This document shows positions 1-64,000 of a stretch of DNA of 64,000 nt, one piece after another. The stretch lies in the NCBI GenBank assembly GCA_944326605.1, contig CALVEM010000011.1, positions 1-64,000 on the forward strand, in the 5' to 3' direction. The position numbers were made by a program, and so were the translations under genes. The DNA comes from Candidatus Gastranaerophilales bacterium. GTDB lineage: Bacteria > Cyanobacteriota > Vampirovibrionia > Gastranaerophilales > Gastranaerophilaceae. The notes under the pieces were generated by a model. The model made no database searches. It was given only the letters and a program-made list of their open reading frames with translations, and was not told the origin of the DNA. Each line of letters begins with the position of its first letter. Position 1 is the stretch's first letter.

Positions 1-30
1 GGCGAAGGCCTGCACAGTGCGGTGAATTTG

Positions 31-60
31 GTATTAAAAAAGAGGCTATCACAAGCCTCT
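31..60 (-). terminator. Intrinsic terminator of tmRNA
   Basis: A 7-bp stem (AGAGGCT at 41-47 with AGCCTCT at 54-60) and a 6-nt loop are followed, reading the minus strand, by TTTTT. It lies 10 nt beyond the tmRNA 3' end and has the orientation needed to stop that transcript. Confidence 0.8.
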
Positions 61-69
61 GAATTTTAA

Positions 70-464
70 TGGTGGAGACGAGGGGAGTCGAACCCCTGTC
101 CAAAACGGATCTAAACAAACGTCTACGGGTGTAGATATTTATTTTCTCGGATTATTCAGGGAATATCAAGACCTTTATAAATAATCCAAAGTGTTTTTTT
201 AGGAAACACTAACCCTTAACGGTTATCTTGATGCATCTACCGTCATCAATGCACTGCCGCTTGCATAATGGACCCATATCTCCGGCAAGCTGGGATATAT
301 GAGTAGCTATGAGCTGACTTATGCTGCTAAAGCTTGTGCTCTAGAGAAGTCTGCTTTAATTACATTGTTAGCATTTAATTTGTTTTGCTCGTTGATAAGC
401 GGGAACAGCGCCCGCACTCGCAGCTTGTTCCAACCAAACGTTCTGTCAAATCCAAAACGTCCCC
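70..464 (-). ncRNA. ssrA: tmRNA (transfer-messenger RNA)
   Basis: This RNA rescues stalled ribosomes by acting as tRNA-Ala and then as a short mRNA encoding a degradation tag. On the minus strand the 5' end GGGGACG pairs with CGTCTCC at the 3' end, followed by discriminator A and an encoded CCA. The T-arm contains GGTTCGACTCC. The tag frame lies at 319-372 on the minus strand and reads ANNVIKADFSRAQALAA before a TAA stop, giving the expected hydrophobic LAA end. The ANN start resembles cyanobacterial tags. The length of about 395 nt is normal for a one-piece tmRNA, and a terminator follows at 31-60. Confidence 0.97.
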
Positions 465-478
465 ATGAATGGTTGTTT

Positions 479-614
479 GGGACGTTTGCTCCTGTGGTAC
501 TCGGTTTACACCTGCGTTCTTACGTCGCTGTCGTTAAGTTTCATCCTCAGTTTGCCGGCTCATTGCCGCCAAATTCGGATTTCACTCCGGCTGATGCTTT
601 TTCAAAACGTCCCC
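479..614 (-). ncRNA. Candidate structured RNA upstream of tmRNA
   Basis: The minus strand from 614 starts GGGGACGTTT and ends at 479 with AAACGTCCC, so the two ends can form a closing stem of about nine base pairs around a GC-richer interior. The interior has further pairable segments, including GCCGG with CCGGC. A possible -10 box TACAAT (622-627) sits seven bases before the first G. I do not recognise the family: it lacks the signature sequences of SRP RNA, RNase P RNA, 6S RNA and the common riboswitches. It may be a separate small RNA or a 5' leader cotranscribed with tmRNA, whose own first ten bases are identical to those at 614. Confidence 0.35.
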
Positions 615-670
615 GTATTTAATTGTAAATGTGCTAATTATATTATAAACTGTTTTATTTAAATTTCAAC

Positions 671-1075
671 CTATTCGGTTATATGAAATGAACATTTTGA
701 GCAGTGTGCTTTAGGATGAAGCATTAAATTGTCTTCAAGATCATATAGTTTTGCAATTCTTGTAACCAAAGGAGCGCCGCATTGCGGGCATTTAAGACCG
801 CCTGCGCCGTTTAATATAAGTTCTTTCAGGCTGTCTATTACTTCCTGTGAGATCGTGTATGACGAAAAATCTTTTTCCAGAGCTTTTATTTCTTTAGGGT
901 CGCATTTTAGAACTTTTGCAAGATTTTGTCTAACAGTTACAGGTAAAAATAATTCTTTGCCTGCTTCTATATCTTCAATTAAGGTTAATGGCAGGTTACA
1001 TTCTTTGGCAAGTCCTTTAGGTGAATAGCCTGCTTCATCTCTTTTATGTTGTATAAATTGTGCCAGAGTGTTCAT
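671..1075 (-). CDS. XRE-type HTH protein with C-terminal zinc ribbon
   Basis: This is a 134-residue likely DNA-binding regulator. Residues about 5-60 resemble an XRE/Cro helix-turn-helix (SPKGLAKECNLPLTLIEDIE). The C-terminal third contains CPQC and CSKC about 30 residues apart, which looks like a four-cysteine zinc ribbon. The middle is helical. Target genes cannot be read from the sequence. It lies between the tmRNA region and a lipoprotein gene in the same orientation, 79 bp from the latter. The fold assignment is fairly secure and the role is unknown. Confidence 0.75.
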   Translation of the reverse strand: MNTLAQFIQHKRDEAGYSPKGLAKECNLPLTLIEDIEAGKELFLPVTVRQNLAKVLKCDPKEIKALEKDFSSYTISQEVIDSLKELILNGAGGLKCPQCGAPLVTRIAKLYDLEDNLMLHPKAHCSKCSFHITE

Positions 1076-1154
1076 ATTTTATATTATATAACTAAAACAC
1101 CCTCCGTATTCAAGAGGGTGATTTAGGTTTTAGAAAATATTAATATTTGTTTTG

Positions 1155-2120
1155 TTAATAATCAAAATCAATATTATTAGGATCGGAAGGTAATTCTTCC
1201 ATTTTTACTCTATCTGACCACATTTTAGCTTTATCAAAGTCGTAGTATGCTTTTTGCGGATTTCCGTCTTCATCAAGATAAGGATTCCCGTTTTCATCAT
1301 ATACGAATGTCCCGTACAGGAATGTACCCGGATTTTCACCTCTTCTGTATTCACCCTGCCAGATTAATTCATTATTATTATCAAATACGGATTTTGTATT
1401 ATGTTTTCCGTCTCTGTTGTTTGTGCGGACTTCATATCCGTTATATTGCCATTGCCATTCTTCCGGTTTAGTGACAGAATTGTAACTATATCTTGTCAAT
1501 TTAATACCTTTGCCCGGAACATCTGTGACTTCTGTTTTAATCCATGAAGTTTTAGGATTTTCCGGATCTTCATAAAAGTCTAAAACTTTTGTAACAAGAG
1601 CAAGTCTGTTTTTGTTTGTTCCGATACTGTCAACATGAGTTTCGTAATACTTGTCATCATATCTGTTGTGTGCTTTTGAAGCAACAAATGCAACGTCATT
1701 ATTGTAATCTTGCGGAACAGGTCCGTCAAGATCTACACCGATGTTTAGTCCCTGACGAATTAAAGAATCTGCAAGATGGAATGGGTATTCTTTAATATAT
1801 ATAGGTTTGATAACTGTATTAATTATTGTATCATGTATAACTGTTGTATCATTTTTATCACATCCATTACCAATAATCCATGCATAAGCTTTTGCTTCGG
1901 CGTGTGCTCCAAGATCATTACAGCTTGTTAAGGATCCTGTTCCTGCAGTTGCGCCTAAAAGCATGAGAGCGTACATCATATTTCTTAGAGCTCTTGCTGA
2001 ATTTTTAGATGCAGGTTCTGTCTGCTGGGGGTAATTGTGTTCTGTTTTTTTGTTTCCTTGTTTTTTTGTTCTTCCTTCAAAATTTACAAAAGAAACATTA
2101 TTTATTGCTTTTACGTTCAT
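1155..2120 (-). CDS. Predicted lipoprotein, lineage-specific
   Basis: This 321-residue protein begins with a basic stretch containing NVSFVNFEGR, a short N-terminal signature I associate with secreted or surface proteins of Gastranaerophilales. A hydrophobic segment (about residues 46-66) ends in LTSC, which fits a lipobox, so the mature protein may be a lipid-anchored envelope protein. The exported part is rich in Tyr, Asp and Asn and includes toxin/YD-like strand patterns (NNELIWQGEYRRGE, VYDENGNPYLDEDGNP). No catalytic motif is visible. A strong ribosome-binding site (GGAGGTG) supports the start. Two palindromes lie in its upstream region. Confidence 0.65.
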   Translation of the reverse strand: MNVKAINNVSFVNFEGRTKKQGNKKTEHNYPQQTEPASKNSARALRNMMYALMLLGATAGTGSLTSCNDLGAHAEAKAYAWIIGNGCDKNDTTVIHDTIINTVIKPIYIKEYPFHLADSLIRQGLNIGVDLDGPVPQDYNNDVAFVASKAHNRYDDKYYETHVDSIGTNKNRLALVTKVLDFYEDPENPKTSWIKTEVTDVPGKGIKLTRYSYNSVTKPEEWQWQYNGYEVRTNNRDGKHNTKSVFDNNNELIWQGEYRRGENPGTFLYGTFVYDENGNPYLDEDGNPQKAYYDFDKAKMWSDRVKMEELPSDPNNIDFDY

Positions 2121-2167
2121 AATGGTTGTACACCTCCGATTTCCACACTGATTTTATGTATATAAAG

Positions 2168-2217
2168 TAAAAACATGTTTTTAGTTGCTATCAAAATTGT
2201 ACCAAAAACATGTTTTT
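2168..2217 (-). promoter_or_regulatory. Paired palindromes upstream of the lipoprotein gene
   Basis: Two near-identical palindromes, TAAAAACATGTTTTTA at 2168-2183 and AAAAACATGTTTTT at 2204-2217, have centres 35 bp apart in the 148-bp gap between recA and the lipoprotein gene. On the minus strand TACAAT and TATATA boxes lie among and after them. Two equal dyads in a promoter region suggest an operator pair. Alternatively they pair with each other as one long stem ending the recA transcript. The sequence does not decide between these. Confidence 0.5.
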
Positions 2218-2268
2218 ATTTAAATTCCTTACTATAACTGCATTTAAGGTAGTTAACAATTCGTAATA

Positions 2269-3297
2269 TTAAGTATTACCCGCGAGTTTTTCCCTTACAA
2301 GAGTTTCAATAGTACTTAAAATATCAGGATTTTCAGATAAGAAATCTCTGGCTTTATCTCTGCCCTGTCCTAATTTTTCTTCGTTAAAGCTGAACCATGA
2401 ACCTGCTTTTTTAACTATATCAAGGTTAACTGCAACATCTAAGATATTACCGATTTTGCAGATACCTTTTCCGAACATAATATCAAATTCTGCGGTTCTA
2501 AAAGGCGGTGCCACTTTATTTTTAACAACTCTTACTCTGACATGATTCCCTACATCGCCGTCTTCACCTTTAACTCCTTCCGTACGTTTGATTTCCATAC
2601 GGACAGAAGCGTAATATTTCAATGCGTTGCCGCCTGTTGTAGTTTCAGGATTCCCGTACATAACGCCGATTTTCATTCTTAACTGGTTAATAAAGATAAC
2701 TGTAGTGTTTGTTTTGCCGATAATACCGGTTAATTTTCTTAACGCTTTACTCATCAAACGAGCTTGCAGACCCATTTGCTGATCTTCCATAGAGCCTTCA
2801 ATTTCGGCTTTAGGAACCAGAGCTGCAACAGAGTCAACAACAACAACATCTACTGCACCTGAACGAACAAGTTCTTCCGTGATATCAAGAGCCTGTTCGC
2901 CAGTATCAGGTTGTGAAATAAGCAAATCGTCAATTTGAACGCCTAAATTTCTTGCATATTCAGGATCAAGCGCATGTTCTGCATCTACGAAAGCTGCGAT
3001 ACCGCCGCGTTTTTGGCATTCTGCAACAATATGCTGTGCAAGAGTTGTTTTACCGGAGCTTTCAGGACCGTAGATTTCAATAATACGACCTCTGGGAATA
3101 CCGCCTATACCCAGTGCAACATCAAGAGATAAAGCTCCTGTCGGGATGGCATCAACATTAACTGTCGGTTTGTCGCCGAGTTTCATAATTGAGCCTTTGC
3201 CAAAATCTTTTTCAATCTTTTCTATGGCAAGTTTTAGGGCTTTACTTCTTTCATCGGTATTTAAAGATGTTTCGTTTTCTTTTTCTTTCACAGCCAT
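2269..3297 (-). CDS. recA: Recombinase RecA
   Basis: RecA forms filaments on single-stranded DNA, drives strand exchange and stimulates LexA-type self-cleavage. At 342 residues it is normal length. The Walker A motif GPESSGKTT is near residue 76, the Walker B region ([10 protein letters not shown]) near 150, and the L2 loop region ([14 protein letters not shown]) near 220. The start is supported by the typical N-terminus ending [22 protein letters not shown]. It lies 29 bp downstream of a small coiled-coil HTH gene, so the two are probably cotranscribed from the promoter at 3846-3882. I see no obvious LexA box there. Confidence 0.99.
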
Positions 3298-3326
3298 TGT
3301 TATTATCCTTTAATAATTTTCTAATA

Positions 3327-3824
3327 TTAATCCCAGATATGTTTTTCTTTTTTCTTGTAAAAACCTAATCCTACGGGTTTGTAGGTATTAAGATCATTTT
3401 TAAGTTGATAAATTTCTTTATTAAGATCAATTATTTTTTGCCTTAAAGTTTCATTATCTGTTTTACATCTGATAAGTTCAACAACAACTTCATCCATTCC
3501 TTCAAGTTTCTCATCAATAACTTTAGAAATTCTGTCGCTTAATTTATTTTCCATTTCTCTCAAGGAGTTGAGAATATTCAAAATAGCTGAAGGCTGTTTT
3601 GCCGGAGCTTTAGCAGGCGGCATTGAAGCATTTTTCATAGCCTGAACTTTTCTCAAATTTTTCACTTCTTCATAAGAGAAGTAGGTTTGTCCTTTACTGT
3701 TTTTTCTGGGTAAAATAGACGCGCGTTTACAAAGCTCAACTATTTCTTTGTTGTCTGTCTTTAAAATACTTCTCACTTCTTGCGGAGATAAAGTTTTCCC
3801 CTTTAACTCTTGTTCTAATATCAT
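3327..3824 (-). CDS. MerR-like HTH protein with coiled coil, upstream of recA
   Basis: This 165-residue protein has an N-terminal region (about 10-65) that looks like a MerR-type or excisionase-type winged HTH (SPQEVRSILKTDNKEIVELC, then YFSYEEVKNLRKVQ). An Ala/Pro-rich linker follows, then a coiled coil (about 85-145) rich in Leu, Glu and Lys. It may bind DNA as a dimer through the coiled coil. It is the first gene of a probable two-gene unit with recA. The recA neighbourhood hints at chromosome maintenance or SOS control, but no function can be assigned. Confidence 0.6.
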   Translation of the reverse strand: MILEQELKGKTLSPQEVRSILKTDNKEIVELCKRASILPRKNSKGQTYFSYEEVKNLRKVQAMKNASMPPAKAPAKQPSAILNILNSLREMENKLSDRISKVIDEKLEGMDEVVVELIRCKTDNETLRQKIIDLNKEIYQLKNDLNTYKPVGLGFYKKKEKHIWD

Positions 3825-3845
3825 CTCGTATCCCTCAAAATTTCT

Positions 3846-3882
3846 CCACTTATATTGTATTTTATATATGGAAAAAAGACAA
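3846..3882 (-). promoter_or_regulatory. Sigma-70-type promoter for the HTH-recA unit
   Basis: On the minus strand, -35 TTGTCT (3877-3882) and -10 TACAAT (3854-3859) are separated by exactly 17 bp. They lie 30 bp upstream of the coiled-coil HTH gene start. No other promoter-like pair is visible before recA. Confidence 0.6.
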
Positions 3883-3960
3883 ATATTTTAACAATCTTGT
3901 AACATCGCTTAATAAATTCCGTGATTTTGGGATACTGGAATAAATTCAGGATAACAATGT

Positions 3961-4773
3961 TTACTTGCATAAAGACAAATATTTGTACTGCGGTTTGTTA
4001 AATTTGATTTTTTCAAGTCTGTTTTTAATGAAGTCTGCCTGTGTAGAAAACGGTTTGAGTGTCAGAAATTTTCTGTAATATCTTTTTGCACAGGAGTGTT
4101 TGCCAAGTTTATCAAAACAAACACCTATGCCTGCGTAAGCTTTGTAATAATCCGGGTTAAGTTTCAGTATCTGACTTAATACGTTTGAAGCTTCTTTATA
4201 TCTGTTCAGTTTCATCAAAAGTGTTGATTTATGGTCGTACGCTTTGATAAATCCGGGTGTATTTTCTATGAGTTTCTGATAAATCATTAGTGCAAGATCG
4301 TATTCTTCGCATAATTCATGGGCAACTCCGAGCTGTAAAATAGCATCCGGATTATCAGGATTAATCTGGATTGCACGGATAAAATTTTTGATGGCTCCGC
4401 AGGGGATACCTTCAAGAAGATGACAAATTCCGAGTTCGTAAAATGCTTCAAAATAATTTTCTTTTAATTCTGATGCTATATCAAAATATTTTATTGCTTT
4501 GGAATATTGTTTGAGGTGTTTAAAGCAAATACCGAGTCCGAAGTAACTTTCGGCATTATTTCTGTCAATCAAAATTGCGTTAAGATAGTTTGCAGCAGCC
4601 TCTTTGTATGAACTTTCAAGACAAAGAGCGTTTGCTTTTGTGTAAAAACTGTTTGCGGCTGTGTTATCACGTTTTTTTGTGTTAGAACTCAATTTCAACC
4701 TTCCTTTGTTATTATCATAAATTTTTATGGGAATTTGCAGAACATCCGTTTGATGTATAACTTTATCAATCAT
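3961..4773 (-). CDS. Tetratricopeptide repeat protein
   Basis: This 270-residue protein is made mostly of TPR units from about residue 40 to the end, with repeated patterns such as AESYFGLGICFKHLKQYSKAI, each about 34 residues. TPR arrays act as protein-interaction scaffolds. There is no signal peptide, so it is probably cytoplasmic. It is transcribed divergently from the secreted-protein pair at 4809. The start is uncertain because no convincing ribosome-binding site precedes the ATG at 4773. The partner protein is unknown. Confidence 0.8.
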   Translation of the reverse strand: MIDKVIHQTDVLQIPIKIYDNNKGRLKLSSNTKKRDNTAANSFYTKANALCLESSYKEAAANYLNAILIDRNNAESYFGLGICFKHLKQYSKAIKYFDIASELKENYFEAFYELGICHLLEGIPCGAIKNFIRAIQINPDNPDAILQLGVAHELCEEYDLALMIYQKLIENTPGFIKAYDHKSTLLMKLNRYKEASNVLSQILKLNPDYYKAYAGIGVCFDKLGKHSCAKRYYRKFLTLKPFSTQADFIKNRLEKIKFNKPQYKYLSLCK

Positions 4774-4808
4774 TGGATTTATTATTGGGATTGTGGTATA
4801 AAATTGTT

Positions 4809-5624
4809 ATGAAAAAGTATTTAATATGTGTGTTAATATTTCTCACGGGGGTTCCGGTGTTGGCTGATGAGGTCAGGCTCGGGGATGTGGAAACGCAGAA
4901 AATAGAGCTCCCTAAAACAGATATTGATACAAAAAAATCGCTGGTAGTAAATGATCAGCAGATTATTGATGAACTTATTAAACTTCAGAAAGATAAAGAT
5001 ATTGAAGATATTGAAAACTTGTGGAAAGGTACTGTAGAAAATAATCAGGTCATCGGTTTTGCCCTGAAAAAACTTGCCACTCCGGAAAGTCAGAGAAGAA
5101 TTCATTCGTCTTTGATGGCAAAAACTCTTTCCGCAGTTGTTGCCGGTGCTTCTCTTGCTCCTTCCTTAGTCGGTGCTGATTATATGGTTCAGTCATCTGC
5201 GTTTGCGGCTGGTCGTCTGGCACAGAATTTGATTAACAGAAAAAATATGCCGACTGAAATTCCTCTGACGGATACTGAGCTTATTGAGCTTGCAGGGCTT
5301 GTTGAAACTTTACAGGATAAAATTATAACTGCTTATTATAATTATAAAAGTTCTCTTTCGCAGCTTAAAGAAACCCGCCAGAGGCTGCTTTTATATAACA
5401 AGAATTATGCAAAAGCACTGGATGAAGAAGACTTGATGGAAATCAGCATATCTTCTGCGCTTTATGATAATATGCGGGTTGAAGAATTTTATTATATGGA
5501 AAATGCAAAAAAATACCATCTTGAATTACAGCGTCTTGCAGGCAAAAAAGTTGTTGATAAACTTAATCTCTATCAGTTTAACTACAATTCAACACTTGTC
5601 GGAGAAAAGGCGGTGTCAAAATGA
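4809..5624 (+). CDS. Secreted helical protein A, paralog of the next gene
   Basis: The likely start is the ATG at 4809, giving a 271-residue protein with a clean signal peptide (MKKYLICVLIFLTGVPVLA). TATAAAAT lies just 5' of this ATG, so the message may be nearly leaderless. The mature protein is helical, with a hydrophobic Ala/Gly-rich stretch in the middle and a C-terminal coiled region (LSQLKETRQRLLLYNKNYAK) like the long helices of TolC-type proteins, but it is shorter and lacks a visible barrel. It aligns by eye with the next gene (LWKGTV...IGFALKKL against LWQGAA...INFALYKL). Role unknown; probably an envelope protein. Confidence 0.65.
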   Translation: MKKYLICVLIFLTGVPVLADEVRLGDVETQKIELPKTDIDTKKSLVVNDQQIIDELIKLQKDKDIEDIENLWKGTVENNQVIGFALKKLATPESQRRIHSSLMAKTLSAVVAGASLAPSLVGADYMVQSSAFAAGRLAQNLINRKNMPTEIPLTDTELIELAGLVETLQDKIITAYYNYKSSLSQLKETRQRLLLYNKNYAKALDEEDLMEISISSALYDNMRVEEFYYMENAKKYHLELQRLAGKKVVDKLNLYQFNYNSTLVGEKAVSK

Positions 5625-6508
5625 AGAAGTTTTTAGCTGCTTTGTTATTAATATCAATTGCGCTTCCGTCTTTTGCAATAAAATATGAAGATATTAATCA
5701 ACCTAAACCGCCGGCTTACCGAACAGGTCTTTCTGAGGAGCCTGAAAAAGAATATATGGAAGCAAAAGCCGAAGACAAAGTCCATCAGGAATACGTGAAA
5801 AAAGATGCCGAGCAGTTTGATGTTAATGATTTAACTTATGCAGATTTGAGTATAAAGCAGATATCAAGAGAAGTTGCGGCGGATTTGGAACTTGATCAGG
5901 AAGATATGGTTGGTGATCTGTCAGTTCTCTGGCAGGGTGCGGCAAGCCAGAGCGACACAATAAATTTTGCACTGTATAAACTTTCTAACCCTGATGAAGA
6001 TAAACCGGATGAAAAATCCGTAAAAAAAGTCCTTACAACGATAGCGAGTATGTCTACTCTTGTAGGCGCCGGCATGGGTAATCCTTTGCTTGCAACGGGT
6101 TCAATTATCGGTGGTAATATTTTGGGTATTATGTCGCAGGACACAAAGGCGCTTAATTATAAATATACAAAAGTTACTGATGCCGATATGATTATTCTTG
6201 TAAGAAAAATTGAAGATCTGCAGCAAAAGACAGTGGATTTGTATTACAATTACATGACAGCCCGAAAAAAACTCAGAATGCTTGAAAAAATTACCGAAGA
6301 CAGAAAGAAAAATTATGAACTTTCTCAGGATATGCCGCGTGAAGTTGTCTTGATTACCGACGCATACTACAGAACCGCTCTCGATAATCAAATGAAGGCA
6401 AGTTCTGATTTCTATGCCAAACGAGCAGCACTTGAGCAGTTTGTCGGGAATGAGGTATTTTCACAGTTTGAACAGGATTTGAAAAAGCGGGAAGAAAAAG
6501 ACAAATGA
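5621..6508 (+). CDS. Secreted helical protein B, paralog of the preceding gene
   Basis: This 295-residue protein has a signal peptide (MKKFLAALLLISIALPSFA) and overlaps the previous gene by 4 nt (ATGA), so the two are translationally coupled. It has the same architecture: an acidic linker, a conserved LWQGAA...FALYKL block, a glycine-rich hydrophobic segment (ASMSTLVGAGMGNPLLATGS) and C-terminal helices containing YYNYMTARKKLRMLEK. The pair looks like an old tandem duplication whose products may form one periplasmic or outer-membrane assembly. No known family is recognised with confidence. Confidence 0.65.
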   Translation: MKKFLAALLLISIALPSFAIKYEDINQPKPPAYRTGLSEEPEKEYMEAKAEDKVHQEYVKKDAEQFDVNDLTYADLSIKQISREVAADLELDQEDMVGDLSVLWQGAASQSDTINFALYKLSNPDEDKPDEKSVKKVLTTIASMSTLVGAGMGNPLLATGSIIGGNILGIMSQDTKALNYKYTKVTDADMIILVRKIEDLQQKTVDLYYNYMTARKKLRMLEKITEDRKKNYELSQDMPREVVLITDAYYRTALDNQMKASSDFYAKRAALEQFVGNEVFSQFEQDLKKREEKDK

Positions 6509-7155
6509 TATTTCTTCCTTTCGAAATAAAATCAGGACTTGAAAATATGCAAAAAGATGCAGGGCTGCTTGATGATGCAATTAAAAATAAGCTTGAAGAA
6601 CCTGTTTTTAGACTATATGGCTGGGCTCCGCCTTGTGTATCTTTGGGACGAAATCAAAAAAGTGATTTTTTGGATGTAAAGTTTTTGAAAGAAAATAATA
6701 TTGATGTTGTAAGGCGTTTGACAGGCGGACGCGCTCTTTTGCATGACAATGAAATAACATACAGTTATGTATGCCCCGTCTCAAGTCTTAAACACGGTGA
6801 AAATGTAACGGAATCTTATAAGGAAATTTCACAAATTTTTATAGACAAATTTAAACAACTCGGAATTGAACTTGAATTCGGCGGAAAACCTGCCAGAGGA
6901 CATTTTGATTATTGTATGCTTGTTTCTACAGGTGCTGATCTTTGTCATAACGGTAAAAAACTTATAGGTTCCGCACAATTCAGAAAAGAAGGTTACATAT
7001 TACAGCACGGTTCAATTCTGTACGATTATGACAAAAACTTACTTGAAAAAATATTTAATGAACCGGTCAATACGTCCTCAATCACATGTATAAAAGAAAT
7101 TAACCCGAATATTACTAAGAATGATATTATAAATTTGTTTGTAAAGAAATATTAA
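6505..7155 (+). CDS. Lipoate-protein ligase-like protein (BPL/LPL fold)
   Basis: This 216-residue protein has the core of the biotin/lipoate ligase catalytic domain: VRRLTGGRALLHDNEITYS near residues 72-90, a variant of the RRxxGGGAVxHD motif, and the later KKLIGSAQFRKEGYILQHGS segment with the lysine expected for lipoyl-AMP chemistry. It should transfer lipoate or octanoate to 2-oxoacid dehydrogenase or GcvH lysines. It starts within the last codons of the previous secreted-protein gene (4-nt overlap). It lacks a C-terminal accessory domain, so it could be an octanoyltransferase of the LipM type. Confidence 0.8.
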   Translation: MIFLPFEIKSGLENMQKDAGLLDDAIKNKLEEPVFRLYGWAPPCVSLGRNQKSDFLDVKFLKENNIDVVRRLTGGRALLHDNEITYSYVCPVSSLKHGENVTESYKEISQIFIDKFKQLGIELEFGGKPARGHFDYCMLVSTGADLCHNGKKLIGSAQFRKEGYILQHGSILYDYDKNLLEKIFNEPVNTSSITCIKEINPNITKNDIINLFVKKY

Positions 7156-7240
7156 TAATTCTTTTTTATTTAAGCAATTTATAATTGCCAAATTACTTTA
7201 TATAAATACGGGGAATTAAAAATTAAGGGGATTTACGAAA

Positions 7241-8617
7241 ATGGGAACAAATTACGGATTTATATCACCATTCACTATGGACAGTTTTCGCTGGCCTGTA
7301 ACAAGTCCATACGTACCGTTTGTTAAACCGGATGCCGCATTTCCGACATTGCCTGTATGGACAAGTGATTTTCAGGCCGGTAATCTGAACAACGCTCCTG
7401 CAACAGATTATTATAAAATGGGAAAGGATTGGATGGCTGATATGAATGCCTCTACAGCTCTCTCATCATCAGCTCAAGGATTATCAGCACTTGAGGGTGA
7501 AATAACTAAGACAATGGAATCTGATGCTCTTAGTGAAGAACAAAAACAAAGATTACAGGAAATTTTAGATAAAATAGAAACATTAAAAGAACAAGTAAAA
7601 AACGCAGCTGACAAATCGGCTGATGAAAAAAATGCACTAGTCCAGGAGATTGCTCAGCTTCAGGAAGAAGCTGCTAATATAGCAAAACAAATTTCAGAAG
7701 AAATTCAACAAAATGCATCTAACGAAGCAGGAGGTGCAGAAAATAATAATGGTTCTGACGCTTCAGCAACAACTGTACCCGAAAACGTTGATGCACCTGT
7801 AGCACAAGAGTTAACAAAAGAACAGGAAAATGAAGCTCTTGAAATTTGTCAATCTATTTATCAGGGCGCAATCGGTGTAACCGGTACCAACTATGATTAT
7901 ATAACTGACGGTTACAACGGAATGAAAGGTACAAATGCAATTACAAAAGATAATGTAACTGCGGTACTGAATAAATGGCAGGAACAGTTTGCTAAAGGTT
8001 CCGGAGATGACAACGTAATTGAAACATTATTTGATGAAGAAATGTTCTGGAACCCGAGTCTTAAAGAAAGGGGTGCAAACGGCAAAATTTCTGATCCTGA
8101 GCATAACGTTGATATCATCTGGAATATTTTAAAATGTCTTGAAGAACGTGCAAAAGAACTAGGCGTATATAACAGTCTGGTAGGGCAGTTCTCTATTGCA
8201 TATGATGAACTGGATGACTTTAATATTGATCAATCTGCAGTAGAAGATGCTATAATGACAATCAACCAAACAGTTACAGTTGCTGAAAATCAGAAAAAGA
8301 CAGAAAAAGCTGAAGAAAAAGCAAAAGCAGACAAGGAAAAAGCTGCGAAAGACGAAGAATTAAAAGCAGAAGAAGAAAAACAAAAAGTTGAAACCGAAGC
8401 TAAAGATACATTTTTAGGTGATATGCGTGAAATCTGGGGTGATGATAAACTTGAGATTTCCGATAAAGTTAAATATAAAGACGGCAGATTCGTAATCAGA
8501 ATTGAAGGGATTGAATATTCCGGAAAAGATTTTAACGAATTATGTAAAAACGTCAGTGACGCAGGCCATGATCCACAGCTGTTTCTAATAAAGAAACATC
8601 TTGATAGAGCTGCATAG
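7241..8617 (+). CDS. Large coiled-coil hypothetical protein
   Basis: This 458-residue protein opens with an aromatic and proline-rich segment (YGFISPFTMDSFRWPVTSP) and has no signal peptide. It then has a coiled coil (about 85-160), a low-complexity Asn/Ala/Gly stretch (about 160-185), a folded middle domain, a highly charged Lys/Glu/Ala helix (about 345-390), and a compact C-terminal domain (VIRIEGIEYSGKDFNELCKN). An AAGGGG ribosome-binding site supports the start and a terminator follows. I do not recognise it. Its style resembles the 1558-residue protein further on. Confidence 0.55.
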   Translation: MGTNYGFISPFTMDSFRWPVTSPYVPFVKPDAAFPTLPVWTSDFQAGNLNNAPATDYYKMGKDWMADMNASTALSSSAQGLSALEGEITKTMESDALSEEQKQRLQEILDKIETLKEQVKNAADKSADEKNALVQEIAQLQEEAANIAKQISEEIQQNASNEAGGAENNNGSDASATTVPENVDAPVAQELTKEQENEALEICQSIYQGAIGVTGTNYDYITDGYNGMKGTNAITKDNVTAVLNKWQEQFAKGSGDDNVIETLFDEEMFWNPSLKERGANGKISDPEHNVDIIWNILKCLEERAKELGVYNSLVGQFSIAYDELDDFNIDQSAVEDAIMTINQTVTVAENQKKTEKAEEKAKADKEKAAKDEELKAEEEKQKVETEAKDTFLGDMREIWGDDKLEISDKVKYKDGRFVIRIEGIEYSGKDFNELCKNVSDAGHDPQLFLIKKHLDRAA

Positions 8618-8711
8618 CCGCCTTAAAAATTGTACAGTGAAAGTTAAAGTGATTCCTCATAATGGTAAAAGGAGAGCCTATAGAAAGTAAGTAGGTTAGG
8701 TGAAAGTGAAG

Positions 8712-8749
8712 AAAAAGACCTTGGGAATATTCAAGGTCTTTATTTTTTT
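8712..8749 (+). terminator. Intrinsic terminator after the coiled-coil gene
   Basis: A 9-bp stem (AAAGACCTT at 8714-8722 with AAGGTCTTT at 8733-8741) is followed by a T-run at 8743-8749. The bases between the preceding stop codon and this stem hold nothing else that I recognise. Confidence 0.85.
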
Positions 8750-8849
8750 GGTTTATATCTTTATTTGAATTGGCAAGAATATATGAAATGTAAACTTTAG
8801 CTCCCTACCCTTGTAAAAAAAGACGGACGCGGTAGAAAATGTAAATCAA

Positions 8850-9635
8850 CTAGTTTCGACCCAGATAGACCGCAGCAATATCTATATCATTCTGGGTTGT
8901 AATTTTTATGTTTTTATAACTGCCATCCAGAATGTAAACGGTCTGCCCGAGTTCTTCAAGCATTCCTGCATCATCCGTAAAATTCTGACCGTATAATTTT
9001 TCATGCGCCTGTTTTATAAGATTATATTCAAAAGCCTGCGGAGTTTGAGTATTATAGAGTTTAGAACGGTCAATCGTTCTTATTATTTTCCCGTCAACAA
9101 CTTCTTTAATTGTATCAATAGTTTTTGTAGCAACAGTTAATGCTTTTTTTTCTTTAACCATTTCAATTGCACGGTTTATAAGTTCTGTTGATATCATCGG
9201 TCTTGCCCCGTCATGAATTAACACATAATCACATTCGCCGGCTTTTAATCCATTGTATACAGATGCCTGACGTGTCTGTCCGCCTTCTATAATTTTTACC
9301 TTAGAACTGTCTTTAAAGATTTTATTTAATTCATCAATAATTGTTTTATTTGCGCAGATTATAATTTCATCAACATCGGAAGCCTCAAATGCTTCTACCG
9401 TATATTTTATAACCTCTTTGCCAATATTCTTGTTATTTTTAATATATTCGCCAGAGGCTTCGCCTCCGTTTATAACCTCTTTGCCGTTATTCTTGCTATT
9501 TTCAATATATACGCCAGAGGCTTCGCCTCCGTTTATAACCTCTTTGCCATAAATTTTTTCAAGCAGTTTATTTTTATTGCCGAAACGTGATGATGTTCCG
9601 CCTGCAGGTATTATTGCATTGACTTTGAAGTGCAT
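8850..9635 (-). CDS. ispD: 2-C-methyl-D-erythritol 4-phosphate cytidylyltransferase with repeat insertion
   Basis: IspD makes CDP-methylerythritol in the non-mevalonate isoprenoid pathway. Family motifs are present: IIPAGGTSSRFG at the N-terminus, HDGARPMIS in the middle, QTPQAF, and TDDAGMLEELG with IKITTQNDI near the end. The protein is 261 residues. Two tandem 21-residue units (NGGEASG...GKEVI) are inserted after KIYGKEVI and before KYTVEAFEAS. Removing both gives 219 residues, close to the usual size. The insert keeps frame and has no stop, so the enzyme is probably still made, with an added loop. thiL lies 4 bp upstream on the same strand. Confidence 0.95.
   Translation of the reverse strand: MHFKVNAIIPAGGTSSRFGNKNKLLEKIYGKEVINGGEASGVYIENSKNNGKEVINGGEASGEYIKNNKNIGKEVIKYTVEAFEASDVDEIIICANKTIIDELNKIFKDSSKVKIIEGGQTRQASVYNGLKAGECDYVLIHDGARPMISTELINRAIEMVKEKKALTVATKTIDTIKEVVDGKIIRTIDRSKLYNTQTPQAFEYNLIKQAHEKLYGQNFTDDAGMLEELGQTVYILDGSYKNIKITTQNDIDIAAVYLGRN
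9409..9534. repeat. Two tandem 63-bp units inserted in frame in ispD
   Basis: The 14-mer ATAACCTCTTTGCC occurs at 9409, 9472 and 9535, exactly 63 bp apart, defining two full units plus the host copy. Each unit contains the dyad GAGGCTTCGCCTC, able to form a hairpin, and encodes 21 residues in the ispD frame. The two units differ at a few positions. This resembles coding-region palindromic elements known from Rickettsia, though no relationship to those is shown. Confidence 0.85.
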
Positions 9636-9639
9636 TTAT

Positions 9640-10545
9640 CTACTCCTTAAAATGATTAAATAAGCTGCTGTCAGGTTCATTAAATATTTTTCCGTCAATT
9701 TTAACAGACGGAGAACCTTTTTCTACACTTCCAATTATCGTATAACCCGAAATCTTTTGCAACAGATTTTCAGGAACTGCTGCAACAAGCTGATAATCTT
9801 CTCCGCCGTATAAAACAGTCTGCATATCAACAGAAAAATCATGCGGAATTTTTTTTGTGTCAATATTCATTATGACGTTACTTGCTTTTGATATTTGAAA
9901 TAATGCATCCGCAAGTCCGTCCGATGTATCCATCATTGCATAATCCTGTGTTATATTTTCTGCTATCCGGGCTGAGAATTCAATCTGTGCCTCAGGCATG
10001 AGATGCGCTTTGATAAATTTATTATTTATCCCCTCTGTTTGTGAAAGCCGGCTTTTTTTTATTAAAATATCTAATCCTTTTGCACTGTTGCCGTGTTCTC
10101 CGGATACTATGATTTTATAATCAGGTTTTGCAAGGCTTCTGGAAGATATCTTCCTGCCTCTTGTATCGCCTATTGCGGCGGCAGAAATATAGATTTTATC
10201 AGCACCGGTAATATCACCTCCGACTATTTCAACATTCCCTGATGCCGCTTTTGCACCTTTATAAAAATTTTCAACAAAGCCATTATCCGTATTGGGTGGT
10301 AAAGACAGTGAAATTGTCAAATATTTTGGTTTAGCGCCGCTTGCACAAATATCGCTTATATTTACCATTACAGTTTTGTATCCTAATTGGTAAGAGGTTA
10401 TAAATTCCTTTTTAAAATGAATATCTTCCACAAGACTGTCCTGACTTACTACAATACCAAAATCTTTAAGGTATGCACAGTCATCTCCTATATATGGCGA
10501 ATTTAGTATTGATTTAATTATTTGTATAAAGTCCTGTTCTTTCAT
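9640..10545 (-). CDS. thiL: Thiamine-monophosphate kinase
   Basis: ThiL phosphorylates thiamine monophosphate to the active diphosphate using ATP. This 301-residue protein has the AIR-synthase-like fold motifs in order: GDDCAYL (near residue 20), SQDSLVEDIHF (near 34), VNISDICASGAKP (near 61), GGDITGADK (near 110) and MDTSDGLADAL (near 206). The aspartates in these motifs bind Mg-ATP. Its ATG overlaps the TGA of the upstream GGDEF gene by one base (TGATG), so translation is coupled. ispD follows 4 bp downstream. Confidence 0.95.
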   Translation of the reverse strand: MKEQDFIQIIKSILNSPYIGDDCAYLKDFGIVVSQDSLVEDIHFKKEFITSYQLGYKTVMVNISDICASGAKPKYLTISLSLPPNTDNGFVENFYKGAKAASGNVEIVGGDITGADKIYISAAAIGDTRGRKISSRSLAKPDYKIIVSGEHGNSAKGLDILIKKSRLSQTEGINNKFIKAHLMPEAQIEFSARIAENITQDYAMMDTSDGLADALFQISKASNVIMNIDTKKIPHDFSVDMQTVLYGGEDYQLVAAVPENLLQKISGYTIIGSVEKGSPSVKIDGKIFNEPDSSLFNHFKE

Positions 10546-12440
10546 CAGATATCATGATCTATAAGTGATACAAATTCCTGTACTAAAGCTGTATTCCATT
10601 TTTTGCCTGCGTCCTGCTTGATAATTTCCAGTGCCTGTTTCGGGGTGAGTTCTGCTCTGTATGTTCTCGGTTCCGTCAGGGCAAAATAAGCATCCACAAT
10701 TAATATTATCTGGGATGTCATTGGAATTTGTTCTTTTGCTATTTTTGAAGGGTAACCCGATCCGTCCCAGTTTTCATGGTGGTGTTCTATGATGGGAAGA
10801 ATATCTTGAATATAGCTTATCGGTTGGAGAATTTCTCTTGCCGCAATAATCGGATGTTCTTTTATATGATTGCGTTCTTCTTCGGTAAGCGGTGTTGTTT
10901 TTTGCAGAAGTTCCTGCGGAAGCATCAGATTGCCTATATCATAAAGAAGCATTGCGATTTTTAGTTTGTCTATTTCATCTTTCGGCAGGTCAAAACGTTT
11001 TGCAAGACTGACGGCGAGTAAAACTTTTGATTTTACTGTTCCTTTATGATGCAGCGGGTTGTAAGACTGGGTCAGCATATCCGCAACAGAATAGAGAACT
11101 TCTTTTGGTACTTCATTTTCAGTGTTTTTAAGTTTGTTTCTAATTTCTTCAGTTACGTCAGGATTTATCGGAATATTATGTCTTGACAAAATATCCGTGA
11201 ATGTATTAATTGCAACTTCCTGCCAGCTTGTTTCAGATATCGGTTTTGCAAGAGTAACACGGTTTCTGCCGTTTCTTTTTGATGTGTACATTGCCTGATC
11301 TGTCAGTTCAAGAATATCATCTATATTATCCGAATGTTCTAAAAATGTTGCCACACCTATACTTGCGGTTATATGACCGATTGTATCAAGTTCTTCTTCT
11401 TCAAGTGCTTTTCTTATTCTTTCTGCAGCTGCCATTGCTCCCTGCGTTTCTACTCCGGGCAAAATAACGTTAAATTCTTCGCCGCCCATTCTTGCTGCAG
11501 TATCTATTGCACGCGCATTTTTCTTTAGTACTTTTGCAACGGTTTTTATCGCCAGATCGCCGTATGCATGACCGTACTTGTCATTAATTTCTTTTAAATG
11601 GTCAAGATCAAGCCCTATTATACTAAAGGGTTGTTTTTGGCGCAGCGCACGTCTGACTTCTTTATTCAGATATTCTTCAAAATATCTTCTGTTATACAAA
11701 CCTGTGAGAGAATCAGTTACCGCCTGTGCTTTAACTTCTTCAAACAAGCCTGCTATGGTTATTGCCATTTCTATCTGCTGGGCAAAAATTGTAAGGAAGT
11801 CGGTTTCGCCTTCTGTCAAATCTTTTCTTGAAGAGAATACATCAAACCACCCAAAAATGGTATTTCTGCTGTAAAGCGGTACTGTTATTATAGATTTGCT
11901 CGGGCTGCCCTGCACAACTTCATCTATTATTTCATCAGATGCATCGGGGATAACAGATTTTAATGTTCCGCCTATATCGGTTGTCTGTAAAATTTTTTTT
12001 ATTTTTGCGGCTTTTGCATAAACACTTTCTTCATTATAGACAAGTCTTCGTGTTTGAATAGGTGTTTTTATAAGTTTATTAACCCTTTTAATCGAAGGAT
12101 CGTTTGATTGCGCCAGAACTGAAAGATAGGTTCCCCTCTCATCTTCGCATTTTTTTATTATGTTGCAGTGCAGGTATCCGAGTTCTCCCTGAATGTTATT
12201 GACAATGGTTTCAAGAACGCTATGCAAGGGTCTTGAGGAATTCATCATATCCCAGATATGCTGTAATGTTAACATTCTTTTATTTGCAATATTAAGTTCT
12301 CTTGTACGTTCTTCAATTTCTTGTTCGAGCTGAATATTGCGTTCGTAAACCTCCAGATAGTCCTGCTTATTGTGATAAATTGTATTCTCGACTTCTGAAA
12401 CTTTCTTGTAAATATCTTTTAGATTTTCGAAAAAATTCAT
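10545..12440 (-). CDS. GAF-GGDEF-HD-GYP signalling protein, degenerate HD motif
   Basis: This cytoplasmic protein of about 631 residues probably makes cyclic di-GMP. It has an N-terminal coiled coil, a GAF-like sensor domain (about 70-235), a GGDEF domain with GGEEF active site preceded five residues upstream by an RAID (RxxD) inhibitory site, and a C-terminal HD-GYP-like domain. The latter keeps HHENWDGSGYP but has LLYDIGN where LLHDIGK is expected, so the first metal-binding histidine is lost. I chose ATG 12440: TTGTAA/ATTATA boxes spaced 17 bp (read on the plus strand) place transcription nearly at that codon. A GTG start at 12455 is also possible. Confidence 0.88.
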   Translation of the reverse strand: MNFFENLKDIYKKVSEVENTIYHNKQDYLEVYERNIQLEQEIEERTRELNIANKRMLTLQHIWDMMNSSRPLHSVLETIVNNIQGELGYLHCNIIKKCEDERGTYLSVLAQSNDPSIKRVNKLIKTPIQTRRLVYNEESVYAKAAKIKKILQTTDIGGTLKSVIPDASDEIIDEVVQGSPSKSIITVPLYSRNTIFGWFDVFSSRKDLTEGETDFLTIFAQQIEMAITIAGLFEEVKAQAVTDSLTGLYNRRYFEEYLNKEVRRALRQKQPFSIIGLDLDHLKEINDKYGHAYGDLAIKTVAKVLKKNARAIDTAARMGGEEFNVILPGVETQGAMAAAERIRKALEEEELDTIGHITASIGVATFLEHSDNIDDILELTDQAMYTSKRNGRNRVTLAKPISETSWQEVAINTFTDILSRHNIPINPDVTEEIRNKLKNTENEVPKEVLYSVADMLTQSYNPLHHKGTVKSKVLLAVSLAKRFDLPKDEIDKLKIAMLLYDIGNLMLPQELLQKTTPLTEEERNHIKEHPIIAAREILQPISYIQDILPIIEHHHENWDGSGYPSKIAKEQIPMTSQIILIVDAYFALTEPRTYRAELTPKQALEIIKQDAGKKWNTALVQEFVSLIDHDI

Positions 12441-12446
12441 ACGCTT

Positions 12447-12475
12447 ATTATACACTATTGTTTCACATTTTGTAA
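12447..12475 (-). promoter_or_regulatory. Promoter giving a leaderless or near-leaderless GGDEF mRNA
   Basis: On the minus strand, TTACAA (12470-12475), a 17-bp spacer and TATAAT (12447-12452) lie inside the 3' end of the upstream glycosyltransferase gene. Transcription would begin within a few bases of the ATG at 12440, leaving no room for a ribosome-binding site. None is visible for either candidate start. Confidence 0.5.
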
Positions 12476-13507
12476 TATTTTGTTAACAATATTTATAATT
12501 TCTTCCGGTTCCGGTTTGGTTCGGCATAATTTTGCGTCTTTTCCTGTTAAAGGGCATGTTCTTCTGTGGCAGGGAAAACATTTTAAATCACCTCTGATTG
12601 AATAATATTTTTCAGGATCTCCCATAGGTCCATACATTGTTGCAGGAGTACAGCAAAAAATCGTAATGACAGCAGGAATTTCTGTTGCACGTGCAAGATG
12701 CGCGCTGCCCGAATCCGGAGACATTACAAGCGATGCGCGGCAAAACAGTTCTATAAGTTCTTTTACCTGTGTTTTGCCTGCTAGGTTTATAAATTTGCCG
12801 CCGCTTATGTAGTTAATTAAATCATTGTCGCGTTCGGTTCCGGTAAATACCAGAGAGCATTTATCCTTAATAGCATCTACAACGGTTTTCCAGTTATCTT
12901 TTTTCCAGTGCTTCATTTTCCATGTGGTTGCAGGACATATTACGACCATCGGTTTGGATAAATCCAAACCTTGCAAAAGTTTGTCAACTTTTGCTTTTGT
13001 CTCATTGCTGGAAGGCGGCAGTGTATATTTAATTTCGTCTGTTCCTTCAAGTCCGAGGTATTTTGCAAATTGCATATACTGAATAATTACGTTTGTTGTA
13101 CAGTTAGGGTTCGGTGCTCTTTGTACCGTTTCATTGCCGGCGAGATTAGAGAATTCTCTGCTGTGTTCAAAAACAAGTTTTCGTTTTGCGCGGGCAAGAA
13201 GCATCCACTGCATGCTTTTGAACATGCCTTGAGAATCTATTGCAATATCGTACTTTTCTTTCCTAACTTCTATCGCCAGTTTAATGAATTCAAAAAAGTT
13301 CGCAATAGAAAACCCTCTTTTTTTCCACTTTTGAATAGGAATAAGGATTGTATTTTTTACTGCGGGGTTGTCCTTTATTACATCATACCCTTTTTCTGAC
13401 ACAAGCCAGGTTATTTCATAACCGTTTTTTTGTAAAACATTTGCAAGCGGAATATTAAATATTATATCGCCGAGCGATGAAAGTTTTATCAGGAGAAGTT
13501 TTTTCAT
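12455..13507 (-). CDS. Glycosyltransferase family 9 (heptosyltransferase-like)
   Basis: This 350-residue GT-B enzyme resembles ADP-heptose:LPS heptosyltransferases. The N-terminus KLLLIKLSSLGDIIFNIPL is typical of GT9, and the C-terminal half has the donor-binding region with SPDSGSAHLARA. Near the end is a cysteine cluster (CFPCHRRTCPLTGKDAKLC) seen in some GT9 members. It probably adds a sugar to lipopolysaccharide or another surface glycan on the cytoplasmic side of the membrane. It overlaps the upstream ROK kinase gene by 4 nt, suggesting a sugar-metabolism operon. The acceptor is not predictable. Confidence 0.88.
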   Translation of the reverse strand: MKKLLLIKLSSLGDIIFNIPLANVLQKNGYEITWLVSEKGYDVIKDNPAVKNTILIPIQKWKKRGFSIANFFEFIKLAIEVRKEKYDIAIDSQGMFKSMQWMLLARAKRKLVFEHSREFSNLAGNETVQRAPNPNCTTNVIIQYMQFAKYLGLEGTDEIKYTLPPSSNETKAKVDKLLQGLDLSKPMVVICPATTWKMKHWKKDNWKTVVDAIKDKCSLVFTGTERDNDLINYISGGKFINLAGKTQVKELIELFCRASLVMSPDSGSAHLARATEIPAVITIFCCTPATMYGPMGDPEKYYSIRGDLKCFPCHRRTCPLTGKDAKLCRTKPEPEEIINIVNKILQNVKQ

Positions 13508-14463
13508 AATACTCTCTCCTCTAAAAATGCAGCACCTATAACACCGGAATAATCTCCAAGTGCCGCTTTTTTAAATTCAATTTTTGCTGCCGGAACAGGT
13601 AAAGATTTTGCGCGGGCTTTCTTTATTGTTTTTTGATAAAAATAGTCAACAGCTTCAATCAATCCCCCGCCGAGAATAATTAATTGCGGGTTAACAAAAT
13701 TTATAACGCTTGCAATACCGCCGGAGAGATATTCAGCAGCTTCTGTTACACATTGCAAGACCAGTTCGTCTTCCCTTTCGATTGATTTTTGGATCATGCT
13801 TGATGTAATGAATTTGCCTGGTTCAAGATAGTCCTGAATCGCAGATTTTCTCCCTTTTTTTAATGCGCCTTCAATTCTTGTTTCAATAGCCGAGCGGGAA
13901 GCATAAGCTTCCAGACATCCGTGTGCTCCGCAGGCGCATTGTCTGCCGTTTAAATCAACAATAATATGTCCGATTTCACCTGCTGTTCCTGTCGCACCGT
14001 AAATTATTCTTCCGTTTTTTACGATGGCAGAACCTACACCTGTTCCGACAAATATACAGACAAAATCATTGCATCCTTTACCGGCGCCGAATTTTTGTTC
14101 TCCAATAGCTGCAATTTCAACGTCATTACCTACAAAAACAGGAAGATTAAAATAATTTTTCAATGTTGTTTTTATATCAAGATCAAAACAATCCAAATTT
14201 GGTGCACCTATTATAATTCCGTTTTCTCTGTCAATTTGACCGGCTGCGCCAACGCCTATTGAACTTATTTCTTCCTTTCTTATTTTGCTTTCCGCAAAAA
14301 GTTCTTCAATCCCTTCAATAAGTTTTTTTATGATATTTTGCGAACCTTTTTGTTTTTTTGTTTTCTTTTTTACGTGATAAAGGACTTCCCCTGAGGATCT
14401 GTCTACAAGGGCTGTAAGAATTTTTGTTCCGCCTAAATCAACTCCGATAGAATACTTTTTCAT
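13504..14463 (-). CDS. ROK-family sugar kinase (glucokinase-like)
   Basis: This 319-residue kinase has the N-terminal phosphate-binding motif GVDLGGTKI, a sugar-binding GNDVEIAAIGE segment, a second ATP motif (VGTGVGSAIV) and the ROK zinc signature CACGAHGCLEAYAS. It probably phosphorylates glucose or N-acetylmannosamine at the 6-OH using ATP. It is the first gene of a minus-strand run with the glycosyltransferase, GGDEF, thiL and ispD genes, and is divergent from the GH13 gene. Substrate specificity is inferred from the family. Confidence 0.9.
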   Translation of the reverse strand: MKKYSIGVDLGGTKILTALVDRSSGEVLYHVKKKTKKQKGSQNIIKKLIEGIEELFAESKIRKEEISSIGVGAAGQIDRENGIIIGAPNLDCFDLDIKTTLKNYFNLPVFVGNDVEIAAIGEQKFGAGKGCNDFVCIFVGTGVGSAIVKNGRIIYGATGTAGEIGHIIVDLNGRQCACGAHGCLEAYASRSAIETRIEGALKKGRKSAIQDYLEPGKFITSSMIQKSIEREDELVLQCVTEAAEYLSGGIASVINFVNPQLIILGGGLIEAVDYFYQKTIKKARAKSLPVPAAKIEFKKAALGDYSGVIGAAFLEERVL

Positions 14464-14559
14464 ACATTTAAAATTATATACAAAAAACTTTAAATTTGCA
14501 AAAAGTTTGATTATCTGGTAGCATATTAATTATTATTATTATTATAGAGGGGATATGTT

Positions 14560-16107
14560 ATGAAACTTTTTAAAAGATTGTTTATTGCGCTTATTCTGGT
14601 TATGTTTACGTATCAAAGCGGTTTTTGTGCAGATGTATGGATAAATGATTTAAGAAAATTGTTTTTGAATAATGAAGCAGTTATTTATGAAATAAATTTA
14701 AGAACTTTTGGTGCGCAGGATACCAATAAGAACGGTATAATTGATTTTGATGAGGCGGAGGAAAGCGGCACTTTTTTAAATGCTGTTTCGCGTCTTGACG
14801 ATTTAAAACAAAAAGGCATAAATACAATCCATGTTATGCCTATTACGCCTGTCGGTAAAACTAAGGCTCTCGGCACTGCAGGCTCTTTATATGCAGCTTC
14901 AAGTTTTGACAGTTTAAATCCCCAGCTTGAGAGTAAACAAAGTGCATTGTCAGTTGAAGATCAGGCAAGGAAATTCATTGCCGAAGCTCATAAACGTAAA
15001 ATCCGTGTAATCATTGATTTGCCTTCTTGCGCTTCTTATGATTTATATATGCAGCGTCCGGAATTATTCGTTAAAGATAAGTCAGGTCAGCCTGTAGTTC
15101 CTTCTGATTGGTCTGATGTAAGGTTATTAAATGCCGGTTCTGAAGTTTCTGTGAATAAGGATGTATATAACCTTTTTAAAGGATTTGTTGACATGGTAAT
15201 TGATCTTGGTGCCGACGGAATAAGGGCAGATGTCGCAACAAATAAACCTGCAAAATTTTGGAAAGATTTAATATCATATTCAAGGTCAAAAGACCCCCAA
15301 TTTATGTGGCTTGCCGAAGCTTCTGAAAGCTGGACGGAATCTGTTTCTCCTTATGCAGTTTTTACTCCTTATAATAAACTGTTAGAAGCCGGTTTTGACG
15401 GATATTACGGCAGCTGGTTCAATTTGAAAAATTTTAAAACAGGCAAAGAGTTGATTGACCTGATTGAAAAAACTAACACAAACCTTTCCGGCTATCCGGA
15501 TCACAAAGCAGTAATAGGAAGTTTTTCTACACATGATGAAATGAGCCCTATACTTGTTAACGGAAAAAGATATGTAGAAATGATTATGTGGCTTAATTCA
15601 ACATTGCCGGTAAATTCATATTTTGTTGACGGATTTGATACCGGTGACAGTTATATTTATTTGTGGGCAAATAAAAAAGCGCCTAAAACTTATACCGATG
15701 ATGATTATTATTTTGTTCACCGCGGTAAAATTGATATATTTAATTTTTCGCGGCAGCCAGGAGGCAATGACAAAGAAATTGCGTGGACTTTTGCAATAAC
15801 CAATAATTTAAAAAAACAGTTTGCAGAGGTGATAAATAACGGTAAATTTGTTCCTTTACGTGTTTCTAACCCTTCGGTATTTGCTTATGCAGTTACATAC
15901 AAAGACAGAACAATTATTGTAACAGGGAACCTTAATTTCAGAAATAACATAGATACAACCGTTTATATTCCTCATTTTAATGCAGACAGCAGTGTTATTC
16001 CTGTGAAAATAGAAAATACTCCTGTTGCGGGGCGGGGCTCGTTTAAAGTTACATTAAATCCCGGAGAAACACAGGTTCTGCTGGTTAATGATCTGGGCAT
16101 AAAATAA
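14560..16107 (+). CDS. Secreted GH13 alpha-amylase-family enzyme with EF-hand-like loop
   Basis: This 515-residue protein has a signal peptide (about 1-24) and a TIM-barrel glycoside hydrolase domain. The three GH13 catalytic acids are visible: Asp in DGIRADVA (nucleophile), Glu in WLAEASES (acid/base) and Asp in FSTHDEM. It should cleave alpha-glucans outside the cytoplasm. Between the first strand (YEINLRTFG) and helix there is DTNKNGIIDFDE, a 12-residue EF-hand/dockerin-type calcium loop. A GAGGGG ribosome-binding site precedes the ATG. Divergence from the ROK kinase gene suggests related carbohydrate use. Confidence 0.9.
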   Translation: MKLFKRLFIALILVMFTYQSGFCADVWINDLRKLFLNNEAVIYEINLRTFGAQDTNKNGIIDFDEAEESGTFLNAVSRLDDLKQKGINTIHVMPITPVGKTKALGTAGSLYAASSFDSLNPQLESKQSALSVEDQARKFIAEAHKRKIRVIIDLPSCASYDLYMQRPELFVKDKSGQPVVPSDWSDVRLLNAGSEVSVNKDVYNLFKGFVDMVIDLGADGIRADVATNKPAKFWKDLISYSRSKDPQFMWLAEASESWTESVSPYAVFTPYNKLLEAGFDGYYGSWFNLKNFKTGKELIDLIEKTNTNLSGYPDHKAVIGSFSTHDEMSPILVNGKRYVEMIMWLNSTLPVNSYFVDGFDTGDSYIYLWANKKAPKTYTDDDYYFVHRGKIDIFNFSRQPGGNDKEIAWTFAITNNLKKQFAEVINNGKFVPLRVSNPSVFAYAVTYKDRTIIVTGNLNFRNNIDTTVYIPHFNADSSVIPVKIENTPVAGRGSFKVTLNPGETQVLLVNDLGIK

Positions 16108-16126
16108 ATCCGTAATCTTGTGTATA

Positions 16127-19100
16127 TTATGCATAATAACGTTTTTTCAGGTAGTCAAGACGTTTTCTGCGTTTTTTCATAATTTCTTGAGTTCTTCTGT
16201 CAAATTCCCAGGCAGGAATAACTTTTCTCTTTGTATTATCGTCTGTTTCGTCATTGTTTGCCATGATGCTTCCTGCAAGCTCTCCGGCAGTACCGATTAA
16301 TTGCATATAAGGCTCTGCTTTTTCCATAAATTTTTCAAATTTACTTTGCTTGGAAGCTGCCGGTGCTTCTACCGGTTTAAGTTCAATATCAGCATTTTTA
16401 ATACTTTCGTCAAGAGCAGTTTTCGGGTCTTTAGTAAATATTGTTGACATTTCTTTTTGTAATTGTTCATCGCGAGATGTGTCAGAATTAGAATTATTAT
16501 TTACTGAATTGTCAATTTTTTCCAGTACTTCATTAGTGCTTCCTTCAGGTCCTTCAACGGCTGCTTGTTTCAATGCTTCAGCCTGCTGTTGTTGAACATC
16601 TGTTTGTTGAACACCGGTTTGAGTTTCGCTGGGTGCAATATCTGTATTTGTTGTAGTTTCAGGTGATGTTATGTCAGAAGAATTTGTAGTTTGAGAAACT
16701 GTTTGTATGTCTTCAGCTATTTCTTCATCAACGTCAGATTCCGTTTCGGGGATTTCTTTATCATTATTTAATGTTTCATTAATATCCTCAATAACTTCAT
16801 CGGTTGAATCTTGAGAATCCTGAGTAGCAGCCTGTTTTAATTCACTTGCCTGCTGCTGCTGAACATCCGTTTGGGTTGTATCTATGTCTGTGTTTGTTGT
16901 ATTTTCAGTAGTTGTATTATTTGTGTTAGTTTGTATTTCAGTAGTATTTGTATTTTGCGTTGCAATTTGCTGTCTTTTTGTTGAAGCTTCATTTTTTTCT
17001 GTTTTATTTTTGCTATCGCTTTTTTCTGTACTATCAACTTTTTTATCATCATTTTTACTATTAGATTTATTGTTATTTTTTGATTTTGAATCTGATAAAT
17101 TTGAAGCAATATTGCCTGCGGTACCGGCTAATGTTAAACCCATACCTATCATACCCATAATATTTGTTAAACTGTTGCTGCCTTCTTTACCCTGCCATTC
17201 TCTAACCTGGCTTATTACCTGGCTTGAACTGGATACAAGGCTGCCGCTCTGCATTAAAACTGTTGAAACTTTAGATAATCCGCTTTTTGCAACTCCGTTT
17301 ACACTTTTGCCGAGTGAACCGAATGAACCTACGGCATTTGTTACGGCAGAAGCTGCACCTGCAATTGTAGCAATAGAACCTAAAATGCCGGCATCTTTAC
17401 CCTGAAATTCCTGAATGGATGCACCTAAACTTGCAGCAGAACTTACGACATTAAGAGCCGCTGAAACTGCTTGCAAAGCTCCGCTTGCAGCCTGTCCTGT
17501 ACCAACCATAGAAAGTGCTGCTGTTGCAATAGACATACCAAGGGTAATGAATGCCTGATCTATCATTCCGTTGGCGGCCATAATCCCTGCTTTTACAATT
17601 CCGCAGAATAATGTACCTGCTACGCCTATTTTTACAAGCAAAGCTCCTAATGCCGCAGTATATGGTATTAAACTTAATACTGAACCTATAGCTCCTACGA
17701 CCTGAAATACTTTTTCAAATATACCTACAAGGCCGAGTTTTTTCTGTAATGCTTTCTGTTTTGCTTCTTCTGCTTTTAGTCTTTCGTTAGCTTTTTTCTC
17801 TTTTGTTTTTGTAACTTTTGTGAATTTTTTGCTTGATGTTTTGATAAATTTTTGAGAAGCAGTGATTTTTTTCTGATTTCTCTGTACAATTTGATCATTT
17901 GAAGTAAATTTTATACCTAACTCTGTGATTTTTTGGTTGTTTGTTTCCAGGCTGGATATTTTTTCATTAACTACAGAATTTTGAGTTTGTCCGACATTAA
18001 AGCTGTTTGAACCTAAAACTCCGCCGCTCTGTTGATTATTTTGATTATTTGCCGGTTGAGCAGACTGATTAGCTGCGGCGGATTGAGCATCTGCTGCTAA
18101 TTGCTCATTTTCTATAGTTAATGTTTGAAATTCTTCAAGAATTTTTGTTTGTTCTTCTTGAATTTTTTCAGTTTCTTTTTGAAGCTTTTGCATTTCTTTA
18201 GCTTCTTTATTTATTTGTTTTTGAAGCTTTTTAGCTTCTTTTGCAAGTTGTTTTTCTGATTTTTCTTCATCTTTAGTTATCTGTTCGGTTTCTTTTTGAC
18301 CTTTTTCTGTATCTGATTTTATGTCACCTAAGCTGTCATTAGCTTTTTTGGCTTCACTTTGTGCATTACCTTTGTTGACCTCCGGCACTTCATCATCGTC
18401 GGATCCTGAAACGCTTCCTGTATTTGTGCTTACTGCAGTATTGCGTCCGCTGTTTAATTCGTCCCTTGATGCAGCAAGTTCTTTAACGCCAGCTGCTTGA
18501 TTTGAAGGCGAAACCGGAACCGGAGCAGTATTTGACGGCTCTTGCATCGAGATTGCAGCTGTTGCTTCTTTAACAGCTATGTTTGTCTGTTCTCCTGTTT
18601 CTGCAGCGCCTTCCGCCTGACTTTCTGATGAATTGGCTTCGTTTGTTACAGGCTTGCTATCAGCTTTTTCTTCATTTTCGCCTTCTTGTTTTTGTTCTTC
18701 ATCGCTCTTTGAAACACCTTGAGGAGTATCTTCTCCTGTAATTGCTACAATATTTTCATTTACACTATTTAATGATTTTAATGCTTTAGTTCCGTTATCA
18801 AGTGCTGAAGATGTCATTTTGTCGGCAAGTTCCGGAATAGGTGTATTGGCCGTTACTCTGGCCATAATACCTATACCCATGCTGATTGTCCCTTTTGCTA
18901 TATTTCTGAGCCCTTTGGCAAATTGGAATGAAGCAACCTGCATTAAACCGACTTGAACACGATATTTGCCTATTTTTGTTAAAGTAATCCCGCTGTTTTC
19001 TGTAAAATCTAAATCCTCTTTAGCCTGTGGAATTACTTCTTCTTTTTGTTCTGTATGGTCTGCAATATTTTTATTTTCTTCAGGAATTGCTTTATCAAGA

Positions 19101-20803
19101 GTTGATTTTTCTTTTGCTGTGCGAGATTTGAAGGTTTCAGTTGCTTGAACACCTTCATCCTGAAGAGTTGCGATTGCTTGATTATTTTCAGCGATAGTTT
19201 GTTTGTTTTGTTCAACGGTTTTTTTGTCAGATTCTTCCATGCCGTTATATTTTTTTGAGTTATTTTTACCGCTGTTTATATCTTTATCAATTTCGTCCTC
19301 TGATTCTCCGGTAATATCTGTAATTTCTTTTTTTAATTGAGTATTTTGATCTTCAAGAGTTTCTGTTTGCTGCCGGCGTTTTTCTTCTTCTTCTTTGAAT
19401 TCTTTAACAAGTCTTGTAACTTTTATATTCGCAAGTACAGCAAATTTTTCGTCATTTTTTGCGACTTTAATTGATTTAATTGCTTTTACTGTTTGAGAAA
19501 GCAATTCCCCGTTAATGTCAGCGGCTTCGCCTGTAAGCTGTTTAATGGAATCATCAGTAATCTGGAAATCTTCTTCTTCAGTTACGCCCTGTGCTTTAGT
19601 TTCCTGTTGAGCGTTAATACTTTCCGGATCATTTTCCTGTACGGCACCGGTTCCGTTCTCACTTTCAGGGGCATTAAGTTCTTCCGGCGAAATAAGCTGA
19701 TCTTTAATATCGAGAACAGTTGCTATGTCGTTTACTGATGTTTTTGTTTCTGTCGTGTATTCTTTTGTATCGTTGCCTGTTTTAACTGCTTCTTTTGCAA
19801 GAGTTTTACCTTTTGCCATTGCAATTATTGATCTGATAAAACCGACTTCTTTAGATACAGATTTAGCTGTAGTTTTATAATTTGTTTTAGATGTGTAATC
19901 AGAAAGTGTTTCTCCGATATCAATTGTTTCATCTGCAAGATCTTCGCCTAAAGTTACATAAATATTGATTTCATTTAAAGATTTTGCAATTTCTTGTTTG
20001 TCAATACTGAAGGTGCTGTCATCTGAACCGGATTTTTTTTCTTCAAACATTCCGGTAAGCTCAGCGTATCTTTGTGCTTCTTTATCTGATAAAGCTTCTC
20101 CATTGTTAATTTTAGTTTGAATTTTATTCCATTCTTTTACAAATGCTTCATATTCTTCCAAAGATTTTCTCTGGTCATTCATTTTGTCTTTAAGAGCACG
20201 TTCTCTTCTATTTTTTTCGGGCAAAAGTTCATCTATTGCATCACTGATTTTTTCATTGTTTTCTTCACATTTTTCGATTTTTTTTGCAGCTTTCGGTACC
20301 AGTTCTAGGAAAGGTTCTTTTTCAGCAGTCGCATTATCTTCAGCATCAGTTGTTGTTGAAACATAATTAGTAGTTGTTGATTCGTAAATAGAATGAGCGA
20401 TTTCAAGAACATCTTTAGGGATATTTACTCCTGAATTTTCCATCTGTATGATTTCTTCGGCAGAATATAGAGCCCATTTAGAATCAATGGTCAGTCCTTG
20501 TTCTTTAGCGTATGCCTCAAGTGTATATTTAACTTTGATATTATTTTTTCTGCTGCTTTCATAGCCGTTTTCAGAAAAATCCCTCCAATTATATCCGTTT
20601 TCATCAACCGGTTCATAATCTACACTGTCATTCCCGTAATATTCTTTGCAATAATCATTGTAATAATTGAGGAAATCGTCTTTTTCATCGCCTTCAAGTT
20701 CATAATAAAGTTCAATGGCTTCATCGTAGGTGATTTGTTCGCCATTCTCGAGATAATATTGCTGTAATATTTCGTATTTATTTAGTACACCTGGTATGCG
20801 CAT
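16127..20803 (-). CDS. Giant low-complexity coiled-coil protein with hydrophobic core
   Basis: This is a 1558-residue protein without a signal peptide. Order: an acidic, Tyr-rich N-terminal domain (about 1-135); long coiled coils (about 165-620); a short hydrophobic patch near 640; Ser/Glu/Asn-rich linker; more coiled coil (about 850-1020); a strongly hydrophobic Ala/Gly/Val-rich region (about 1028-1225) with several membrane-like segments; then Thr/Asn/Gln-rich tail with an imperfect repeat sharing TDVQQQQA and LKQAA; and a basic C-terminus. The coiled-coil plus hydrophobic-hairpin layout recalls secreted translocators, but that is analogy only. Function unknown. Confidence 0.55.
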   Translation of the reverse strand: MRIPGVLNKYEILQQYYLENGEQITYDEAIELYYELEGDEKDDFLNYYNDYCKEYYGNDSVDYEPVDENGYNWRDFSENGYESSRKNNIKVKYTLEAYAKEQGLTIDSKWALYSAEEIIQMENSGVNIPKDVLEIAHSIYESTTTNYVSTTTDAEDNATAEKEPFLELVPKAAKKIEKCEENNEKISDAIDELLPEKNRRERALKDKMNDQRKSLEEYEAFVKEWNKIQTKINNGEALSDKEAQRYAELTGMFEEKKSGSDDSTFSIDKQEIAKSLNEINIYVTLGEDLADETIDIGETLSDYTSKTNYKTTAKSVSKEVGFIRSIIAMAKGKTLAKEAVKTGNDTKEYTTETKTSVNDIATVLDIKDQLISPEELNAPESENGTGAVQENDPESINAQQETKAQGVTEEEDFQITDDSIKQLTGEAADINGELLSQTVKAIKSIKVAKNDEKFAVLANIKVTRLVKEFKEEEEKRRQQTETLEDQNTQLKKEITDITGESEDEIDKDINSGKNNSKKYNGMEESDKKTVEQNKQTIAENNQAIATLQDEGVQATETFKSRTAKEKSTLDKAIPEENKNIADHTEQKEEVIPQAKEDLDFTENSGITLTKIGKYRVQVGLMQVASFQFAKGLRNIAKGTISMGIGIMARVTANTPIPELADKMTSSALDNGTKALKSLNSVNENIVAITGEDTPQGVSKSDEEQKQEGENEEKADSKPVTNEANSSESQAEGAAETGEQTNIAVKEATAAISMQEPSNTAPVPVSPSNQAAGVKELAASRDELNSGRNTAVSTNTGSVSGSDDDEVPEVNKGNAQSEAKKANDSLGDIKSDTEKGQKETEQITKDEEKSEKQLAKEAKKLQKQINKEAKEMQKLQKETEKIQEEQTKILEEFQTLTIENEQLAADAQSAAANQSAQPANNQNNQQSGGVLGSNSFNVGQTQNSVVNEKISSLETNNQKITELGIKFTSNDQIVQRNQKKITASQKFIKTSSKKFTKVTKTKEKKANERLKAEEAKQKALQKKLGLVGIFEKVFQVVGAIGSVLSLIPYTAALGALLVKIGVAGTLFCGIVKAGIMAANGMIDQAFITLGMSIATAALSMVGTGQAASGALQAVSAALNVVSSAASLGASIQEFQGKDAGILGSIATIAGAASAVTNAVGSFGSLGKSVNGVAKSGLSKVSTVLMQSGSLVSSSSQVISQVREWQGKEGSNSLTNIMGMIGMGLTLAGTAGNIASNLSDSKSKNNNKSNSKNDDKKVDSTEKSDSKNKTEKNEASTKRQQIATQNTNTTEIQTNTNNTTTENTTNTDIDTTQTDVQQQQASELKQAATQDSQDSTDEVIEDINETLNNDKEIPETESDVDEEIAEDIQTVSQTTNSSDITSPETTTNTDIAPSETQTGVQQTDVQQQQAEALKQAAVEGPEGSTNEVLEKIDNSVNNNSNSDTSRDEQLQKEMSTIFTKDPKTALDESIKNADIELKPVEAPAASKQSKFEKFMEKAEPYMQLIGTAGELAGSIMANNDETDDNTKRKVIPAWEFDRRTQEIMKKRRKRLDYLKKRYYA

Positions 20804-20884
20804 AATTATCCTTTTCCTTTAATGTATTTATCGGAATAAAAGCGCTTAATCTTTAACAAATTACGGCAAAAAACAGTATGGTAA

Positions 20885-20922
20885 AACTAAAAAGCGCATA
20901 AAGTCATAACTTTATACGCTTT
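20885..20922 (-). terminator. Terminator downstream of trxA
   Basis: A stem of about 13 bp with one mismatch (AAAGCG.ATAAAGT with ACTTTAT.CGCTTT, 20891-20922) is followed on the minus strand by TTTTTAGTTTT. A second hairpin (20938-20961, TAGAAGGTAAA with TTTATCTTCTA) lies just after the trxA stop. Both separate trxA from the giant gene. Confidence 0.75.
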
Positions 20923-20969
20923 ACAATTATTTACATTTAGAAGGTAAAAATTTATCTTCTAAAATTCAA

Positions 20970-21293
20970 TTATAAATGTTTTTCAATATTTGAAATAATA
21001 GTTGATTTTGGCATTAAACCGACAAGCCTTTCCAGGGCTTTTCCGTTTTTAAATACAAGTAGGCTTGGCAGACCGCTTATTGAATAATCCTGAGCCGTTT
21101 TTAAGTTTTCATCGGTATTAACTTTTACAAACTTCACTTTCCCGGAAAATTCAGCTGCAACTTCATCCAGAACTGGCCCCAATTTTCTGCACGGACCGCA
21201 CCATGGTGCCCAAAAATCGACTACAACAGGCTGCTCGCAGTTCAAAACTTCCTGCTCAAAATTACTGTCATTAATATCCATAGCGTTTGACAT
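20970..21293 (-). CDS. trxA: Thioredoxin
   Basis: This is a small cytoplasmic disulfide reductase of 107 residues. The active site WAPWCGPCRK, the following GPVLDEVAAEF helix, KVNTDENLKTAQDY and the cis-proline loop SGLPSLLVFKNG are all present. I prefer ATG 21293, seven bases after GGAG, over the GTG one codon earlier. It has its own downstream terminator, so it is probably transcribed alone. Nothing unusual is seen. Confidence 0.97.
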   Translation of the reverse strand: MSNAMDINDSNFEQEVLNCEQPVVVDFWAPWCGPCRKLGPVLDEVAAEFSGKVKFVKVNTDENLKTAQDYSISGLPSLLVFKNGKALERLVGLMPKSTIISNIEKHL

Positions 21294-21467
21294 CACATAT
21301 CTCCTTTTATTTAATATTTAAAGAACAAGGATACAGGAGGGCATGTTTTAATCTTGTAATCAGCTTGACATCCTGACATCCGAGCTTCTGTTTTTCTTTT
21401 GTTTATTATTCTAACACAGAAAATTTTTTTGTGCTATTATCTTAATAGAATTCTACAGGATAAGAAA

Positions 21468-22385
21468 ATGGCTAGGAAAAAAGTAATAGAAATTGTTCTT
21501 GATACAGAAACAACAGGTCTGGATTATACAAAAGAAAAAATGGTTGAGTTTGCTGCCGTGAGGCTTGAAAACGGCAAGATAAAAGATGAATTTCAAACTC
21601 TTATTAACCCCGAACAGCATATAAGAAAGTCAAGTATCGCAATTCACGGAATAACTCAGGATATGGTAACTGATGCTCCGACAGAAGCCGAAGCTATGCC
21701 GAAAATTCTTGAGTTTATAGGTGATTATCCGATTGTCGCTCATAATTGTATTTTTGATTATACATTTTTGAATGAAGCAAGTTTGAGAACTACCGGCAAA
21801 GAATTAAATAACCCGAGAATTGATTCCCAGCAGATGTTCAAGGAAATTTATCCTGATTTACCTTCTCACGGGCTTGAAGCTTTAACAGATAAGTTTAAAG
21901 TTGAGTTAAAAAATCATCACAGAGCAATGGCTGATACTATGGGACTTGCTCTTGCTTACCCGAAATTGAAGAAACTATACCTTCAAAAATACGACTGGGA
22001 AGTAAAACAGCTTGACAATGTTGAATATTTGTTTGAAAGATTTTTGAGAATTCAACAAACTGTAACTACTTTACAATCGGAATTGCAGGATTTGAAATCA
22101 GTATTTAAATTATACTTTGAACAGGGCGGGAAACCGATTGTTTCACAATCAGGAGAAACTCTGGTTTATAATTCAAAACAGTCATTCGGGTATGATTTAC
22201 ATCAGATAAAAGATGTGTTGGAAGAAGTAGGCGCTTTTGAAAAAGCGGTAAAATTAAATACGGGCTTTATAGATAGATTGGTATGCGGTTGCAGGCTTGA
22301 TGATGAGAAAAAAGAGATTATAAAAGATGCCCGCCATGAGATAACGGAAACTAGAAATATACAAATTATAAAAGCAGGAAAGTAG
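21468..22385 (+). CDS. DnaQ-like 3'-5' exonuclease
   Basis: This 305-residue protein starts at ATG 21468; the earlier TTG-initiated extension looks spurious. Residues about 5-170 form a DEDDh exonuclease domain: ExoI motif VLDTETTGLDY, ExoII region VAHNCIFDYTFLN, ExoIII HHRAMADTMG with the histidine and aspartate. The C-terminal 130 residues are helical and unassigned. It may be a proofreading subunit of DNA polymerase III or a stand-alone repair nuclease. The MFS transporter gene follows 5 bp later, making a likely operon. Confidence 0.88.
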   Translation: MARKKVIEIVLDTETTGLDYTKEKMVEFAAVRLENGKIKDEFQTLINPEQHIRKSSIAIHGITQDMVTDAPTEAEAMPKILEFIGDYPIVAHNCIFDYTFLNEASLRTTGKELNNPRIDSQQMFKEIYPDLPSHGLEALTDKFKVELKNHHRAMADTMGLALAYPKLKKLYLQKYDWEVKQLDNVEYLFERFLRIQQTVTTLQSELQDLKSVFKLYFEQGGKPIVSQSGETLVYNSKQSFGYDLHQIKDVLEEVGAFEKAVKLNTGFIDRLVCGCRLDDEKKEIIKDARHEITETRNIQIIKAGK

Positions 22386-22390
22386 ATATT

Positions 22391-23782
22391 ATGTTAGCCA
22401 GATTAGCACAATTTTTTAAAGAACCGCCGGTAAAAGAGACAATACAGGATCCGGAAAAAGTTAAAAGCATGTATGCTCACTGGAGATTGAGAATTTTTTA
22501 TGCATGCTTCATCGGGTACACAGTATTTTATTTGTGTAAGAAGAATATAGCGGTAGCGCTGCCGGGGTTGAGCAGTGAATACGGTTATTCAAACACTGAA
22601 CTCGGACTTTTGGGAAGTTCGTTATATTTAACTTACGGTATCGGAAAATTTGTAAACGGTGTCCTTGCAGACGGGTCTGATGTCCGTAAATTTTTACCTA
22701 CAGCATTGATAATGACAGCGATTGCAAATATATGTTTTGCTCTGTCCGCTGTATTTATAACTCCGGGGCATGTATCGTTTTTCGGATTACCGACAAACAC
22801 AATTTTATTATGGTTGTTTGTTTTCTTCTGGGGAGCTTCCGGATGGTTTCAGTCAGCAGGTTTCCCTGCAGTTGCTAAAAGTTTGACTTACTGGTATTCA
22901 AATTCTGAAAGAGGAACAAAATGGTCTTTGTGGTCATGTTCCCATCAGACCGGTACTTTCTTGAGTGTGCTTGTGTCAGGGTTTCTTGTCGCCCACTGGG
23001 GATGGAAAATGGCGTTTTTTGTTCCAGGTACGCTTGCCATAATTACCGCTGTTTGGTTGTATGATAGACTGCGTGACAGACCGCAGTCTCTGGGTTTGCC
23101 TGATATTGAAACTTACAATAATGAACCGTCAGCTAAAAAAGCTGAAGATTGTGAAGTTGATAACAGATCATATATTGAAATTTTCAAGGAAAATATTCTG
23201 TATAACAAAACAATTTGGCTTCTTGCCATAGCCTATATATTTGTTTATATTATAAGGTTTGGCGCAGAAGACTGGATGATAAAATATTTGAGCGAAGCAA
23301 AACATAATTCGCTTGAAATTGCCGCAATGAAATTGAGTTCGCTTCCGCTTGTCGGAATTGCAGGAACAATTTGCGCAGGATTAATTTCCGATAAAATTTT
23401 TAAGGGGCAGAGAGCTATTGTTAACTTAATTTATCTTACAGGTGTTGTAATTTGCCTTGTACTTTTAAAATTCAATACAATAAGTGCAATAGATTTTGTT
23501 CTTATAGGTCTGCTCGGAGCTTTCACATACGGACCTCAAATGATGATAGGCGGGCTTTGCGCAGTTGAATCAAGTTCTAAAAAAGTTGCATCAGCCGCAA
23601 CAGGTTTTACAGGAACTTTCGGGTATATCGGAGCTGTTTTGTCAGCATCAGGCACCGGCTTTATGGTAGATAAGTTTGGCTGGAACGGTGCTATTGCCTT
23701 CTGGGTATTTTCGGCAGTAATTTGTATTGCTATTTGTTCGATTCTTATGCTTGATGAAAAAAATAGAAGACAGAAAGCATAG
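22391..23782 (+). CDS. Organophosphate:phosphate antiporter (MFS, GlpT/UhpT-like)
   Basis: This 463-residue inner-membrane transporter has about twelve hydrophobic segments. The N-terminal region (YAHWRLRIFYACFIGYTVFY) and YLTYGIGKFVNGVLAD are typical of the organophosphate:phosphate antiporter family, with the conserved lysine and glycines of the loop between helices 2 and 3. It probably imports glycerol-3-phosphate or a hexose phosphate in exchange for phosphate. It sits in a run with the exonuclease upstream and gmk 61 bp downstream. The substrate is not determined by the sequence. Confidence 0.88.
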   Translation: MLARLAQFFKEPPVKETIQDPEKVKSMYAHWRLRIFYACFIGYTVFYLCKKNIAVALPGLSSEYGYSNTELGLLGSSLYLTYGIGKFVNGVLADGSDVRKFLPTALIMTAIANICFALSAVFITPGHVSFFGLPTNTILLWLFVFFWGASGWFQSAGFPAVAKSLTYWYSNSERGTKWSLWSCSHQTGTFLSVLVSGFLVAHWGWKMAFFVPGTLAIITAVWLYDRLRDRPQSLGLPDIETYNNEPSAKKAEDCEVDNRSYIEIFKENILYNKTIWLLAIAYIFVYIIRFGAEDWMIKYLSEAKHNSLEIAAMKLSSLPLVGIAGTICAGLISDKIFKGQRAIVNLIYLTGVVICLVLLKFNTISAIDFVLIGLLGAFTYGPQMMIGGLCAVESSSKKVASAATGFTGTFGYIGAVLSASGTGFMVDKFGWNGAIAFWVFSAVICIAICSILMLDEKNRRQKA

Positions 23783-23843
23783 TATATCCGGTTAATTCCC
23801 TTAAAATTTTTAAATTGTTTTTTGTTCATAGTATAATTGTTAT

Positions 23844-24407
23844 ATGAATAAAAAATTATATGTAATATCCGGATCATCTGGTGTCGGGAAAGGCACTGTT
23901 TTAAAAAGGTTTCTGGAAAAGAATCCCGACTTTATGCTGTCTGTATCGTGTACTACTCGCACACCGCGAGAGGGCGAAATTGATGGTGTTAATTACTTTT
24001 TTCTTTCAAAAGATGAGTTTAAAAATTGTATAGATAATGATAAATTCCTGGAATGGGCGGAATTCGCCGGGAATTTTTACGGGACTAAGAAGAAATTTAT
24101 AAATCAGTGTCTTGCTGAGGGTAAAAATATAATTCTTGAAATTGATACTCAGGGAGCTTTAAAGGTTAAAAAGCAGATGCCTGAGTCTGTTTTGATATTT
24201 ATCTGTCCGCCGTCTCTTGAAACTCTTGAAAATCGTCTGAGAGGTCGTCATACAGAAGATGAAGAAACAATTCAAAAACGGCTGAAAGAAGTAAAAGAAG
24301 AATTGAAACGCGCTGAAAATTTTGATTATAAAATAGTTAATGACAATCTTGAAAATGCTGTATCAGAATTAGAAAAAATTATATCCGGAGAGCAGAAAAA
24401 TGCTTAG
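23844..24407 (+). CDS. gmk: Guanylate kinase
   Basis: Guanylate kinase converts GMP to GDP with ATP. At 187 residues it is complete. The P-loop SGSSGVGKGTV is near residue 9, the GMP-binding SVSCTTRTPREGEIDGVNYFF segment near 34, and the lid LRGRHTEDEETI near 130. It overlaps coaBC by 8 nt, so the two are coupled. In many bacteria rpoZ lies between gmk and coaBC; here it does not. Confidence 0.97.
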   Translation: MNKKLYVISGSSGVGKGTVLKRFLEKNPDFMLSVSCTTRTPREGEIDGVNYFFLSKDEFKNCIDNDKFLEWAEFAGNFYGTKKKFINQCLAEGKNIILEIDTQGALKVKKQMPESVLIFICPPSLETLENRLRGRHTEDEETIQKRLKEVKEELKRAENFDYKIVNDNLENAVSELEKIISGEQKNA

Positions 24408-25590
24408 CGGTAAAACAATTCTTGTAGGAATAACTGGCGGGATTGCAGCATATAAGATTTGCGAACTTATCAGAATGTATAAGCGGGCAAATGCAGAAGT
24501 TCTTGTTGTCTGTACACCGAATGCTTTGAATTTTGTGACTAAATTGACGCTTCAAAATCTGAGCAAAAATCCTGTTGCTGTTGAGGAATTTGATGTAAAA
24601 GATTTTAATCCGGAACATATATCTTATGCAGACAGGGCAGATATTATGGTTATTGCACCTGCTACCGCTAACACGATTTCAAAAATATCTCAAGGGATCT
24701 GTGACAATCTTTTGACTTCAATTGCATGTGCTTTTACAAAACCTGTTATTATTGCTCCTGCAATGAATTGCAACATGTGGGAAAATCCGATTTTTCAGGA
24801 AAATTTGCACAAAATGCATTATGAAATTCTGGAACCTGAGAGCGGATATCTTGCATGCGGGTATGAAGGCAAGGGCAGGCTTTGTTCTCTTGAAAAGATT
24901 TTTGATAAAACAGTTGAACTTTTGACATATAAACCTTTGAACGGTAAGAAAATTGTTATAACATCGGGCGGGACAATTGAAGATATTGATCCTGTGAGAT
25001 ATATTTCAAATTATTCATCAGGCAAGATGGGGCTTGCGCTGGCTGATATAGCAAAAAATCTCGGAGCTGATGTTACTCTGATTACGACAAAAGATGTTTC
25101 ACGTAAATATAATGTTGTAAAAGTTAAATCTGCTCTTGATATGAAAGAGGCTGTCGAAAAAGAATTTGAAAATTCTGACTGTATAATAATGGCTGCTGCT
25201 GTTGCGGATTACAGAGTTAAAGAAATTTCTCCGCAAAAGATGAAAAAGACTTCTGATGATGAAATTACTTTGACGCTTGTCAAAAATCCCGATATTTTGA
25301 AAGAGATATGTGCAAGAAAAAAAGCCAGTTCTCCTGCCGGTCTGCCCTCCTGCCCTTTGATTGTCGGCTTTTGTGCGGAAAGTGAAAATTTGCTTGAAAA
25401 TGCAAAAGAAAAAATTTCTAAAAAAGGCTGTGACTTTTTGATTGCGAATGATATTTCGCGAAAAGATATAGGCTTTTCAAGCGATTACAATGAAGTTACA
25501 ATTCTTGATAAAAACGGCGGAATGAAAAAACTGGAGCGCGCCGACAAAAGAACAATTGCCGGAGAAATTTTTAAGGTAATTTATGGATAA
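24400..25590 (+). CDS. coaBC: Phosphopantothenoylcysteine decarboxylase / phosphopantothenate-cysteine ligase
   Basis: This bifunctional coenzyme A biosynthesis enzyme has 396 residues. The N-terminal CoaC flavoprotein half shows GITGGIAAYKICELIR, the APAMNCNMW active-site motif and the CGYEGKGRL substrate clamp. The C-terminal CoaB half starts with KKIVITSGGTIEDIDPVRYISN and includes AAAVADYRV. It ligates cysteine to 4'-phosphopantothenate and decarboxylates the product. It overlaps gmk upstream and the NIF3-family gene downstream by 8 nt each. Confidence 0.97.
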   Translation: MLSGKTILVGITGGIAAYKICELIRMYKRANAEVLVVCTPNALNFVTKLTLQNLSKNPVAVEEFDVKDFNPEHISYADRADIMVIAPATANTISKISQGICDNLLTSIACAFTKPVIIAPAMNCNMWENPIFQENLHKMHYEILEPESGYLACGYEGKGRLCSLEKIFDKTVELLTYKPLNGKKIVITSGGTIEDIDPVRYISNYSSGKMGLALADIAKNLGADVTLITTKDVSRKYNVVKVKSALDMKEAVEKEFENSDCIIMAAAVADYRVKEISPQKMKKTSDDEITLTLVKNPDILKEICARKKASSPAGLPSCPLIVGFCAESENLLENAKEKISKKGCDFLIANDISRKDIGFSSDYNEVTILDKNGGMKKLERADKRTIAGEIFKVIYG

Positions 25591-26272
25591 ATATGAAATT
25601 GTCAAAAGAATTGAAAATTTTGCACCTTTAGAATTGGCTGAAAGCTGGGATTGTTCTGGCTGGCTTGTGAAAACTGATAAAATTAATGTGAAAAAAATCT
25701 TGCTTGCTCTGACTGTAACAGATGATGTTATAAGGCAGGCAAAGACACAAAATTGCGATATGATAATTTCTCACCATCCGTTGTTTTTTGTCCCGCTTAC
25801 ATATAAAGGTATAAATATCTACTGTGCGCATACAAATATGGATAAAGCTCAAGGCGGTACAACCGATAAATTGATAGAAGCTCTTGGTTTGCCGGAAGGA
25901 CATCACTGCGGAGATTTTTTACGAACTGTTGAATATGAAACGACGGTTGAAAAATTTATAAGCAGGCTTTCAGTATTATCACCGAATTTGCGTTTTGTAA
26001 ATAATAAAAATATAAGTAAGATAAAAAAAATAGCTTTTTGTGCAGGCAGCGGCTCCGAATTTATAAACGAAGCATTTGAATACGGGTGCGACGCACTTGT
26101 TACGGGAGATTTGAAATTTCATACCGCACTTGAAAGCCCGATCATCCTGTTTGACATCGGTCATTTTGAAAGCGAAATAAATGTTTTGGATGTATTTAAA
26201 TCTCTTATATCGTCTGATATAGAAGTTGTTAAGGCAGTAGAGAACAGCCCTTTCAGACAAATAAAATCTTGA
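25583..26272 (+). CDS. NIF3-like dinuclear metal-binding protein
   Basis: This 229-residue member of the NIF3/YbgI family contains the metal-site motifs ISHHPLFF and HTNMDKAQGG early and TGDLKFHTA with DIGHFESE late. The histidines and acids of these would hold two metal ions. The family is sometimes called GTP cyclohydrolase I type 2, but its physiological reaction is not settled. The usual inserted PII-like domain is absent. It is the last gene of the run beginning at 21468 and lies 40 bp before tRNA-Gln. Confidence 0.88.
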   Translation: MDKYEIVKRIENFAPLELAESWDCSGWLVKTDKINVKKILLALTVTDDVIRQAKTQNCDMIISHHPLFFVPLTYKGINIYCAHTNMDKAQGGTTDKLIEALGLPEGHHCGDFLRTVEYETTVEKFISRLSVLSPNLRFVNNKNISKIKKIAFCAGSGSEFINEAFEYGCDALVTGDLKFHTALESPIILFDIGHFESEINVLDVFKSLISSDIEVVKAVENSPFRQIKS

Positions 26273-26312
26273 CAATAAAGTTTCAGCATATAGAATAGAA
26301 AACGTACCGCAT

Positions 26313-26384
26313 TGGGGCGTCGCCAAGTGGTAAGGCACCTGGTTTTGGTCCAGGCATTCGGAGGTTCGAATCCTTCCGCCCCAG
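26313..26384 (+). tRNA. tRNA-Gln (anticodon TTG)
   Basis: A complete 72-nt cloverleaf: acceptor TGGGGCG with CGCCCCA and discriminator G; anticodon stem CCTGG/CCAGG enclosing loop TTTTGGT, so anticodon TTG; T-arm with GGTTCGAATCC. CCA is not encoded. Mobile DNA begins just downstream of the terminator that follows. Confidence 0.97.
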
Positions 26385-26393
26385 ATTATACAG

Positions 26394-26430
26394 AAGCCTA
26401 TTTTGACAGTATGCCAAAGAGGCTTTTTTT
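26394..26430 (+). terminator. Terminator of tRNA-Gln
   Basis: AAGCCT (26394-26399) pairs with AGGCTT (26420-26425) and a T-run extends to 26430. It marks the last recognisable host element before the mobile region. Confidence 0.7.
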
Positions 26431-26458
26431 GTTAATTGTATTTTTTGAGGCATTTCGA

Positions 26459-26675
26459 TTTTGGCGGGTAGAAGTATTATTTCGGAAAGTTGGCTTTGTG
26501 TTTGAGTTTGAGGGGTAGGAAATAATCAAACTTCCTGTCAAGCAAAAGGGTCAAATGTCTCTTTTGTGGGTCTGACAGCTAGTAAGATTATTTCGGCAAC
26601 TTGGAATTTTTTAAAGCATAGTCTATATTTTGGCATGTTTAGGGCGTTTGACAAGTAGTTTGATTATTTCGGCAA
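26459..26675. repeat. Four copies of a ~30-bp repeat, probable transposase binding sites
   Basis: Plus-strand copies lie at 26459-26488, 26570-26599 and 26646-26675. An inverted copy lies at 26514-26543. The best conserved part is GATTATTTCGGCAA, preceded about 14 bp upstream by TTTGACA or similar. The inverted copy lacks the final GGCAA. Multiple binding sites of 20-30 bp near an element end are typical of MuA and TnsB transposases. The rest of the 26431-26821 gap is AT-rich, and a hairpin CCCAATTTGTCGGG lies near 26695. Confidence 0.65.
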
Positions 26676-26821
26676 TGACCGTTTTGAAATTAATCCCAAT
26701 TTGTCGGGATTTTTTATTTCAAATGTAATATAACATCAAGTTTGATATAGAAAGAAATAATTATCAATATAAATTCTCAAATAATCATAGTTTTATATTT
26801 TGTTTGAAATATAATTTATAT

Positions 26822-27274
26822 ATGAATAGCATGGATTTTAAAACTTATGATTACAAAACAGAATATTTAACGGTACAAGATATTTTAAATAATGATAATA
26901 TTGATTTTGAATTCAGACCTGAAGACGAAACCTTTTTAGGCGAATTGCAAAAATCTATGATGATAGAGTTACTTATTTCTAAAATGCGACCAGAGATTTG
27001 TGTATTCTTTAACTTGAGTGCCAACGGTAAATATTTACCATTTTATGGATATAATCAATTAAATGCATTAATAGATTTTATAAATAATAAATACAAATTA
27101 TTCAGGGTAGATTCTTTGCCTGAGTTAACAGGTAAATTTTTTAATGAAATCCCCTATGTAATGAGAGCTGATTTAGAAAAACCGATTATAAAATGTTATT
27201 TTTATAATAATCTATCTTGCGATGATTTAAAATATGTACTTGAATCTATTACCAATAGTGGTTTCATGAATTAA
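26822..27274 (+). CDS. Short DUF262/ParB-like protein lacking the catalytic motif
   Basis: This protein of about 150 residues follows the layout of the DUF262 N-terminal domain: FEFRPEDETFLGELQKSMM, then a hydrophobic VFFNL strand, then YLPFYGYNQLNALIDFINN, then a late VLESITNSGF. Where DUF262 proteins have DGQQRL it has YGYNQL, so the nucleotide-handling residues are missing. The usual C-terminal half is also absent. It may be a regulator or adaptor of the adjacent transposase. No ribosome-binding site is evident for ATG 26822 or ATG 26831. The family link is by eye. Confidence 0.5.
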   Translation: MNSMDFKTYDYKTEYLTVQDILNNDNIDFEFRPEDETFLGELQKSMMIELLISKMRPEICVFFNLSANGKYLPFYGYNQLNALIDFINNKYKLFRVDSLPELTGKFFNEIPYVMRADLEKPIIKCYFYNNLSCDDLKYVLESITNSGFMN

Positions 27275-27360
27275 TCGTTTAGAATTATTGATACAAAACC
27301 AACACAATGCTCGGAAGTGGTGTTCCAATCGGGAGCATTCAGAGTTATGGTGTTTGTACC

Positions 27361-29358
27361 ATGAATGAAGAATATATAAATATAAAGGATATCGCACAGG
27401 CTAAAGGGTTGAAAAGCACCCGTTCAATCAGAATGGAAATCAATAAGCCCGAAAGCAGATATATTTCAAGAGAGGTTAAAGTCAATGGCGGCACATCTTA
27501 TGAAATATTGTTTTCAAGTTTAGAGCCGGAATTACAACAAAAACTCAGAGAGTGCGAAACTAAATCAACAGCACTTGTTCCTTTGAATTATCAACCGCCG
27601 GTTATAACGGATAAAGCAAGATTGACTGCTAACCATAGAATAAATATAGTTAAAGCAGCTCTTGAACATCGAAAAAAATACCCGACTCAAAATCAAGCAG
27701 ACCATGAATTTTTAGAGTTATACAACACAGGATTATTTTTACCAAAAGCCTACGAGTTTATGGGAAGTATTTCAATAGGAACTTTAAGGCGATACATTCA
27801 AGCATATAAAAAGACAGGAAATGCCGAGAGCTTGCTTCCTCAATATCAAATAACAAAACAGGGAGAATACAATTCTATTTTAGATCCGAATATGAAAAAG
27901 GTTTTATTAACCTTATTACTTCATCAAAACAGATTCGGATTCAACACAGCAATTCGATTAACCAAACAGATATTAATTAAACAAGGCTACGAAGAAGATA
28001 AACTTCCAAGCAGTATTACTTTTAAACGATTTGCCGAACATTTTAGGGATAATAATTATGCCGAATGGACTCTAAAACGAGAGGGGATCAAAGCATATCA
28101 CGATAAGGTTGAGCCGTATATTGAACGAGATATTTCTAAAATTGAAGTTGGTGATGTAATAATCGCAGACGGACACGTTCTTAACTTCCAAGTAATAAAT
28201 CCGTTCACTGGTAAGCCAACGAGAGCAACACTCGTTGGCTTTTTAGATTGGAAATCAACCGCACTTGTCGGGTATGAAATTATGATGACAGAGAATACAC
28301 AATGTATTGCATCAGCTTTAAGAAATTCAATATTGAATTTAGGTTTGATTCCGAAAGTGGTTTATCAAGATAACGGAAAGGCTTTTAAATCTAAATACTT
28401 CCAACATTCAGATTTTGAGGAGGGGGAATTCAACGGTGTGTATGCCAATTTAGGTATTCACTCCGTTTTTGCTAAACCTTACAATGCGAGAGCGAAAGTA
28501 ATTGAGAGATTTTTCTTAGAATTTCAAGAAGAGTTTGAAAAGTTAATGCCAAGCTACATTGGAACTTCAATTGAAAACCGCCCGGCTTGGATGAACAGGA
28601 ATGAAAAATTACATCTTCAAATTCATCAAAGCCAAACGGGTGGAAAAATTCCAACGGTGCAAGAAGCAATTAAATATATTAATTGTTGGTTAGAATTTCA
28701 CAATCAAAAGCCTTGTCCTAACGATCGTTCAAGAAGTATTCAAGAGGTATTAAATTCTGTTCAAAGGCAGGATATAAACAAATCCGCTCTTGATTATTTG
28801 ATGATGAAAACTGAAGGCAGAACAATTAATAAACATGGAATTACCTTTTTAAATATGCATTACAGAAGCGAAGCCATACTTGGTTTAAGGGATAAGATTT
28901 ACATTCGATACAGTCTCTTTGACCTTTCAAAAGTATATGTTTATTCAGCAAAAGGCGAATTTTTGTGTGTTGCAAATAGAGTTCAGCAAGTCCACCCGAT
29001 GGCGAGAATTCTTGGAACGGCAAAGGATATGGAAGAATACAATCAACAATACAAAAAACAACAACAAATAAAAAGCCGGCTTGTGAAAAAAGTTAAACAG
29101 ACATTTAAAACAGAAGAAATCCCTTTATTAGAAATCGAGCCTGAGCCGGTTTTGGGAATTGAAGAAAAAGAACAACAAAAACCTAAAAAAGAACGAAAGA
29201 AAACACCTCGTGAACAGCAGATGAACAGACCGATTTTTAATTCAGATGCCGAAAAATATGAATGGTTAATAACTTATGGATGCACAAATCAAGAGGACAG
29301 AAAATTCCTTGCAAAATTTATACAAAGCGAACAGTACGACTTATTATATGGAGACTAA
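27361..29358 (+). CDS. MuA-like DDE transposase (first module)
   Basis: From ATG 27361 this is a 665-residue transposase; an upstream ATG at 27307 would add 18 residues. An N-terminal winged HTH (NEEYINIKDIAQAKGLKS) precedes a second DNA-binding region. The RNase H-like core has Asp in EVGDVIIADGHVL, Asp in KVVYQDNGKAFKS and Glu in AKVIERFFLEF. A mu-type C-terminal beta-barrel and a basic tail (KKERKKTPREQ) follow. It would bind the terminal repeats and carry out strand transfer. The ATPase gene begins at its 3' end. It shares little obvious sequence with the second transposase at 31254. Confidence 0.9.
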   Translation: MNEEYINIKDIAQAKGLKSTRSIRMEINKPESRYISREVKVNGGTSYEILFSSLEPELQQKLRECETKSTALVPLNYQPPVITDKARLTANHRINIVKAALEHRKKYPTQNQADHEFLELYNTGLFLPKAYEFMGSISIGTLRRYIQAYKKTGNAESLLPQYQITKQGEYNSILDPNMKKVLLTLLLHQNRFGFNTAIRLTKQILIKQGYEEDKLPSSITFKRFAEHFRDNNYAEWTLKREGIKAYHDKVEPYIERDISKIEVGDVIIADGHVLNFQVINPFTGKPTRATLVGFLDWKSTALVGYEIMMTENTQCIASALRNSILNLGLIPKVVYQDNGKAFKSKYFQHSDFEEGEFNGVYANLGIHSVFAKPYNARAKVIERFFLEFQEEFEKLMPSYIGTSIENRPAWMNRNEKLHLQIHQSQTGGKIPTVQEAIKYINCWLEFHNQKPCPNDRSRSIQEVLNSVQRQDINKSALDYLMMKTEGRTINKHGITFLNMHYRSEAILGLRDKIYIRYSLFDLSKVYVYSAKGEFLCVANRVQQVHPMARILGTAKDMEEYNQQYKKQQQIKSRLVKKVKQTFKTEEIPLLEIEPEPVLGIEEKEQQKPKKERKKTPREQQMNRPIFNSDAEKYEWLITYGCTNQEDRKFLAKFIQSEQYDLLYGD

Positions 29359-29362
29359 AACA

Positions 29363-30079
29363 ATGAAAAAAACATTTATTAAAACAAAAAACGTCAAACG
29401 GTTTATTACGTTGATGGATGAACTTCAAAAGCTGCCGTTCAACATTCCAAAACTTGCACTTGTTTATGGCGACCATGGACTCGGCAAATCTCAAGCAATC
29501 CAATGGTGGGCAGATAAAAACGATTCAGTTTACGTTAGGGCAACACAGGGAATGACAAGCAAATGGCTTTTATCAGAAATAGCAGAGGAGCTTGGCGAAG
29601 ACCCGTTTTGGCACACCCAAGAAACATTTGGTTTGATTGAAAACCATTTAAGGCAAAACCCTAAAGTAATTATTGTTGATGAAGTTGATTACTTAATAGA
29701 AAAACATACGGTTGAAACATTAAGAGATTTGCACGACAGGACAGGTTGCCCGATTGTTTTAGTTGGAATGGGAGTGGCAGATAAAAAACTCGCAAGATAT
29801 CCACACCTGTGCGACAGGATTTACAAGACATTAAAATTTGAGCAATTTAACGAGGACGATATTTCAGACATCTTAAGTCAATTAACGGAATTGAGTTTTA
29901 CAGAAGATGCAATTCATTATCTTGCAACTCGCACAAACCAGTTCAGACAGTTGGTTAAATTGATTAACAGAATTGAAAAATTATCTCAGACAAATGAGAT
30001 TAACGAATTAGACGAATACACTTTGAAAGGATTATTGAATGAAAGAACGAATATTAAGGCTTTGCAAAAGGTTGGATAA
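29363..30079 (+). CDS. MuB/TnsC-like AAA ATPase (first module)
   Basis: This 238-residue ATPase starts at ATG 29363, nine bases after a GGAG that lies in the last codons of the transposase. Walker A is YGDHGLGKSQ and Walker B is VIIVDEVDYL. The family binds target DNA as a filament and activates the transposase, and often gives target immunity. The C-terminal helical domain (LATRTNQFRQLVKLINRIEK) is typical of MuB/TnsC proteins. It overlaps the next gene by 41 nt. Confidence 0.88.
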   Translation: MKKTFIKTKNVKRFITLMDELQKLPFNIPKLALVYGDHGLGKSQAIQWWADKNDSVYVRATQGMTSKWLLSEIAEELGEDPFWHTQETFGLIENHLRQNPKVIIVDEVDYLIEKHTVETLRDLHDRTGCPIVLVGMGVADKKLARYPHLCDRIYKTLKFEQFNEDDISDILSQLTELSFTEDAIHYLATRTNQFRQLVKLINRIEKLSQTNEINELDEYTLKGLLNERTNIKALQKVG

Positions 30080-30701
30080 ATTCTCGTTTGAGGATATTTC
30101 AACCATTGCGGATGATGTCGAAGAAACAGTTTTAAAATTATTACTTCTAATATTGGTAAATGAAAAACGATTGATTCAAAAAAATGAAATTTATTTTTAT
30201 AACAAAACTGCTAAAAATAAGCAATTCAGCTTATTTCAATATTTCAATAAAACAATCATTAATTTAGTTATCAGATGTTTTTGTGTTCAAATTACTGCCG
30301 ATAAAACCAGTTTGATTGTAGGAATAAGTGAGAACTCTGTATACAAGTTTTATACTTATTTTAGAAAATTATTATATGACAGACAAAAAGCCGAGCTGCT
30401 AAAGTTGTACTCATTAAATCCTCAAAATAGCCGACTCAGAACTTTCTTTAAACAAAACGCTTATTTTTATATTTACAACAATCAAGTATATGTTACAGAC
30501 AAGCCCTTAAAATCAACAAATGAAAAGACCTTTACAAAGGAAGAAATAAAAGAGTTCAAAAAGATTTATTGCTACCTTTCAAGGATTGAGTGCCACAATA
30601 AAAATCAAGTTAATTTACATTATAGGTTGGCAGAGGCTTTATGGAGACGAAATAAAAGTTTTGAAGAATTGTTAGAAAATTTAAACAAATTAATTGCTTA
30701 A
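30039..30701 (+). CDS. Third gene of the first transposition module, HTH-like
   Basis: This 220-residue basic protein overlaps the ATPase gene by 41 nt, so it belongs to the same message. The middle contains a helix-turn-helix-like stretch (ITADKTSLIVGISENSVYKF) of the kind found at the N-terminus of some IS transposases, followed by a YFRKLL helix, but no DDE core is visible. The N-terminal part could be a small winged helix. It may be an accessory factor for target choice. I do not recognise a named family. Confidence 0.5.
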   Translation: MKERILRLCKRLDKFSFEDISTIADDVEETVLKLLLLILVNEKRLIQKNEIYFYNKTAKNKQFSLFQYFNKTIINLVIRCFCVQITADKTSLIVGISENSVYKFYTYFRKLLYDRQKAELLKLYSLNPQNSRLRTFFKQNAYFYIYNNQVYVTDKPLKSTNEKTFTKEEIKEFKKIYCYLSRIECHNKNQVNLHYRLAEALWRRNKSFEELLENLNKLIA

Positions 30702-30909
30702 CATTTCTTAACATAGTTCAGGACAAATGAGCTTATTATTGTTGCCTTTCAAATTTTAAATATTTTTATAATTATCAATTTAACCCTGTTTATAAAATGA
30801 TTTTAGGATTTTAAAAAACCTTGTCCTGTTCAGTACAGGCAAGAGTTTTGCCCTCTTTCAATCTTATTTGAAATGAATATAATTATTTTAAAAGGTCAAA
30901 TTCGGCAAT

Positions 30910-30959
30910 AAAAAAGATCTGTAATTAGCCATTGTGCTATTTGCAAATAGGTCTTTTTT
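30910..30959 (+). terminator. Terminator-like hairpin between the two MuA/MuB modules
   Basis: AAAAAAGATCT (910-920 of this kilobase, i.e. 30910-30920) pairs with AGGTCTTTTTT (30949-30959) through an 11-bp stem with one wobble and a 28-nt loop. Both arms carry A or T runs, so it may work in both directions. The 30702-31050 gap also holds CAGGACAA (near 30720) and its complement TTGTCCTG (near 30822), a CCTGT-N5-ACAGG hairpin, an isolated TTCGGCAAT like the left-end repeats, and an AGCCA-GCT-TGGCT hairpin near 30962. Confidence 0.55.
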
Positions 30960-31050
30960 ATAGCCAGCTTGGCTTATTCAAAAAACGATAAAAACTACTA
31001 GCTTGATAAATATAGCCCGGCCGTATTAATCAAGAGAGGAATTCAATTTT

Positions 31051-31260
31051 ATGACAAACTGTGATTTTTGCTACAAGAAAATTTTATTAAAATTTATTAT
31101 GTCTGTCTACAATCTTAAAGCGACAGATATTGCAAAAGAAATTCATGTTTCTGACAGTTTAGTTAGAAAACACATTGATGGCAGTAGAAATTGTAAACTA
31201 GTGGATTTTTATATAATCCATGTTTGTTTTGGTATTGATGTTGGAGTTCCTGAATGCTGA
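31051..31260 (+). CDS. Small HTH protein preceding the phage transposase
   Basis: This 69-residue protein contains a likely helix-turn-helix (LKATDIAKEIHVSDSLVRKHID). Its position directly before the transposase matches that of Ner/Cro-like early regulators in Mu-like phages. A GAGAGG sequence lies upstream of the ATG. Its stop overlaps the transposase start by 7 nt. A role as negative regulator of early transcription is inferred from position. No divergent CI-type repressor gene is seen next to it. Confidence 0.6.
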   Translation: MTNCDFCYKKILLKFIMSVYNLKATDIAKEIHVSDSLVRKHIDGSRNCKLVDFYIIHVCFGIDVGVPEC

Positions 31261-33224
31261 ATACTACGCAAGAAAAATTAAATATTCCTGCGTGGATTTC
31301 TGTTGAAGAAACGTGTCAGCTTTTGAATTTGAGTTCAAAAACAATTAAAGAACATTGTAGATTAGGCAAACTGGCTTTTAAAGTAGAAAAACAAGGGAAA
31401 AAACTTAGTTATTTTATTTATTCTGCATCACTTCCTGAATTTGCAAAAAATAAATTTTCTATCAAAACGGACAATCAAGAACTATATTCCCATGCACCAA
31501 ATTGGGCAAAAATTCAAGCAGAAAAATATTTGCCAATTTTGAAAGCCTCTGCCGGAATTAAAGGTGTGGCTCTGGTTGCATTCATTGAAAATTGGAATAA
31601 AACCCATAAAAATTTACAGACAAGTTATGCATCAATAATAAAAATGCGTAGAAGATTTTTTCAAGAAGGACTTAAAGGTTTGCTTGCTCGTTATGGCAAA
31701 AACTCTCAAAAATCAACTGTCGAAGATTTATACTTTGAATATTTTAAAAATCTATATTTAGTTGAAGGAGCACCGTCTGTTCGTTCTTGTTGGGATTTAA
31801 CTCTTGGGTATGCCATTAAAACAAATGGGGTTGATAAAACAACTTTCCCAAGCAGCCGTTCTTTTATAAGAAGATTAGAACGTGAAATTCCAAAACAAAG
31901 TATTTATTTGGCGAGATACGGGGAATCCGCTTGGAATAGGAAGTATGGAAACTACATCGAGAGAGATTATTCAAACGTGGTCTGTGGCAAAGTTTGGGTT
32001 TCAGACCACGCACAAATCGACGTTGCTTGTCTGAGTCCAGACGGCGATGTCGTTTTTCCTTGGGTTACTGCTTGGAGAGATTACAAATCCGGCAAGTGGC
32101 TCGGTTGGCTTTTGCAATGCGGCAATCCAAATTCAGACCATATCTTTCAAACTTTTTATTATGCGGCAGATGTTTACGGATTGCCGGAAGATGTAATTAT
32201 TGATAACGGTAAAGACTACCGTTGTAAAGATTTTGGCGGAGGCAGACCTAATAAAATTAGGATTGAAACGAATCAAGCAAAAACTACTCCAATGCTTGAT
32301 GAATTAAATGTCAACGTGCATTTTGCTCTGCCATATAATGCACAAACAAAACCTATCGAACGAGATTTTCTTAAAATTAAGGAATTGCTTTCTAAGCATT
32401 GTATTGGCTACAGAGGCGGAAATGTTGTTGAACGCCCTGAAAAACTTGCTCGTGAAATCAAAGCTGGCAAGATTATGCCTTTTGATAAATTCAAAGTAGT
32501 ATTCGATGATTTTGTGATTAATGTTCTAAACAAACGACCATCACAGGGTAAAAACCTACAGGGGTTATCGCCTAATGAATTGTTTAATCAAGAATTTACT
32601 GAAAAAATTACAACATCTCGTGATGCTTTGAAATTGTTCTGTATGAGAACTTCTAAAACTTATACAATCGGCAGAAACGGAATTAAAGACAACTCTTTAG
32701 GCATTACTTACTGGGCAGATTGGATGATTTCTCAGACTGGATTAAAAGTTTATCTTCGTCGGGATGTTCAAAATTACAAAGAGGCTTGGGCATTTAGAGC
32801 CGATAATGACGAGTTTGTAGGTAAAATTACAGCCGTCAAAGCAGTTGCGGCACTTCACGCTGAAACCGTTTCTAAGGAAGAATTCAAAGATGCTATGGCT
32901 ATTAAAAAACGCAATCTGAAGGTGGCTAAATCATATATAAAACAAACCTTTGAAATTCCTATTGAAGAACAATGCGAGAACTATAAAGCCGCTTATGCAA
33001 GTGTTGAAAAGCAGGCAAAACCTAAAGTTACAAAGATTGCAAATACTAATATGGATAAGGCTATTCAAAAAAATAAAAAAATGGAAGCCTTTGGAAAGTA
33101 CGATTTATCACAATTTATAGATGAAAGCAGTATTCAAGATGAGCCTCTGTATCTTTTTGAAACAGACAAAATTCTTGATGAAGAATCAAACAAAAAGTTA
33201 AAGGATGTTGCAAATGGATATTAG
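31254..33224 (+). CDS. MuA-like DDE transposase (second module, prophage)
   Basis: This 656-residue transposase begins with a winged HTH (PAWISVEETCQLLNLSSKTI), matching the MuA enhancer/end-binding N-terminus. The core has Asp in VWVSDHAQIDV, Asp in VIIDNGKDYRC and Glu in TKPIERDFLKI. A C-terminal domain with AWAFRADNDEFVG follows, then a lysine-rich tail that in Mu contacts the B protein. It would integrate and replicate the phage by transposition. It overlaps the HTH gene before it and the ATPase after it. Confidence 0.92.
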   Translation: MLNTTQEKLNIPAWISVEETCQLLNLSSKTIKEHCRLGKLAFKVEKQGKKLSYFIYSASLPEFAKNKFSIKTDNQELYSHAPNWAKIQAEKYLPILKASAGIKGVALVAFIENWNKTHKNLQTSYASIIKMRRRFFQEGLKGLLARYGKNSQKSTVEDLYFEYFKNLYLVEGAPSVRSCWDLTLGYAIKTNGVDKTTFPSSRSFIRRLEREIPKQSIYLARYGESAWNRKYGNYIERDYSNVVCGKVWVSDHAQIDVACLSPDGDVVFPWVTAWRDYKSGKWLGWLLQCGNPNSDHIFQTFYYAADVYGLPEDVIIDNGKDYRCKDFGGGRPNKIRIETNQAKTTPMLDELNVNVHFALPYNAQTKPIERDFLKIKELLSKHCIGYRGGNVVERPEKLAREIKAGKIMPFDKFKVVFDDFVINVLNKRPSQGKNLQGLSPNELFNQEFTEKITTSRDALKLFCMRTSKTYTIGRNGIKDNSLGITYWADWMISQTGLKVYLRRDVQNYKEAWAFRADNDEFVGKITAVKAVAALHAETVSKEEFKDAMAIKKRNLKVAKSYIKQTFEIPIEEQCENYKAAYASVEKQAKPKVTKIANTNMDKAIQKNKKMEAFGKYDLSQFIDESSIQDEPLYLFETDKILDEESNKKLKDVANGY

Positions 33225-34104
33225 GTTTAATTTAAAAGATTTGATGGAATTTAAAAATATCAGTATCGGATATGTTTCAGCAGCAACAGGTATTGCTAAA
33301 TCTACCATCAGTATGTGGCTTAATGACAATTACAAAGGGGATAACGGCAAAATTGCCGATAAAATTAATAATTTTATCCAACGTGAAAAAGAACGAATTA
33401 ATAATGATTTGCCTTTTGTTGAAATAAGCAATACTAAATATGTCTTTGAAATTGCTAGACTCTGTCATGTACAAGGCAGAATAGGGGTTTGCATTGGAGA
33501 AGCAGGACTAGGTAAAACATTCTCTGTTAAAAAATATGCTAAACAGTACATGGATGCAATCCTTATCGAAAGCGACTCCGGCTATACCGAAAAATCATTA
33601 TTAAAAGAAATCCATAGACGTCTTGCTCTTTCAGGTAAAGGCAGTGTATATGATTTAATGGGCGAAGTTGTTAATAAATTAAACCAATCAGGCAGACTTC
33701 TAATTATTGATGAAGCAGAGAATTTACCTTACAAAGCTTTAGAAATTACTCGCAGAATTCACGATAAAACTGGAATCGGAGTTTTGTTGGTTGGTAGAAA
33801 CATTTTACTGCAAAACTTAACGGGTAAAAATTATCAGTATGACCAATTATATTCAAGAGTCAAATTTCCAAAGGTACTTAGCAAACTTACGGTTCAAGAT
33901 GTTGTAAAAATTTTAGAATCAATAGGTCAAAATTCAGATTTGGCTGAAACATATTTATATTTTTCGAATGGAAACACTCGAAAATTGGAACATTTAATTT
34001 CCCACAGCATAAGCGTTGCCAAACGTAATGGTAAAGCTGCGGTCGATTATGCTGTAATCAGGAAAACTTCTGAATTATTGATGGCGAGGGAAAATGAGTT
34101 ATGA
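33214..34104 (+). CDS. MuB-like ATPase with N-terminal HTH (second module)
   Basis: This protein of about 296 residues has an N-terminal HTH (NISIGYVSAATGIAKSTISM) like Mu B, then an AAA ATPase core with Walker A GEAGLGKTFS and Walker B LLIIDEAENL, and a sensor-type NGNTRKLE segment near the C-terminus. It should bind target DNA and stimulate the transposase. I chose ATG 33214 (AAGGA eight bases before it) rather than 33205. The next gene starts within its stop codon (ATGA). Confidence 0.9.
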   Translation: MDIRFNLKDLMEFKNISIGYVSAATGIAKSTISMWLNDNYKGDNGKIADKINNFIQREKERINNDLPFVEISNTKYVFEIARLCHVQGRIGVCIGEAGLGKTFSVKKYAKQYMDAILIESDSGYTEKSLLKEIHRRLALSGKGSVYDLMGEVVNKLNQSGRLLIIDEAENLPYKALEITRRIHDKTGIGVLLVGRNILLQNLTGKNYQYDQLYSRVKFPKVLSKLTVQDVVKILESIGQNSDLAETYLYFSNGNTRKLEHLISHSISVAKRNGKAAVDYAVIRKTSELLMARENEL

Positions 34105-34268
34105 GAAATGCCGATAAGTTTTTGAAATTCCGACCCGAAACCTTATTACATATTTTTATAATTTCTCTTGCCATCTTTATTTTGGGAGTTCAAGTTGGAA
34201 TCAAACATGGCAGAGATTTGCAACTTGAAGACATAAGGATTGAATATGGCTACGACTTCTCAAATTAG
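34101..34268 (+). CDS. Small single-pass membrane protein
   Basis: This 55-residue reading frame overlaps the ATPase stop by 4 nt and the GemA gene by 23 nt. It has one strong transmembrane segment (LLHIFIISLAIFILGVQVG) followed by a short charged tail. Tight packing on both sides supports its being real. The function is unknown; early phage membrane peptides often interfere with host processes, but nothing here shows that. Confidence 0.55.
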   Translation: MRNADKFLKFRPETLLHIFIISLAIFILGVQVGIKHGRDLQLEDIRIEYGYDFSN

Positions 34269-34701
34269 AAAAATACACACATTAAAAAATATTATTGGCT
34301 TAGATGACGATTTGTATCGTGAAATGCTGATGTCTTTTGATGTTCAGAGTTCTAAAAATCTAACCTACACAGAAGCAATTATCTTCACAGAAATTTTAGA
34401 AGAAAAAGCAGTTGCTCTTAAGCGTTGGGAAAAACAGCCGAAAAAATACGAAAACTTGCACCGCAACGAGGATATGGCAAGCGATGCCCAACTTCGAATG
34501 ATAGAGGGAATGTGGCGAGAGGTTTGTTACTACGATAATGACCGTTTTGCAAAAAAATCCCTCAGAAAATTTTTAAAATCCAAGTTTAAAGTAGATGACG
34601 TTATGTTCCTAACTAAAACCAAAGCCTCAAAGGTTATTCATGCATTGCAGGCTATAAAAAAGAATTTAAAAAATAAAAAAAGTGCGGCCACACTTAATTA
34701 G
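34246..34701 (+). CDS. GemA/gp16-like protein (DUF1018)
   Basis: This 151-residue protein matches the Mu gp16/GemA family layout: N-terminal ATTSQIRKIHTLKNIIGLDD, DLYREMLMSF, then LTYTEAIIF, and a C-terminal half starting ASDAQLRMIEGMWREV. In Mu, GemA influences host gene expression and DNA supercoiling. ATG 34246 is preferred over the TTG two codons earlier. The gene sits between transposition and Mor genes, the expected place. Confidence 0.85.
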   Translation: MATTSQIRKIHTLKNIIGLDDDLYREMLMSFDVQSSKNLTYTEAIIFTEILEEKAVALKRWEKQPKKYENLHRNEDMASDAQLRMIEGMWREVCYYDNDRFAKKSLRKFLKSKFKVDDVMFLTKTKASKVIHALQAIKKNLKNKKSAATLN

Positions 34702-34727
34702 TAGAAGAAAAAATAAGGAGAAAACAA

Positions 34728-35063
34728 ATGGATCAAACAGTTGAAAAAATGGCAGACGAAAAAGCAAACATGATGGGCAATCAGTTCTTTGGCAAAGTTT
34801 CCCATGACGACCCAAAAGAATGCGTTGCAATGAGTGTAGTGGGAGTAATAAAAAATCAAGTTATTGTGCTTGAAGAAGAATTAAACGATGCCAAATTAAG
34901 GTATGCCGATGTTGCTCTTGAAGAAGAGAATTGGAGTGCTAAATACGAACGAAAACAGGCTTGCAAGATTCTTGAAGGTCAAATTGCCATTCTTAATAAA
35001 GTAGAACAAGACATTGAATCTATGCTTACCCCGATGTCTAAACCTATGGCAATGGCGGTTTAA
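34728..35063 (+). CDS. Small early phage protein upstream of hammerhead 1
   Basis: This 111-residue acidic, helical protein has no domain I recognise. The C-terminal half (VLEEELNDAKLRYADVALEE) looks coiled-coil. AAGGAG precedes the ATG. Its TAA stop is one base before the first hammerhead ribozyme, so its mRNA would end in the ribozyme stem III hairpin after cleavage. Confidence 0.6.
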   Translation: MDQTVEKMADEKANMMGNQFFGKVSHDDPKECVAMSVVGVIKNQVIVLEEELNDAKLRYADVALEEENWSAKYERKQACKILEGQIAILNKVEQDIESMLTPMSKPMAMAV

Positions 35064-35064
35064 A

Positions 35065-35125
35065 GGTCGAAACGGTCGGTTTATATGGCTGACCGTCTTA
35101 GAGTGATGCTCTAACTGATGAGACC
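35065..35125 (+). ncRNA. Type II hammerhead ribozyme 1
   Basis: All core elements are present in order: stem II strand GGTC, core GAAA, stem III CGGTCGG/CTGACCG, cleavage triplet GTC (predicted cut after C35097), stem I TTAGAG-TGATG-CTCTAA, core CTGATGA, and stem II strand GACC. Stem II is the open helix, which defines type II. It begins one base after the stop of the gene at 34728 and ends 24 bases before the next start codon, leaving room for that gene's ribosome-binding site (AAAGGG). Confidence 0.93.
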
Positions 35126-35149
35126 AAATAATACGAAAGGGAAACAACA

Positions 35150-35434
35150 ATGGAAACTCAAGAAAAAGCTACACAGGTGCTAGATAGGCAAATTGCCGAA
35201 GTACAAACAAAGATTAATCAGGCTAAAATCAATATCGCCGATGTATTTATCAAAACGACAAGTATTGATATTCAAGATATTCGATCCCCCAAAGATGCCT
35301 TGCCATTTATAGAAGATATGGAAAAGATGCCGCATTACTTAAATACAGTAAAAGCACAGGAAAAAGTCCTCGCAGCATTAACAAAATCTCGTGCAGAGAT
35401 TGAAACAGCTTTAACTGGTGTGGTTGTAAAATAA
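35150..35434 (+). CDS. Small early phage protein bracketed by two hammerheads
   Basis: This 94-residue protein is helical with Lys/Gln-rich heptads (QIAEVQTKINQAKINIA) and no recognised domain. AAAGGGAAAC precedes the ATG. Hammerheads lie 24 bp upstream and 2 bp downstream, so self-cleavage at 35097 and 35473 would release a 376-nt RNA carrying only this gene and its ribosome-binding site. The layout is similar to that of the preceding gene, suggesting repeated gene-plus-ribozyme cassettes. Confidence 0.65.
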   Translation: METQEKATQVLDRQIAEVQTKINQAKINIADVFIKTTSIDIQDIRSPKDALPFIEDMEKMPHYLNTVKAQEKVLAALTKSRAEIETALTGVVVK

Positions 35435-35436
35435 CA

Positions 35437-35501
35437 GGTCGAAACAGCCGGCTAACAGTGCAAGCTGGCTGTCTTAGAGTGAGGCTCTAACTGACGAGAC
35501 C
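35437..35501 (+). ncRNA. Type II hammerhead ribozyme 2
   Basis: It has the same arrangement as copy 1: GGTC, GAAA, stem III CAGCCGGCT/AGCTGGCTG, GTC (predicted cut after C35473), stem I TTAGAG-TGAGG-CTCTAA, core CTGACGA, then GACC. Stem III differs from copy 1 on both strands while pairing is kept, so selection is on structure. It begins two bases after the preceding stop codon and ends 26 bases before the Mor-like start codon. Confidence 0.93.
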
Positions 35502-35527
35502 AAATTAATAGCAGTATGAGGAGATTA

Positions 35528-35845
35528 ATGGAATTTAAACCATGGATGGAAAATATATCAATCGAGGATTTACCGAACGATGATTTGAAGTTCGTGGCTC
35601 AGTGTGCCGGAATTAAGGTCGCTCTTACTCTTATTTTCTGCTTGCCGGGATTGATTGTAAATATTCCAAAACACGCTCTTAAAAAGTTAAAAGAACGCTA
35701 TATTTTAAAAGAATATGACGGCACAAAAATGACATTAAACAGGCTCGTAATTGAATGCGAATTATCTCAAAGACACGTGGAAGCCGTAATTAGAAAAGAA
35801 TTAAACAAAAAGAAGAAACCTCCTGCTGAACCCCTTAAAAAATAA
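35528..35845 (+). CDS. Mor-family transcription activator
   Basis: This 105-residue protein resembles Mu Mor and C: an N-terminal dimerisation part, a central segment ending in a strand-forming PGLIVNIPKHALKKLKERY, and a C-terminal HTH (TLNRLVIECELSQRHVEAVI). Mor activates middle or late phage transcription together with host RNA polymerase. ATG 35528 has AGGAG five bases upstream; an ATG four codons earlier overlaps that site. It is the last gene of the early operon and is followed by a terminator. Confidence 0.85.
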   Translation: MEFKPWMENISIEDLPNDDLKFVAQCAGIKVALTLIFCLPGLIVNIPKHALKKLKERYILKEYDGTKMTLNRLVIECELSQRHVEAVIRKELNKKKKPPAEPLKK

Positions 35846-35858
35846 TCATCACTTCTTT

Positions 35859-35895
35859 GCCTTAATGTTTGTTGATTTGCATTGAGGCTTTTTTT
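35859..35895 (+). terminator. Terminator of the early (Mor) operon
   Basis: A 9-bp stem (GCCTTAATG at 35859-35867 with CATTGAGGC at 35880-35888, one wobble) is followed by seven T residues. It ends the plus-strand early operon before the convergent minus-strand block. Confidence 0.88.
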
Positions 35896-35901
35896 ATGGG
35901 A

Positions 35902-35932
35902 AAAGCAAAACGCTATATATTATAGCGTTGCT
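35902..35932 (-). terminator. Terminator of the minus-strand block
   Basis: A 9-bp perfect stem (AACGCTATA at 35909-35917 with TATAGCGTT at 35921-35929), extended by GC pairs outside a small bulge, is followed on the minus strand by TTTTGCTTTT. It lies just after the stop of the gene at 35943 and forms a back-to-back terminator pair with the previous one. Confidence 0.75.
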
Positions 35933-35942
35933 TGATTAATTA

Positions 35943-36410
35943 TTAATCAATTGGAGTCAAAAAATCCATTCTTGTAATATAGGTGTTTTCATTTCGATCG
36001 ATAACCTTCATGTAATCTCCATCCCTACCTTTTTTGATGCCTTGATACAATATTACAACTTTTTGTTTTTTTAATTCATCATAAACCATAGTTCCAAATA
36101 ACATTCTGTTTATGCTTTGAAGTTCTTTAACTTTGCATTCAAATAAATCATCTTCAACCCATTTAAAATATTCTTTTAAAATTTCACTTTTTACATCGTT
36201 TTTGCTATCGTTGCAACAGTCTGCCAATTTTCTTCCGCTTCTACTATCAAGATATGCTCTTATCTCTTCAGGTTGTTTGCCTGATAATTCAAGCAGGGTT
36301 GTAAATGCTTCTGTCCATTTAATGTCAGTCTCTTCTATGGAATTATAACTGTTAATTGTTCCATAGAATCCGTATTGTGTATTTTCGCTTCCTAATACTT
36401 TATTTGTCAT
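35943..36410 (-). CDS. Accessory phage protein, unknown
   Basis: This protein of 155 residues has an N-terminal NTQYGFYGTINSYNS segment, then a helical middle and a C-terminal strand-rich part (KVVILYQGIKKGRDGDYMKV). No family is recognised. ATG 36410 is preferred because AAAGGAC lies just upstream; ATG 36431 overlaps the stop of the gene before it. It is the last gene of the minus-strand block. Confidence 0.6.
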   Translation of the reverse strand: MTNKVLGSENTQYGFYGTINSYNSIEETDIKWTEAFTTLLELSGKQPEEIRAYLDSRSGRKLADCCNDSKNDVKSEILKEYFKWVEDDLFECKVKELQSINRMLFGTMVYDELKKQKVVILYQGIKKGRDGDYMKVIDRNENTYITRMDFLTPID

Positions 36411-36430
36411 TGTTTTGTCCTTTCTTTTCA

Positions 36431-36790
36431 TTAATAAATTTCAACTTCAACTGCGTTTATAATTTTATTTTTGCCTGTTTTGAAGTCAGTACATTGTGAA
36501 ATTACCTTTTTCATACCTTTTACTTTGCATCCGTTATCGGCGAACATTCCTAAAATATCGATTGCACCTGAGAAGTTAGAAGATATTGTAATTGTTTTTA
36601 TTCCGAACTCTTTGCAATGTTTAATGATTTCTTCAACATCCTTGTCCCAAATTACATCGTCAAAATCTATTGTTTCATTGTTTGTATAAGCTGTTGCTCT
36701 ATAAGCCCAATAGAATGTGCGATTAATACCCCATTCTTTTAAACTTACATTTTGTTGTTTTGCCTGTTCTAATTTTTCAATTGTCTTCAT
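36431..36790 (-). CDS. Accessory phage protein preceded by repeat R1
   Basis: This 119-residue protein has a Trp/Tyr-rich front (WGINRTFYWAYRATAY) and a Rossmann-like middle (EEIIKHCKEFGIKTITISSNFSGAI). I have seen similar small proteins annotated only as hypothetical in gut phages; no function is known to me. GAAAGGAC precedes the ATG, and repeat R1 fills the gap upstream. Confidence 0.6.
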   Translation of the reverse strand: MKTIEKLEQAKQQNVSLKEWGINRTFYWAYRATAYTNNETIDFDDVIWDKDVEEIIKHCKEFGIKTITISSNFSGAIDILGMFADNGCKVKGMKKVISQCTDFKTGKNKIINAVEVEIY

Positions 36791-36808
36791 AATTTTGTCC
36801 TTTCGTTT

Positions 36809-36887
36809 TAATGTGCATTAACATTAATCACTCTCAAATCCTTTAATTTAAAGTCATTGGGAGTGATTTTGTATCATTTCAACACAT
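36809..36887 (-). repeat. Intergenic repeat R1
   Basis: R1 fills the gap between the stop of the gene at 36888 and the start of the gene ending at 36790. Read on the minus strand it starts with an imperfect dyad (TGTGTT-N5-GATACA, 36870-36886), continues with CAATGACTTTAAATTAAAGG, and contains AATCACTCCCAA/TTGAGAGTGATT, which can form a hairpin. R2 and R3 share these blocks. It probably contains a promoter or operator. Confidence 0.75.
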
Positions 36888-37118
36888 TTAATTTTTAGCT
36901 TCTACAAGCTCGCCGAAGTAAATGTCATCAGGTTTATCGGGATCAATTAAGCATTCTTTTAAAAAGACGAATCTTTCGCCGGCATCATAACCGTCTAACA
37001 TTTCACAGCATACAAACCTTTCATCCTTGCTAATCTTTAATACTTTATAATTGCAAGTATCATCATCACTAAATCCTTTAATGCGTTTTAATTTGTAAAT
37101 GCCGTTTAATTCAATCAT
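36888..37118 (-). CDS. Small accessory phage protein preceded by repeat R2
   Basis: This 76-residue, acidic, strand-rich protein (GIYKLKRIKGFSDDD, then YKVLKISKDERFVCCEM) is probably a small beta-barrel. No family is recognised. AAGGAG precedes the ATG and repeat R2 lies upstream. R1 begins directly at its stop codon. Confidence 0.6.
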   Translation of the reverse strand: MIELNGIYKLKRIKGFSDDDTCNYKVLKISKDERFVCCEMLDGYDAGERFVFLKECLIDPDKPDDIYFGELVEAKN

Positions 37119-37137
37119 AGCTTGCTCCTTATTTTAT

Positions 37138-37217
37138 AATGTGCATCAACATTAATCACTCCCAAGACCTTTAATTTAAAGTCATTGAGAGCAATTTTGT
37201 ATCATTCGGACACATAT
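37138..37217 (-). repeat. Intergenic repeat R2
   Basis: R2 is nearly identical to R1 through most of its length. The dyad TGTGTCCGAATGATACA is at 37199-37215 and abuts the stop of the gene at 37218. CAATGACTTTAAATTAAAGG and GGGAGTGATTAATG follow on the minus strand. Confidence 0.78.
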
Positions 37218-37469
37218 TTATTGAGCAATGTAATATTGAGTTGGAGCATAATTGTTGAAGTTCCAACGCAAGTCGTGGTAAAAATCTTGTTCGTAGTTTG
37301 GAGTTGGCTTAACAAAAGGCGGCAGAAAGTTTTTGCTTTCTTCTTGTGCCTTATAAGAATTAATAGCCGTTTTTAATTCATTTTTAAACTTGGCTTTGAA
37401 TTCATCTAAAGTTAATTCCAAGCGTTCATTGTTGTTTCTTCTATTCTTAATTATGATTTTTCTTTGCAT
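37218..37469 (-). CDS. Small accessory phage protein, unknown
   Basis: This 83-residue basic protein starts with KIIIKNRRNNNERLELTLDE and ends with an aromatic, Asn-rich tail (DLRWNFNNYAPTQYYIAQ). No domain is recognised. It lies behind the terminator at 37526-37548 and, unlike its neighbours, lacks an R-type repeat. A promoter is not obvious; AGGATAATAG lies just before the ATG. Confidence 0.5.
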   Translation of the reverse strand: MQRKIIIKNRRNNNERLELTLDEFKAKFKNELKTAINSYKAQEESKNFLPPFVKPTPNYEQDFYHDLRWNFNNYAPTQYYIAQ

Positions 37470-37525
37470 TTCTATTATCCTATCTTATAAATTTTTAATC
37501 TGTAATTACCTGAGTGGCTAATAAA

Positions 37526-37548
37526 AAACAGGGGATAAACCCCTGTTT
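37526..37548 (-). terminator. Terminator overlapping the DUF4268 stop codon
   Basis: A 9-bp stem (AAACAGGGG/CCCCTGTTT, loop of five) is followed on the minus strand by TTT. Its 5' arm includes part of the TAA stop of the gene at 37547. It separates that gene from the smaller genes downstream. Confidence 0.75.
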
Positions 37549-38365
37549 ATAGATATTTTTTGAATGTTGCTTTGAATAGTTCTGCTAACTCAATGTGCTT
37601 TCTAGCGGTTTCTTCGTAGGTTTCACTATCTTTTAAATCTGAATCAATGACCTGTCTTATATTGCAACTTTTATTTGTGTCTAAACATTGCCATATCAGG
37701 CTTCCGAGTTCTTTTTCAATTTCATCTTTATGCTTGTATAGTTCAGCATATTTTGCTTTATCGTTTCCGATAAATATTTCCGTTGCAACATAGCTGTCTT
37801 TTACGCTCATGGTTTGTTTAATGTAAGCACCTTTTACTCCGATTGGGATGTTTTGATAATGTTGCGATGCCGGCTGAACTTGAAAATCACCTAAGCCCAT
37901 CTCATCACACACTTCAAAGTATGCATTCCAATAGTCCAATTGAATACCGCTTGTTTGAGTGATTGCTCTCGGTTTCTTTTCTTTAATTTTGAATTCGGGT
38001 TTTAATAGGCATTCAAAGTCTATTTTATCCCCGTTCAAAAATGCCCTAAAAACAAAAATTCCAAGTTCACCATCTGAGCCTTCATTTATGAATTTTAAAA
38101 AATTCATAACTTGCTCTTTTGGGTTTGTAATCATCCAAACAAAATACGGTTTTTTCGGTAAATTTAAAACTTTCGGATCGTTAATTGCATTAACCAAAGT
38201 ATCGAAGTTTTGAGTTAAATCAGTAAGCGGTATAACAACTTTGCCGCTTTTGCTTTGGTAATCCGCAATCGTTGAAGTGACGATAACAGGTGTGTTCTTT
38301 TGCAAGTAATCAGAGAAGTTTTGTTTTGTCTTTAATACTTGTTCAGGTGTGATTGTTTCTGTCAT
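37547..38365 (-). CDS. DUF4268-domain protein
   Basis: This 272-residue protein has a C-terminal region (about 135-272) matching the DUF4268 layout: LDYWNAYFEVCDEMG, VATEIFIGNDKAKYAELYKH, KDEIEKELGSLIWQCLD and FKATFKKYL. DUF4268 occurs at the C-terminus of predicted nucleases and restriction-like proteins. The N-terminal half has VIVTSTIADYQSKSGKVVIP and is not assigned. A defence or anti-defence role is possible but unproven. Repeat R3 and a strong GGAGG site lie upstream. Confidence 0.65.
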   Translation of the reverse strand: MTETITPEQVLKTKQNFSDYLQKNTPVIVTSTIADYQSKSGKVVIPLTDLTQNFDTLVNAINDPKVLNLPKKPYFVWMITNPKEQVMNFLKFINEGSDGELGIFVFRAFLNGDKIDFECLLKPEFKIKEKKPRAITQTSGIQLDYWNAYFEVCDEMGLGDFQVQPASQHYQNIPIGVKGAYIKQTMSVKDSYVATEIFIGNDKAKYAELYKHKDEIEKELGSLIWQCLDTNKSCNIRQVIDSDLKDSETYEETARKHIELAELFKATFKKYL

Positions 38366-38389
38366 AATGACCTCCTTTTATTCTGTACA

Positions 38390-38458
38390 CACCCATTCAT
38401 CACTCGATTAATAATTAAATTAAAGTCATTGTGCCTCATTCTGTATCATTCAGACACA
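38390..38458 (-). repeat. Intergenic repeat R3
   Basis: R3 is the most diverged copy. It keeps the dyad TGTGTCTGAATGATACA (38442-38458), ACAATGACTTTAATTTAA and GAGTGATGAATG, but the second half is shorter and lacks the complementary hairpin arms of R1 and R2. It starts one base from the preceding stop codon. Confidence 0.7.
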
Positions 38459-38459
38459 A

Positions 38460-38867
38460 TTATTTTTTTCTAATATTTCTCTTTTCATTAAGTGCTAAAT
38501 AATGAATTTGAGTTCTCATATCCGATAAAAGCCTTGCTTCTCTGACACGTTCAACTTGCCTATCGAATTCATCAGATATTTTAGGGAAGTTTTTATCGTT
38601 TGAATCTGTATTAGAAAATGTTTCTCTAATCTTATTAAAGGATTCTAATTCCGCATCTAAATTTCTGCGAGCCTTGTTCATTTGTGCTTGAGTAGATTTA
38701 TATACCTTGTTTAGCTCATCATCTGTCATTTGATGATATTTATCCATAAATTCTGTGCGAAATGCATTATTATCATTTTCATATTTATTTTTTAATTCCG
38801 AGGAATTCGCTCTTGCACTTCCACCGCCACCACCGCTTCTGCCTCCGCCTGAGCCACGTCCGCCCAT
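38460..38867 (-). CDS. Gly-rich-leader phage protein 1
   Basis: This 135-residue protein begins MGGRGSGGGRSGGGG and continues with a Lys/Glu/Asn-rich helical domain (DDELNKVYKSTQAQMNKA). The same leader starts the next gene upstream, while the rest differs. N-terminal MGGRGS-type leaders occur on various phage proteins and may act as a virion-packaging or localisation tag; that is inference. The two genes are separated by 2 bp. Confidence 0.65.
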   Translation of the reverse strand: MGGRGSGGGRSGGGGGSARANSSELKNKYENDNNAFRTEFMDKYHQMTDDELNKVYKSTQAQMNKARRNLDAELESFNKIRETFSNTDSNDKNFPKISDEFDRQVERVREARLLSDMRTQIHYLALNEKRNIRKK

Positions 38868-38869
38868 AG

Positions 38870-39529
38870 TTAGTCTCCTTTCATTTTTGGAATGTCTATG
38901 TCAATCCAATTTTTTTCACTTGCTCCCCAAGTGATTTTTCTGCCGGATTGTTTAGCCATCTTTTTAATTACTTTATCAATCTGTTTTCCGCTTGATTTGT
39001 GTAAAATCTGCCAATCGTAGTCTTCTTCATATCGAGCTTCGGGTGGATTTTTCCATTTACCTAAATATCTAATAGATAAAGTCGTACGATTACCAAAATC
39101 ATTAAGTTGAATATCGCTATTGTCGACCATATTGCTTTTATCAACCTGTCTTTTTAATTGATATTTCAATTCACTTACAGTGCTATCCATAGACATTTTA
39201 GGTTTTGTTTTTCTTGGATCTTTTTCTTTCTTTTCGGGTTTAATTCCATTCTTCTTATTTTCCGCACGTTTAGCACGAGCTTTTGCAAGTGCATCGAGCC
39301 GTTTTTGTTTTAAATCTGCTGCTTTTTTAGCATCCAGTTCTTTTATTCTTTCTTGAATATCGTTCATTGCTTTAACTCGTTGTTCAACAGATAAATTGGA
39401 ATTGCCTGAAATGCTGTTATATAAATTAATAAGCTCGTTTTTATCTGTTATTCCCTCGCCGGTTGGTATTTTTTTAGCGGCACTTCCACCACCACCTGAT
39501 TTGCCTCCGCCTGAGCCACGTCCGCCCAT
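38870..39529 (-). CDS. Gly-rich-leader phage protein 2
   Basis: This 219-residue protein shares the MGGRGSGGG(K/R)SGGGG leader with its neighbour. A short helical region, a very basic coiled stretch (about 75-125, LKQKRLDALAKARAKRAE), and a C-terminal alpha/beta domain (about 130-219) with TTLSIRYLGKW and WGASEKNWIDIDIP follow. The basic stretch could bind nucleic acid. No family is recognised. A GGAG site lies upstream and the gap to the DUF4417 gene is 2 bp. Confidence 0.65.
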   Translation of the reverse strand: MGGRGSGGGKSGGGGSAAKKIPTGEGITDKNELINLYNSISGNSNLSVEQRVKAMNDIQERIKELDAKKAADLKQKRLDALAKARAKRAENKKNGIKPEKKEKDPRKTKPKMSMDSTVSELKYQLKRQVDKSNMVDNSDIQLNDFGNRTTLSIRYLGKWKNPPEARYEEDYDWQILHKSSGKQIDKVIKKMAKQSGRKITWGASEKNWIDIDIPKMKGD

Positions 39530-39531
39530 AG

Positions 39532-40155
39532 TTAGGCTCCTTTCTTTGTATTAAACTTATTCATGTACGGTTCGAACCATCGGATATTTTCATATCCTTC
39601 AAGTTCAGTCAGTTTGTTTCCATAAATCAAAATCTCTTTTGGTTCAAGTTGTTTTAACATCTCTTTGAATCCTTGCATAAAGAGCCTTTTTGCATTTTCA
39701 TCATTCAAAACTCCGACTGTTCCGATTGCAACAATGGAATGTTTTGGAATACCTAAAAACGCATATTTATAGCTTGATTCATCAGACCAACTAACGGTTG
39801 GAATAACTTTTATTCCTTTTGATTGCCAATAGCAAGCACACCAACGATTTCTATACACTTGCCATATTTGAAATGCTTCGGGGTAAGTTGTGTACATAGA
39901 AAAATCGGGCGATAAAACCCCATTATATTTTTTAAGTTCCGGGATTTGCGAATCGGCATTTTTCCAACATCTCTCGAATCTGTAATCATCCAAGAAAAAG
40001 TGAGCAGTTCCATTCCTGTTTGAATCTACCCTATATGGGATGAGTTCTTTTACATTGAACTCATCCGCTTTCATATCGGGTATTCCATAGGAATTGGAGG
40101 AGACAAAAAAGCCTTTTTCAACATTTTGTACGTTTAGAAAATCTCTCCAAGACAT
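39532..40155 (-). CDS. DUF4417 family protein
   Basis: This 207-residue protein matches the DUF4417 pattern: SPDFSMYTTYPEAFQIWQVY, RNRWCACYWQSKGIKVIP, VSWSDESSYKYAFLGIPKHS, and IVAIGTVGV followed by EPKEILIYG. The family is common in phages and mobile elements of gut bacteria and its activity is unknown to me. It lies between the lysis genes and the Gly-rich-leader genes. Confidence 0.8.
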   Translation of the reverse strand: MSWRDFLNVQNVEKGFFVSSNSYGIPDMKADEFNVKELIPYRVDSNRNGTAHFFLDDYRFERCWKNADSQIPELKKYNGVLSPDFSMYTTYPEAFQIWQVYRNRWCACYWQSKGIKVIPTVSWSDESSYKYAFLGIPKHSIVAIGTVGVLNDENAKRLFMQGFKEMLKQLEPKEILIYGNKLTELEGYENIRWFEPYMNKFNTKKGA

Positions 40156-40164
40156 AAAAACTCC

Positions 40165-40455
40165 TTATGCTCTTAACTCTTTTGCGGTTTCAAGTAGGTG
40201 GTTTGCAAAAGTTTCAATCGCTGTTACTCCCTGATTGAAGCAATAATCGTCAATTTCAGATGGGGTGGTTTTGATTTTTTGTTTTAGTTTAAATAAACTG
40301 TCAATGGCAGGTTGAGCATATTTTGCGAGATTTTCATAGAGCTTTGTAATTGAAGTCGGGACTTTCTTTTTGATTAGTTTTAAAATAAACGGTTGAATAA
40401 CAGCCCATATCGCACTAAAATCTTTCCAGTTTCTAACCAATGCTAATAAATTCAT
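40165..40455 (-). CDS. Small helical protein next to the endolysin
   Basis: This 96-residue protein has one amphipathic to hydrophobic stretch (FSAIWAVIQPFILKLIKKKV) and then charged helices. It overlaps the amidase gene by 23 nt. Its place makes a lysis-related role, such as holin or regulator, plausible, but the hydrophobic segment is short for a classical holin. Confidence 0.5.
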   Translation of the reverse strand: MNLLALVRNWKDFSAIWAVIQPFILKLIKKKVPTSITKLYENLAKYAQPAIDSLFKLKQKIKTTPSEIDDYCFNQGVTAIETFANHLLETAKELRA

Positions 40456-40984
40456 AGTAATTTCCTTTCTTTATAAACTTGTATTTTCCTGCTTTTATTC
40501 GGTTTTTATACCAATTAATTTTTTGCCTTAAATAATTTCCGACACTTTTTAGGGATAAATTGGGAGCAAAATGAAGGTAAGAAATATCGATTTTGCCTTC
40601 AGGTTTTTTCTTTTTACGGTCGAACTCATAATGTGTAAACACTTTGTTTTCATCGACTAAAATTCCATAGTTTACGCACAAATACCCTGCAAGACAGCAC
40701 AATGCTTCGACTTGTTTTTGTGTGAGAGGGTATTTTGTTTGTTTTTTAGATAACGAAAATCCTGCCATTCCGCAAACCGATAAACCAATACAGCCTGTAT
40801 TTCCCCCACCACAATGAGCCGCATAATTCCCATCGTAGCAGTTTAAATTATCTTCAGGTTTATGATTACCGGGATAAATTCTTCCATATTTATCCACGCA
40901 ATAATGATATGCTTTTAAATCTGCGTTGCAGGGTTTATTACTGCCTGCCGTCCAATGCAGACAAATTTTAGATAGGGATGTCAT
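40433..40984 (-). CDS. N-acetylmuramoyl-L-alanine amidase endolysin
   Basis: This 183-residue protein is a probable phage endolysin of the amidase_2/PGRP fold. Zinc-ligand candidates are His in KICLHWTAG, His in VFTHYEFD and the acidic site in GKIDISY; NLNCYDGNYAAHCGGGNTGC matches the substrate groove region. It cuts the amide between MurNAc and L-Ala in peptidoglycan. There is no signal peptide, so it needs a holin. Its start overlaps the previous gene by 17 nt. Confidence 0.88.
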   Translation of the reverse strand: MTSLSKICLHWTAGSNKPCNADLKAYHYCVDKYGRIYPGNHKPEDNLNCYDGNYAAHCGGGNTGCIGLSVCGMAGFSLSKKQTKYPLTQKQVEALCCLAGYLCVNYGILVDENKVFTHYEFDRKKKKPEGKIDISYLHFAPNLSLKSVGNYLRQKINWYKNRIKAGKYKFIKKGNYYEFISIG

Positions 40985-41282
40985 TTAAAAGCTTTCTCCT
41001 TTCTTGTCTTTCTGTAATTAAGTCAAAGTATTCGTTTTCACTTAACGAAGTTTCCATCCCTAATGCCTGTTGTTCTTGGTGTCGCAAGATTTTCCAGTCG
41101 GTATTTTTCAAAAATTCTTCAGCTTCGGATTTTTCAACCGCTGACAAATATGTATCTGCATCGAAAACCCACTCATCATTCATAAAGATTGATTGTTCAT
41201 GCGGTCTTTGAGGAACTTGAATGTCCCCAAACAGTAATTTTTCTGTTTCTAAATACTCGCCATCTCTTATTACAAAAAACAT
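40968..41282 (-). CDS. Small tail-fibre-associated protein
   Basis: This 104-residue protein is coupled directly to the fibre gene (start within the fibre stop region). It has a strand-forming front (FFVIRDGEYLETEKLLFGDI) and a helical C-terminus with DTYLSAVEKSEAEEFLKNTD and LITERQERRKLLNDI, as in fibre-assembly or XkdW-type proteins. The assignment is mainly from position. Confidence 0.6.
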   Translation of the reverse strand: MFFVIRDGEYLETEKLLFGDIQVPQRPHEQSIFMNDEWVFDADTYLSAVEKSEAEEFLKNTDWKILRHQEQQALGMETSLSENEYFDLITERQERRKLLNDIPI

Positions 41283-43444
41283 TAAAAACTCCTTTCAAGT
41301 TGAAGCACCAATGTAACATTTGCCTTGATTGCTTTTGCGGCATTGTTGTAATCCTTGTAATTCATCAATGTGGCAGGGGTGCGAACATTAAATTGGCAAT
41401 CGTCAACATAGAAGCCATAATTGTTTAATTCAATATTTGCATCAAAATTAGAATCAACGCACCAAGGCATAATAAAGCCGTTAACTTTATCTTTGATCCA
41501 TCCTGAAACTTTTAAATTTTTATAATCAACTCCAATATTATGAAAAAATGAATATAGGGTACTTGGTTTGAGTTCTGTTTCTTCGCTTGTGTATTTATTT
41601 TCTATTGCATAGCTCTGAATTTCTGAAATAAAATTATTTTGAGTTTTAGCTCTGCCGATATAAATAATTTCTTTTTCTTCAAACTCTTGTGTTTCAATAT
41701 TGTATGAATAAAATTTGTTTTCAGGGATTACAAAGCAATTCGTTATTTCGTGGATTTCAAATTCAGCTACCTGTGCTCTTTTGGCTGCATCTTGAATTTC
41801 TGTAATTTCAAGTTTAAATTTGTTGCATTCTTCGATTATATCTGCATCAAAATGGCGGACTTCATTGGCTGTCCAATTAACTTCGTTGTGGATTTTCTTT
41901 AAAATAATCCACTCTTCGCCGTTAAAGCCCTTAATAAAGCCGTTTTTTACACTGCCGGCAGGATCATCGTGCGAAGCAACAATCGTAAATCTTGCAGCTT
42001 TTCTGTAATTCGGGAAATCTATCTGTAACCATTGATTGCCGCCTACAACATTTGCAATCCATTTATTGTTCCATACGCCATTGAAAGCTAAATAAGCAGG
42101 GAAATTGCCGCCCTGCGGAACATAATGGCTGCTTGCGGAAGCAACATATCCAAACTTGAACTCTTTGCTTGTTGTAGGGGAAATCATTGTTGGAACAGAA
42201 TTTTTATTTGAATGTTTTTGAAGAGCGTTTGTATAAACGGGACAGGCTGTAGAAACAAAATGCTCAAACCTGTTTTCAGAATTTTTAATATACCCAATGT
42301 ACATCAGTGCATTGTTGTAAAAATTCTCAATTGTATGAGCTTGGCTCAATACTGATAATTGATTGATTTTTCCTATCTTTGCTTTCCCGATTCCTGTGTT
42401 GATTAACATTGGATTATCAAGAGACAAATCAACCTTTGCAACCATTGGCATAAAATCGTTTAGAGTTTCATACAACTCTAAAGCCCCAAATCCTGCATAA
42501 GTTCCTGCGCCGGAAATTCCATTAATAGTAATTCTGTAATATTTAAAATTATCAAAATATGTAAGAGCAAAAACACGTTTTTCTTTTTGCAACCAGTTTA
42601 AATTATTGGTATAATCCCCAAGCAGAGTCCAATTTATGTCATCATTGCTGCCTTCAATAACAAAATCACAAGGGGCATGAGTATTTGCATCAGCTGTATT
42701 TCTTGATGTTATAGAAAAAGCAGTCACTTTTGGCTGAATATTTTTGAATTCTATTTTTAGCCAACCTGTTTTTACTCCATTAACCGTTAACCACCCTTGG
42801 GTATCATTTACGTGATGACGAAATGCTTTCCAAGGCATATAATTTGTTGCATCATATTGAGAACTTGAAGAAACAATGCATATTTCATTTTCAAAAGCCT
42901 CCATTACCGGCATAATATCTTGAGAAAATTCTATTTTGTTTAAAAAATTGCTCTTTCCGTTATTGTCACGAGGTGCATCAATAATTGTCTGTGTCGGGAG
43001 TGTATTTGTCTTTTCTTCTTTTGAAGTAAAATAATTAACTTCTTTAACTTTGCCTTTTTCAAACAGATAAATTCCTATGTCTCCGGCTTTTGTCAATCTG
43101 TCGACATTATTTTGCAGTCTTAATGAAGGACTATTGATAATTTGCCTTGTTGATACAAATTCAATAAAAACAAAGCCATCATTAATTCCTGCAAACTCAG
43201 AGATTGTTGAAGTTCCTGAGACTTTGTAATTATTTGTATTTGTATTTAATTCTAAGACATTTGAGTTGCACTCTATCTCGTATAAAACATTTGTTTTATA
43301 TTCATCAAAAGTATCTCGTAGCTTATTTAAAAATTCTTCATGTTCATTATTTGAAAGTCGCAATTTTTCAAAATTGCTATTAACATCAGCCGCAATAGCT
43401 TTTGTTTTTGGTTTAAATTCAATTAAATCGTTAATCAAAGACAT
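41282..43444 (-). CDS. Tail fibre with two discoidin-like domains
   Basis: This 720-residue receptor-binding candidate has an N-terminal helical region (about 1-55), a beta-rich middle with a discoidin/F5-8 type C-like domain (about 205-330: MPWKAFRHHVNDTQGW, GWLKIEFKN, FKYYRITING), and a second one (about 430-580: YLAFNGVWNNKWIAN, QWLQIDFPNYRKAARF). Such domains bind glycans. The C-terminal part ends in strands (NVTLVLQLERSF). It probably recognises host surface sugar. It sits between the collar-fibre gene and lysis genes. Confidence 0.8.
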   Translation of the reverse strand: MSLINDLIEFKPKTKAIAADVNSNFEKLRLSNNEHEEFLNKLRDTFDEYKTNVLYEIECNSNVLELNTNTNNYKVSGTSTISEFAGINDGFVFIEFVSTRQIINSPSLRLQNNVDRLTKAGDIGIYLFEKGKVKEVNYFTSKEEKTNTLPTQTIIDAPRDNNGKSNFLNKIEFSQDIMPVMEAFENEICIVSSSSQYDATNYMPWKAFRHHVNDTQGWLTVNGVKTGWLKIEFKNIQPKVTAFSITSRNTADANTHAPCDFVIEGSNDDINWTLLGDYTNNLNWLQKEKRVFALTYFDNFKYYRITINGISGAGTYAGFGALELYETLNDFMPMVAKVDLSLDNPMLINTGIGKAKIGKINQLSVLSQAHTIENFYNNALMYIGYIKNSENRFEHFVSTACPVYTNALQKHSNKNSVPTMISPTTSKEFKFGYVASASSHYVPQGGNFPAYLAFNGVWNNKWIANVVGGNQWLQIDFPNYRKAARFTIVASHDDPAGSVKNGFIKGFNGEEWIILKKIHNEVNWTANEVRHFDADIIEECNKFKLEITEIQDAAKRAQVAEFEIHEITNCFVIPENKFYSYNIETQEFEEKEIIYIGRAKTQNNFISEIQSYAIENKYTSEETELKPSTLYSFFHNIGVDYKNLKVSGWIKDKVNGFIMPWCVDSNFDANIELNNYGFYVDDCQFNVRTPATLMNYKDYNNAAKAIKANVTLVLQLERSF

Positions 43445-43453
43445 AAAAACTCC

Positions 43454-44467
43454 TTAGTTTGAGGGTATATTTTTCCGCCAAATGGCAAGCCAATTTACTT
43501 GAGGGTTAGCACGTTGCTCTGTATTGTAGCAAGTTATTTTGATTCTAGAGCTTTCTTTTCCCCAGTAACAATAAAGAGAATCGTTGTTATCAACCTGTCC
43601 ATTAAAATGAATAACTCTAATAGAGGGAATAAATGCCAACAAGTCGTCCATTGTATAACCATCGGGAGGGTAAATATAAGTTGTTGTGCCTACGTTGTAG
43701 CCGCTTAAAATCTGCATGTTGTTAAAACTATGAATAGCCTCGTTTGTTAGAATTTCTGTTAAGGGGTGTGTATGATTTTTTGCGGCATATGGTTTAAGAT
43801 TTTCTTCAGGAACAAGTGCATTTTCATCTAAAACCAAAACATTGTTTTTATCATTTCCTGCGTGATGTCCGTCTATTAAATCTGCATTTAAACCAAGATT
43901 AATTTCGCCATTAGAAATCGGAACTTGATTCTGGTCATTTCCGGCATCAAAACCATCGACCTTATCCGCATCAATTAGTCTATAATGTGCATTCGGGTCT
44001 TTGTTATGATTTTTTTCTAAATAATCAATAGAAATAAGACTTATGTTTGAATCTATAATTAATTGTCTATCTTCGAGGTTTTCAACTTCAAGAACAACTC
44101 GAATATAAAAATCACGTGTAGACCCTTCTTCTTCAACGGGTTTGTAACTCTCAGGCAGTCTGCCGACTGCAAACAATGTCTGATTTGCATCATAAATGCC
44201 TATTTCTCGAATGTAATATCCGCCGCTATCAGCAGGTATTCCACACTCTACAATCAAGCGGTCATCGTATTCGGGATCAACATAAATATTAGAAATTAAT
44301 CCTCGATAAGTTTCGTTGATTAATGATGTTTGAGTTGTATCGGGGTCATAATAACCGTCTCCGCCGTCCCCAACCGCAAAAGTTGTAAGGTGTATCGGCG
44401 TATTATCCGCATGAGAGCGAGTTATTCGCTTCTTTCCGTTATTTGTGAGTAATGTATAAAAATCCAT
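43454..44467 (-). CDS. Tail-collar fibre protein (gpH-like)
   Basis: This 337-residue protein starts at ATG 44467, behind AAGGAG. The first 150 residues match the P2/Mu tail-collar fibre N-terminus: DFYTLLTNNGKKRITRSH, FAVGDGGDGYY, and YYIREIGIYDANQTLFAVG. This part attaches to the baseplate. The rest has repeats of the type DADKVDGFDAGND and DADLIDGHHAGND, as in fibre shafts, then a strand-rich tip. It is followed 10 bp later by the main fibre gene. Confidence 0.88.
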   Translation of the reverse strand: MDFYTLLTNNGKKRITRSHADNTPIHLTTFAVGDGGDGYYDPDTTQTSLINETYRGLISNIYVDPEYDDRLIVECGIPADSGGYYIREIGIYDANQTLFAVGRLPESYKPVEEEGSTRDFYIRVVLEVENLEDRQLIIDSNISLISIDYLEKNHNKDPNAHYRLIDADKVDGFDAGNDQNQVPISNGEINLGLNADLIDGHHAGNDKNNVLVLDENALVPEENLKPYAAKNHTHPLTEILTNEAIHSFNNMQILSGYNVGTTTYIYPPDGYTMDDLLAFIPSIRVIHFNGQVDNNDSLYCYWGKESSRIKITCYNTEQRANPQVNWLAIWRKNIPSN

Positions 44468-44475
44468 AAAACTCC

Positions 44476-45144
44476 TTAGCCGAAAGTCCAAAGACTTTCA
44501 TCAAATTCTGTTTCATCCCATTGCATAGCAGGAAGTTTTCGAAGTTCATCTTCAGCTTTTGACCAGTATGTTTCATTCCAGTTGCCTTCATCCCATATAA
44601 GAGATTTTTGGAATGGGTAAATTGTAGTGTTTTCCCCTGTTATGCTTGCCATTTTGTATTTATAACTTTTAAGATTTGAGGACATTCCAATATGCAAACT
44701 TGCAAGATGAGAACGCACGTTTTTATACTCATTGATTAAATCTTCCAACTTTTCTATGAGCTCAAAATCTAATCCCTTTGAAACAAAATTAATATCAACT
44801 GTAAATGTATAAGGTTTCCCGTTCGTTTCAAACCATTCTTTAATGTCGCCTTTAATGCCGAACATATCAAAAATTTTCATTAAGGCATATTTAGTTCCTT
44901 TATAGCGATGAACTTCAATGGAACGCTTGATTAAATCTCGTCTTTCATTATCATTTCGACATTGCAACCAACCTTCATTTCCTGTGACGTGATACTGTTC
45001 AGCTAAATGTGGAAGTGCATCCGGCGGTAAATTGTCAATGATAGAAACAAGAATTACATCCAATTCAAGCTGTGAAAATCGTTCTTCGCAGATTTCATCA
45101 AAAATTTTTAAACTGATATCATCTATCGGAGCGAGGTTATTCAT
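44476..45144 (-). CDS. Baseplate/tail protein gpI-like
   Basis: This protein of about 222 residues resembles P2 gpI: LAPIDDISLKIFDEICEER near the start, DALPHLAEQYHV, and KRSIEVHRYKGTKYALMKI in the middle. It completes the baseplate wedge with gpJ. The ATG at 45144 lies nine bases after GGAGG; ATG 45150 is an alternative. It overlaps the gpJ gene by a few bases. Confidence 0.85.
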   Translation of the reverse strand: MNNLAPIDDISLKIFDEICEERFSQLELDVILVSIIDNLPPDALPHLAEQYHVTGNEGWLQCRNDNERRDLIKRSIEVHRYKGTKYALMKIFDMFGIKGDIKEWFETNGKPYTFTVDINFVSKGLDFELIEKLEDLINEYKNVRSHLASLHIGMSSNLKSYKYKMASITGENTTIYPFQKSLIWDEGNWNETYWSKAEDELRKLPAMQWDETEFDESLWTFG

Positions 45145-46246
45145 TCGCATAACCCTCCACCGAAATATCAAAATCAACTAAATTTGCCCATTGGTATTCT
45201 AAAATTTCAATATCTGAAGGTGTTATTAAATCAATTTTAAACACTCCATAAACACTGTTTAAAAGGGTTATAATTTGTGTTTTAACAACATCCTTGCCGA
45301 GTTTTTCAGATAACGAGACTTTATATTCTTTCATCTTGGCATCAATGGTTTTTACAACACTTTGCAGGTCTGAATCTTTATATAAAATGATTTTTGCCTT
45401 AACAGAAAAATCAACCTGTTCAGATGAATAAACCTTAACCCAATCGGTTAAAGGACGAACTTTATCATCGCTTAAATACCTCTGAACAATTTCAATAATT
45501 TCATCTGTAGCTTTGCCGTCTTTAGTAAGTAGATAAATATTTACAACACCGGGACTCGGCGATGTAATTGCGACATCTGTTACGGATTGATGAGCCGATA
45601 ATGTATGATAGCGATATGCTCCTTTGCTTCCTGCATTTGAAAATTTTTCGGGAGCTTGACGGATTCTTTCTCTTAATTGGTCAGCAGCTTCGTCATCTGC
45701 ACCGCCACTTGAAATGGTTATATTTTCAACAGTTGAAATATAGCTTAGGGGTGTGATTAGGTTATTTATTGAGCCGATTATATAATTATTTCCGACAATA
45801 CCCGGTGTTTCGCAAATTGCTTCAGCACTTACGGATAATTGTCCGGCTTTTAAAATGATATCCTCTGTTGTTTGAAAAATTACAAGACCATCTTTTGATT
45901 CAACTTCACAGCCCGAACTGATTTTAAAATCGAAGTCCAATGGCTCATCTACTGAAAATTTAAGAGTTGTAATTGAACAATTTGCAAGAAGTTTTCTAAC
46001 TCCTAAAGGCTCGCCGATATGCTCTAAAATATCAAGCGGAGCATAACTTAGAAGATTTTTCTTGGCGGTTTCTTGAATTTTCATTCGAAGAACTGTTTCA
46101 CGATAAGCCCCAACATCAATCATTAATCTTTCAATTTGTGCAGGTTGAAGAATTTTGCCGGACTTTTGTTCGTAAAGTTCGACCCATTCTTTAGTTATCG
46201 TGTCGGGGTCTCTATCTATAAAATTTGGTTCGGGTAAATTTGTCAT
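45137..46246 (-). CDS. Baseplate protein gpJ-like
   Basis: This 369-residue protein matches the Baseplate_J family: ETVLRMKIQETAKKNLL near the N-terminus, the central GGADDEAADQLRERIRQAP motif and the TSPSPGVVNIYLLTKDG segment. It forms the baseplate wedge that bridges to the tail sheath. It overlaps the gp25-like gene upstream by 4 nt and the gpI gene downstream by 8 nt. Confidence 0.92.
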   Translation of the reverse strand: MTNLPEPNFIDRDPDTITKEWVELYEQKSGKILQPAQIERLMIDVGAYRETVLRMKIQETAKKNLLSYAPLDILEHIGEPLGVRKLLANCSITTLKFSVDEPLDFDFKISSGCEVESKDGLVIFQTTEDIILKAGQLSVSAEAICETPGIVGNNYIIGSINNLITPLSYISTVENITISSGGADDEAADQLRERIRQAPEKFSNAGSKGAYRYHTLSAHQSVTDVAITSPSPGVVNIYLLTKDGKATDEIIEIVQRYLSDDKVRPLTDWVKVYSSEQVDFSVKAKIILYKDSDLQSVVKTIDAKMKEYKVSLSEKLGKDVVKTQIITLLNSVYGVFKIDLITPSDIEILEYQWANLVDFDISVEGYANE

Positions 46247-46602
46247 AATGTTACGTTTGCCATTCCTCTTGTTTTAGAGCCATTTAAAGTCCATTCAACC
46301 TTAATTAAAATTTGAGTTTTGTTTATTTCAACAGTGACCTTATTAACTGTAATTCGTGTTTCCCATTGTTTGATGGCATCAATAGTTTCTCTTGTAATAT
46401 TTGGTACAGCTTCGTTTACAGGATAATCAACATATTTATAAATGTTTGAGCCAAAAGTAGGACGATGCGGAACTGAGCCTTTTCTGGTTGTAAGAATAAT
46501 TGAGATACATTGGTTTATATCATCAACGCCTTCAGCGACATCGCCGATTTTATTGAGTTTGTATTGCCAATCAACGTAAGTTATTTCGCTTAATTTAGTC
46601 AT
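46243..46602 (-). CDS. Baseplate wedge protein gpW/gp25-like
   Basis: This 119-residue lysozyme-like gp25 family protein has the hallmark block ILTTRKGSVPHRPTFGSNI, then YVDYPVNEAVPNITRETI and a C-terminal KVEWTLNG strand. It starts sheath polymerisation at the baseplate. ATG 46602 overlaps the gpV stop (TGATG); the codon before it is a GTG. Confidence 0.93.
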   Translation of the reverse strand: MTKLSEITYVDWQYKLNKIGDVAEGVDDINQCISIILTTRKGSVPHRPTFGSNIYKYVDYPVNEAVPNITRETIDAIKQWETRITVNKVTVEINKTQILIKVEWTLNGSKTRGMANVTL

Positions 46603-47111
46603 CACATCGCTCCATCGGGTTTTGATGTCGGGCTTCCTTGATTTCCTGTGTGCGTATGAGGGTTATATATATCTCGCATTGCTTGCATTGATGAGGTTTT
46701 GTCCGTAATATCGGCTTGAGATGTTATTCCATCTGTATTAATCAGCACTCCTGTGTGATTAATATTGCCGTTAAAATTGATGTTTTGGAATGTTATAGTC
46801 AGGGTGTTTGTTTCTTTATCAATATTAATCAGCGAATTATTCTCTAAATTGAGAGATATTTGTTTTTCAGACGATACAGCCGGCACATCTTCGCTTGAAT
46901 AAATCGCACCGAGAATTACTCCATCTTCAGAGTTTTCATCCATCAAACACGCAACTTGTTCGCCTATATCGGGCATTGAATAAAACTTGTCTTTTAATGT
47001 CTTAGTTTGAAGAATCGGAAGCCAAAAGGATGTGGACTCATCATCTTCAAAACTTACACGAGCCTGTGCAAGAACGGGATTTATTTGAGATACAATTCCA
47101 AATCTTAACAA
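46602..47111 (-). CDS. Baseplate spike gpV-like
   Basis: This protein of about 169 residues has an OB-like front (FGIVSQINPVLAQARVSFED), WLPILQTKT and MPDIGEQVACLMDEN, matching gpV/gp45 spike proteins, and the HTHTG end motif near the C-terminus. The trimer forms the membrane-piercing tip. The likely start is TTG 47111, six bases after GAGGT; the TTG at 47126 is another option. Confidence 0.88.
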   Translation of the reverse strand: MLRFGIVSQINPVLAQARVSFEDDESTSFWLPILQTKTLKDKFYSMPDIGEQVACLMDENSEDGVILGAIYSSEDVPAVSSEKQISLNLENNSLINIDKETNTLTITFQNINFNGNINHTGVLINTDGITSQADITDKTSSMQAMRDIYNPHTHTGNQGSPTSKPDGAM

Positions 47112-48073
47112 GATTCCACCTCGCAAGTTGTTTTGTATCCGCTTGATCTATCAATAACGTGACGGGCTTGTTTTATGTGGTATTTGCCTGAAAAATGCCC
47201 GATGCCTTTAAGTTCGATGTTAAGACCTGCAATTAAATAGGGATTACCGACAAATTCAAGCGTTCCTTCAATTTTATCGTCAGCCGTTCCGAGTGCCGCT
47301 TTTGCTTTAACTATGGCTTGTTTTCTATCGGAGCAGCGGACTGTAATTTTTAGAGTATCGCCTTTTTTGACTTTTTCATTTCTTGCAGTCGCTTTGACTG
47401 TTTTCTTTTTCTTGGGGTCGAAATATGATACTTGAACAGATTTATACCTTTGAGATGTTTTTTCACGAAGATTAATGTGGATTAAATCCGATTTATAAAA
47501 AATCTGTGTAGATTTTGCACCTTTGAGTTTTGAAACGTCATAAAATACAAGATTGTTTTCAGCGATTTTAAAGATGTAGCCATATTGCTCTGCGAGTTTA
47601 GTTAGGAATGTTAAATCCCTCTCTTGATTTTGCGTAATTCTATCAACACGAATGTCAGCAATCTCGCCCACCAATGTGTATCCATGTTTATCTGCAATCT
47701 CTTTTGCGATTTGTTTTAATGTTTTATTCTCATATCCGACAGAGTTTTTCTGTCGGAGGGGTTTTTTAATTCCTGTGGCAAGTCCTTTTACCGTAATGAC
47801 ATCGGGTGGAGTATCGTATTCAAGTTCGTCAATTTCAAAAACACCGCAGTTTAAAAGTTTTTCCGCTTCGTATCCGATATATGCACGCAAACAGTCACCT
47901 TTTGATGGAATCCAAGCACTCTGCCATAATTTTTCGGAGTCCTCAAATGAAATTAAAAGTTCATCTGATTCGCCATGTTCAACATCGGTGTATTCGATTG
48001 AGTTTACATAAGGGGAAACATCATTAGTGATATTTTTCTTATCGTAGAATAGTTCAAAAATTGGTACTAACAT
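47105..48073 (-). CDS. Baseplate hub gpD-like (late control protein D)
   Basis: This 322-residue protein matches gpD/gp27 hub proteins: PIFELFYDKKNITNDVSPYV, GYEAEKLLNCGVFEIDE, LRQKNSVGYENKTLKQIAK, and RDLTFLTKLAEQYGYIFKI. The hub connects tail tube and spike. The ATG at 48073 overlaps the stop of the LysM gene (TAATG). Confidence 0.93.
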   Translation of the reverse strand: MLVPIFELFYDKKNITNDVSPYVNSIEYTDVEHGESDELLISFEDSEKLWQSAWIPSKGDCLRAYIGYEAEKLLNCGVFEIDELEYDTPPDVITVKGLATGIKKPLRQKNSVGYENKTLKQIAKEIADKHGYTLVGEIADIRVDRITQNQERDLTFLTKLAEQYGYIFKIAENNLVFYDVSKLKGAKSTQIFYKSDLIHINLREKTSQRYKSVQVSYFDPKKKKTVKATARNEKVKKGDTLKITVRCSDRKQAIVKAKAALGTADDKIEGTLEFVGNPYLIAGLNIELKGIGHFSGKYHIKQARHVIDRSSGYKTTCEVESC

Positions 48074-48285
48074 TATCTTTTCCAAGGAGGGGTTTCAAAT
48101 TTGATTGTTTCGGATTCTTCAAGTACAGGAATTTTTAGTTTTATTCCGGCAGGTAGGACTGGTTCAATTGGGACTTCGGGGTTTGCTTTAATTATCTCTT
48201 CATACATTGTGGGGTTTTTGTAAAAGCGATAGGCAATTAAATCCCAACGGTCGGAGTCTTTTGTGATGTAAGAATAATATTCCAT
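48073..48285 (-). CDS. Tail protein gpX-like (LysM)
   Basis: This 70-residue protein has a LysM-type pattern (SDRWDLIAYRFYKNPTMYEE, IIKANPEVPIEPVLPAGIKL). In P2 the small gpX lies near the baseplate hub and LysM domains of this kind link hub and tape measure. Coupled to neighbours at both ends. Confidence 0.9.
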   Translation of the reverse strand: MEYYSYITKDSDRWDLIAYRFYKNPTMYEEIIKANPEVPIEPVLPAGIKLKIPVLEESETIKFETPPWKR

Positions 48286-48707
48286 TATTTTTTCTTAAAT
48301 CCTTTTTCTTGTTCTTCTTCATCTTCGGGGACTTTGCCTGTATATTCTCTTAGCCTTAAATCAACTTGAATTGAAAGCAAGTCGCCCTCAGCAGAAGTCT
48401 GTTCAACTGTTTTTCCGATTTCTTCAATGACAAAGACTCCAACGTATTCGCCATTACCTTTGATAAATTTTAGAGGCTCGGCTTTATCAGCAACATCAAC
48501 AAGATTTTTGAGTTCATCTTCAGGGACACAAAATGTGCGATGGAAGTTTAACTTGATATTTTCTTCTTGAAGATTTTTTCCCAAGAATTGCAAGATTGGT
48601 TTGTTTTCAATTCGCTCGTGTTGTGCGTAATTGTAAGATACGGTTTCATTCAGACCGTTAAAATATGTTATTAATTCAAATTTTATGTCACCGAGTTGAG
48701 CGAACAT
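48285..48707 (-). CDS. Tail protein gpU-like
   Basis: This 140-residue protein follows the P2 gpU pattern: FAQLGDIKFELITYFNGLNE, NKPILQFLGKNLQEENIKLN, FHRTFCVPEDELKNLVDVAD and PLKFIKGNGEYVGVFVIEEI. It probably contributes to the tail terminator or hub region. It lies between tape measure and LysM genes as in other P2-like tails. Confidence 0.9.
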   Translation of the reverse strand: MFAQLGDIKFELITYFNGLNETVSYNYAQHERIENKPILQFLGKNLQEENIKLNFHRTFCVPEDELKNLVDVADKAEPLKFIKGNGEYVGVFVIEEIGKTVEQTSAEGDLLSIQVDLRLREYTGKVPEDEEEQEKGFKKK

Positions 48708-51160
48708 TAGTAAGCAGTCCTCAATTTTCTATCTTGTTCATCACGAAAGATTTTTAAAATCTCGTCTTTGTGCTTTTTGAGCATCTCTTTGAATTCATCT
48801 TTAGTGGTGCTTCCTGTGCAGGTTATAGTTGGGCTGTAATGAATTATTATCGGAGCAGATGCCGTTGAATTCACTCCTCGAACACTTGTTCTTAATCCGC
48901 CATTAAAAAATGCCAACGATTTATTCATTGCGGTTTGAATCGGAAGAGGTTTTATAGTTGAGGCAATTGTTTCAACGATTTTCACTTTGTGCAAATCTTT
49001 TAAAGGCCCAGTTTTAGCAGGAGAATGTGGGAGGTGGTCTCTTATTACTTGGGAAACTTTTGCGATGCAGTCTTTGACCTTTGCAATTCCTTTCATAATA
49101 CCCTCAGCAAGCATTGAAGTAATTTTACTTCCGCATTCAAAGGCTTTCGTTATAAGACCGACAAGTTTAACAATGATTCCTGCTATTGCTTTTCCGAAAC
49201 GTAATCCCATATTCTCAGCAGCACCGCCTGTATCTTCAACAGGTTTAATTAATTTCTTAAACCAATCAATAATTGCACGAATTGGCTTTATAATCGGCTC
49301 AAGTGCCGTTCCCATTCGTTTAAATAAAGGCATCAAAGGTTGCAGTCCTTCTTTTAATCCTTGCCACATACCTTTAAAGAATGCTGTGATAGGCTTCCAG
49401 TATTTGAAAATAACAAGAGCAACAGCTCCGATTGCAAGAGCAATCCAACCGATAGGCGAAGTTAAAAGAGTTAGCGAAAAGGCTCTAAAAGCAACAATAG
49501 CATTTCTTATCATGCCAGGAACACCTAAAAAACCTTTTTTGAACGCAGTTAAACCATTCATTAATGCTGATGGAAATCCTTTTATAGAAGTTACAGTCCA
49601 ATCTTTGAGAGCAACTGCGGACTTTGAAATATTATTCGGAAGTTCTTTGAATCCGTTAATAATTCCTGCTCTGAGGTTTTTATCAATTCGTCTGATATCC
49701 GCAAAAATCCCGCTTTTAATTGAGAAATTAGACATATCAAGTCCAAGAGGATTTCCTGCTGCCATAATTTTTCTGCCGTAGGTTAAATTGTGAGCAGTTG
49801 AATTCAAGCCTATAAAATTAAAAAGTTTAATCGCATTTTGAGCTAACACAGGTGTTAAGTCTCTTGCGACTTGTAAAAATTCGCCGTAGCCTTTGACGAG
49901 TTTTCCGACAAGAATTGTTGCAGTTCCAAGTGCAGTTAAAACAACTCCAACACCGATCGTTCCCATAATTGCCGCAAATAATCCTTTTTGCATTGCAGGG
50001 TTTTGATTGATTTTTGTTAGAATCTCGTTAAGTTTTTCGATTGGTTTATGCAAATGAGGGAATACAAGTTCTTTCATGTTGATTTTTAACAACTTAATCT
50101 GCTCATTTGTTGTTTTCATCATATTGTTAAAGTCTGATTCAACAACTCCTGCGGAATTTAGTGCAGATGCTTTTATCCTTTTGTATTCATCCAAGTTCTG
50201 CATCATAGGTTTTATAAAGTTTAAAACCTGCTTATCCTGAAAAACTTCGGATATTTTAAAAACGTCTCCGCCGGATAAATTTGTCATTAATTCTATTACT
50301 TCAAGAATCGGGTCTTTACCCTGATTGGCAGCATCAATTAAAACTTTTTTAAGATTGACTCCAAACACTTCTTGGAAGTTTTTAATTGCAAGTGGGGATG
50401 TTACTTTTTGAATGAAGTTCTCTAAGTTATTCGCAGCTTCACTTGCTTGTCCAGCTCCTTTCATTGCAATCTGTAATGCCGCACCTAACTGAGCCACCGC
50501 AGGAACTCCACGCATACCAAGCATACTTGCACCTGCGGTTAACGATGGAAAAGCGGCAGACATATCTTTTAATTCAAATCTGCCCTCTTTACCTGCTTGG
50601 GCAAGCATATCCATTGTTTTACCTAAATCATTGACATTGACTTTGAGGTTATCAGTTACAGCGAACGCAGTTTTAGATATATCGACAATTTCAGCCTGTG
50701 CTGCTGTTGCAGTTCTTCCGATAACATTCATATAATCAAGAGCCGCTGTCGGATCAATACCTGATGCCACAAGAACGTTTAAGCCTTCAGCAATTTCACT
50801 TCTAAATTGATTCGTGTATCTTGAAATTGAACCCAACCTCTCGTCCATTTCGGCAAGTTGTTCTGCTGAGAGTTGCCCCACGTTCCCCAATTCTCTTAAT
50901 TGATGTTCCAATGCAAGAGCTTCGGGTATTGCTTGAGTAATTCCCAATTTATATGCTATTCCCATGCCGGCAGCAGTTAATCCGGCACCGACTTTTGTCA
51001 TATTCTGACCGAGTTTATCCAAGCATTCAGAGGTTTTATTTATCTTGTTTTGAAGTTTATCGAATTCGGAATTTGATTTATTTACAGCATCACGAATAAC
51101 CTTTGACATTTTGTCAAAGGCAACAAGGGTTAATGATACTTTCATCATTGTGTCGAGCAT
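48707..51160 (-). CDS. Tape measure protein
   Basis: This 817-residue protein sets tail length. It has N-terminal coiled coil (DAVNKSNSEFDKLQNKIN), the TP901-type core (TRYTNQFRSEIAEGLNVLVASGI region and LDYMNVIGRTATAAQAEIVD), Gly/Ala hydrophobic segments near 390-420 and 565-600, and a C-terminal part with HLPHSPAKTGPLKDLHKV. The tail would be moderate in length. GAAGAACA precedes the ATG; the stop of the frameshifted chaperone product lies 13-15 bases inside the gene. Confidence 0.93.
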   Translation of the reverse strand: MLDTMMKVSLTLVAFDKMSKVIRDAVNKSNSEFDKLQNKINKTSECLDKLGQNMTKVGAGLTAAGMGIAYKLGITQAIPEALALEHQLRELGNVGQLSAEQLAEMDERLGSISRYTNQFRSEIAEGLNVLVASGIDPTAALDYMNVIGRTATAAQAEIVDISKTAFAVTDNLKVNVNDLGKTMDMLAQAGKEGRFELKDMSAAFPSLTAGASMLGMRGVPAVAQLGAALQIAMKGAGQASEAANNLENFIQKVTSPLAIKNFQEVFGVNLKKVLIDAANQGKDPILEVIELMTNLSGGDVFKISEVFQDKQVLNFIKPMMQNLDEYKRIKASALNSAGVVESDFNNMMKTTNEQIKLLKINMKELVFPHLHKPIEKLNEILTKINQNPAMQKGLFAAIMGTIGVGVVLTALGTATILVGKLVKGYGEFLQVARDLTPVLAQNAIKLFNFIGLNSTAHNLTYGRKIMAAGNPLGLDMSNFSIKSGIFADIRRIDKNLRAGIINGFKELPNNISKSAVALKDWTVTSIKGFPSALMNGLTAFKKGFLGVPGMIRNAIVAFRAFSLTLLTSPIGWIALAIGAVALVIFKYWKPITAFFKGMWQGLKEGLQPLMPLFKRMGTALEPIIKPIRAIIDWFKKLIKPVEDTGGAAENMGLRFGKAIAGIIVKLVGLITKAFECGSKITSMLAEGIMKGIAKVKDCIAKVSQVIRDHLPHSPAKTGPLKDLHKVKIVETIASTIKPLPIQTAMNKSLAFFNGGLRTSVRGVNSTASAPIIIHYSPTITCTGSTTKDEFKEMLKKHKDEILKIFRDEQDRKLRTAY

Positions 51161-51599
51161 TGTTCTTCGATTTCCTCGTTTCGATTATTCGTGTATTTGA
51201 TGGCTTGATTGCACCAGTAAGCAAGCACAGGGATTGGCATTTCTGATATTTCAGAATACTGCCACCCTGTAATTTTGCTTAGATGGATTATGCTTTGACT
51301 GTCGGGGAGACAGGTTGGGGTGCTTCCGTTTTTGTTTCCTGCTTCGGAGTTTCCACAGGCTTTGCAGTCTGAAACTTTCCCGAAATTTCCCCTTGTAAAG
51401 CCACCACGTCAGGCAGATCCATTTCTAAAATATCCTCATAAACGAGAGCCTGTCCGTCAATTTCGGCAAGTTCAGCTATAAGAGCGTAGGGAATTTCTTC
51501 TGAGTTTTTTGCTTTCATTTGTGCTTGAAGTAAATCGTGACCTTTTCCGTTACGAATCACAGCAATTTTTCCTGATGGCAGGGTAAGTGTTTTTGACAT
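51145..51599 (-). CDS. Predicted -1 frameshift fusion of the tail assembly chaperone (E-E'/G-GT-like)
   Basis: A -1 shift on G GGA AAG (51375-51381) after residue 75 would replace the last 28 residues by 76 others and end at TGA 51147-51145, giving 151 residues. The extension frame is open throughout and contains IIHLSKITGWQYSEISEMPI and PVLAYWCNQAIKY, much like P2 gpE' or lambda T regions. It explains the otherwise empty 126-bp gap before the tape measure gene. The heptamer is identical to that of phage lambda G-GT. Confidence 0.8.
51288..51599 (-). CDS. Tail assembly chaperone, upstream frame (E/G-like)
   Basis: From ATG 51599 (AGGA six bases upstream) this is a 103-residue protein with TLPSGKIAVIRNGKGHDLLQ and DLPDVVALQGEISGKFQ, as in Mu gp41 or P2 gpE. 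The extra ATG-containing extension to 51788 is unlikely because a divergent gene occupies it. Such chaperones coat the tape measure during tail assembly. The heptamer GGGAAAG at 51375-51381 is in the phase needed for a -1 shift. Confidence 0.85.
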   Translation of the reverse strand: MSKTLTLPSGKIAVIRNGKGHDLLQAQMKAKNSEEIPYALIAELAEIDGQALVYEDILEMDLPDVVALQGEISGKFQTAKPVETPKQETKTEAPQPVSPTVKA

Positions 51600-51651
51600 A
51601 TAAATCCTTTCTTTATTTAAATTTTGGGGTAGAATATTGATAGGAGAAAAA

Positions 51652-51912
51652 ATGATTCCGATAAAAAACAACAACTTATATTTGGATAGATATTTGTTCG
51701 ATTCCAATTTTGAAAAATTTACGAATCCTGAAAAACGTATAGTTAAAAGAGTTTCTTCTAAACTGGATATGGCAGAAGATGTTAGCAAATATACTTTCTA
51801 TGCTGACGGGTTACACAATCAATTTGTAAAGGATCTTGTTAAAAATATGGCTAAATCCCAAAATAATGGCTTATATCATGGTCGAATGGAATTATTTAGT
51901 AATTCGTTATAA
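51652..51912 (+). CDS. Lone plus-strand gene inside the tail block (moron candidate)
   Basis: This 86-residue protein starts at ATG 51652 with GGAG five bases upstream and TAGAAT a little further upstream, so it has its own promoter-like signals. It runs against the flanking late genes. Sequence features: NNNLYLDRYLFDSNFEKFTN, KRIVKRVSSKLDMAEDVSKY; no family recognised. Independently expressed genes in reversed orientation within phage structural operons are often prophage-expressed accessory genes. The 104 bp after its stop hold no clear terminator. Confidence 0.6.
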   Translation: MIPIKNNNLYLDRYLFDSNFEKFTNPEKRIVKRVSSKLDMAEDVSKYTFYADGLHNQFVKDLVKNMAKSQNNGLYHGRMELFSNSL

Positions 51913-52016
51913 AGATAATTACTCTAACCCCGTTCAAAAAGTGTTCAAAAACCTCTGTATTAAATTTTTAGGGTCAGGGGAATACAATTTATCATCCGAG
52001 ATATTTTTAGAGGCCT

Positions 52017-53378
52017 TTAAAAGCCTTCTGTCATTTTTAAGGTTTCATATTTTTTCCGAGTTGTAATTTTCGTTGGCTCTGATGGAGTGGAACAAGCAAT
52101 CAGAGCAAGTGCTAACGCCCAAAATCTGTCGGCGTGTCCGTTGACTTCAGAAGACTCGGCATCAAAACGAATGTTTCCGGCTTTGGTGTAAATTCTTCTT
52201 ATGGAGTGCAAATCTTCTCTAATATCGTGGTCGTTTGGTATGAATACAGATTTATCTTCAAAATTTGTGCGGAGGTTGTATGCCATTTCCTCTTTTGACT
52301 TGTTTGTGAACATAACAGCTTCGACTCTGTATTTGCCGAAATCTTTTTGAGCGGTTTCTGCCAATTGCATACCTATGCCGGTAGAGTCAATGCAACAACG
52401 TCTTAATTTTGGATGTTTCAATATCTCGGATATTACTTCATATTGAATATGGAACGGAGTCTTTTCTAAGATTTTGACTTTTCTTGTATATTTTGAATTC
52501 TCAAATCGCTCAATACACCATATTGCAGTTAAGTCTTTTCGTCTGCCGATGTCGATTCCAACGTATAAATCGCCTTTTATTTCTTCAAGAGATTTTAATA
52601 CATCGGGCATTTCACAGGTTGAAATAAGGTCATAAGGAAGAAATGCACAGGCTTCGTCAATTGCGATACAACAATATTCTTGAAACCAAGTATAGTCATC
52701 AAAACAGTTTTTGCATTCTTCATCAAGCCACTCCTGACGTTCCTCTTTAGTTGTTGGTCTGCCGTAGATTTTATCAACCAACCCTTCATCAACTGCCAAG
52801 TGAATCGGAGTTTTATGGTGCGACCATTTGAGTTTGCCCTTATTAACCTGTTCTAAGAATTTGTAATAAAGACAGCTTTGACCGTTGTGAGTTGATAATA
52901 TCCTTAACGGAAATCCCCAAGTGATACAAGGTCGAGCCGCTTTCCAAAGTTCTTCGGGGCTGTTATGAAATGCAAATTCATCAAGAACAACTTTTCCGCC
53001 TTTAGAACGGAATCCTTTAGGATTTGAAGATAATGCGTGGATTTTACTTCCGTTTGAAAATTGAATAACGTAGGCTTTGATATCTTTTTCTTTATCTAAA
53101 ACCTGTTCGCCCAAGTCTTTGGCTGCGATATTGAATAAAGTTGCCCATTGTTTACAATAATCAATGTACTCACGTGCAGCGGATTCATCTGCTGATGAAA
53201 ACCACACAGCCGGAACTGTTCGTTTTACGCAGTCTCTTACATCTTCATAACTTTGTACATACGTTGCTCCTATTCTTCTCGATTTTTCCCATATTTTTAC
53301 TTTTGAATTATCGTTGAGCCACCTTAATTGGTAAGGCAGAAAATATTTACTCTTCTTCGGTTTCGTCTTCGTCAACAT
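52017..53378 (-). CDS. Terminase large subunit (Mu gp28-like)
   Basis: This 453-residue DNA-packaging motor has an ATPase domain (Walker A-like EKSRRIGATYVQS, Walker B GGKVVLDEFAFHN, coupling LSTHNG) and an RNase H-like nuclease domain with acids in YVGIDIGRRKDLTAIW, CCIDSTGIGMQLAE and NGHADRFWALALAL. It cuts and pumps phage DNA into heads. It overlaps the small-subunit gene by 32 nt. In Mu-like phages the gene is near the portal; here it leads the tail block instead. Confidence 0.93.
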   Translation of the reverse strand: MLTKTKPKKSKYFLPYQLRWLNDNSKVKIWEKSRRIGATYVQSYEDVRDCVKRTVPAVWFSSADESAAREYIDYCKQWATLFNIAAKDLGEQVLDKEKDIKAYVIQFSNGSKIHALSSNPKGFRSKGGKVVLDEFAFHNSPEELWKAARPCITWGFPLRILSTHNGQSCLYYKFLEQVNKGKLKWSHHKTPIHLAVDEGLVDKIYGRPTTKEERQEWLDEECKNCFDDYTWFQEYCCIAIDEACAFLPYDLISTCEMPDVLKSLEEIKGDLYVGIDIGRRKDLTAIWCIERFENSKYTRKVKILEKTPFHIQYEVISEILKHPKLRRCCIDSTGIGMQLAETAQKDFGKYRVEAVMFTNKSKEEMAYNLRTNFEDKSVFIPNDHDIREDLHSIRRIYTKAGNIRFDAESSEVNGHADRFWALALALIACSTPSEPTKITTRKKYETLKMTEGF

Positions 53379-53796
53379 TCGGGGTTATACCTAAAACTTC
53401 TTCTTCGATTCGAGCCACGATATCAGGAGTTAAACCTCGTGTTGATGGTTTCTTTTCTTTAGGTGTGGCAAGATCCTCGTAGTTTTTGACTTTTGTAAAC
53501 ATTGGAATCACTTTACAAAAAGCATACATTCTGCCGGGATCTATTTTTTCGCCGGCATCCATATCGGCTTTGATTCCATCCATTAATTTCCGAGCGAATT
53601 CATATAACTCTTCATGGAATGACATTTTAGATTTTAAAAATTTTGCACGTTTTATATCCCAATCGTGTTCAGTTCGCCACCTGTTAATGGTTTTTCTGTT
53701 TAAATTCAATTTTTTAGAGATAACAGTTGCAGGCATATATTCGTGTATAAAAAGTCTCTCTGCTTCCGGCAGTAAGTCATCTTTTTTGCTATTCAA
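53347..53796 (-). CDS. Terminase small subunit (Mu gp27-like)
   Basis: This 149-residue protein has an N-terminal HTH (MPATVISKKLNLNRKTINRW) after a helix LLPEAERLFIHEY, then a helical region with MSFHEELYEFARKLMDGIKA. This fits phage terminase small subunits, which bind the packaging start site. The acidic C-terminus (DEDETEEE) is encoded in the overlap with the large-subunit gene. Confidence 0.85.
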   Translation of the reverse strand: MNSKKDDLLPEAERLFIHEYMPATVISKKLNLNRKTINRWRTEHDWDIKRAKFLKSKMSFHEELYEFARKLMDGIKADMDAGEKIDPGRMYAFCKVIPMFTKVKNYEDLATPKEKKPSTRGLTPDIVARIEEEVLGITPNVDEDETEEE

Positions 53797-54031
53797 ATTC
53801 TGCCTCCAATTTCTTAATTTTTTCAGACAGAGTTTTCATTTCTTCTGTAATCTCTGTGAGTCTTTTTACAGTCACATTCACTTTTTCCATATCGAGATTT
53901 TTAATTTCATCGTATGGATTTAAAAGAGAACGAATTAATATAACCAACCCTGACGCTTCCGTATCCAATGTACGGAAGCGTTTTTTACTTTCAGCAAGCA
54001 TTCCTTTTAATTGCAGTCTTTCAGGATTCAT
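53789..54031 (-). CDS. Small coiled-coil protein upstream of terminase (gp26-like)
   Basis: This 80-residue protein starts at ATG 54031 behind GAGGT. It is almost entirely helical (LQLKGMLAESKKRFRTLDTE, LTEITEEMKTLSEKIKKLEA), resembling the small DUF2730-type or gp26 proteins that lie between lysis and terminase genes in Mu-like phages. It overlaps both neighbours slightly. Confidence 0.7.
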   Translation of the reverse strand: MNPERLQLKGMLAESKKRFRTLDTEASGLVILIRSLLNPYDEIKNLDMEKVNVTVKRLTEITEEMKTLSEKIKKLEAEFE

Positions 54032-54276
54032 TAGTGTACCTCTTTCTTCAAAATTGGACACCAGAGATTGTTGTCAATCTTACTTTCAATTCGTGAAAGA
54101 ATTGCTGCGTGATATTGGTTGGTCTCAAGCAAGTCTTTTAAGATATCAAAGTTGTTTTTAATAATCTGTTCAAAGGCTTTAACCTGTGATTGATGGTAGA
54201 TATACCAAATCAAAAATATTAGTGCAGGGAATCCGACATTTTCAATAAATGGGGATATTTCGTTTAAAATTTCCAT
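54031..54276 (-). CDS. Holin-like single-pass membrane protein
   Basis: This 81-residue protein starts at ATG 54276 behind AAGGAG. It has one membrane segment near the N-terminus (VGFPALIFLIWYIYHQS) and a charged coiled C-terminus, similar in layout to BhlA/UviB-type holin-like peptides. It is first in the minus-strand late block. Being remote from the endolysin weakens the holin assignment; a structural or pore role is also possible. Confidence 0.6.
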   Translation of the reverse strand: MEILNEISPFIENVGFPALIFLIWYIYHQSQVKAFEQIIKNNFDILKDLLETNQYHAAILSRIESKIDNNLWCPILKKEVH

Positions 54277-54559
54277 AAAACTCCTTAATAACAATACTTG
54301 TAGGAAGAAAAGAGTTGCAAGACAGAAAGATTCTGTTTGCAACCCATAGACTGGAGGGAGGGGTAAATAAGGTAGGGATGTGTGTGTATGTTTTTAGTTT
54401 AACTTTACCCGATATCACTTTTCAAAAATTTTTTATGAAAAATTTTATTGTGCAAAAACTTCCATTAAAAAGTTTTGAAACTCGCATGAGAGAACGATTA
54501 TAGTGAGAATACAAACAAAACATTTTCCCTATAAAACACTCTAAGGAGAGAATTATTTA
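54277..54559. promoter_or_regulatory. Divergent control region between the two late blocks
   Basis: This 283-bp gap separates the minus-strand terminase/tail operon from the plus-strand head operon. It holds a strong hairpin at 54314-54343 (GTTGCAA-ACAGAA with TTCTGT-TTGCAAC, one bulged G), an AAAACTT/AAAAGTTTT hairpin near 54456-54477, and TATAGTGAGAATAC near 54500 as a possible -10 region. Late phage promoters probably fire outward from here. No copy of the R repeats is present. Confidence 0.55.
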
Positions 54560-55540
54560 ATGAAATTTTACGAAGTTTTTAAAGCCGGAAAGTATCCGCA
54601 AGGCAAATTTACCAAAAAAGAAATTGCAGAAATTGCAAAAAATTACGATCCAAAATTCTGCGAAGCACCAATCACTCTCGACCATCAACAATCTGGACCC
54701 GCTTATGGTTGGGTTGATACAGTTAAAGCAGACGGCGATAAATTAAAAGTCGCTTTTAAAGATATGCCGGAAGATTTTCAAAAAGATGTTAATGACGGCA
54801 AATACAAAAAAGTCTCTGTTGAATTATACAGAAATCTTGAAGGCAAAGGTGCTTATCTTAAAGCCGTTTCTTTCTTAGGTGCTGCGACACCTCAAGTTAA
54901 AGGATTGGAACCAATTAAGTTTATGGAGTCCGAATCTGACATTTATGAATTCGATTCGGATGATGAGCCGGAAGAATTCACAGAAGCAGATGTCGAAGAT
55001 TTGAAAAATCAAGTTGCTGAACTTGAAGAGCAGGTTTCTAAATTTAAAGAAAACAGCAAAAAAATGGAAACAATTAAATCTTTGAAAGAAAAGATTTCTG
55101 CTCTAACAGATGAAGTTGCCACCTTTAAAGAAAAAGCACAAGGCAAAGAAGAAATCGAAAAAGAATTGCACGACATTAAAGTTGCAATTAAGAAAAAAGA
55201 ATTTGACGAATTTATCGATAAACAAATCGATAAAGGAACATTAGTTCCTGCAAATAAAGACGTTGTACTATCAGTTCTTCAGGAATTAGATAATGTACAG
55301 AAATTTGGGGAGGACTCGACAGTCGTTTGTGACTTTAAATCTTTTATCGAGTCCCTGCCGCCCCAAATTAAATTCGGCGAAACTGCAACAAAAGACAAAA
55401 TTCCGAATCATCAAAAAGACGAAGCGGAAAAGTTTGCAAACGCCGATGAAGATTCCTTAGAGATTTTTAAGGAAGCAAAGGCTCTTGCTGAAAAAGAAAA
55501 CATCTCATTCAGAGATGCACTTTTGAAATTGAATATTTAA
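54560..55540 (+). CDS. Prohead protease/scaffold (Mu gpI-like)
   Basis: This 326-residue protein has an N-terminal protease-like domain (about 1-125) with FYEVFKAGKYPQGKFTKKEI, APITLDHQQSGPAYGWV and KKVSVELYRNLEGKGAYLKA, followed by an acidic linker and a long coiled coil (about 140-215) that would act as scaffold, then a C-terminal helix (ENISFRDALLKLN). In Mu gpI processes the prohead. AAGGAG precedes the ATG. It is first in the head operon. Confidence 0.88.
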   Translation: MKFYEVFKAGKYPQGKFTKKEIAEIAKNYDPKFCEAPITLDHQQSGPAYGWVDTVKADGDKLKVAFKDMPEDFQKDVNDGKYKKVSVELYRNLEGKGAYLKAVSFLGAATPQVKGLEPIKFMESESDIYEFDSDDEPEEFTEADVEDLKNQVAELEEQVSKFKENSKKMETIKSLKEKISALTDEVATFKEKAQGKEEIEKELHDIKVAIKKKEFDEFIDKQIDKGTLVPANKDVVLSVLQELDNVQKFGEDSTVVCDFKSFIESLPPQIKFGETATKDKIPNHQKDEAEKFANADEDSLEIFKEAKALAEKENISFRDALLKLNI

Positions 55541-55587
55541 TAAATTAAACGCATTTACCCCAAAATGCGAGATATAAAGGAGTTTAA

Positions 55588-56535
55588 ATGGGAAGACTTG
55601 AAGAATTACGCATAAATGCGTATCTTTCGGAAGTCGCTCGTGGATATCATAACAACGCATTTGTTGCACAAAATTTATTCCCGACAATTTATTCCGAAAA
55701 AGAAAAAATCGATATCTTTGAATTTAACAAAGAAGCATTTCAAATTTACAACACCGAACGTGCTATCAGAGCAAATTCAAATGTTATCTCGCCGCAAGGT
55801 TTTAAAAAGCACACTACAACTTTAACCGAAAACGACCTTTCCTATCCGATTGATTACAGAGAAGAACAGGAAGCGGAAAAAGTTAAACTGCAACTTCACG
55901 CAACTAATGTCGTAACTGAAGGCTTGCAACTTAAGCACGAGAAAGAGTGTGCGGATTTAGTTCAAAATCCTGACAACTATCCGGCTGATAATAAAATTTT
56001 ATTGTCCGGGACATCCTGCTTTACCGATGAAAATTCAGACCCACAGGGTGTGGTTGATGATGCCAAAGATGCGGTTTCCGCTAAAATCGCTCAAGACCCT
56101 AACACAATGATTATCGGTCAAGAGGCTTGGAAAACATTAAAACGACACCCTAAATTAAAAAATTTGATTTCTGATAACCAAAACAAATTGGTTACACTCA
56201 ACCTTTTAAAAGAAATCTTCGAGATTGAAAACATCTTCATCGGCAAATCAATCTTTGCCAATGAAAAAGGCGAATTTGAACGTATATGGAAAGACAATAT
56301 TATCTTGGCATTCGTTCCTAATCTTGGAACTTCAAGAACTGAGTATGATCCGTCTTTTGCATACACAGTCCGCAAAAAAGATGCCTTACAGATTGATGAA
56401 TACCAAAAAGAAGGCAACAAAGTTAAATATATCAGAGCAACTGATATTTATACTCCGTTTTTAGTTGGTGCTGAAGCAGGGTATTTAATTTCAGGTGTTA
56501 ATGCTCCAAAGGCAAAAGGAGTTTCTAATGGCTAA
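55588..56535 (+). CDS. Major capsid protein
   Basis: This 315-residue protein directly follows the protease/scaffold gene, the classic capsid position. Features that fit are the N-terminal arm (LRINAYLSEVARGYHNNAFV), DLSYPIDYREEQEAEKV and the late NIILAFVPN...YDPSFAYTVRKKD region like other HK97-fold major head proteins. AAAGGAG precedes the ATG. The next small gene starts within its last codons. Confidence 0.85.
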   Translation: MGRLEELRINAYLSEVARGYHNNAFVAQNLFPTIYSEKEKIDIFEFNKEAFQIYNTERAIRANSNVISPQGFKKHTTTLTENDLSYPIDYREEQEAEKVKLQLHATNVVTEGLQLKHEKECADLVQNPDNYPADNKILLSGTSCFTDENSDPQGVVDDAKDAVSAKIAQDPNTMIIGQEAWKTLKRHPKLKNLISDNQNKLVTLNLLKEIFEIENIFIGKSIFANEKGEFERIWKDNIILAFVPNLGTSRTEYDPSFAYTVRKKDALQIDEYQKEGNKVKYIRATDIYTPFLVGAEAGYLISGVNAPKAKGVSNG

Positions 56536-56812
56536 ATACAAAGTTAAACACACGAGCATTCTTCACAACGGCAAATTATATAAAGAAGGCTCTGCAATTG
56601 AATTAACAGAAACTCAAGCAAAGAGACTTGAAGATTTTGTTACTCTAATTCCAAACCAAACGCCGACAAAACCAAAAACCGAAACTCAGGCTACAAAACC
56701 TGCGACAAAACCAAAGTCACAAACGAAAACCAAAACCGATGATCCTTCAAAAGACGAAGATGCTGACGGTAAAGGCTCTGAACAAGACGGAGGTGTAGAT
56801 AATGACAAATAA
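56528..56812 (+). CDS. Small head protein (gp35-like)
   Basis: This 94-residue protein has a compact N-terminal half (AKYKVKHTSILHNGKLYKEG, IELTETQAKRLEDFV) and a Lys/Thr/Pro/Asp-rich, disordered tail. Proteins of this size and layout lie next to capsid genes in Mu-like phages. It overlaps the capsid gene by 8 nt and the next gene by 11 nt. Confidence 0.7.
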   Translation: MAKYKVKHTSILHNGKLYKEGSAIELTETQAKRLEDFVTLIPNQTPTKPKTETQATKPATKPKSQTKTKTDDPSKDEDADGKGSEQDGGVDNDK

Positions 56813-57137
56813 ACATTATAAACCGCTTTTAATTGAGTCTGTTCAGGCAACGTCAGATTTAATAGAACACAGATTTGTTGGTTTTGATGGTAAACATTGC
56901 ACCGCAGGTGCTAAGGCTCTCGGAGTTTGCGATGTTTCAACTGAAAAAGACCAATTCGCTCCGATTGCCGTCTTTGGAATCCTGCTTGTAGAAGTCGGTG
57001 GAACAATAGCCGTTGGCGATGCAGTTGCATCCGATGCTGATGGTAAAGCTGTCAAAGCAGCAGATTCTGCAATCATAAATGGCTATGCTCTTGATAATAG
57101 CACAGCCGGACAAAAAATACGAATTTTGAAAGGTTAA
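56802..57137 (+). CDS. Head decoration/cement protein (DUF2190-like)
   Basis: This 111-residue beta-rich protein has LIEHRFVGFDGKHCTAGAKA, GVCDVSTEKDQFAPIAVFG and GTIAVGDAVASDADGKAVKA, the pattern of DUF2190 capsid cement proteins that stabilise the shell. GGAGGTG precedes the ATG. Confidence 0.82.
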   Translation: MTNKHYKPLLIESVQATSDLIEHRFVGFDGKHCTAGAKALGVCDVSTEKDQFAPIAVFGILLVEVGGTIAVGDAVASDADGKAVKAADSAIINGYALDNSTAGQKIRILKG

Positions 57138-57139
57138 TT

Positions 57140-57583
57140 ATGGATTATTGCACGATCGAAGATATTGAAACACAAACCTCTACCCCTACTCTAATCCAGC
57201 TCACTTCTGATGATGGGCAAGAAGCAGTCGATCGTGTTGTTGCCCAAGAGGCTATCCTTTATTCTTCTACGCTCATCGATGGATATTTGAGAGGTCGATA
57301 CTCTCTTCCTCTCGATATCCATTTTCCTTTACTTCGTATTCTTGCAATTGATTTAAGCATTCATCGTTTGTATTCTCGCAGAATGAGAAACGAAATGCCG
57401 GAAGTTATTACTAAAAATTATGAACACGCTATCTCAACTCTTAAAGATATACAAAAAGGTGTAATATCCCTGCAAAGCGAGAATGACACTTTTGAAACTT
57501 CAGGCTTTAGTGCAACGGAATATAAGACCAATAAAAATATATTGGATAAATTGTTCGGAAAGCAGAGAATGAGTGAATATTAG
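57140..57583 (+). CDS. gp36-like head-tail connector (DUF1320)
   Basis: This 147-residue protein matches DUF1320: DYCTIEDIETQTSTPTLIQL, AQEAILYSSTLIDGYLRGRY, SLPLDIHFPLLRILAIDLSI. It probably forms a connector ring between portal and tail. It starts 2 bp after the previous stop codon and overlaps the next gene. Confidence 0.9.
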   Translation: MDYCTIEDIETQTSTPTLIQLTSDDGQEAVDRVVAQEAILYSSTLIDGYLRGRYSLPLDIHFPLLRILAIDLSIHRLYSRRMRNEMPEVITKNYEHAISTLKDIQKGVISLQSENDTFETSGFSATEYKTNKNILDKLFGKQRMSEY

Positions 57584-57983
57584 AGAGATTGAAGATTCTA
57601 TCATTACAAAACTAAAAACCGACTTCCCTGAAGTTTTAGTTCAAGGATTCCCGGATAAACCCTCCGAATTTATATTGCTCCACTCAATCGGAGCATTGCT
57701 TGTTCACTATCAAGGCAGCAATTATCCAAATTCAGAGTCTATTGGATGCATTGTTCAAGATAACAAAAAAGAATTTTCAATTACTATCGTTACTCGTAAT
57801 TTAAGAGCCAATAAAGGTGCTTATGAGTACCTTGATAAAGTTAAAGTCGCATTAACAGGTTTTCAGCCCGATGGATGTTCAAAATTGATGCCAACAAAAG
57901 ATTTCTTTATTTCTGAAAATGGTGGAATTTGGCAATATGGCATTAATTTCACTTTAATCACAACTAACATACAAGATTTTTAA
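57573..57983 (+). CDS. gp37-like tail terminator (DUF1834)
   Basis: This 136-residue protein has REIEDSIITKLKTDFPEVLV, FSITIVTRNLRANKGAYEYL and the C-terminal GGIWQYGINFTLITTNIQ, typical of Mu gp37. The start is GTG at 57573, overlapping the end of the gp36-like gene. It probably caps the tail tube at the head side. Confidence 0.88.
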   Translation: MNIREIEDSIITKLKTDFPEVLVQGFPDKPSEFILLHSIGALLVHYQGSNYPNSESIGCIVQDNKKEFSITIVTRNLRANKGAYEYLDKVKVALTGFQPDGCSKLMPTKDFFISENGGIWQYGINFTLITTNIQDF

Positions 57984-58009
57984 TTTATCCCAATATTTAA
58001 GGAGTTTAT

Positions 58010-58036
58010 ATGCCAGAACTCACACAAAAAGCGTGA
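58010..58036 (+). other. Minicistron and hairpin before the sheath gene
   Basis: After AAGGAG an ATG opens an 8-codon frame (MPELTQKA) ending in TGA. The same bases form a hairpin (AGAACT-CAC with GTG-A-AGTTCT). The spacing sequence AAGGAGTTTATATG is echoed 55 bp later as AAGGAAGTATATATG before the real sheath start. It may be a duplicated start region or a small translational control element. Confidence 0.35.
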
Positions 58037-58064
58037 AGTTCTTACAAATATTAAGGAAGTATAT

Positions 58065-59294
58065 ATGAATAGTTTTCTTCATGGTGTTGAAACCATAGAA
58101 ATTACAAAAGGTGCAAGAACTATTACGACTGTTAAAACTGCGGTCGTTGGAATTATTGGAACTGCACCGATTGAAGATATAGATGATGATTACAAAACAA
58201 TAAATACCCCGACTTTAATTTTAAACGAGGTCGAGGCAGTAAAATATTTCGGCAATCATAAAGCCGGATTTACAATTCCTCAAGCATTAAAAGCTGTCTT
58301 TGACCAAGGTGCCGGAATTGCAATCGTTATTAATGTTTATGATCCAAGTAAACACGAATCTGTTGAAGATGTAAAAATTTCTGATATTAACGGCGGAATT
58401 GATGCAACAACTGGCAAAAGAACAGGCATGAAAGCATTTGAAGATTGCTATTCGTTATTCGGATATTATCCAAAAACGATTATTGCCCCTGTTTATTGTG
58501 AAGACACTGCTGTTGTTACTGAAATGAACACGATTTGTAAAAAAATCAGAGCGATGGGAATAGTTGACGCTCCTGTTGGAGCAACTGTTCAAGATGTAAT
58601 CACAGGTCGTGGGCCGGAGGGAACTATTAATTTTAATACGTCTTCTGAGCGTATAATTCTTTGTTATCCTCATTTAAAAGTTTACGATGCCGAGTCGGAT
58701 TCTATTAAACTGCAACCTTATTCTCAAAGGCTCGCAGGAGTAATTGCCGCAAAAGATGTTGAAAAAGGCTACCATTGGTCGCCATCAAATACAGAGATAC
58801 AGGGAATTGTCGGTATTGAACGTCAGCTTACATCAATGATTAATGACCCGACTTCTGAAGTCAATACTTTAAACGAAGCCGGAGTTGTAACTGTTTTTAA
58901 TTCCTATGGCTCAGGTTTTAGGACTTGGGGAAACCGTTCTGCCGCATATCCATCCTCAACTCATCCGACTAATTTCATCTGCGTTCGAAGAACTGCTGAC
59001 ATCCTGCATGAGTCTGTTGAATACTCAATGCTCCAATTTATGGACTATCCGATAGACAATGGCTTGATTGATTCAATCTGCGAGACTGTAAATCAGTTTA
59101 TTAGAACGCTCATCGGTCGAGGTGCTTTGATTGATGGCAAATGTACTTTTAATCAAGACAAAAACCCTGCAACGGAAATCGCAAACGGACATCTTGTCTT
59201 TGATATCGAATTTATGCCTCCGACTCCGGCTGAACGTATAACTTTTGAGTCTTTCATTGATATCGAATTATTAAAGTCGTTGGGAGCATCTTAA
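58065..59294 (+). CDS. Tail sheath protein (gpL/FI-like)
   Basis: This 409-residue contractile sheath has the N-terminal GVETIEITKGARTITTVKTA, VVGIIGTAPIEDIDDD, GIAIVINVYDPS and the C-terminal SIDNG-type block (FMDYPIDNGLIDSICETVNQ) with GHLVFDIEFMPPTPAERITF. Present with tube, wedge and hub genes elsewhere, it shows a complete contractile tail. Its stop overlaps the next small start codon (TAATG). Confidence 0.95.
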   Translation: MNSFLHGVETIEITKGARTITTVKTAVVGIIGTAPIEDIDDDYKTINTPTLILNEVEAVKYFGNHKAGFTIPQALKAVFDQGAGIAIVINVYDPSKHESVEDVKISDINGGIDATTGKRTGMKAFEDCYSLFGYYPKTIIAPVYCEDTAVVTEMNTICKKIRAMGIVDAPVGATVQDVITGRGPEGTINFNTSSERIILCYPHLKVYDAESDSIKLQPYSQRLAGVIAAKDVEKGYHWSPSNTEIQGIVGIERQLTSMINDPTSEVNTLNEAGVVTVFNSYGSGFRTWGNRSAAYPSSTHPTNFICVRRTADILHESVEYSMLQFMDYPIDNGLIDSICETVNQFIRTLIGRGALIDGKCTFNQDKNPATEIANGHLVFDIEFMPPTPAERITFESFIDIELLKSLGAS

Positions 59295-59470
59295 TGCGTT
59301 GCATAGTAAACGATAGAGGCAGCTTGGAAGTTCACACCGATAGTGATGACCTTTGTTACAACTGCAAAAATATTTACAAATGTCCTCTAATACAGGCTCT
59401 AAGCAGAGAATATGTCTTTTTGCACTACTCGGATGTCGAGATAAAGGAATGTGCTTTATTCAAGAAATAA
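59294..59470 (+). CDS. Cysteine-rich small protein between sheath and tube
   Basis: This 58-residue frame begins in the sheath stop codon and ends 18 bp before the tube gene. It has CYNCKNIYKC followed by a later ECALF, plus a Cys at residue 3, so it could bind zinc or an Fe-S cluster. No gene is usually found between sheath and tube in Mu or P2. Function unknown; tight packing argues that it is translated. Confidence 0.6.
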   Translation: MRCIVNDRGSLEVHTDSDDLCYNCKNIYKCPLIQALSREYVFLHYSDVEIKECALFKK

Positions 59471-59488
59471 TAGGAGTTTACCCCATAA

Positions 59489-60010
59489 ATGTCAAAAATT
59501 GAAATAAACAAATTAACAAATGCCAATATTTATATGAATGGCACAAACTTACTCGGTCGAGCTGAAGAAGTCCAACTGCCGCAAATCAAACACAAAATGG
59601 CGGAACATAAAGCACTTGGTATGGTTGGCTCTGCTGAATTTTTTGCCGGCATTGATAAACTTGAGTGCAAAATTAAATGGAATGCACTTTATCCGAATGT
59701 TTTGAGAACGTGTGCAAACCCATTTTTAGCCACAATGATACAAGTTAGAGCAAATCTTGAAACATACAACGGAACAGGAAGAATAAAAGAAGTTCCTGCG
59801 ACAGCATTTTTAATCGGGACTTTTAAAGAATTCCCGCTTGGGAATATAAAACCACATGAGAATGCCGAATATGAAACAACAATGACCGTCACTTACGCAA
59901 AATTAATTGTCGATAAGCAAGAAGTCTTTGAAATTGATGTCCTGCAAAACATCTACAAGGTTGGAATGATTGATATGCTTGCTACTTTCAAAAAGAACGT
60001 GGGAGCATAA
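59489..60010 (+). CDS. Tail tube protein (gpM/FII-like)
   Basis: This 173-residue tube protein has EINKLTNANIYMNGTNLLGR, VQLPQIKHKMAEHKALGMVG, then GIDKLECKIKWNALYPNVL and a C-terminal TMTVTYAKLIVDKQEVFEID, matching P2 FII. It forms the inner tube driven into the cell by sheath contraction. TAGGAG lies upstream. Confidence 0.93.
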   Translation: MSKIEINKLTNANIYMNGTNLLGRAEEVQLPQIKHKMAEHKALGMVGSAEFFAGIDKLECKIKWNALYPNVLRTCANPFLATMIQVRANLETYNGTGRIKEVPATAFLIGTFKEFPLGNIKPHENAEYETTMTVTYAKLIVDKQEVFEIDVLQNIYKVGMIDMLATFKKNVGA

Positions 60011-60012
60011 TA

Positions 60013-61479
60013 GTGGAAGATTCAGTTCTTAAAAAAGCCAACTCAAAAAAGAATTTAACAGAAGAAATCGCAACTCGAAAACGTGCATTAAATTTCTATT
60101 CTTTAGCCAATATCCTGCCTGACCCTGATATTGTTTTGCGTAAGCAAGGCAAAGATATAAGGATTTACAAAGAATTACTTTGTGATCCGCACGTTTTTGC
60201 TTGCACCCAATCAAGAAAAGCCGGAGTTTTATCTCTGGAATGGGAAATCAATCGAGGCTTAGATAAAGACGAAAAAGCCGAAGAGGTGGAAAAACTACTA
60301 AAAAAACTGGATATCCACAAACTAATTTCTGACATTTTGGATGCCACACAGTTTGGGTTTCAGCCACTTGAAATATTATGGAAAAAAGATAAATCGGGAT
60401 ATATTATGCCCGAAAAAATTATTGCAAAACCTCCCGAATGGTTTTGTTTTGATGATGATAATAACCTCAAATTCAGAACTAAAGAGAATTATTATGGCGA
60501 AGTTGTACCCGATAAAAAGTTCCTGCTTGCTCAAAATAATCCGAGCTACAACAATCCTTATGGCGAACGAACTCTTTCCCGTTGCTTTTGGGCAGTAACT
60601 TTCAAAAAAGGCGGACTCAAATTTTGGGTTGTATTTACTGAAAAATACGGAATGCCACATTTAATAGGTAAACACCCTCGTGGAGCATCAAAAGAAGAAA
60701 CCGATACTCTTGCTGATATGCTTGAAGAAATGGTGCAAGATGCTATTGCTGTAATTCCTGATGACTCGTCTGTTGAAATTCAAGAAGCGAACAAGTCATC
60801 TTCTGCTGAAATCTATGAAAAATTAATTGACAAGATGAACGCAGAAATTTCAAAAGCAGTTCTCGGTCAGACATTAACAACTGAAATAGGCTCAACAGGA
60901 AGTTATGCTGCTGCAAATACTCACATGGCAGTTAGGCAAGACATCGTTGATGCCGATAAAAAACTCGTTGAAAGCATTATTAATCAACTGATTCGTTGGA
61001 TTTATGAAATTAACTTTTCAACTGAAGATGTCCCGGTATTTGAAATGTATGCTCCCGAAGATGTCGATTTGACTTTGGCTCAACGAGATAAAATTCTTTC
61101 TGACACAGGAGTTAAATTCACAAAAGAATACTTTATTAAAAATTATGGTCTTGAAGATGAGGACTTTGATATTAGGGAAGATGTTTACCCTGCACAAAAT
61201 CCTAATTTTAAAGAATTTAAACAAGATGATGAGGAAAAGTTAACTGTAGGACAAGAGCAGCTTGAAAACTTATTCGGATTTATATCTGAAACTAAATTAT
61301 CCGAACAAGCTCAGAAACTTTTAAAACCGTTTCTTTCATTAGTTGAAACATGTGACAGCTATGAGGAATTTGAAGAATTACTCAACGAAAAAAATCTACA
61401 CAGCAAAACCTTTGAACAGGATTTACAAAAAGCATTGTTCCTCTGCGAACTGCAAGGGAGGTCTGATGGACTTGAATAA
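60013..61479 (+). CDS. Portal protein (Mu gp29-like, DUF935)
   Basis: This 488-residue portal starts with GTG 60013, 2 bp after the tube gene. It has LANILPDPDIVLRKQGKDIR, FACTQSRKAGVLSLEWEINR, ILDATQFGFQPLEILWKKD, then SKAVLGQTLTTEIGSTGSYA, all characteristic of DUF935. It forms the DNA gate at one capsid vertex. It lies after the tail tube gene rather than near terminase as in Mu. Confidence 0.93.
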   Translation: MEDSVLKKANSKKNLTEEIATRKRALNFYSLANILPDPDIVLRKQGKDIRIYKELLCDPHVFACTQSRKAGVLSLEWEINRGLDKDEKAEEVEKLLKKLDIHKLISDILDATQFGFQPLEILWKKDKSGYIMPEKIIAKPPEWFCFDDDNNLKFRTKENYYGEVVPDKKFLLAQNNPSYNNPYGERTLSRCFWAVTFKKGGLKFWVVFTEKYGMPHLIGKHPRGASKEETDTLADMLEEMVQDAIAVIPDDSSVEIQEANKSSSAEIYEKLIDKMNAEISKAVLGQTLTTEIGSTGSYAAANTHMAVRQDIVDADKKLVESIINQLIRWIYEINFSTEDVPVFEMYAPEDVDLTLAQRDKILSDTGVKFTKEYFIKNYGLEDEDFDIREDVYPAQNPNFKEFKQDDEEKLTVGQEQLENLFGFISETKLSEQAQKLLKPFLSLVETCDSYEEFEELLNEKNLHSKTFEQDLQKALFLCELQGRSDGLE

Positions 61480-62425
61480 AATCTATGTCGGACACGCTCT
61501 TGAGGTTTTAAAAACATTTCCTGAATCATCTGTCAATACTTGTATAACCTCGCCTCCATATTGGGGATTAAGAGATTATAAAACAAATCCTGCTCAATGG
61601 CAGGATGGTTGGGTCGGCGAACTTGGTGCAGAGCCTAACTTTAATCAATACATTAATCATCTGTGCGATGTTTTTGATGAAGTAAAAAGAGTTTTAAAAG
61701 ATGATGGAACTTGTTGGGTTAATATTGGCGATACATATGGAGGCAGCTCTCTTAATTCTTCTTATAGAGTCAAAGCTAAAGGCGAGACATCATTTTTAAA
61801 CTCGGTTGATCATTTACAAAAAGTTGCTCACACTCGTGGCAAATATTCAAAGAGTCTGCTATTAATTCCATTTCGCTTTGCAATAGAAATGATGAACAGA
61901 GGATGGACTGTTCGCAATGTTATTATTTGGCAAAAACCAAATGCGACCCCTCAAAGTGTAAAAGATAGATTTACTGTTGATTTTGAATATTTGTTTTTCT
62001 TTTCTAAAACGAAAAAATATTATTTTGAACAGCAACTAGAGCCAATTAAACAATCAACATACAATCGCTGCAAAACAGGCTGCGGAATTAATAAAGGTGC
62101 AAATTATCAAGGTTTGAATAAAAAAAACTTTGAACGAATACAGAAGCGAATTTTAGATGGAACTATTGCCGGCAGAAATAAACGCACAGTATGGCAAATC
62201 GCAACACATGCTTATCATGGAGCACACTTTGCTGTTTTTCCTCCTGCTCTCATTGAAACCCCGATTAAATCCTGTTGCCCTGAAGGTGGAATTGTTTTAG
62301 ATCCATTCATTGGCAGCGGTACAACTGCGATTGTAGCCGAAAAATTAAACAGGAATTGGATTGGAATTGAGCTTAATCACGAATATACAAAATTAGCTGA
62401 AGAGAGAATCGCTCAAATTAAATAG
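61466..62425 (+). CDS. DNA methyltransferase, beta class (SPPY)
   Basis: This 319-residue enzyme starts at ATG 61466 behind GGGAGG. The catalytic TSPPYWGLRDY is near residue 28 and the AdoMet motif DPFIGSGTTAIVAEKLNRNW near 275, so motif IV precedes motif I (beta class). SPPY favours N4-cytosine methylation, though some adenine enzymes share it. No cognate nuclease lies next to it, so it is probably an orphan that protects phage DNA. It overlaps the portal gene by 14 nt and is followed 6 bp later by the PAPS-reductase-like gene. Confidence 0.9.
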   Translation: MDLNKIYVGHALEVLKTFPESSVNTCITSPPYWGLRDYKTNPAQWQDGWVGELGAEPNFNQYINHLCDVFDEVKRVLKDDGTCWVNIGDTYGGSSLNSSYRVKAKGETSFLNSVDHLQKVAHTRGKYSKSLLLIPFRFAIEMMNRGWTVRNVIIWQKPNATPQSVKDRFTVDFEYLFFFSKTKKYYFEQQLEPIKQSTYNRCKTGCGINKGANYQGLNKKNFERIQKRILDGTIAGRNKRTVWQIATHAYHGAHFAVFPPALIETPIKSCCPEGGIVLDPFIGSGTTAIVAEKLNRNWIGIELNHEYTKLAEERIAQIK

Positions 62426-62431
62426 GAATTT

Positions 62432-63382
62432 ATGACAAGAATAACCCCCGAAGAAGCCGCTATGAAAAGAAACTTCTTAAAACAGCGACAAAGTTTACCT
62501 TTAAATTTAAAAATTCAAATGTCTCAACGCAGAATACAGGAATTTTACGACCACTTTGACGGCAAAGTGTATGTTTCTTTCTCCGGCGGCAAAGATTCAA
62601 CTGTTCTTCTGCATTTGGTGCGTTCAATGTTCCCCGATATTCCTGCGGTTTTTGTAGACACAGGACTTGAATATCCTGAAGTCAGAAAGTTTGTTAAATC
62701 TTTTGAAAATGTAATTATAATTCGTCCTGAAATGCCATTTAATAAAGTAATTACAGAGTATGGTTATCCTGTAATCAGTAAGGAAGTCGCTCAATTTATT
62801 GAAGATAACAGAAGAAACCCGAACGGATATACTGCCAAGAAGTTTGATCCAAACAGCGATTATGTGAAACGATACGGTTCACGTTTTTGTCTTGCAAAAT
62901 GGAATTATTTAAAAGACAGCGACATCAAGATTTCTTCACAATGCTGTCGAATAATGAAAAAAGCTCCGGCAAAGAAATTTGAAAAAGAGTCCGGCTTAAA
63001 ACCATTTATTGCAACAATGGCAGCCGAAAGCAATTTAAGAAAACAAGAATACATCAAAAAAGGCTGTAATTCGTTTGAATCCAAACGCCCTGCATCCACT
63101 CCTCTTGGTTTTTGGACTGAACAGGATATTCTTCAATATTTGGTTGAAAATAATCTGCCGTATTGTTCGGTTTATGGCGAGATTAAACAAGATAAATCCG
63201 GCAAATATTATACAACTCAAGCCAAACGCACAGGCTGTATGTTCTGTATGTTTGGAGTCCATAACGAAAAATCCCCGAATAAATTTGAATTGATGAGAGA
63301 AACTCATCCAAAACTTTACGATTACTGTATCAATCAACTTGGATGCGGCAGAGTTCTCGATTTTCTTGGAGTGAAGTATTAA
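62432..63382 (+). CDS. PAPS-reductase-family protein with cysteine cluster
   Basis: This 316-residue member of the PP-loop ATPase superfamily has VYVSFSGGKDSTVLLHLV near residue 48 and VDTGLEYPEVRKFV. Cysteines in SRFCLAK, SSQCCRIMKK and RTGCMFCMFG could hold an iron-sulfur cluster, as in assimilatory sulfate reductases, tRNA thiolases and DndC. It is common in phages, where its substrate is mostly unknown. Beside a methyltransferase a nucleic-acid modification role is plausible. It overlaps the MuF gene by one base. Confidence 0.85.
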   Translation: MTRITPEEAAMKRNFLKQRQSLPLNLKIQMSQRRIQEFYDHFDGKVYVSFSGGKDSTVLLHLVRSMFPDIPAVFVDTGLEYPEVRKFVKSFENVIIIRPEMPFNKVITEYGYPVISKEVAQFIEDNRRNPNGYTAKKFDPNSDYVKRYGSRFCLAKWNYLKDSDIKISSQCCRIMKKAPAKKFEKESGLKPFIATMAAESNLRKQEYIKKGCNSFESKRPASTPLGFWTEQDILQYLVENNLPYCSVYGEIKQDKSGKYYTTQAKRTGCMFCMFGVHNEKSPNKFELMRETHPKLYDYCINQLGCGRVLDFLGVKY

Positions 63383-64000
63383 TGGTAGAACTTAAAGGTT
63401 TATTTAAACTTGCTCCGGCATTAGCAATTAAATATTTCAAGAAAAAAGGAAACACCTATTCTTGGGATTGGTACGAAATATGGCAAGATGCACATAAAAA
63501 GACGTTTACTGTCGCCAAAGTAATGCGAGAGGACATTTTAAAAGACATTCGCTCTGCGGTAGATAAAGCATTGACCGAGGGTAAAACATTCCACGAATTT
63601 CAAAAAGAATTAAAACCAACCCTGCAAAAGAAAGGTTGGTGGGGTGAACAATTCGTGGTTGATTCAAACGGAGTCGCAGAAAAAGTTCAACTCGGCTCAA
63701 TGTATCGACTTAAAACTATCTACCACGTCAATATGCAGACAGCCTATCAAACAGGACGATATAAAACTCAGATTGAAAACGTGGATTCAAGACCATATTG
63801 GGAATATGTCGCAGTTATGGATGCATCAACCCGACCTGAACACGCAATGCTTAACGGACTTGTTTATCCCTATGATGATCCGTTTTGGAATGCCTTTTAC
63901 CCACCGAATGGTTGGCGGTGCAGATGCCGGGTAAATGCAATTTCGCAGTACAAAGTCGATAAAAATAAAATCCCGATTAGTTCTTCTGCCGGAAGTTTGT
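63382..64000 (+). CDS. MuF-like head morphogenesis protein, partial
   Basis: An open frame from ATG 63382 (TAATG overlap with the previous stop) runs to the window end without a stop, giving 206 codons so far. It includes KGLFKLAPALAIKYFKKKGN, a helical region, and the MuF hallmark YPPNGWRCRCRVNAIS with ASTRPEHAMLNGL before it. MuF proteins enter the head with DNA or link portal and capsid. The C-terminal part is outside the window. Confidence 0.9.
   Translation, partial: MVELKGLFKLAPALAIKYFKKKGNTYSWDWYEIWQDAHKKTFTVAKVMREDILKDIRSAVDKALTEGKTFHEFQKELKPTLQKKGWWGEQFVVDSNGVAEKVQLGSMYRLKTIYHVNMQTAYQTGRYKTQIENVDSRPYWEYVAVMDASTRPEHAMLNGLVYPYDDPFWNAFYPPNGWRCRCRVNAISQYKVDKNKIPISSSAGSL

Follow-up and report, generated by a model that had tools for sequence, protein, structure and literature searches.

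Type II hammerhead ribozymes occur in bacteria, including in clusters that flank single prophage genes (Perreault et al. 2011, PMC3088659). Tandem sets of this kind, placed around prophage genes, underwent cleavage in vitro, one set also did so when cloned in E. coli, and the processing of long phage transcripts has already been proposed for such gene-flanking hammerheads (PMC3088659). In the haloviruses HF1 and HF2, the hammerhead termed HHphage lies upstream of the helicase operon, and a transcript 5′ end has been mapped at most 3 nt from its cleavage site (PMC3088659).

We analysed a 64-kb stretch of DNA (the window) labelled Candidatus Gastranaerophilales, in which an earlier note had described two type II hammerheads bracketing one phage gene. 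The predicted ribozymes share their topology, their core, a GUC-type cleavage site and the flanking of single prophage genes with the set of Perreault et al. They differ from it in that one joint upstream of mor is fixed throughout the order, in that loop I and the tail form no clear pseudoknot, in that the clade is unrecognised by the Rfam model, and in that cassette turnover at the ribozymes is documented. With HHphage they have in common a position just 5′ of an early phage gene, whereas HHphage is a core variant found as a single copy in an archaeal virus, with neither mor nor a cassette. Hammerheads flanking prophage genes have thus been known since 2011, and what is added here is the link with mor, a distinct clade, natural losses and cassette exchange. 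A literature search, with most subscription journals outside its reach and priority therefore not established, found no paper that connects hammerheads to mor, to Mu-like prophages or to Gastranaerophilales.

The hammerheads lie in a Mu-like early operon in which MuA, MuB, GemA and mor follow one another in this order on one strand, as identified by Pfam matches and by synteny in relatives (Table 1). A mechanical scan of the operon for promoters and terminators gave results at chance level; the hairpin behind mor, with its 12-nt loop, is beyond the limits of that scan. The prophage has two successive pairs of Mu-type transposase and AAA ATPase (27307-30079 and 31254-34104), and doubled pairs of this kind were also seen in three other loci (L012, L013 and L015). 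At positions 38460-39529 of the window, two neighbouring minus-strand ORFs have a common glycine-rich start (MGGRGSGGG...), resembling a duplicated leader.

Table 1. Early operon of the Mu-like prophage and its predicted ribozymes, in window coordinates.
Feature	Position	Strand	Remarks
MuA-like transposase	31254..33224	+	Pfam DDE_2, Mu-transpos_C
MuB-like AAA ATPase	33205..34104	+	Pfam AAA_22
GemA gene	34240..34701	+	Pfam PF06252, E=9.5e-17
orf111, gene 5′ of copy a	34728..35063	+	Stop codon 1 nt before copy a
Predicted type II hammerhead, copy a	35065..35125	+	Between orf111 and orf94; predicted cleavage after 35097
376-nt RNA predicted from double cleavage	35098..35473	+	Stem I hairpin at start, stem III hairpin at end
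orf94, cassette gene	35150..35434	+	Fast-evolving; predicted helical hairpin; no known family
Predicted type II hammerhead, copy b	35437..35501	+	Between orf94 and mor; cleavage predicted after 35473; this is the copy retained 5′ of mor
mor-like activator of middle transcription, final gene of the operon	35528..35845	+	Pfam Mor E=0.02 (below cut-off); family alignment and order-wide matches
Terminator-like hairpin and T run 3′ of mor	35859..35895	+	GCCTTAATG...CATTGAGGC TTTTTTT, read from the sequence

Both copies are built in the order stem II strand, GAAA, stem III hairpin, GTC, stem I hairpin, CTGANGA, stem II strand. With the predicted cleavage site marked by ^, copy a reads GGTC GAAA CGGTCGG-TTTATATGG-CTGACCG TC^TTAGAG-TGATG-CTCTAA CTGATGA GACC, and copy b GGTC GAAA CAGCCGGC-TAACAGTGCAA-GCTGGCTG TC^TTAGAG-TGAGG-CTCTAA CTGACGA GACC. 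The hammerhead core (CUGANGA ... GAAA with an NUH triplet) is present in both as CTGATGA or CTGACGA, GAAA and GTC. According to folding and covariation, three helices surround this core in type II topology, stems I and III being closed by loops and stem II open. The hammerhead is both the minimum-energy and the centroid structure of each copy (z = -3.9 for a, -3.0 for b), and the clade's own covariance model scores copy a at 77.9 bits and copy b at 91.7 bits. Re-reading the copies, we found, as the earlier note had, that stem III differs on both strands with its pairing retained, and that the motifs begin 1-2 bases after a stop codon, the gaps being 1 nt (copy a) and 2 nt (copy b).

Chance offers a poor account of such a pair. 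A generic type II scan of the window returned exactly two matches, copies a and b. The reversed window gave zero, and 150 dinucleotide shuffles averaged 0.02 matches per 64 kb, none of them with equally long stems. In the 2.05 Mb genome, a specific, stricter pattern has two occurrences, both of them here, and its reversal has none. Core, fold, shuffle controls and comparative evidence all support the identification made in the earlier note: on sequence grounds, the early operon in the window carries, on its coding strand, two complete hammerheads of type II, for which self-cleavage is predicted.

Relatives were gathered with a covariance model built from nine copies. In 65 distinct sequences, standard pairs fill 99.2% of the paired cells, a figure somewhat favoured by the fitting of the alignment to the structure. 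Double-sided changes were found at 16 of the 20 pairs, across all three helices, amounting to 206 doubly changed cells. No shuffled or slid-register alignment came near the observed pairing, and the slid controls fell to 25-43% paired. The variants of stem I include TTAGAG/CTCTAA, TTAACG/CGTTAA, TTGGAG/CTCCAA and TATGTG/CACATA, among others, and those of stem II, besides the window's, AGTC/GACT and GAGC/GCTC. The ribozyme body is more conserved than the adjacent orf94. Loop III (for example window positions 35453-35463) is kept as roughly GGCUAACNNUGCAAGCY in many copies while stem III changes, a conservation that hammerhead catalysis does not require.

An Infernal search with the Rfam hammerhead II model, proposed in the earlier note, leaves the window copies unreported. 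With the Rfam hammerhead models, nothing in the window reached the gathering threshold and no type II match appeared even at E <= 10; RF02276 (Hammerhead_II, gathering threshold 37 bits) gave no score at or above its threshold in the window, in the genome that the window belongs to or in eight related loci. As a positive control, the same model detects two canonical type II hammerheads in the Mu-like phage MT835795.1 (L185). These resemble the window's in belonging to a Mu-like phage and in forming a pair, 654 nt apart from start to start and upstream of MuA. They differ in their longer stem I, their GGTCT/AGACC loop-tail complementarity and their place in the operon, and reach only 24 bits with the clade's model. 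The hammerheads described here are a distinct clade overlooked by standard Rfam annotation. MT835795.1, a human-faecal phage whose record is without annotation, also carries a RAGATH-28 RNA besides its Hammerhead_II pair (L185:241-968 and 8186-8277). A different phage contig, IMGVR_UViG_3300020112_000594, strings together four type II hammerheads that are separated by small ORFs (L003:1522-3491).

In the published bacterial type II consensus, loop I forms a pseudoknot with the tail 3′ of stem II in the majority of sequences, not in all (PMC3088659). Where it occurs in other type II hammerheads, this pseudoknot speeds up the ribozyme. In the clade described here, runs of at least four loop I-tail pairs occur in 42% of copies versus 25% of shuffles, and no consistent complementarity is seen in the window copies. 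Outside the core, an A stands directly 5′ of stem II without exception (52/52), another directly 3′ of it nearly always (46/52), and loop I is mostly URAKG. These flanking As and the loop I pattern may point to a tertiary contact in place of the usual loop-tail pseudoknot.

Across the order Gastranaerophilales, 75 ribozyme matches were found in 51 of the 383 genomes searched. Most of them (57) directly adjoin a mor match, at most 145 nt upstream of it, and 16 are a second copy one gene further up, 381-409 nt upstream of mor; the remaining two lie near a contig end and elsewhere, respectively. The order's one match not beside mor (L136, G103:C3:131708-131769) is a type II hammerhead with a small ORF on either side. 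Most genome records that contain this ribozyme pattern bear the label Candidatus Gastranaerophilales, and a phylum sample gave zero covariance-model matches outside the order. Three IMG/VR contigs that have the operon also have the ribozyme; the Mu-like phages BalMu-1, phiRTG5 and FP_Mushu gave no match with the clade's model and no Rfam match. The 58 distinct copies first collected have the layout orf111-ribozyme-mor or orf111-ribozyme-orf94-ribozyme-mor, with three not fully resolved (L016, where a different small gene stands 5′ of the ribozyme, and two with one neighbour cut off or uncalled). Gaps between stop codon and ribozyme range from -1 to 18 nt in 57 measured units and are at most 11 nt in all but one.

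Comparison of 106 distinct mor loci, 60 with GemA or orf111 just upstream and 43 in other surroundings, ties the ribozyme to the operon. It is intact in 54 of the 60 and absent from all 43, a contrast confounded by phage lineage and for which the Fisher test (p = 7e-23) overstates independence because the loci are related. Three of the six exceptions are due to an assembly gap (L138), a short stem II (L137) and a splitting insertion (L139), and three loci (L044, L045 and L174) have no ribozyme. In L139 (G196:C5:12500-18500), the ~100-nt insertion falls in stem I of the mor ribozyme and may be a small mobile element, or else stem I may be enlarged here. At the ribozyme's place upstream of mor, L044 (G154) has a plain hairpin, AGTGCAGGGAAAATTCCCTGCACT, which may stand in for it functionally; in L045 and L174 the place is empty. 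Since these three operonic loci do without it, the ribozyme is not indispensable. The ribozyme is also retained on both sides of the deepest split of the GemA tree. The mor-adjacent ribozyme is kept across the order and present only where mor ends a MuA-MuB-GemA operon, and the constant unit is this copy, not the bracketed gene.

Two hammerheads facing one direction and flanking a prophage gene, the arrangement that the earlier note had put foremost, are a fact of the window and an optional state elsewhere, found in 18 of 52 related loci; these double loci are the gene-plus-ribozyme cassettes that it had suggested looking for in related prophages. Close relatives differ by presence or absence of the cassette between nearly unchanged flanks, which are 93-99% identical on both sides for L019 (single) versus L013, L021, L025 and L026 (double), 98-99% for L042 versus L043, and 84-90% for L073 versus L072 and L046. 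The single ribozyme connects the upstream flank of copy a with the downstream flank of copy b, and that of L073 is a chimera, with a copy a-like stem III and a copy b-like stem I. Between L032 and L050 the flanks are 98-99% identical and the orf94 stretches 60%, from which it follows that the gene was swapped between its ribozymes. On the GemA tree, the single or double state changes up to 10 times, with at least 5 changes forced by strong branches. The second ribozyme and orf94 are thus an optional cassette that comes and goes or is replaced by a diverged allele, with breakpoints at the ribozymes. No ORF94 relatives were found among viral contigs, and PHROGs and fold searches with orf94 returned nothing significant, only a generic helical hairpin. 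A paralogy of orf94 and orf111, through duplication of gene plus ribozyme, is no more than a weak lead, because coiled coils mimic homology; the profile comparison gave 73% probability with E 3e-5, and the models of both are helical hairpins.

We consider it probable that the type II hammerheads are cis-acting punctuation of the Mu-like early transcript, giving mor a stability and dosage of its own, and that the orf94 unit is an exchangeable cassette; we infer that cleavage takes place in the cell and has an effect on mor. As the MuA-MuB-GemA-orf111-(orf94)-mor operon is transcribed, every ribozyme would cut itself. A cut behind orf111 or orf94 would leave the stem III hairpin and a cyclic phosphate at the 3′ end of the upstream message, and the downstream message would begin with a 5′-OH right at the stem I hairpin, ~50 nt before the start codon. 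In the window, the two cuts would produce three messages, namely the transposition genes through orf111, the orf94 piece and mor, the last as a separate RNA of ~420 nt from stem I hairpin to terminator, with a hairpin at each internal end. Recomputation placed the predicted cleavage sites after 35097 and 35473 and gave an excised piece of 376 nt, the same values as in the earlier note. Mor, the middle-transcription activator, would thereby gain stability and dosage independent of the transposition genes, and it is at this same joint that the exchangeable cassette of second ribozyme and orf94 is optionally inserted. Transcript processing and the uncoupling of mor from the transposition genes, both put forward in the earlier note, draw comparative support from the restriction of the ribozyme to loci where mor ends the operon. 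A ribozyme immediately 5′ of mor in nearly all the related viruses examined suggests that the virus cuts its own early message into separate gene messages.

The closest precedent for the opposite outcome is the glmS ribozyme, whose self-cleavage 5′ of a bacterial gene leaves a 5′-OH mRNA, as is predicted here. In B. subtilis, RNase J1 degrades the 5′-OH glmS product (PMC3997798); if an exposed 5′-OH likewise triggered decay of the mor message, cleavage would limit or delay Mor, and limiting an activator at the end of the early operon would make sense. We find this rather unlikely. The glmS ribozyme is metabolite-dependent and has another fold, and its product decays through RNase J1, whereas the host genome (99.9% complete) has RNase E/G (453 bits) and RNase Y (659 bits) and no RNase J above the cut-off (one 19.9-bit match against a cut-off of 400). 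Moreover, a hairpin, as at the new 5′ end, tends to protect. Decay from a 5′-OH end is known to proceed through RNase J, and a 5′ hairpin impedes RppH (PMC3997798); in a host without a clear RNase J and without RtcB, a 5′-OH combined with a 5′ hairpin is therefore expected to protect. Under the punctuation model, the cut would be expected to stabilise the mor message, not to destroy it, a guess from the host nucleases made because decay from the glmS 5′-OH needs RNase J1 and 5′ hairpins protect. Cleavage could in addition be gated by translation: a ribosome terminating at the upstream stop, 0-11 nt before stem II, would cover GGUC-GAAA and block folding, so that cleavage would report translation of orf111 or orf94. 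A ribosome footprint spans such stop-to-ribozyme distances, and the gaps observed fall inside it; yet the tight packing of phage genes yields the same spacing without any function. Such gating, unlikely though worth keeping in mind, is compatible with the punctuation model as a way of regulating it.

The pairs with and without cassette (L019/L013, L042/L043 and L073/L072, with flanks 84-99% identical), the orf94 swap between L032 and L050, the chimeric L073 ribozyme and the 5-10 state changes on the GemA tree would also fit ribozymes kept mainly as shared homology for the exchange of accessory cassettes, RNA cleavage being incidental. However, homology alone needs neither a conserved catalytic core nor compensatory stem changes, and the ribozyme is intact at cassette-free single-copy loci, also in divergent lineages where the cassette never occurs, which makes this very unlikely. 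Hardly to be expected is a circular or spliced RNA, in which the orf94 piece would be closed by RtcB or by a reverse hammerhead reaction, or the outer pieces rejoined. The excised piece does hold half of each ribozyme, the 3′ half from copy a and the 5′ half from copy b; in 15 of the 17 double loci its stem II strands match (GACC/GGTC), those of L046 and L072 (GACT/GGTC) pairing by wobble, and in the window the predicted fold brings the two ends of the piece together (P about 0.91). But end closure differs widely among relatives (0.01 to 0.99) and does not consistently exceed that of shuffled interiors, and circular and spliced products were sought with other tandem hammerheads and none found (Perreault et al., PMC3088659). 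Selected end closure of the excised RNA was accordingly rejected as a general feature. The RtcB-type circularisation that the earlier note had thought conceivable is not supported and is unlikely because the host lacks RtcB: PF01139 had no match in the 99.9% complete genome, and control genomes were positive. Just as far-fetched is a self-closing message: once both cuts had been made, the two ribozyme halves on the excised piece would rebuild a hammerhead through their shared stem II and religate the 376-nt orf94 message into a circle without a protein ligase, single-ribozyme phages just releasing mor.

What hammerheads do in bacterial and phage genomes has been an open question since 2011, in part owing to the variety of genes beside them. 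Here, one clade is tied to one joint 5′ of mor throughout this order of gut bacteria, with natural ribozyme-less loci and pairs with and without the cassette as ready comparisons. The ribozymes can be seams for the exchange of phage gene cassettes, and the system makes it testable whether hammerhead cleavage sets the dose or the timing of Mor.
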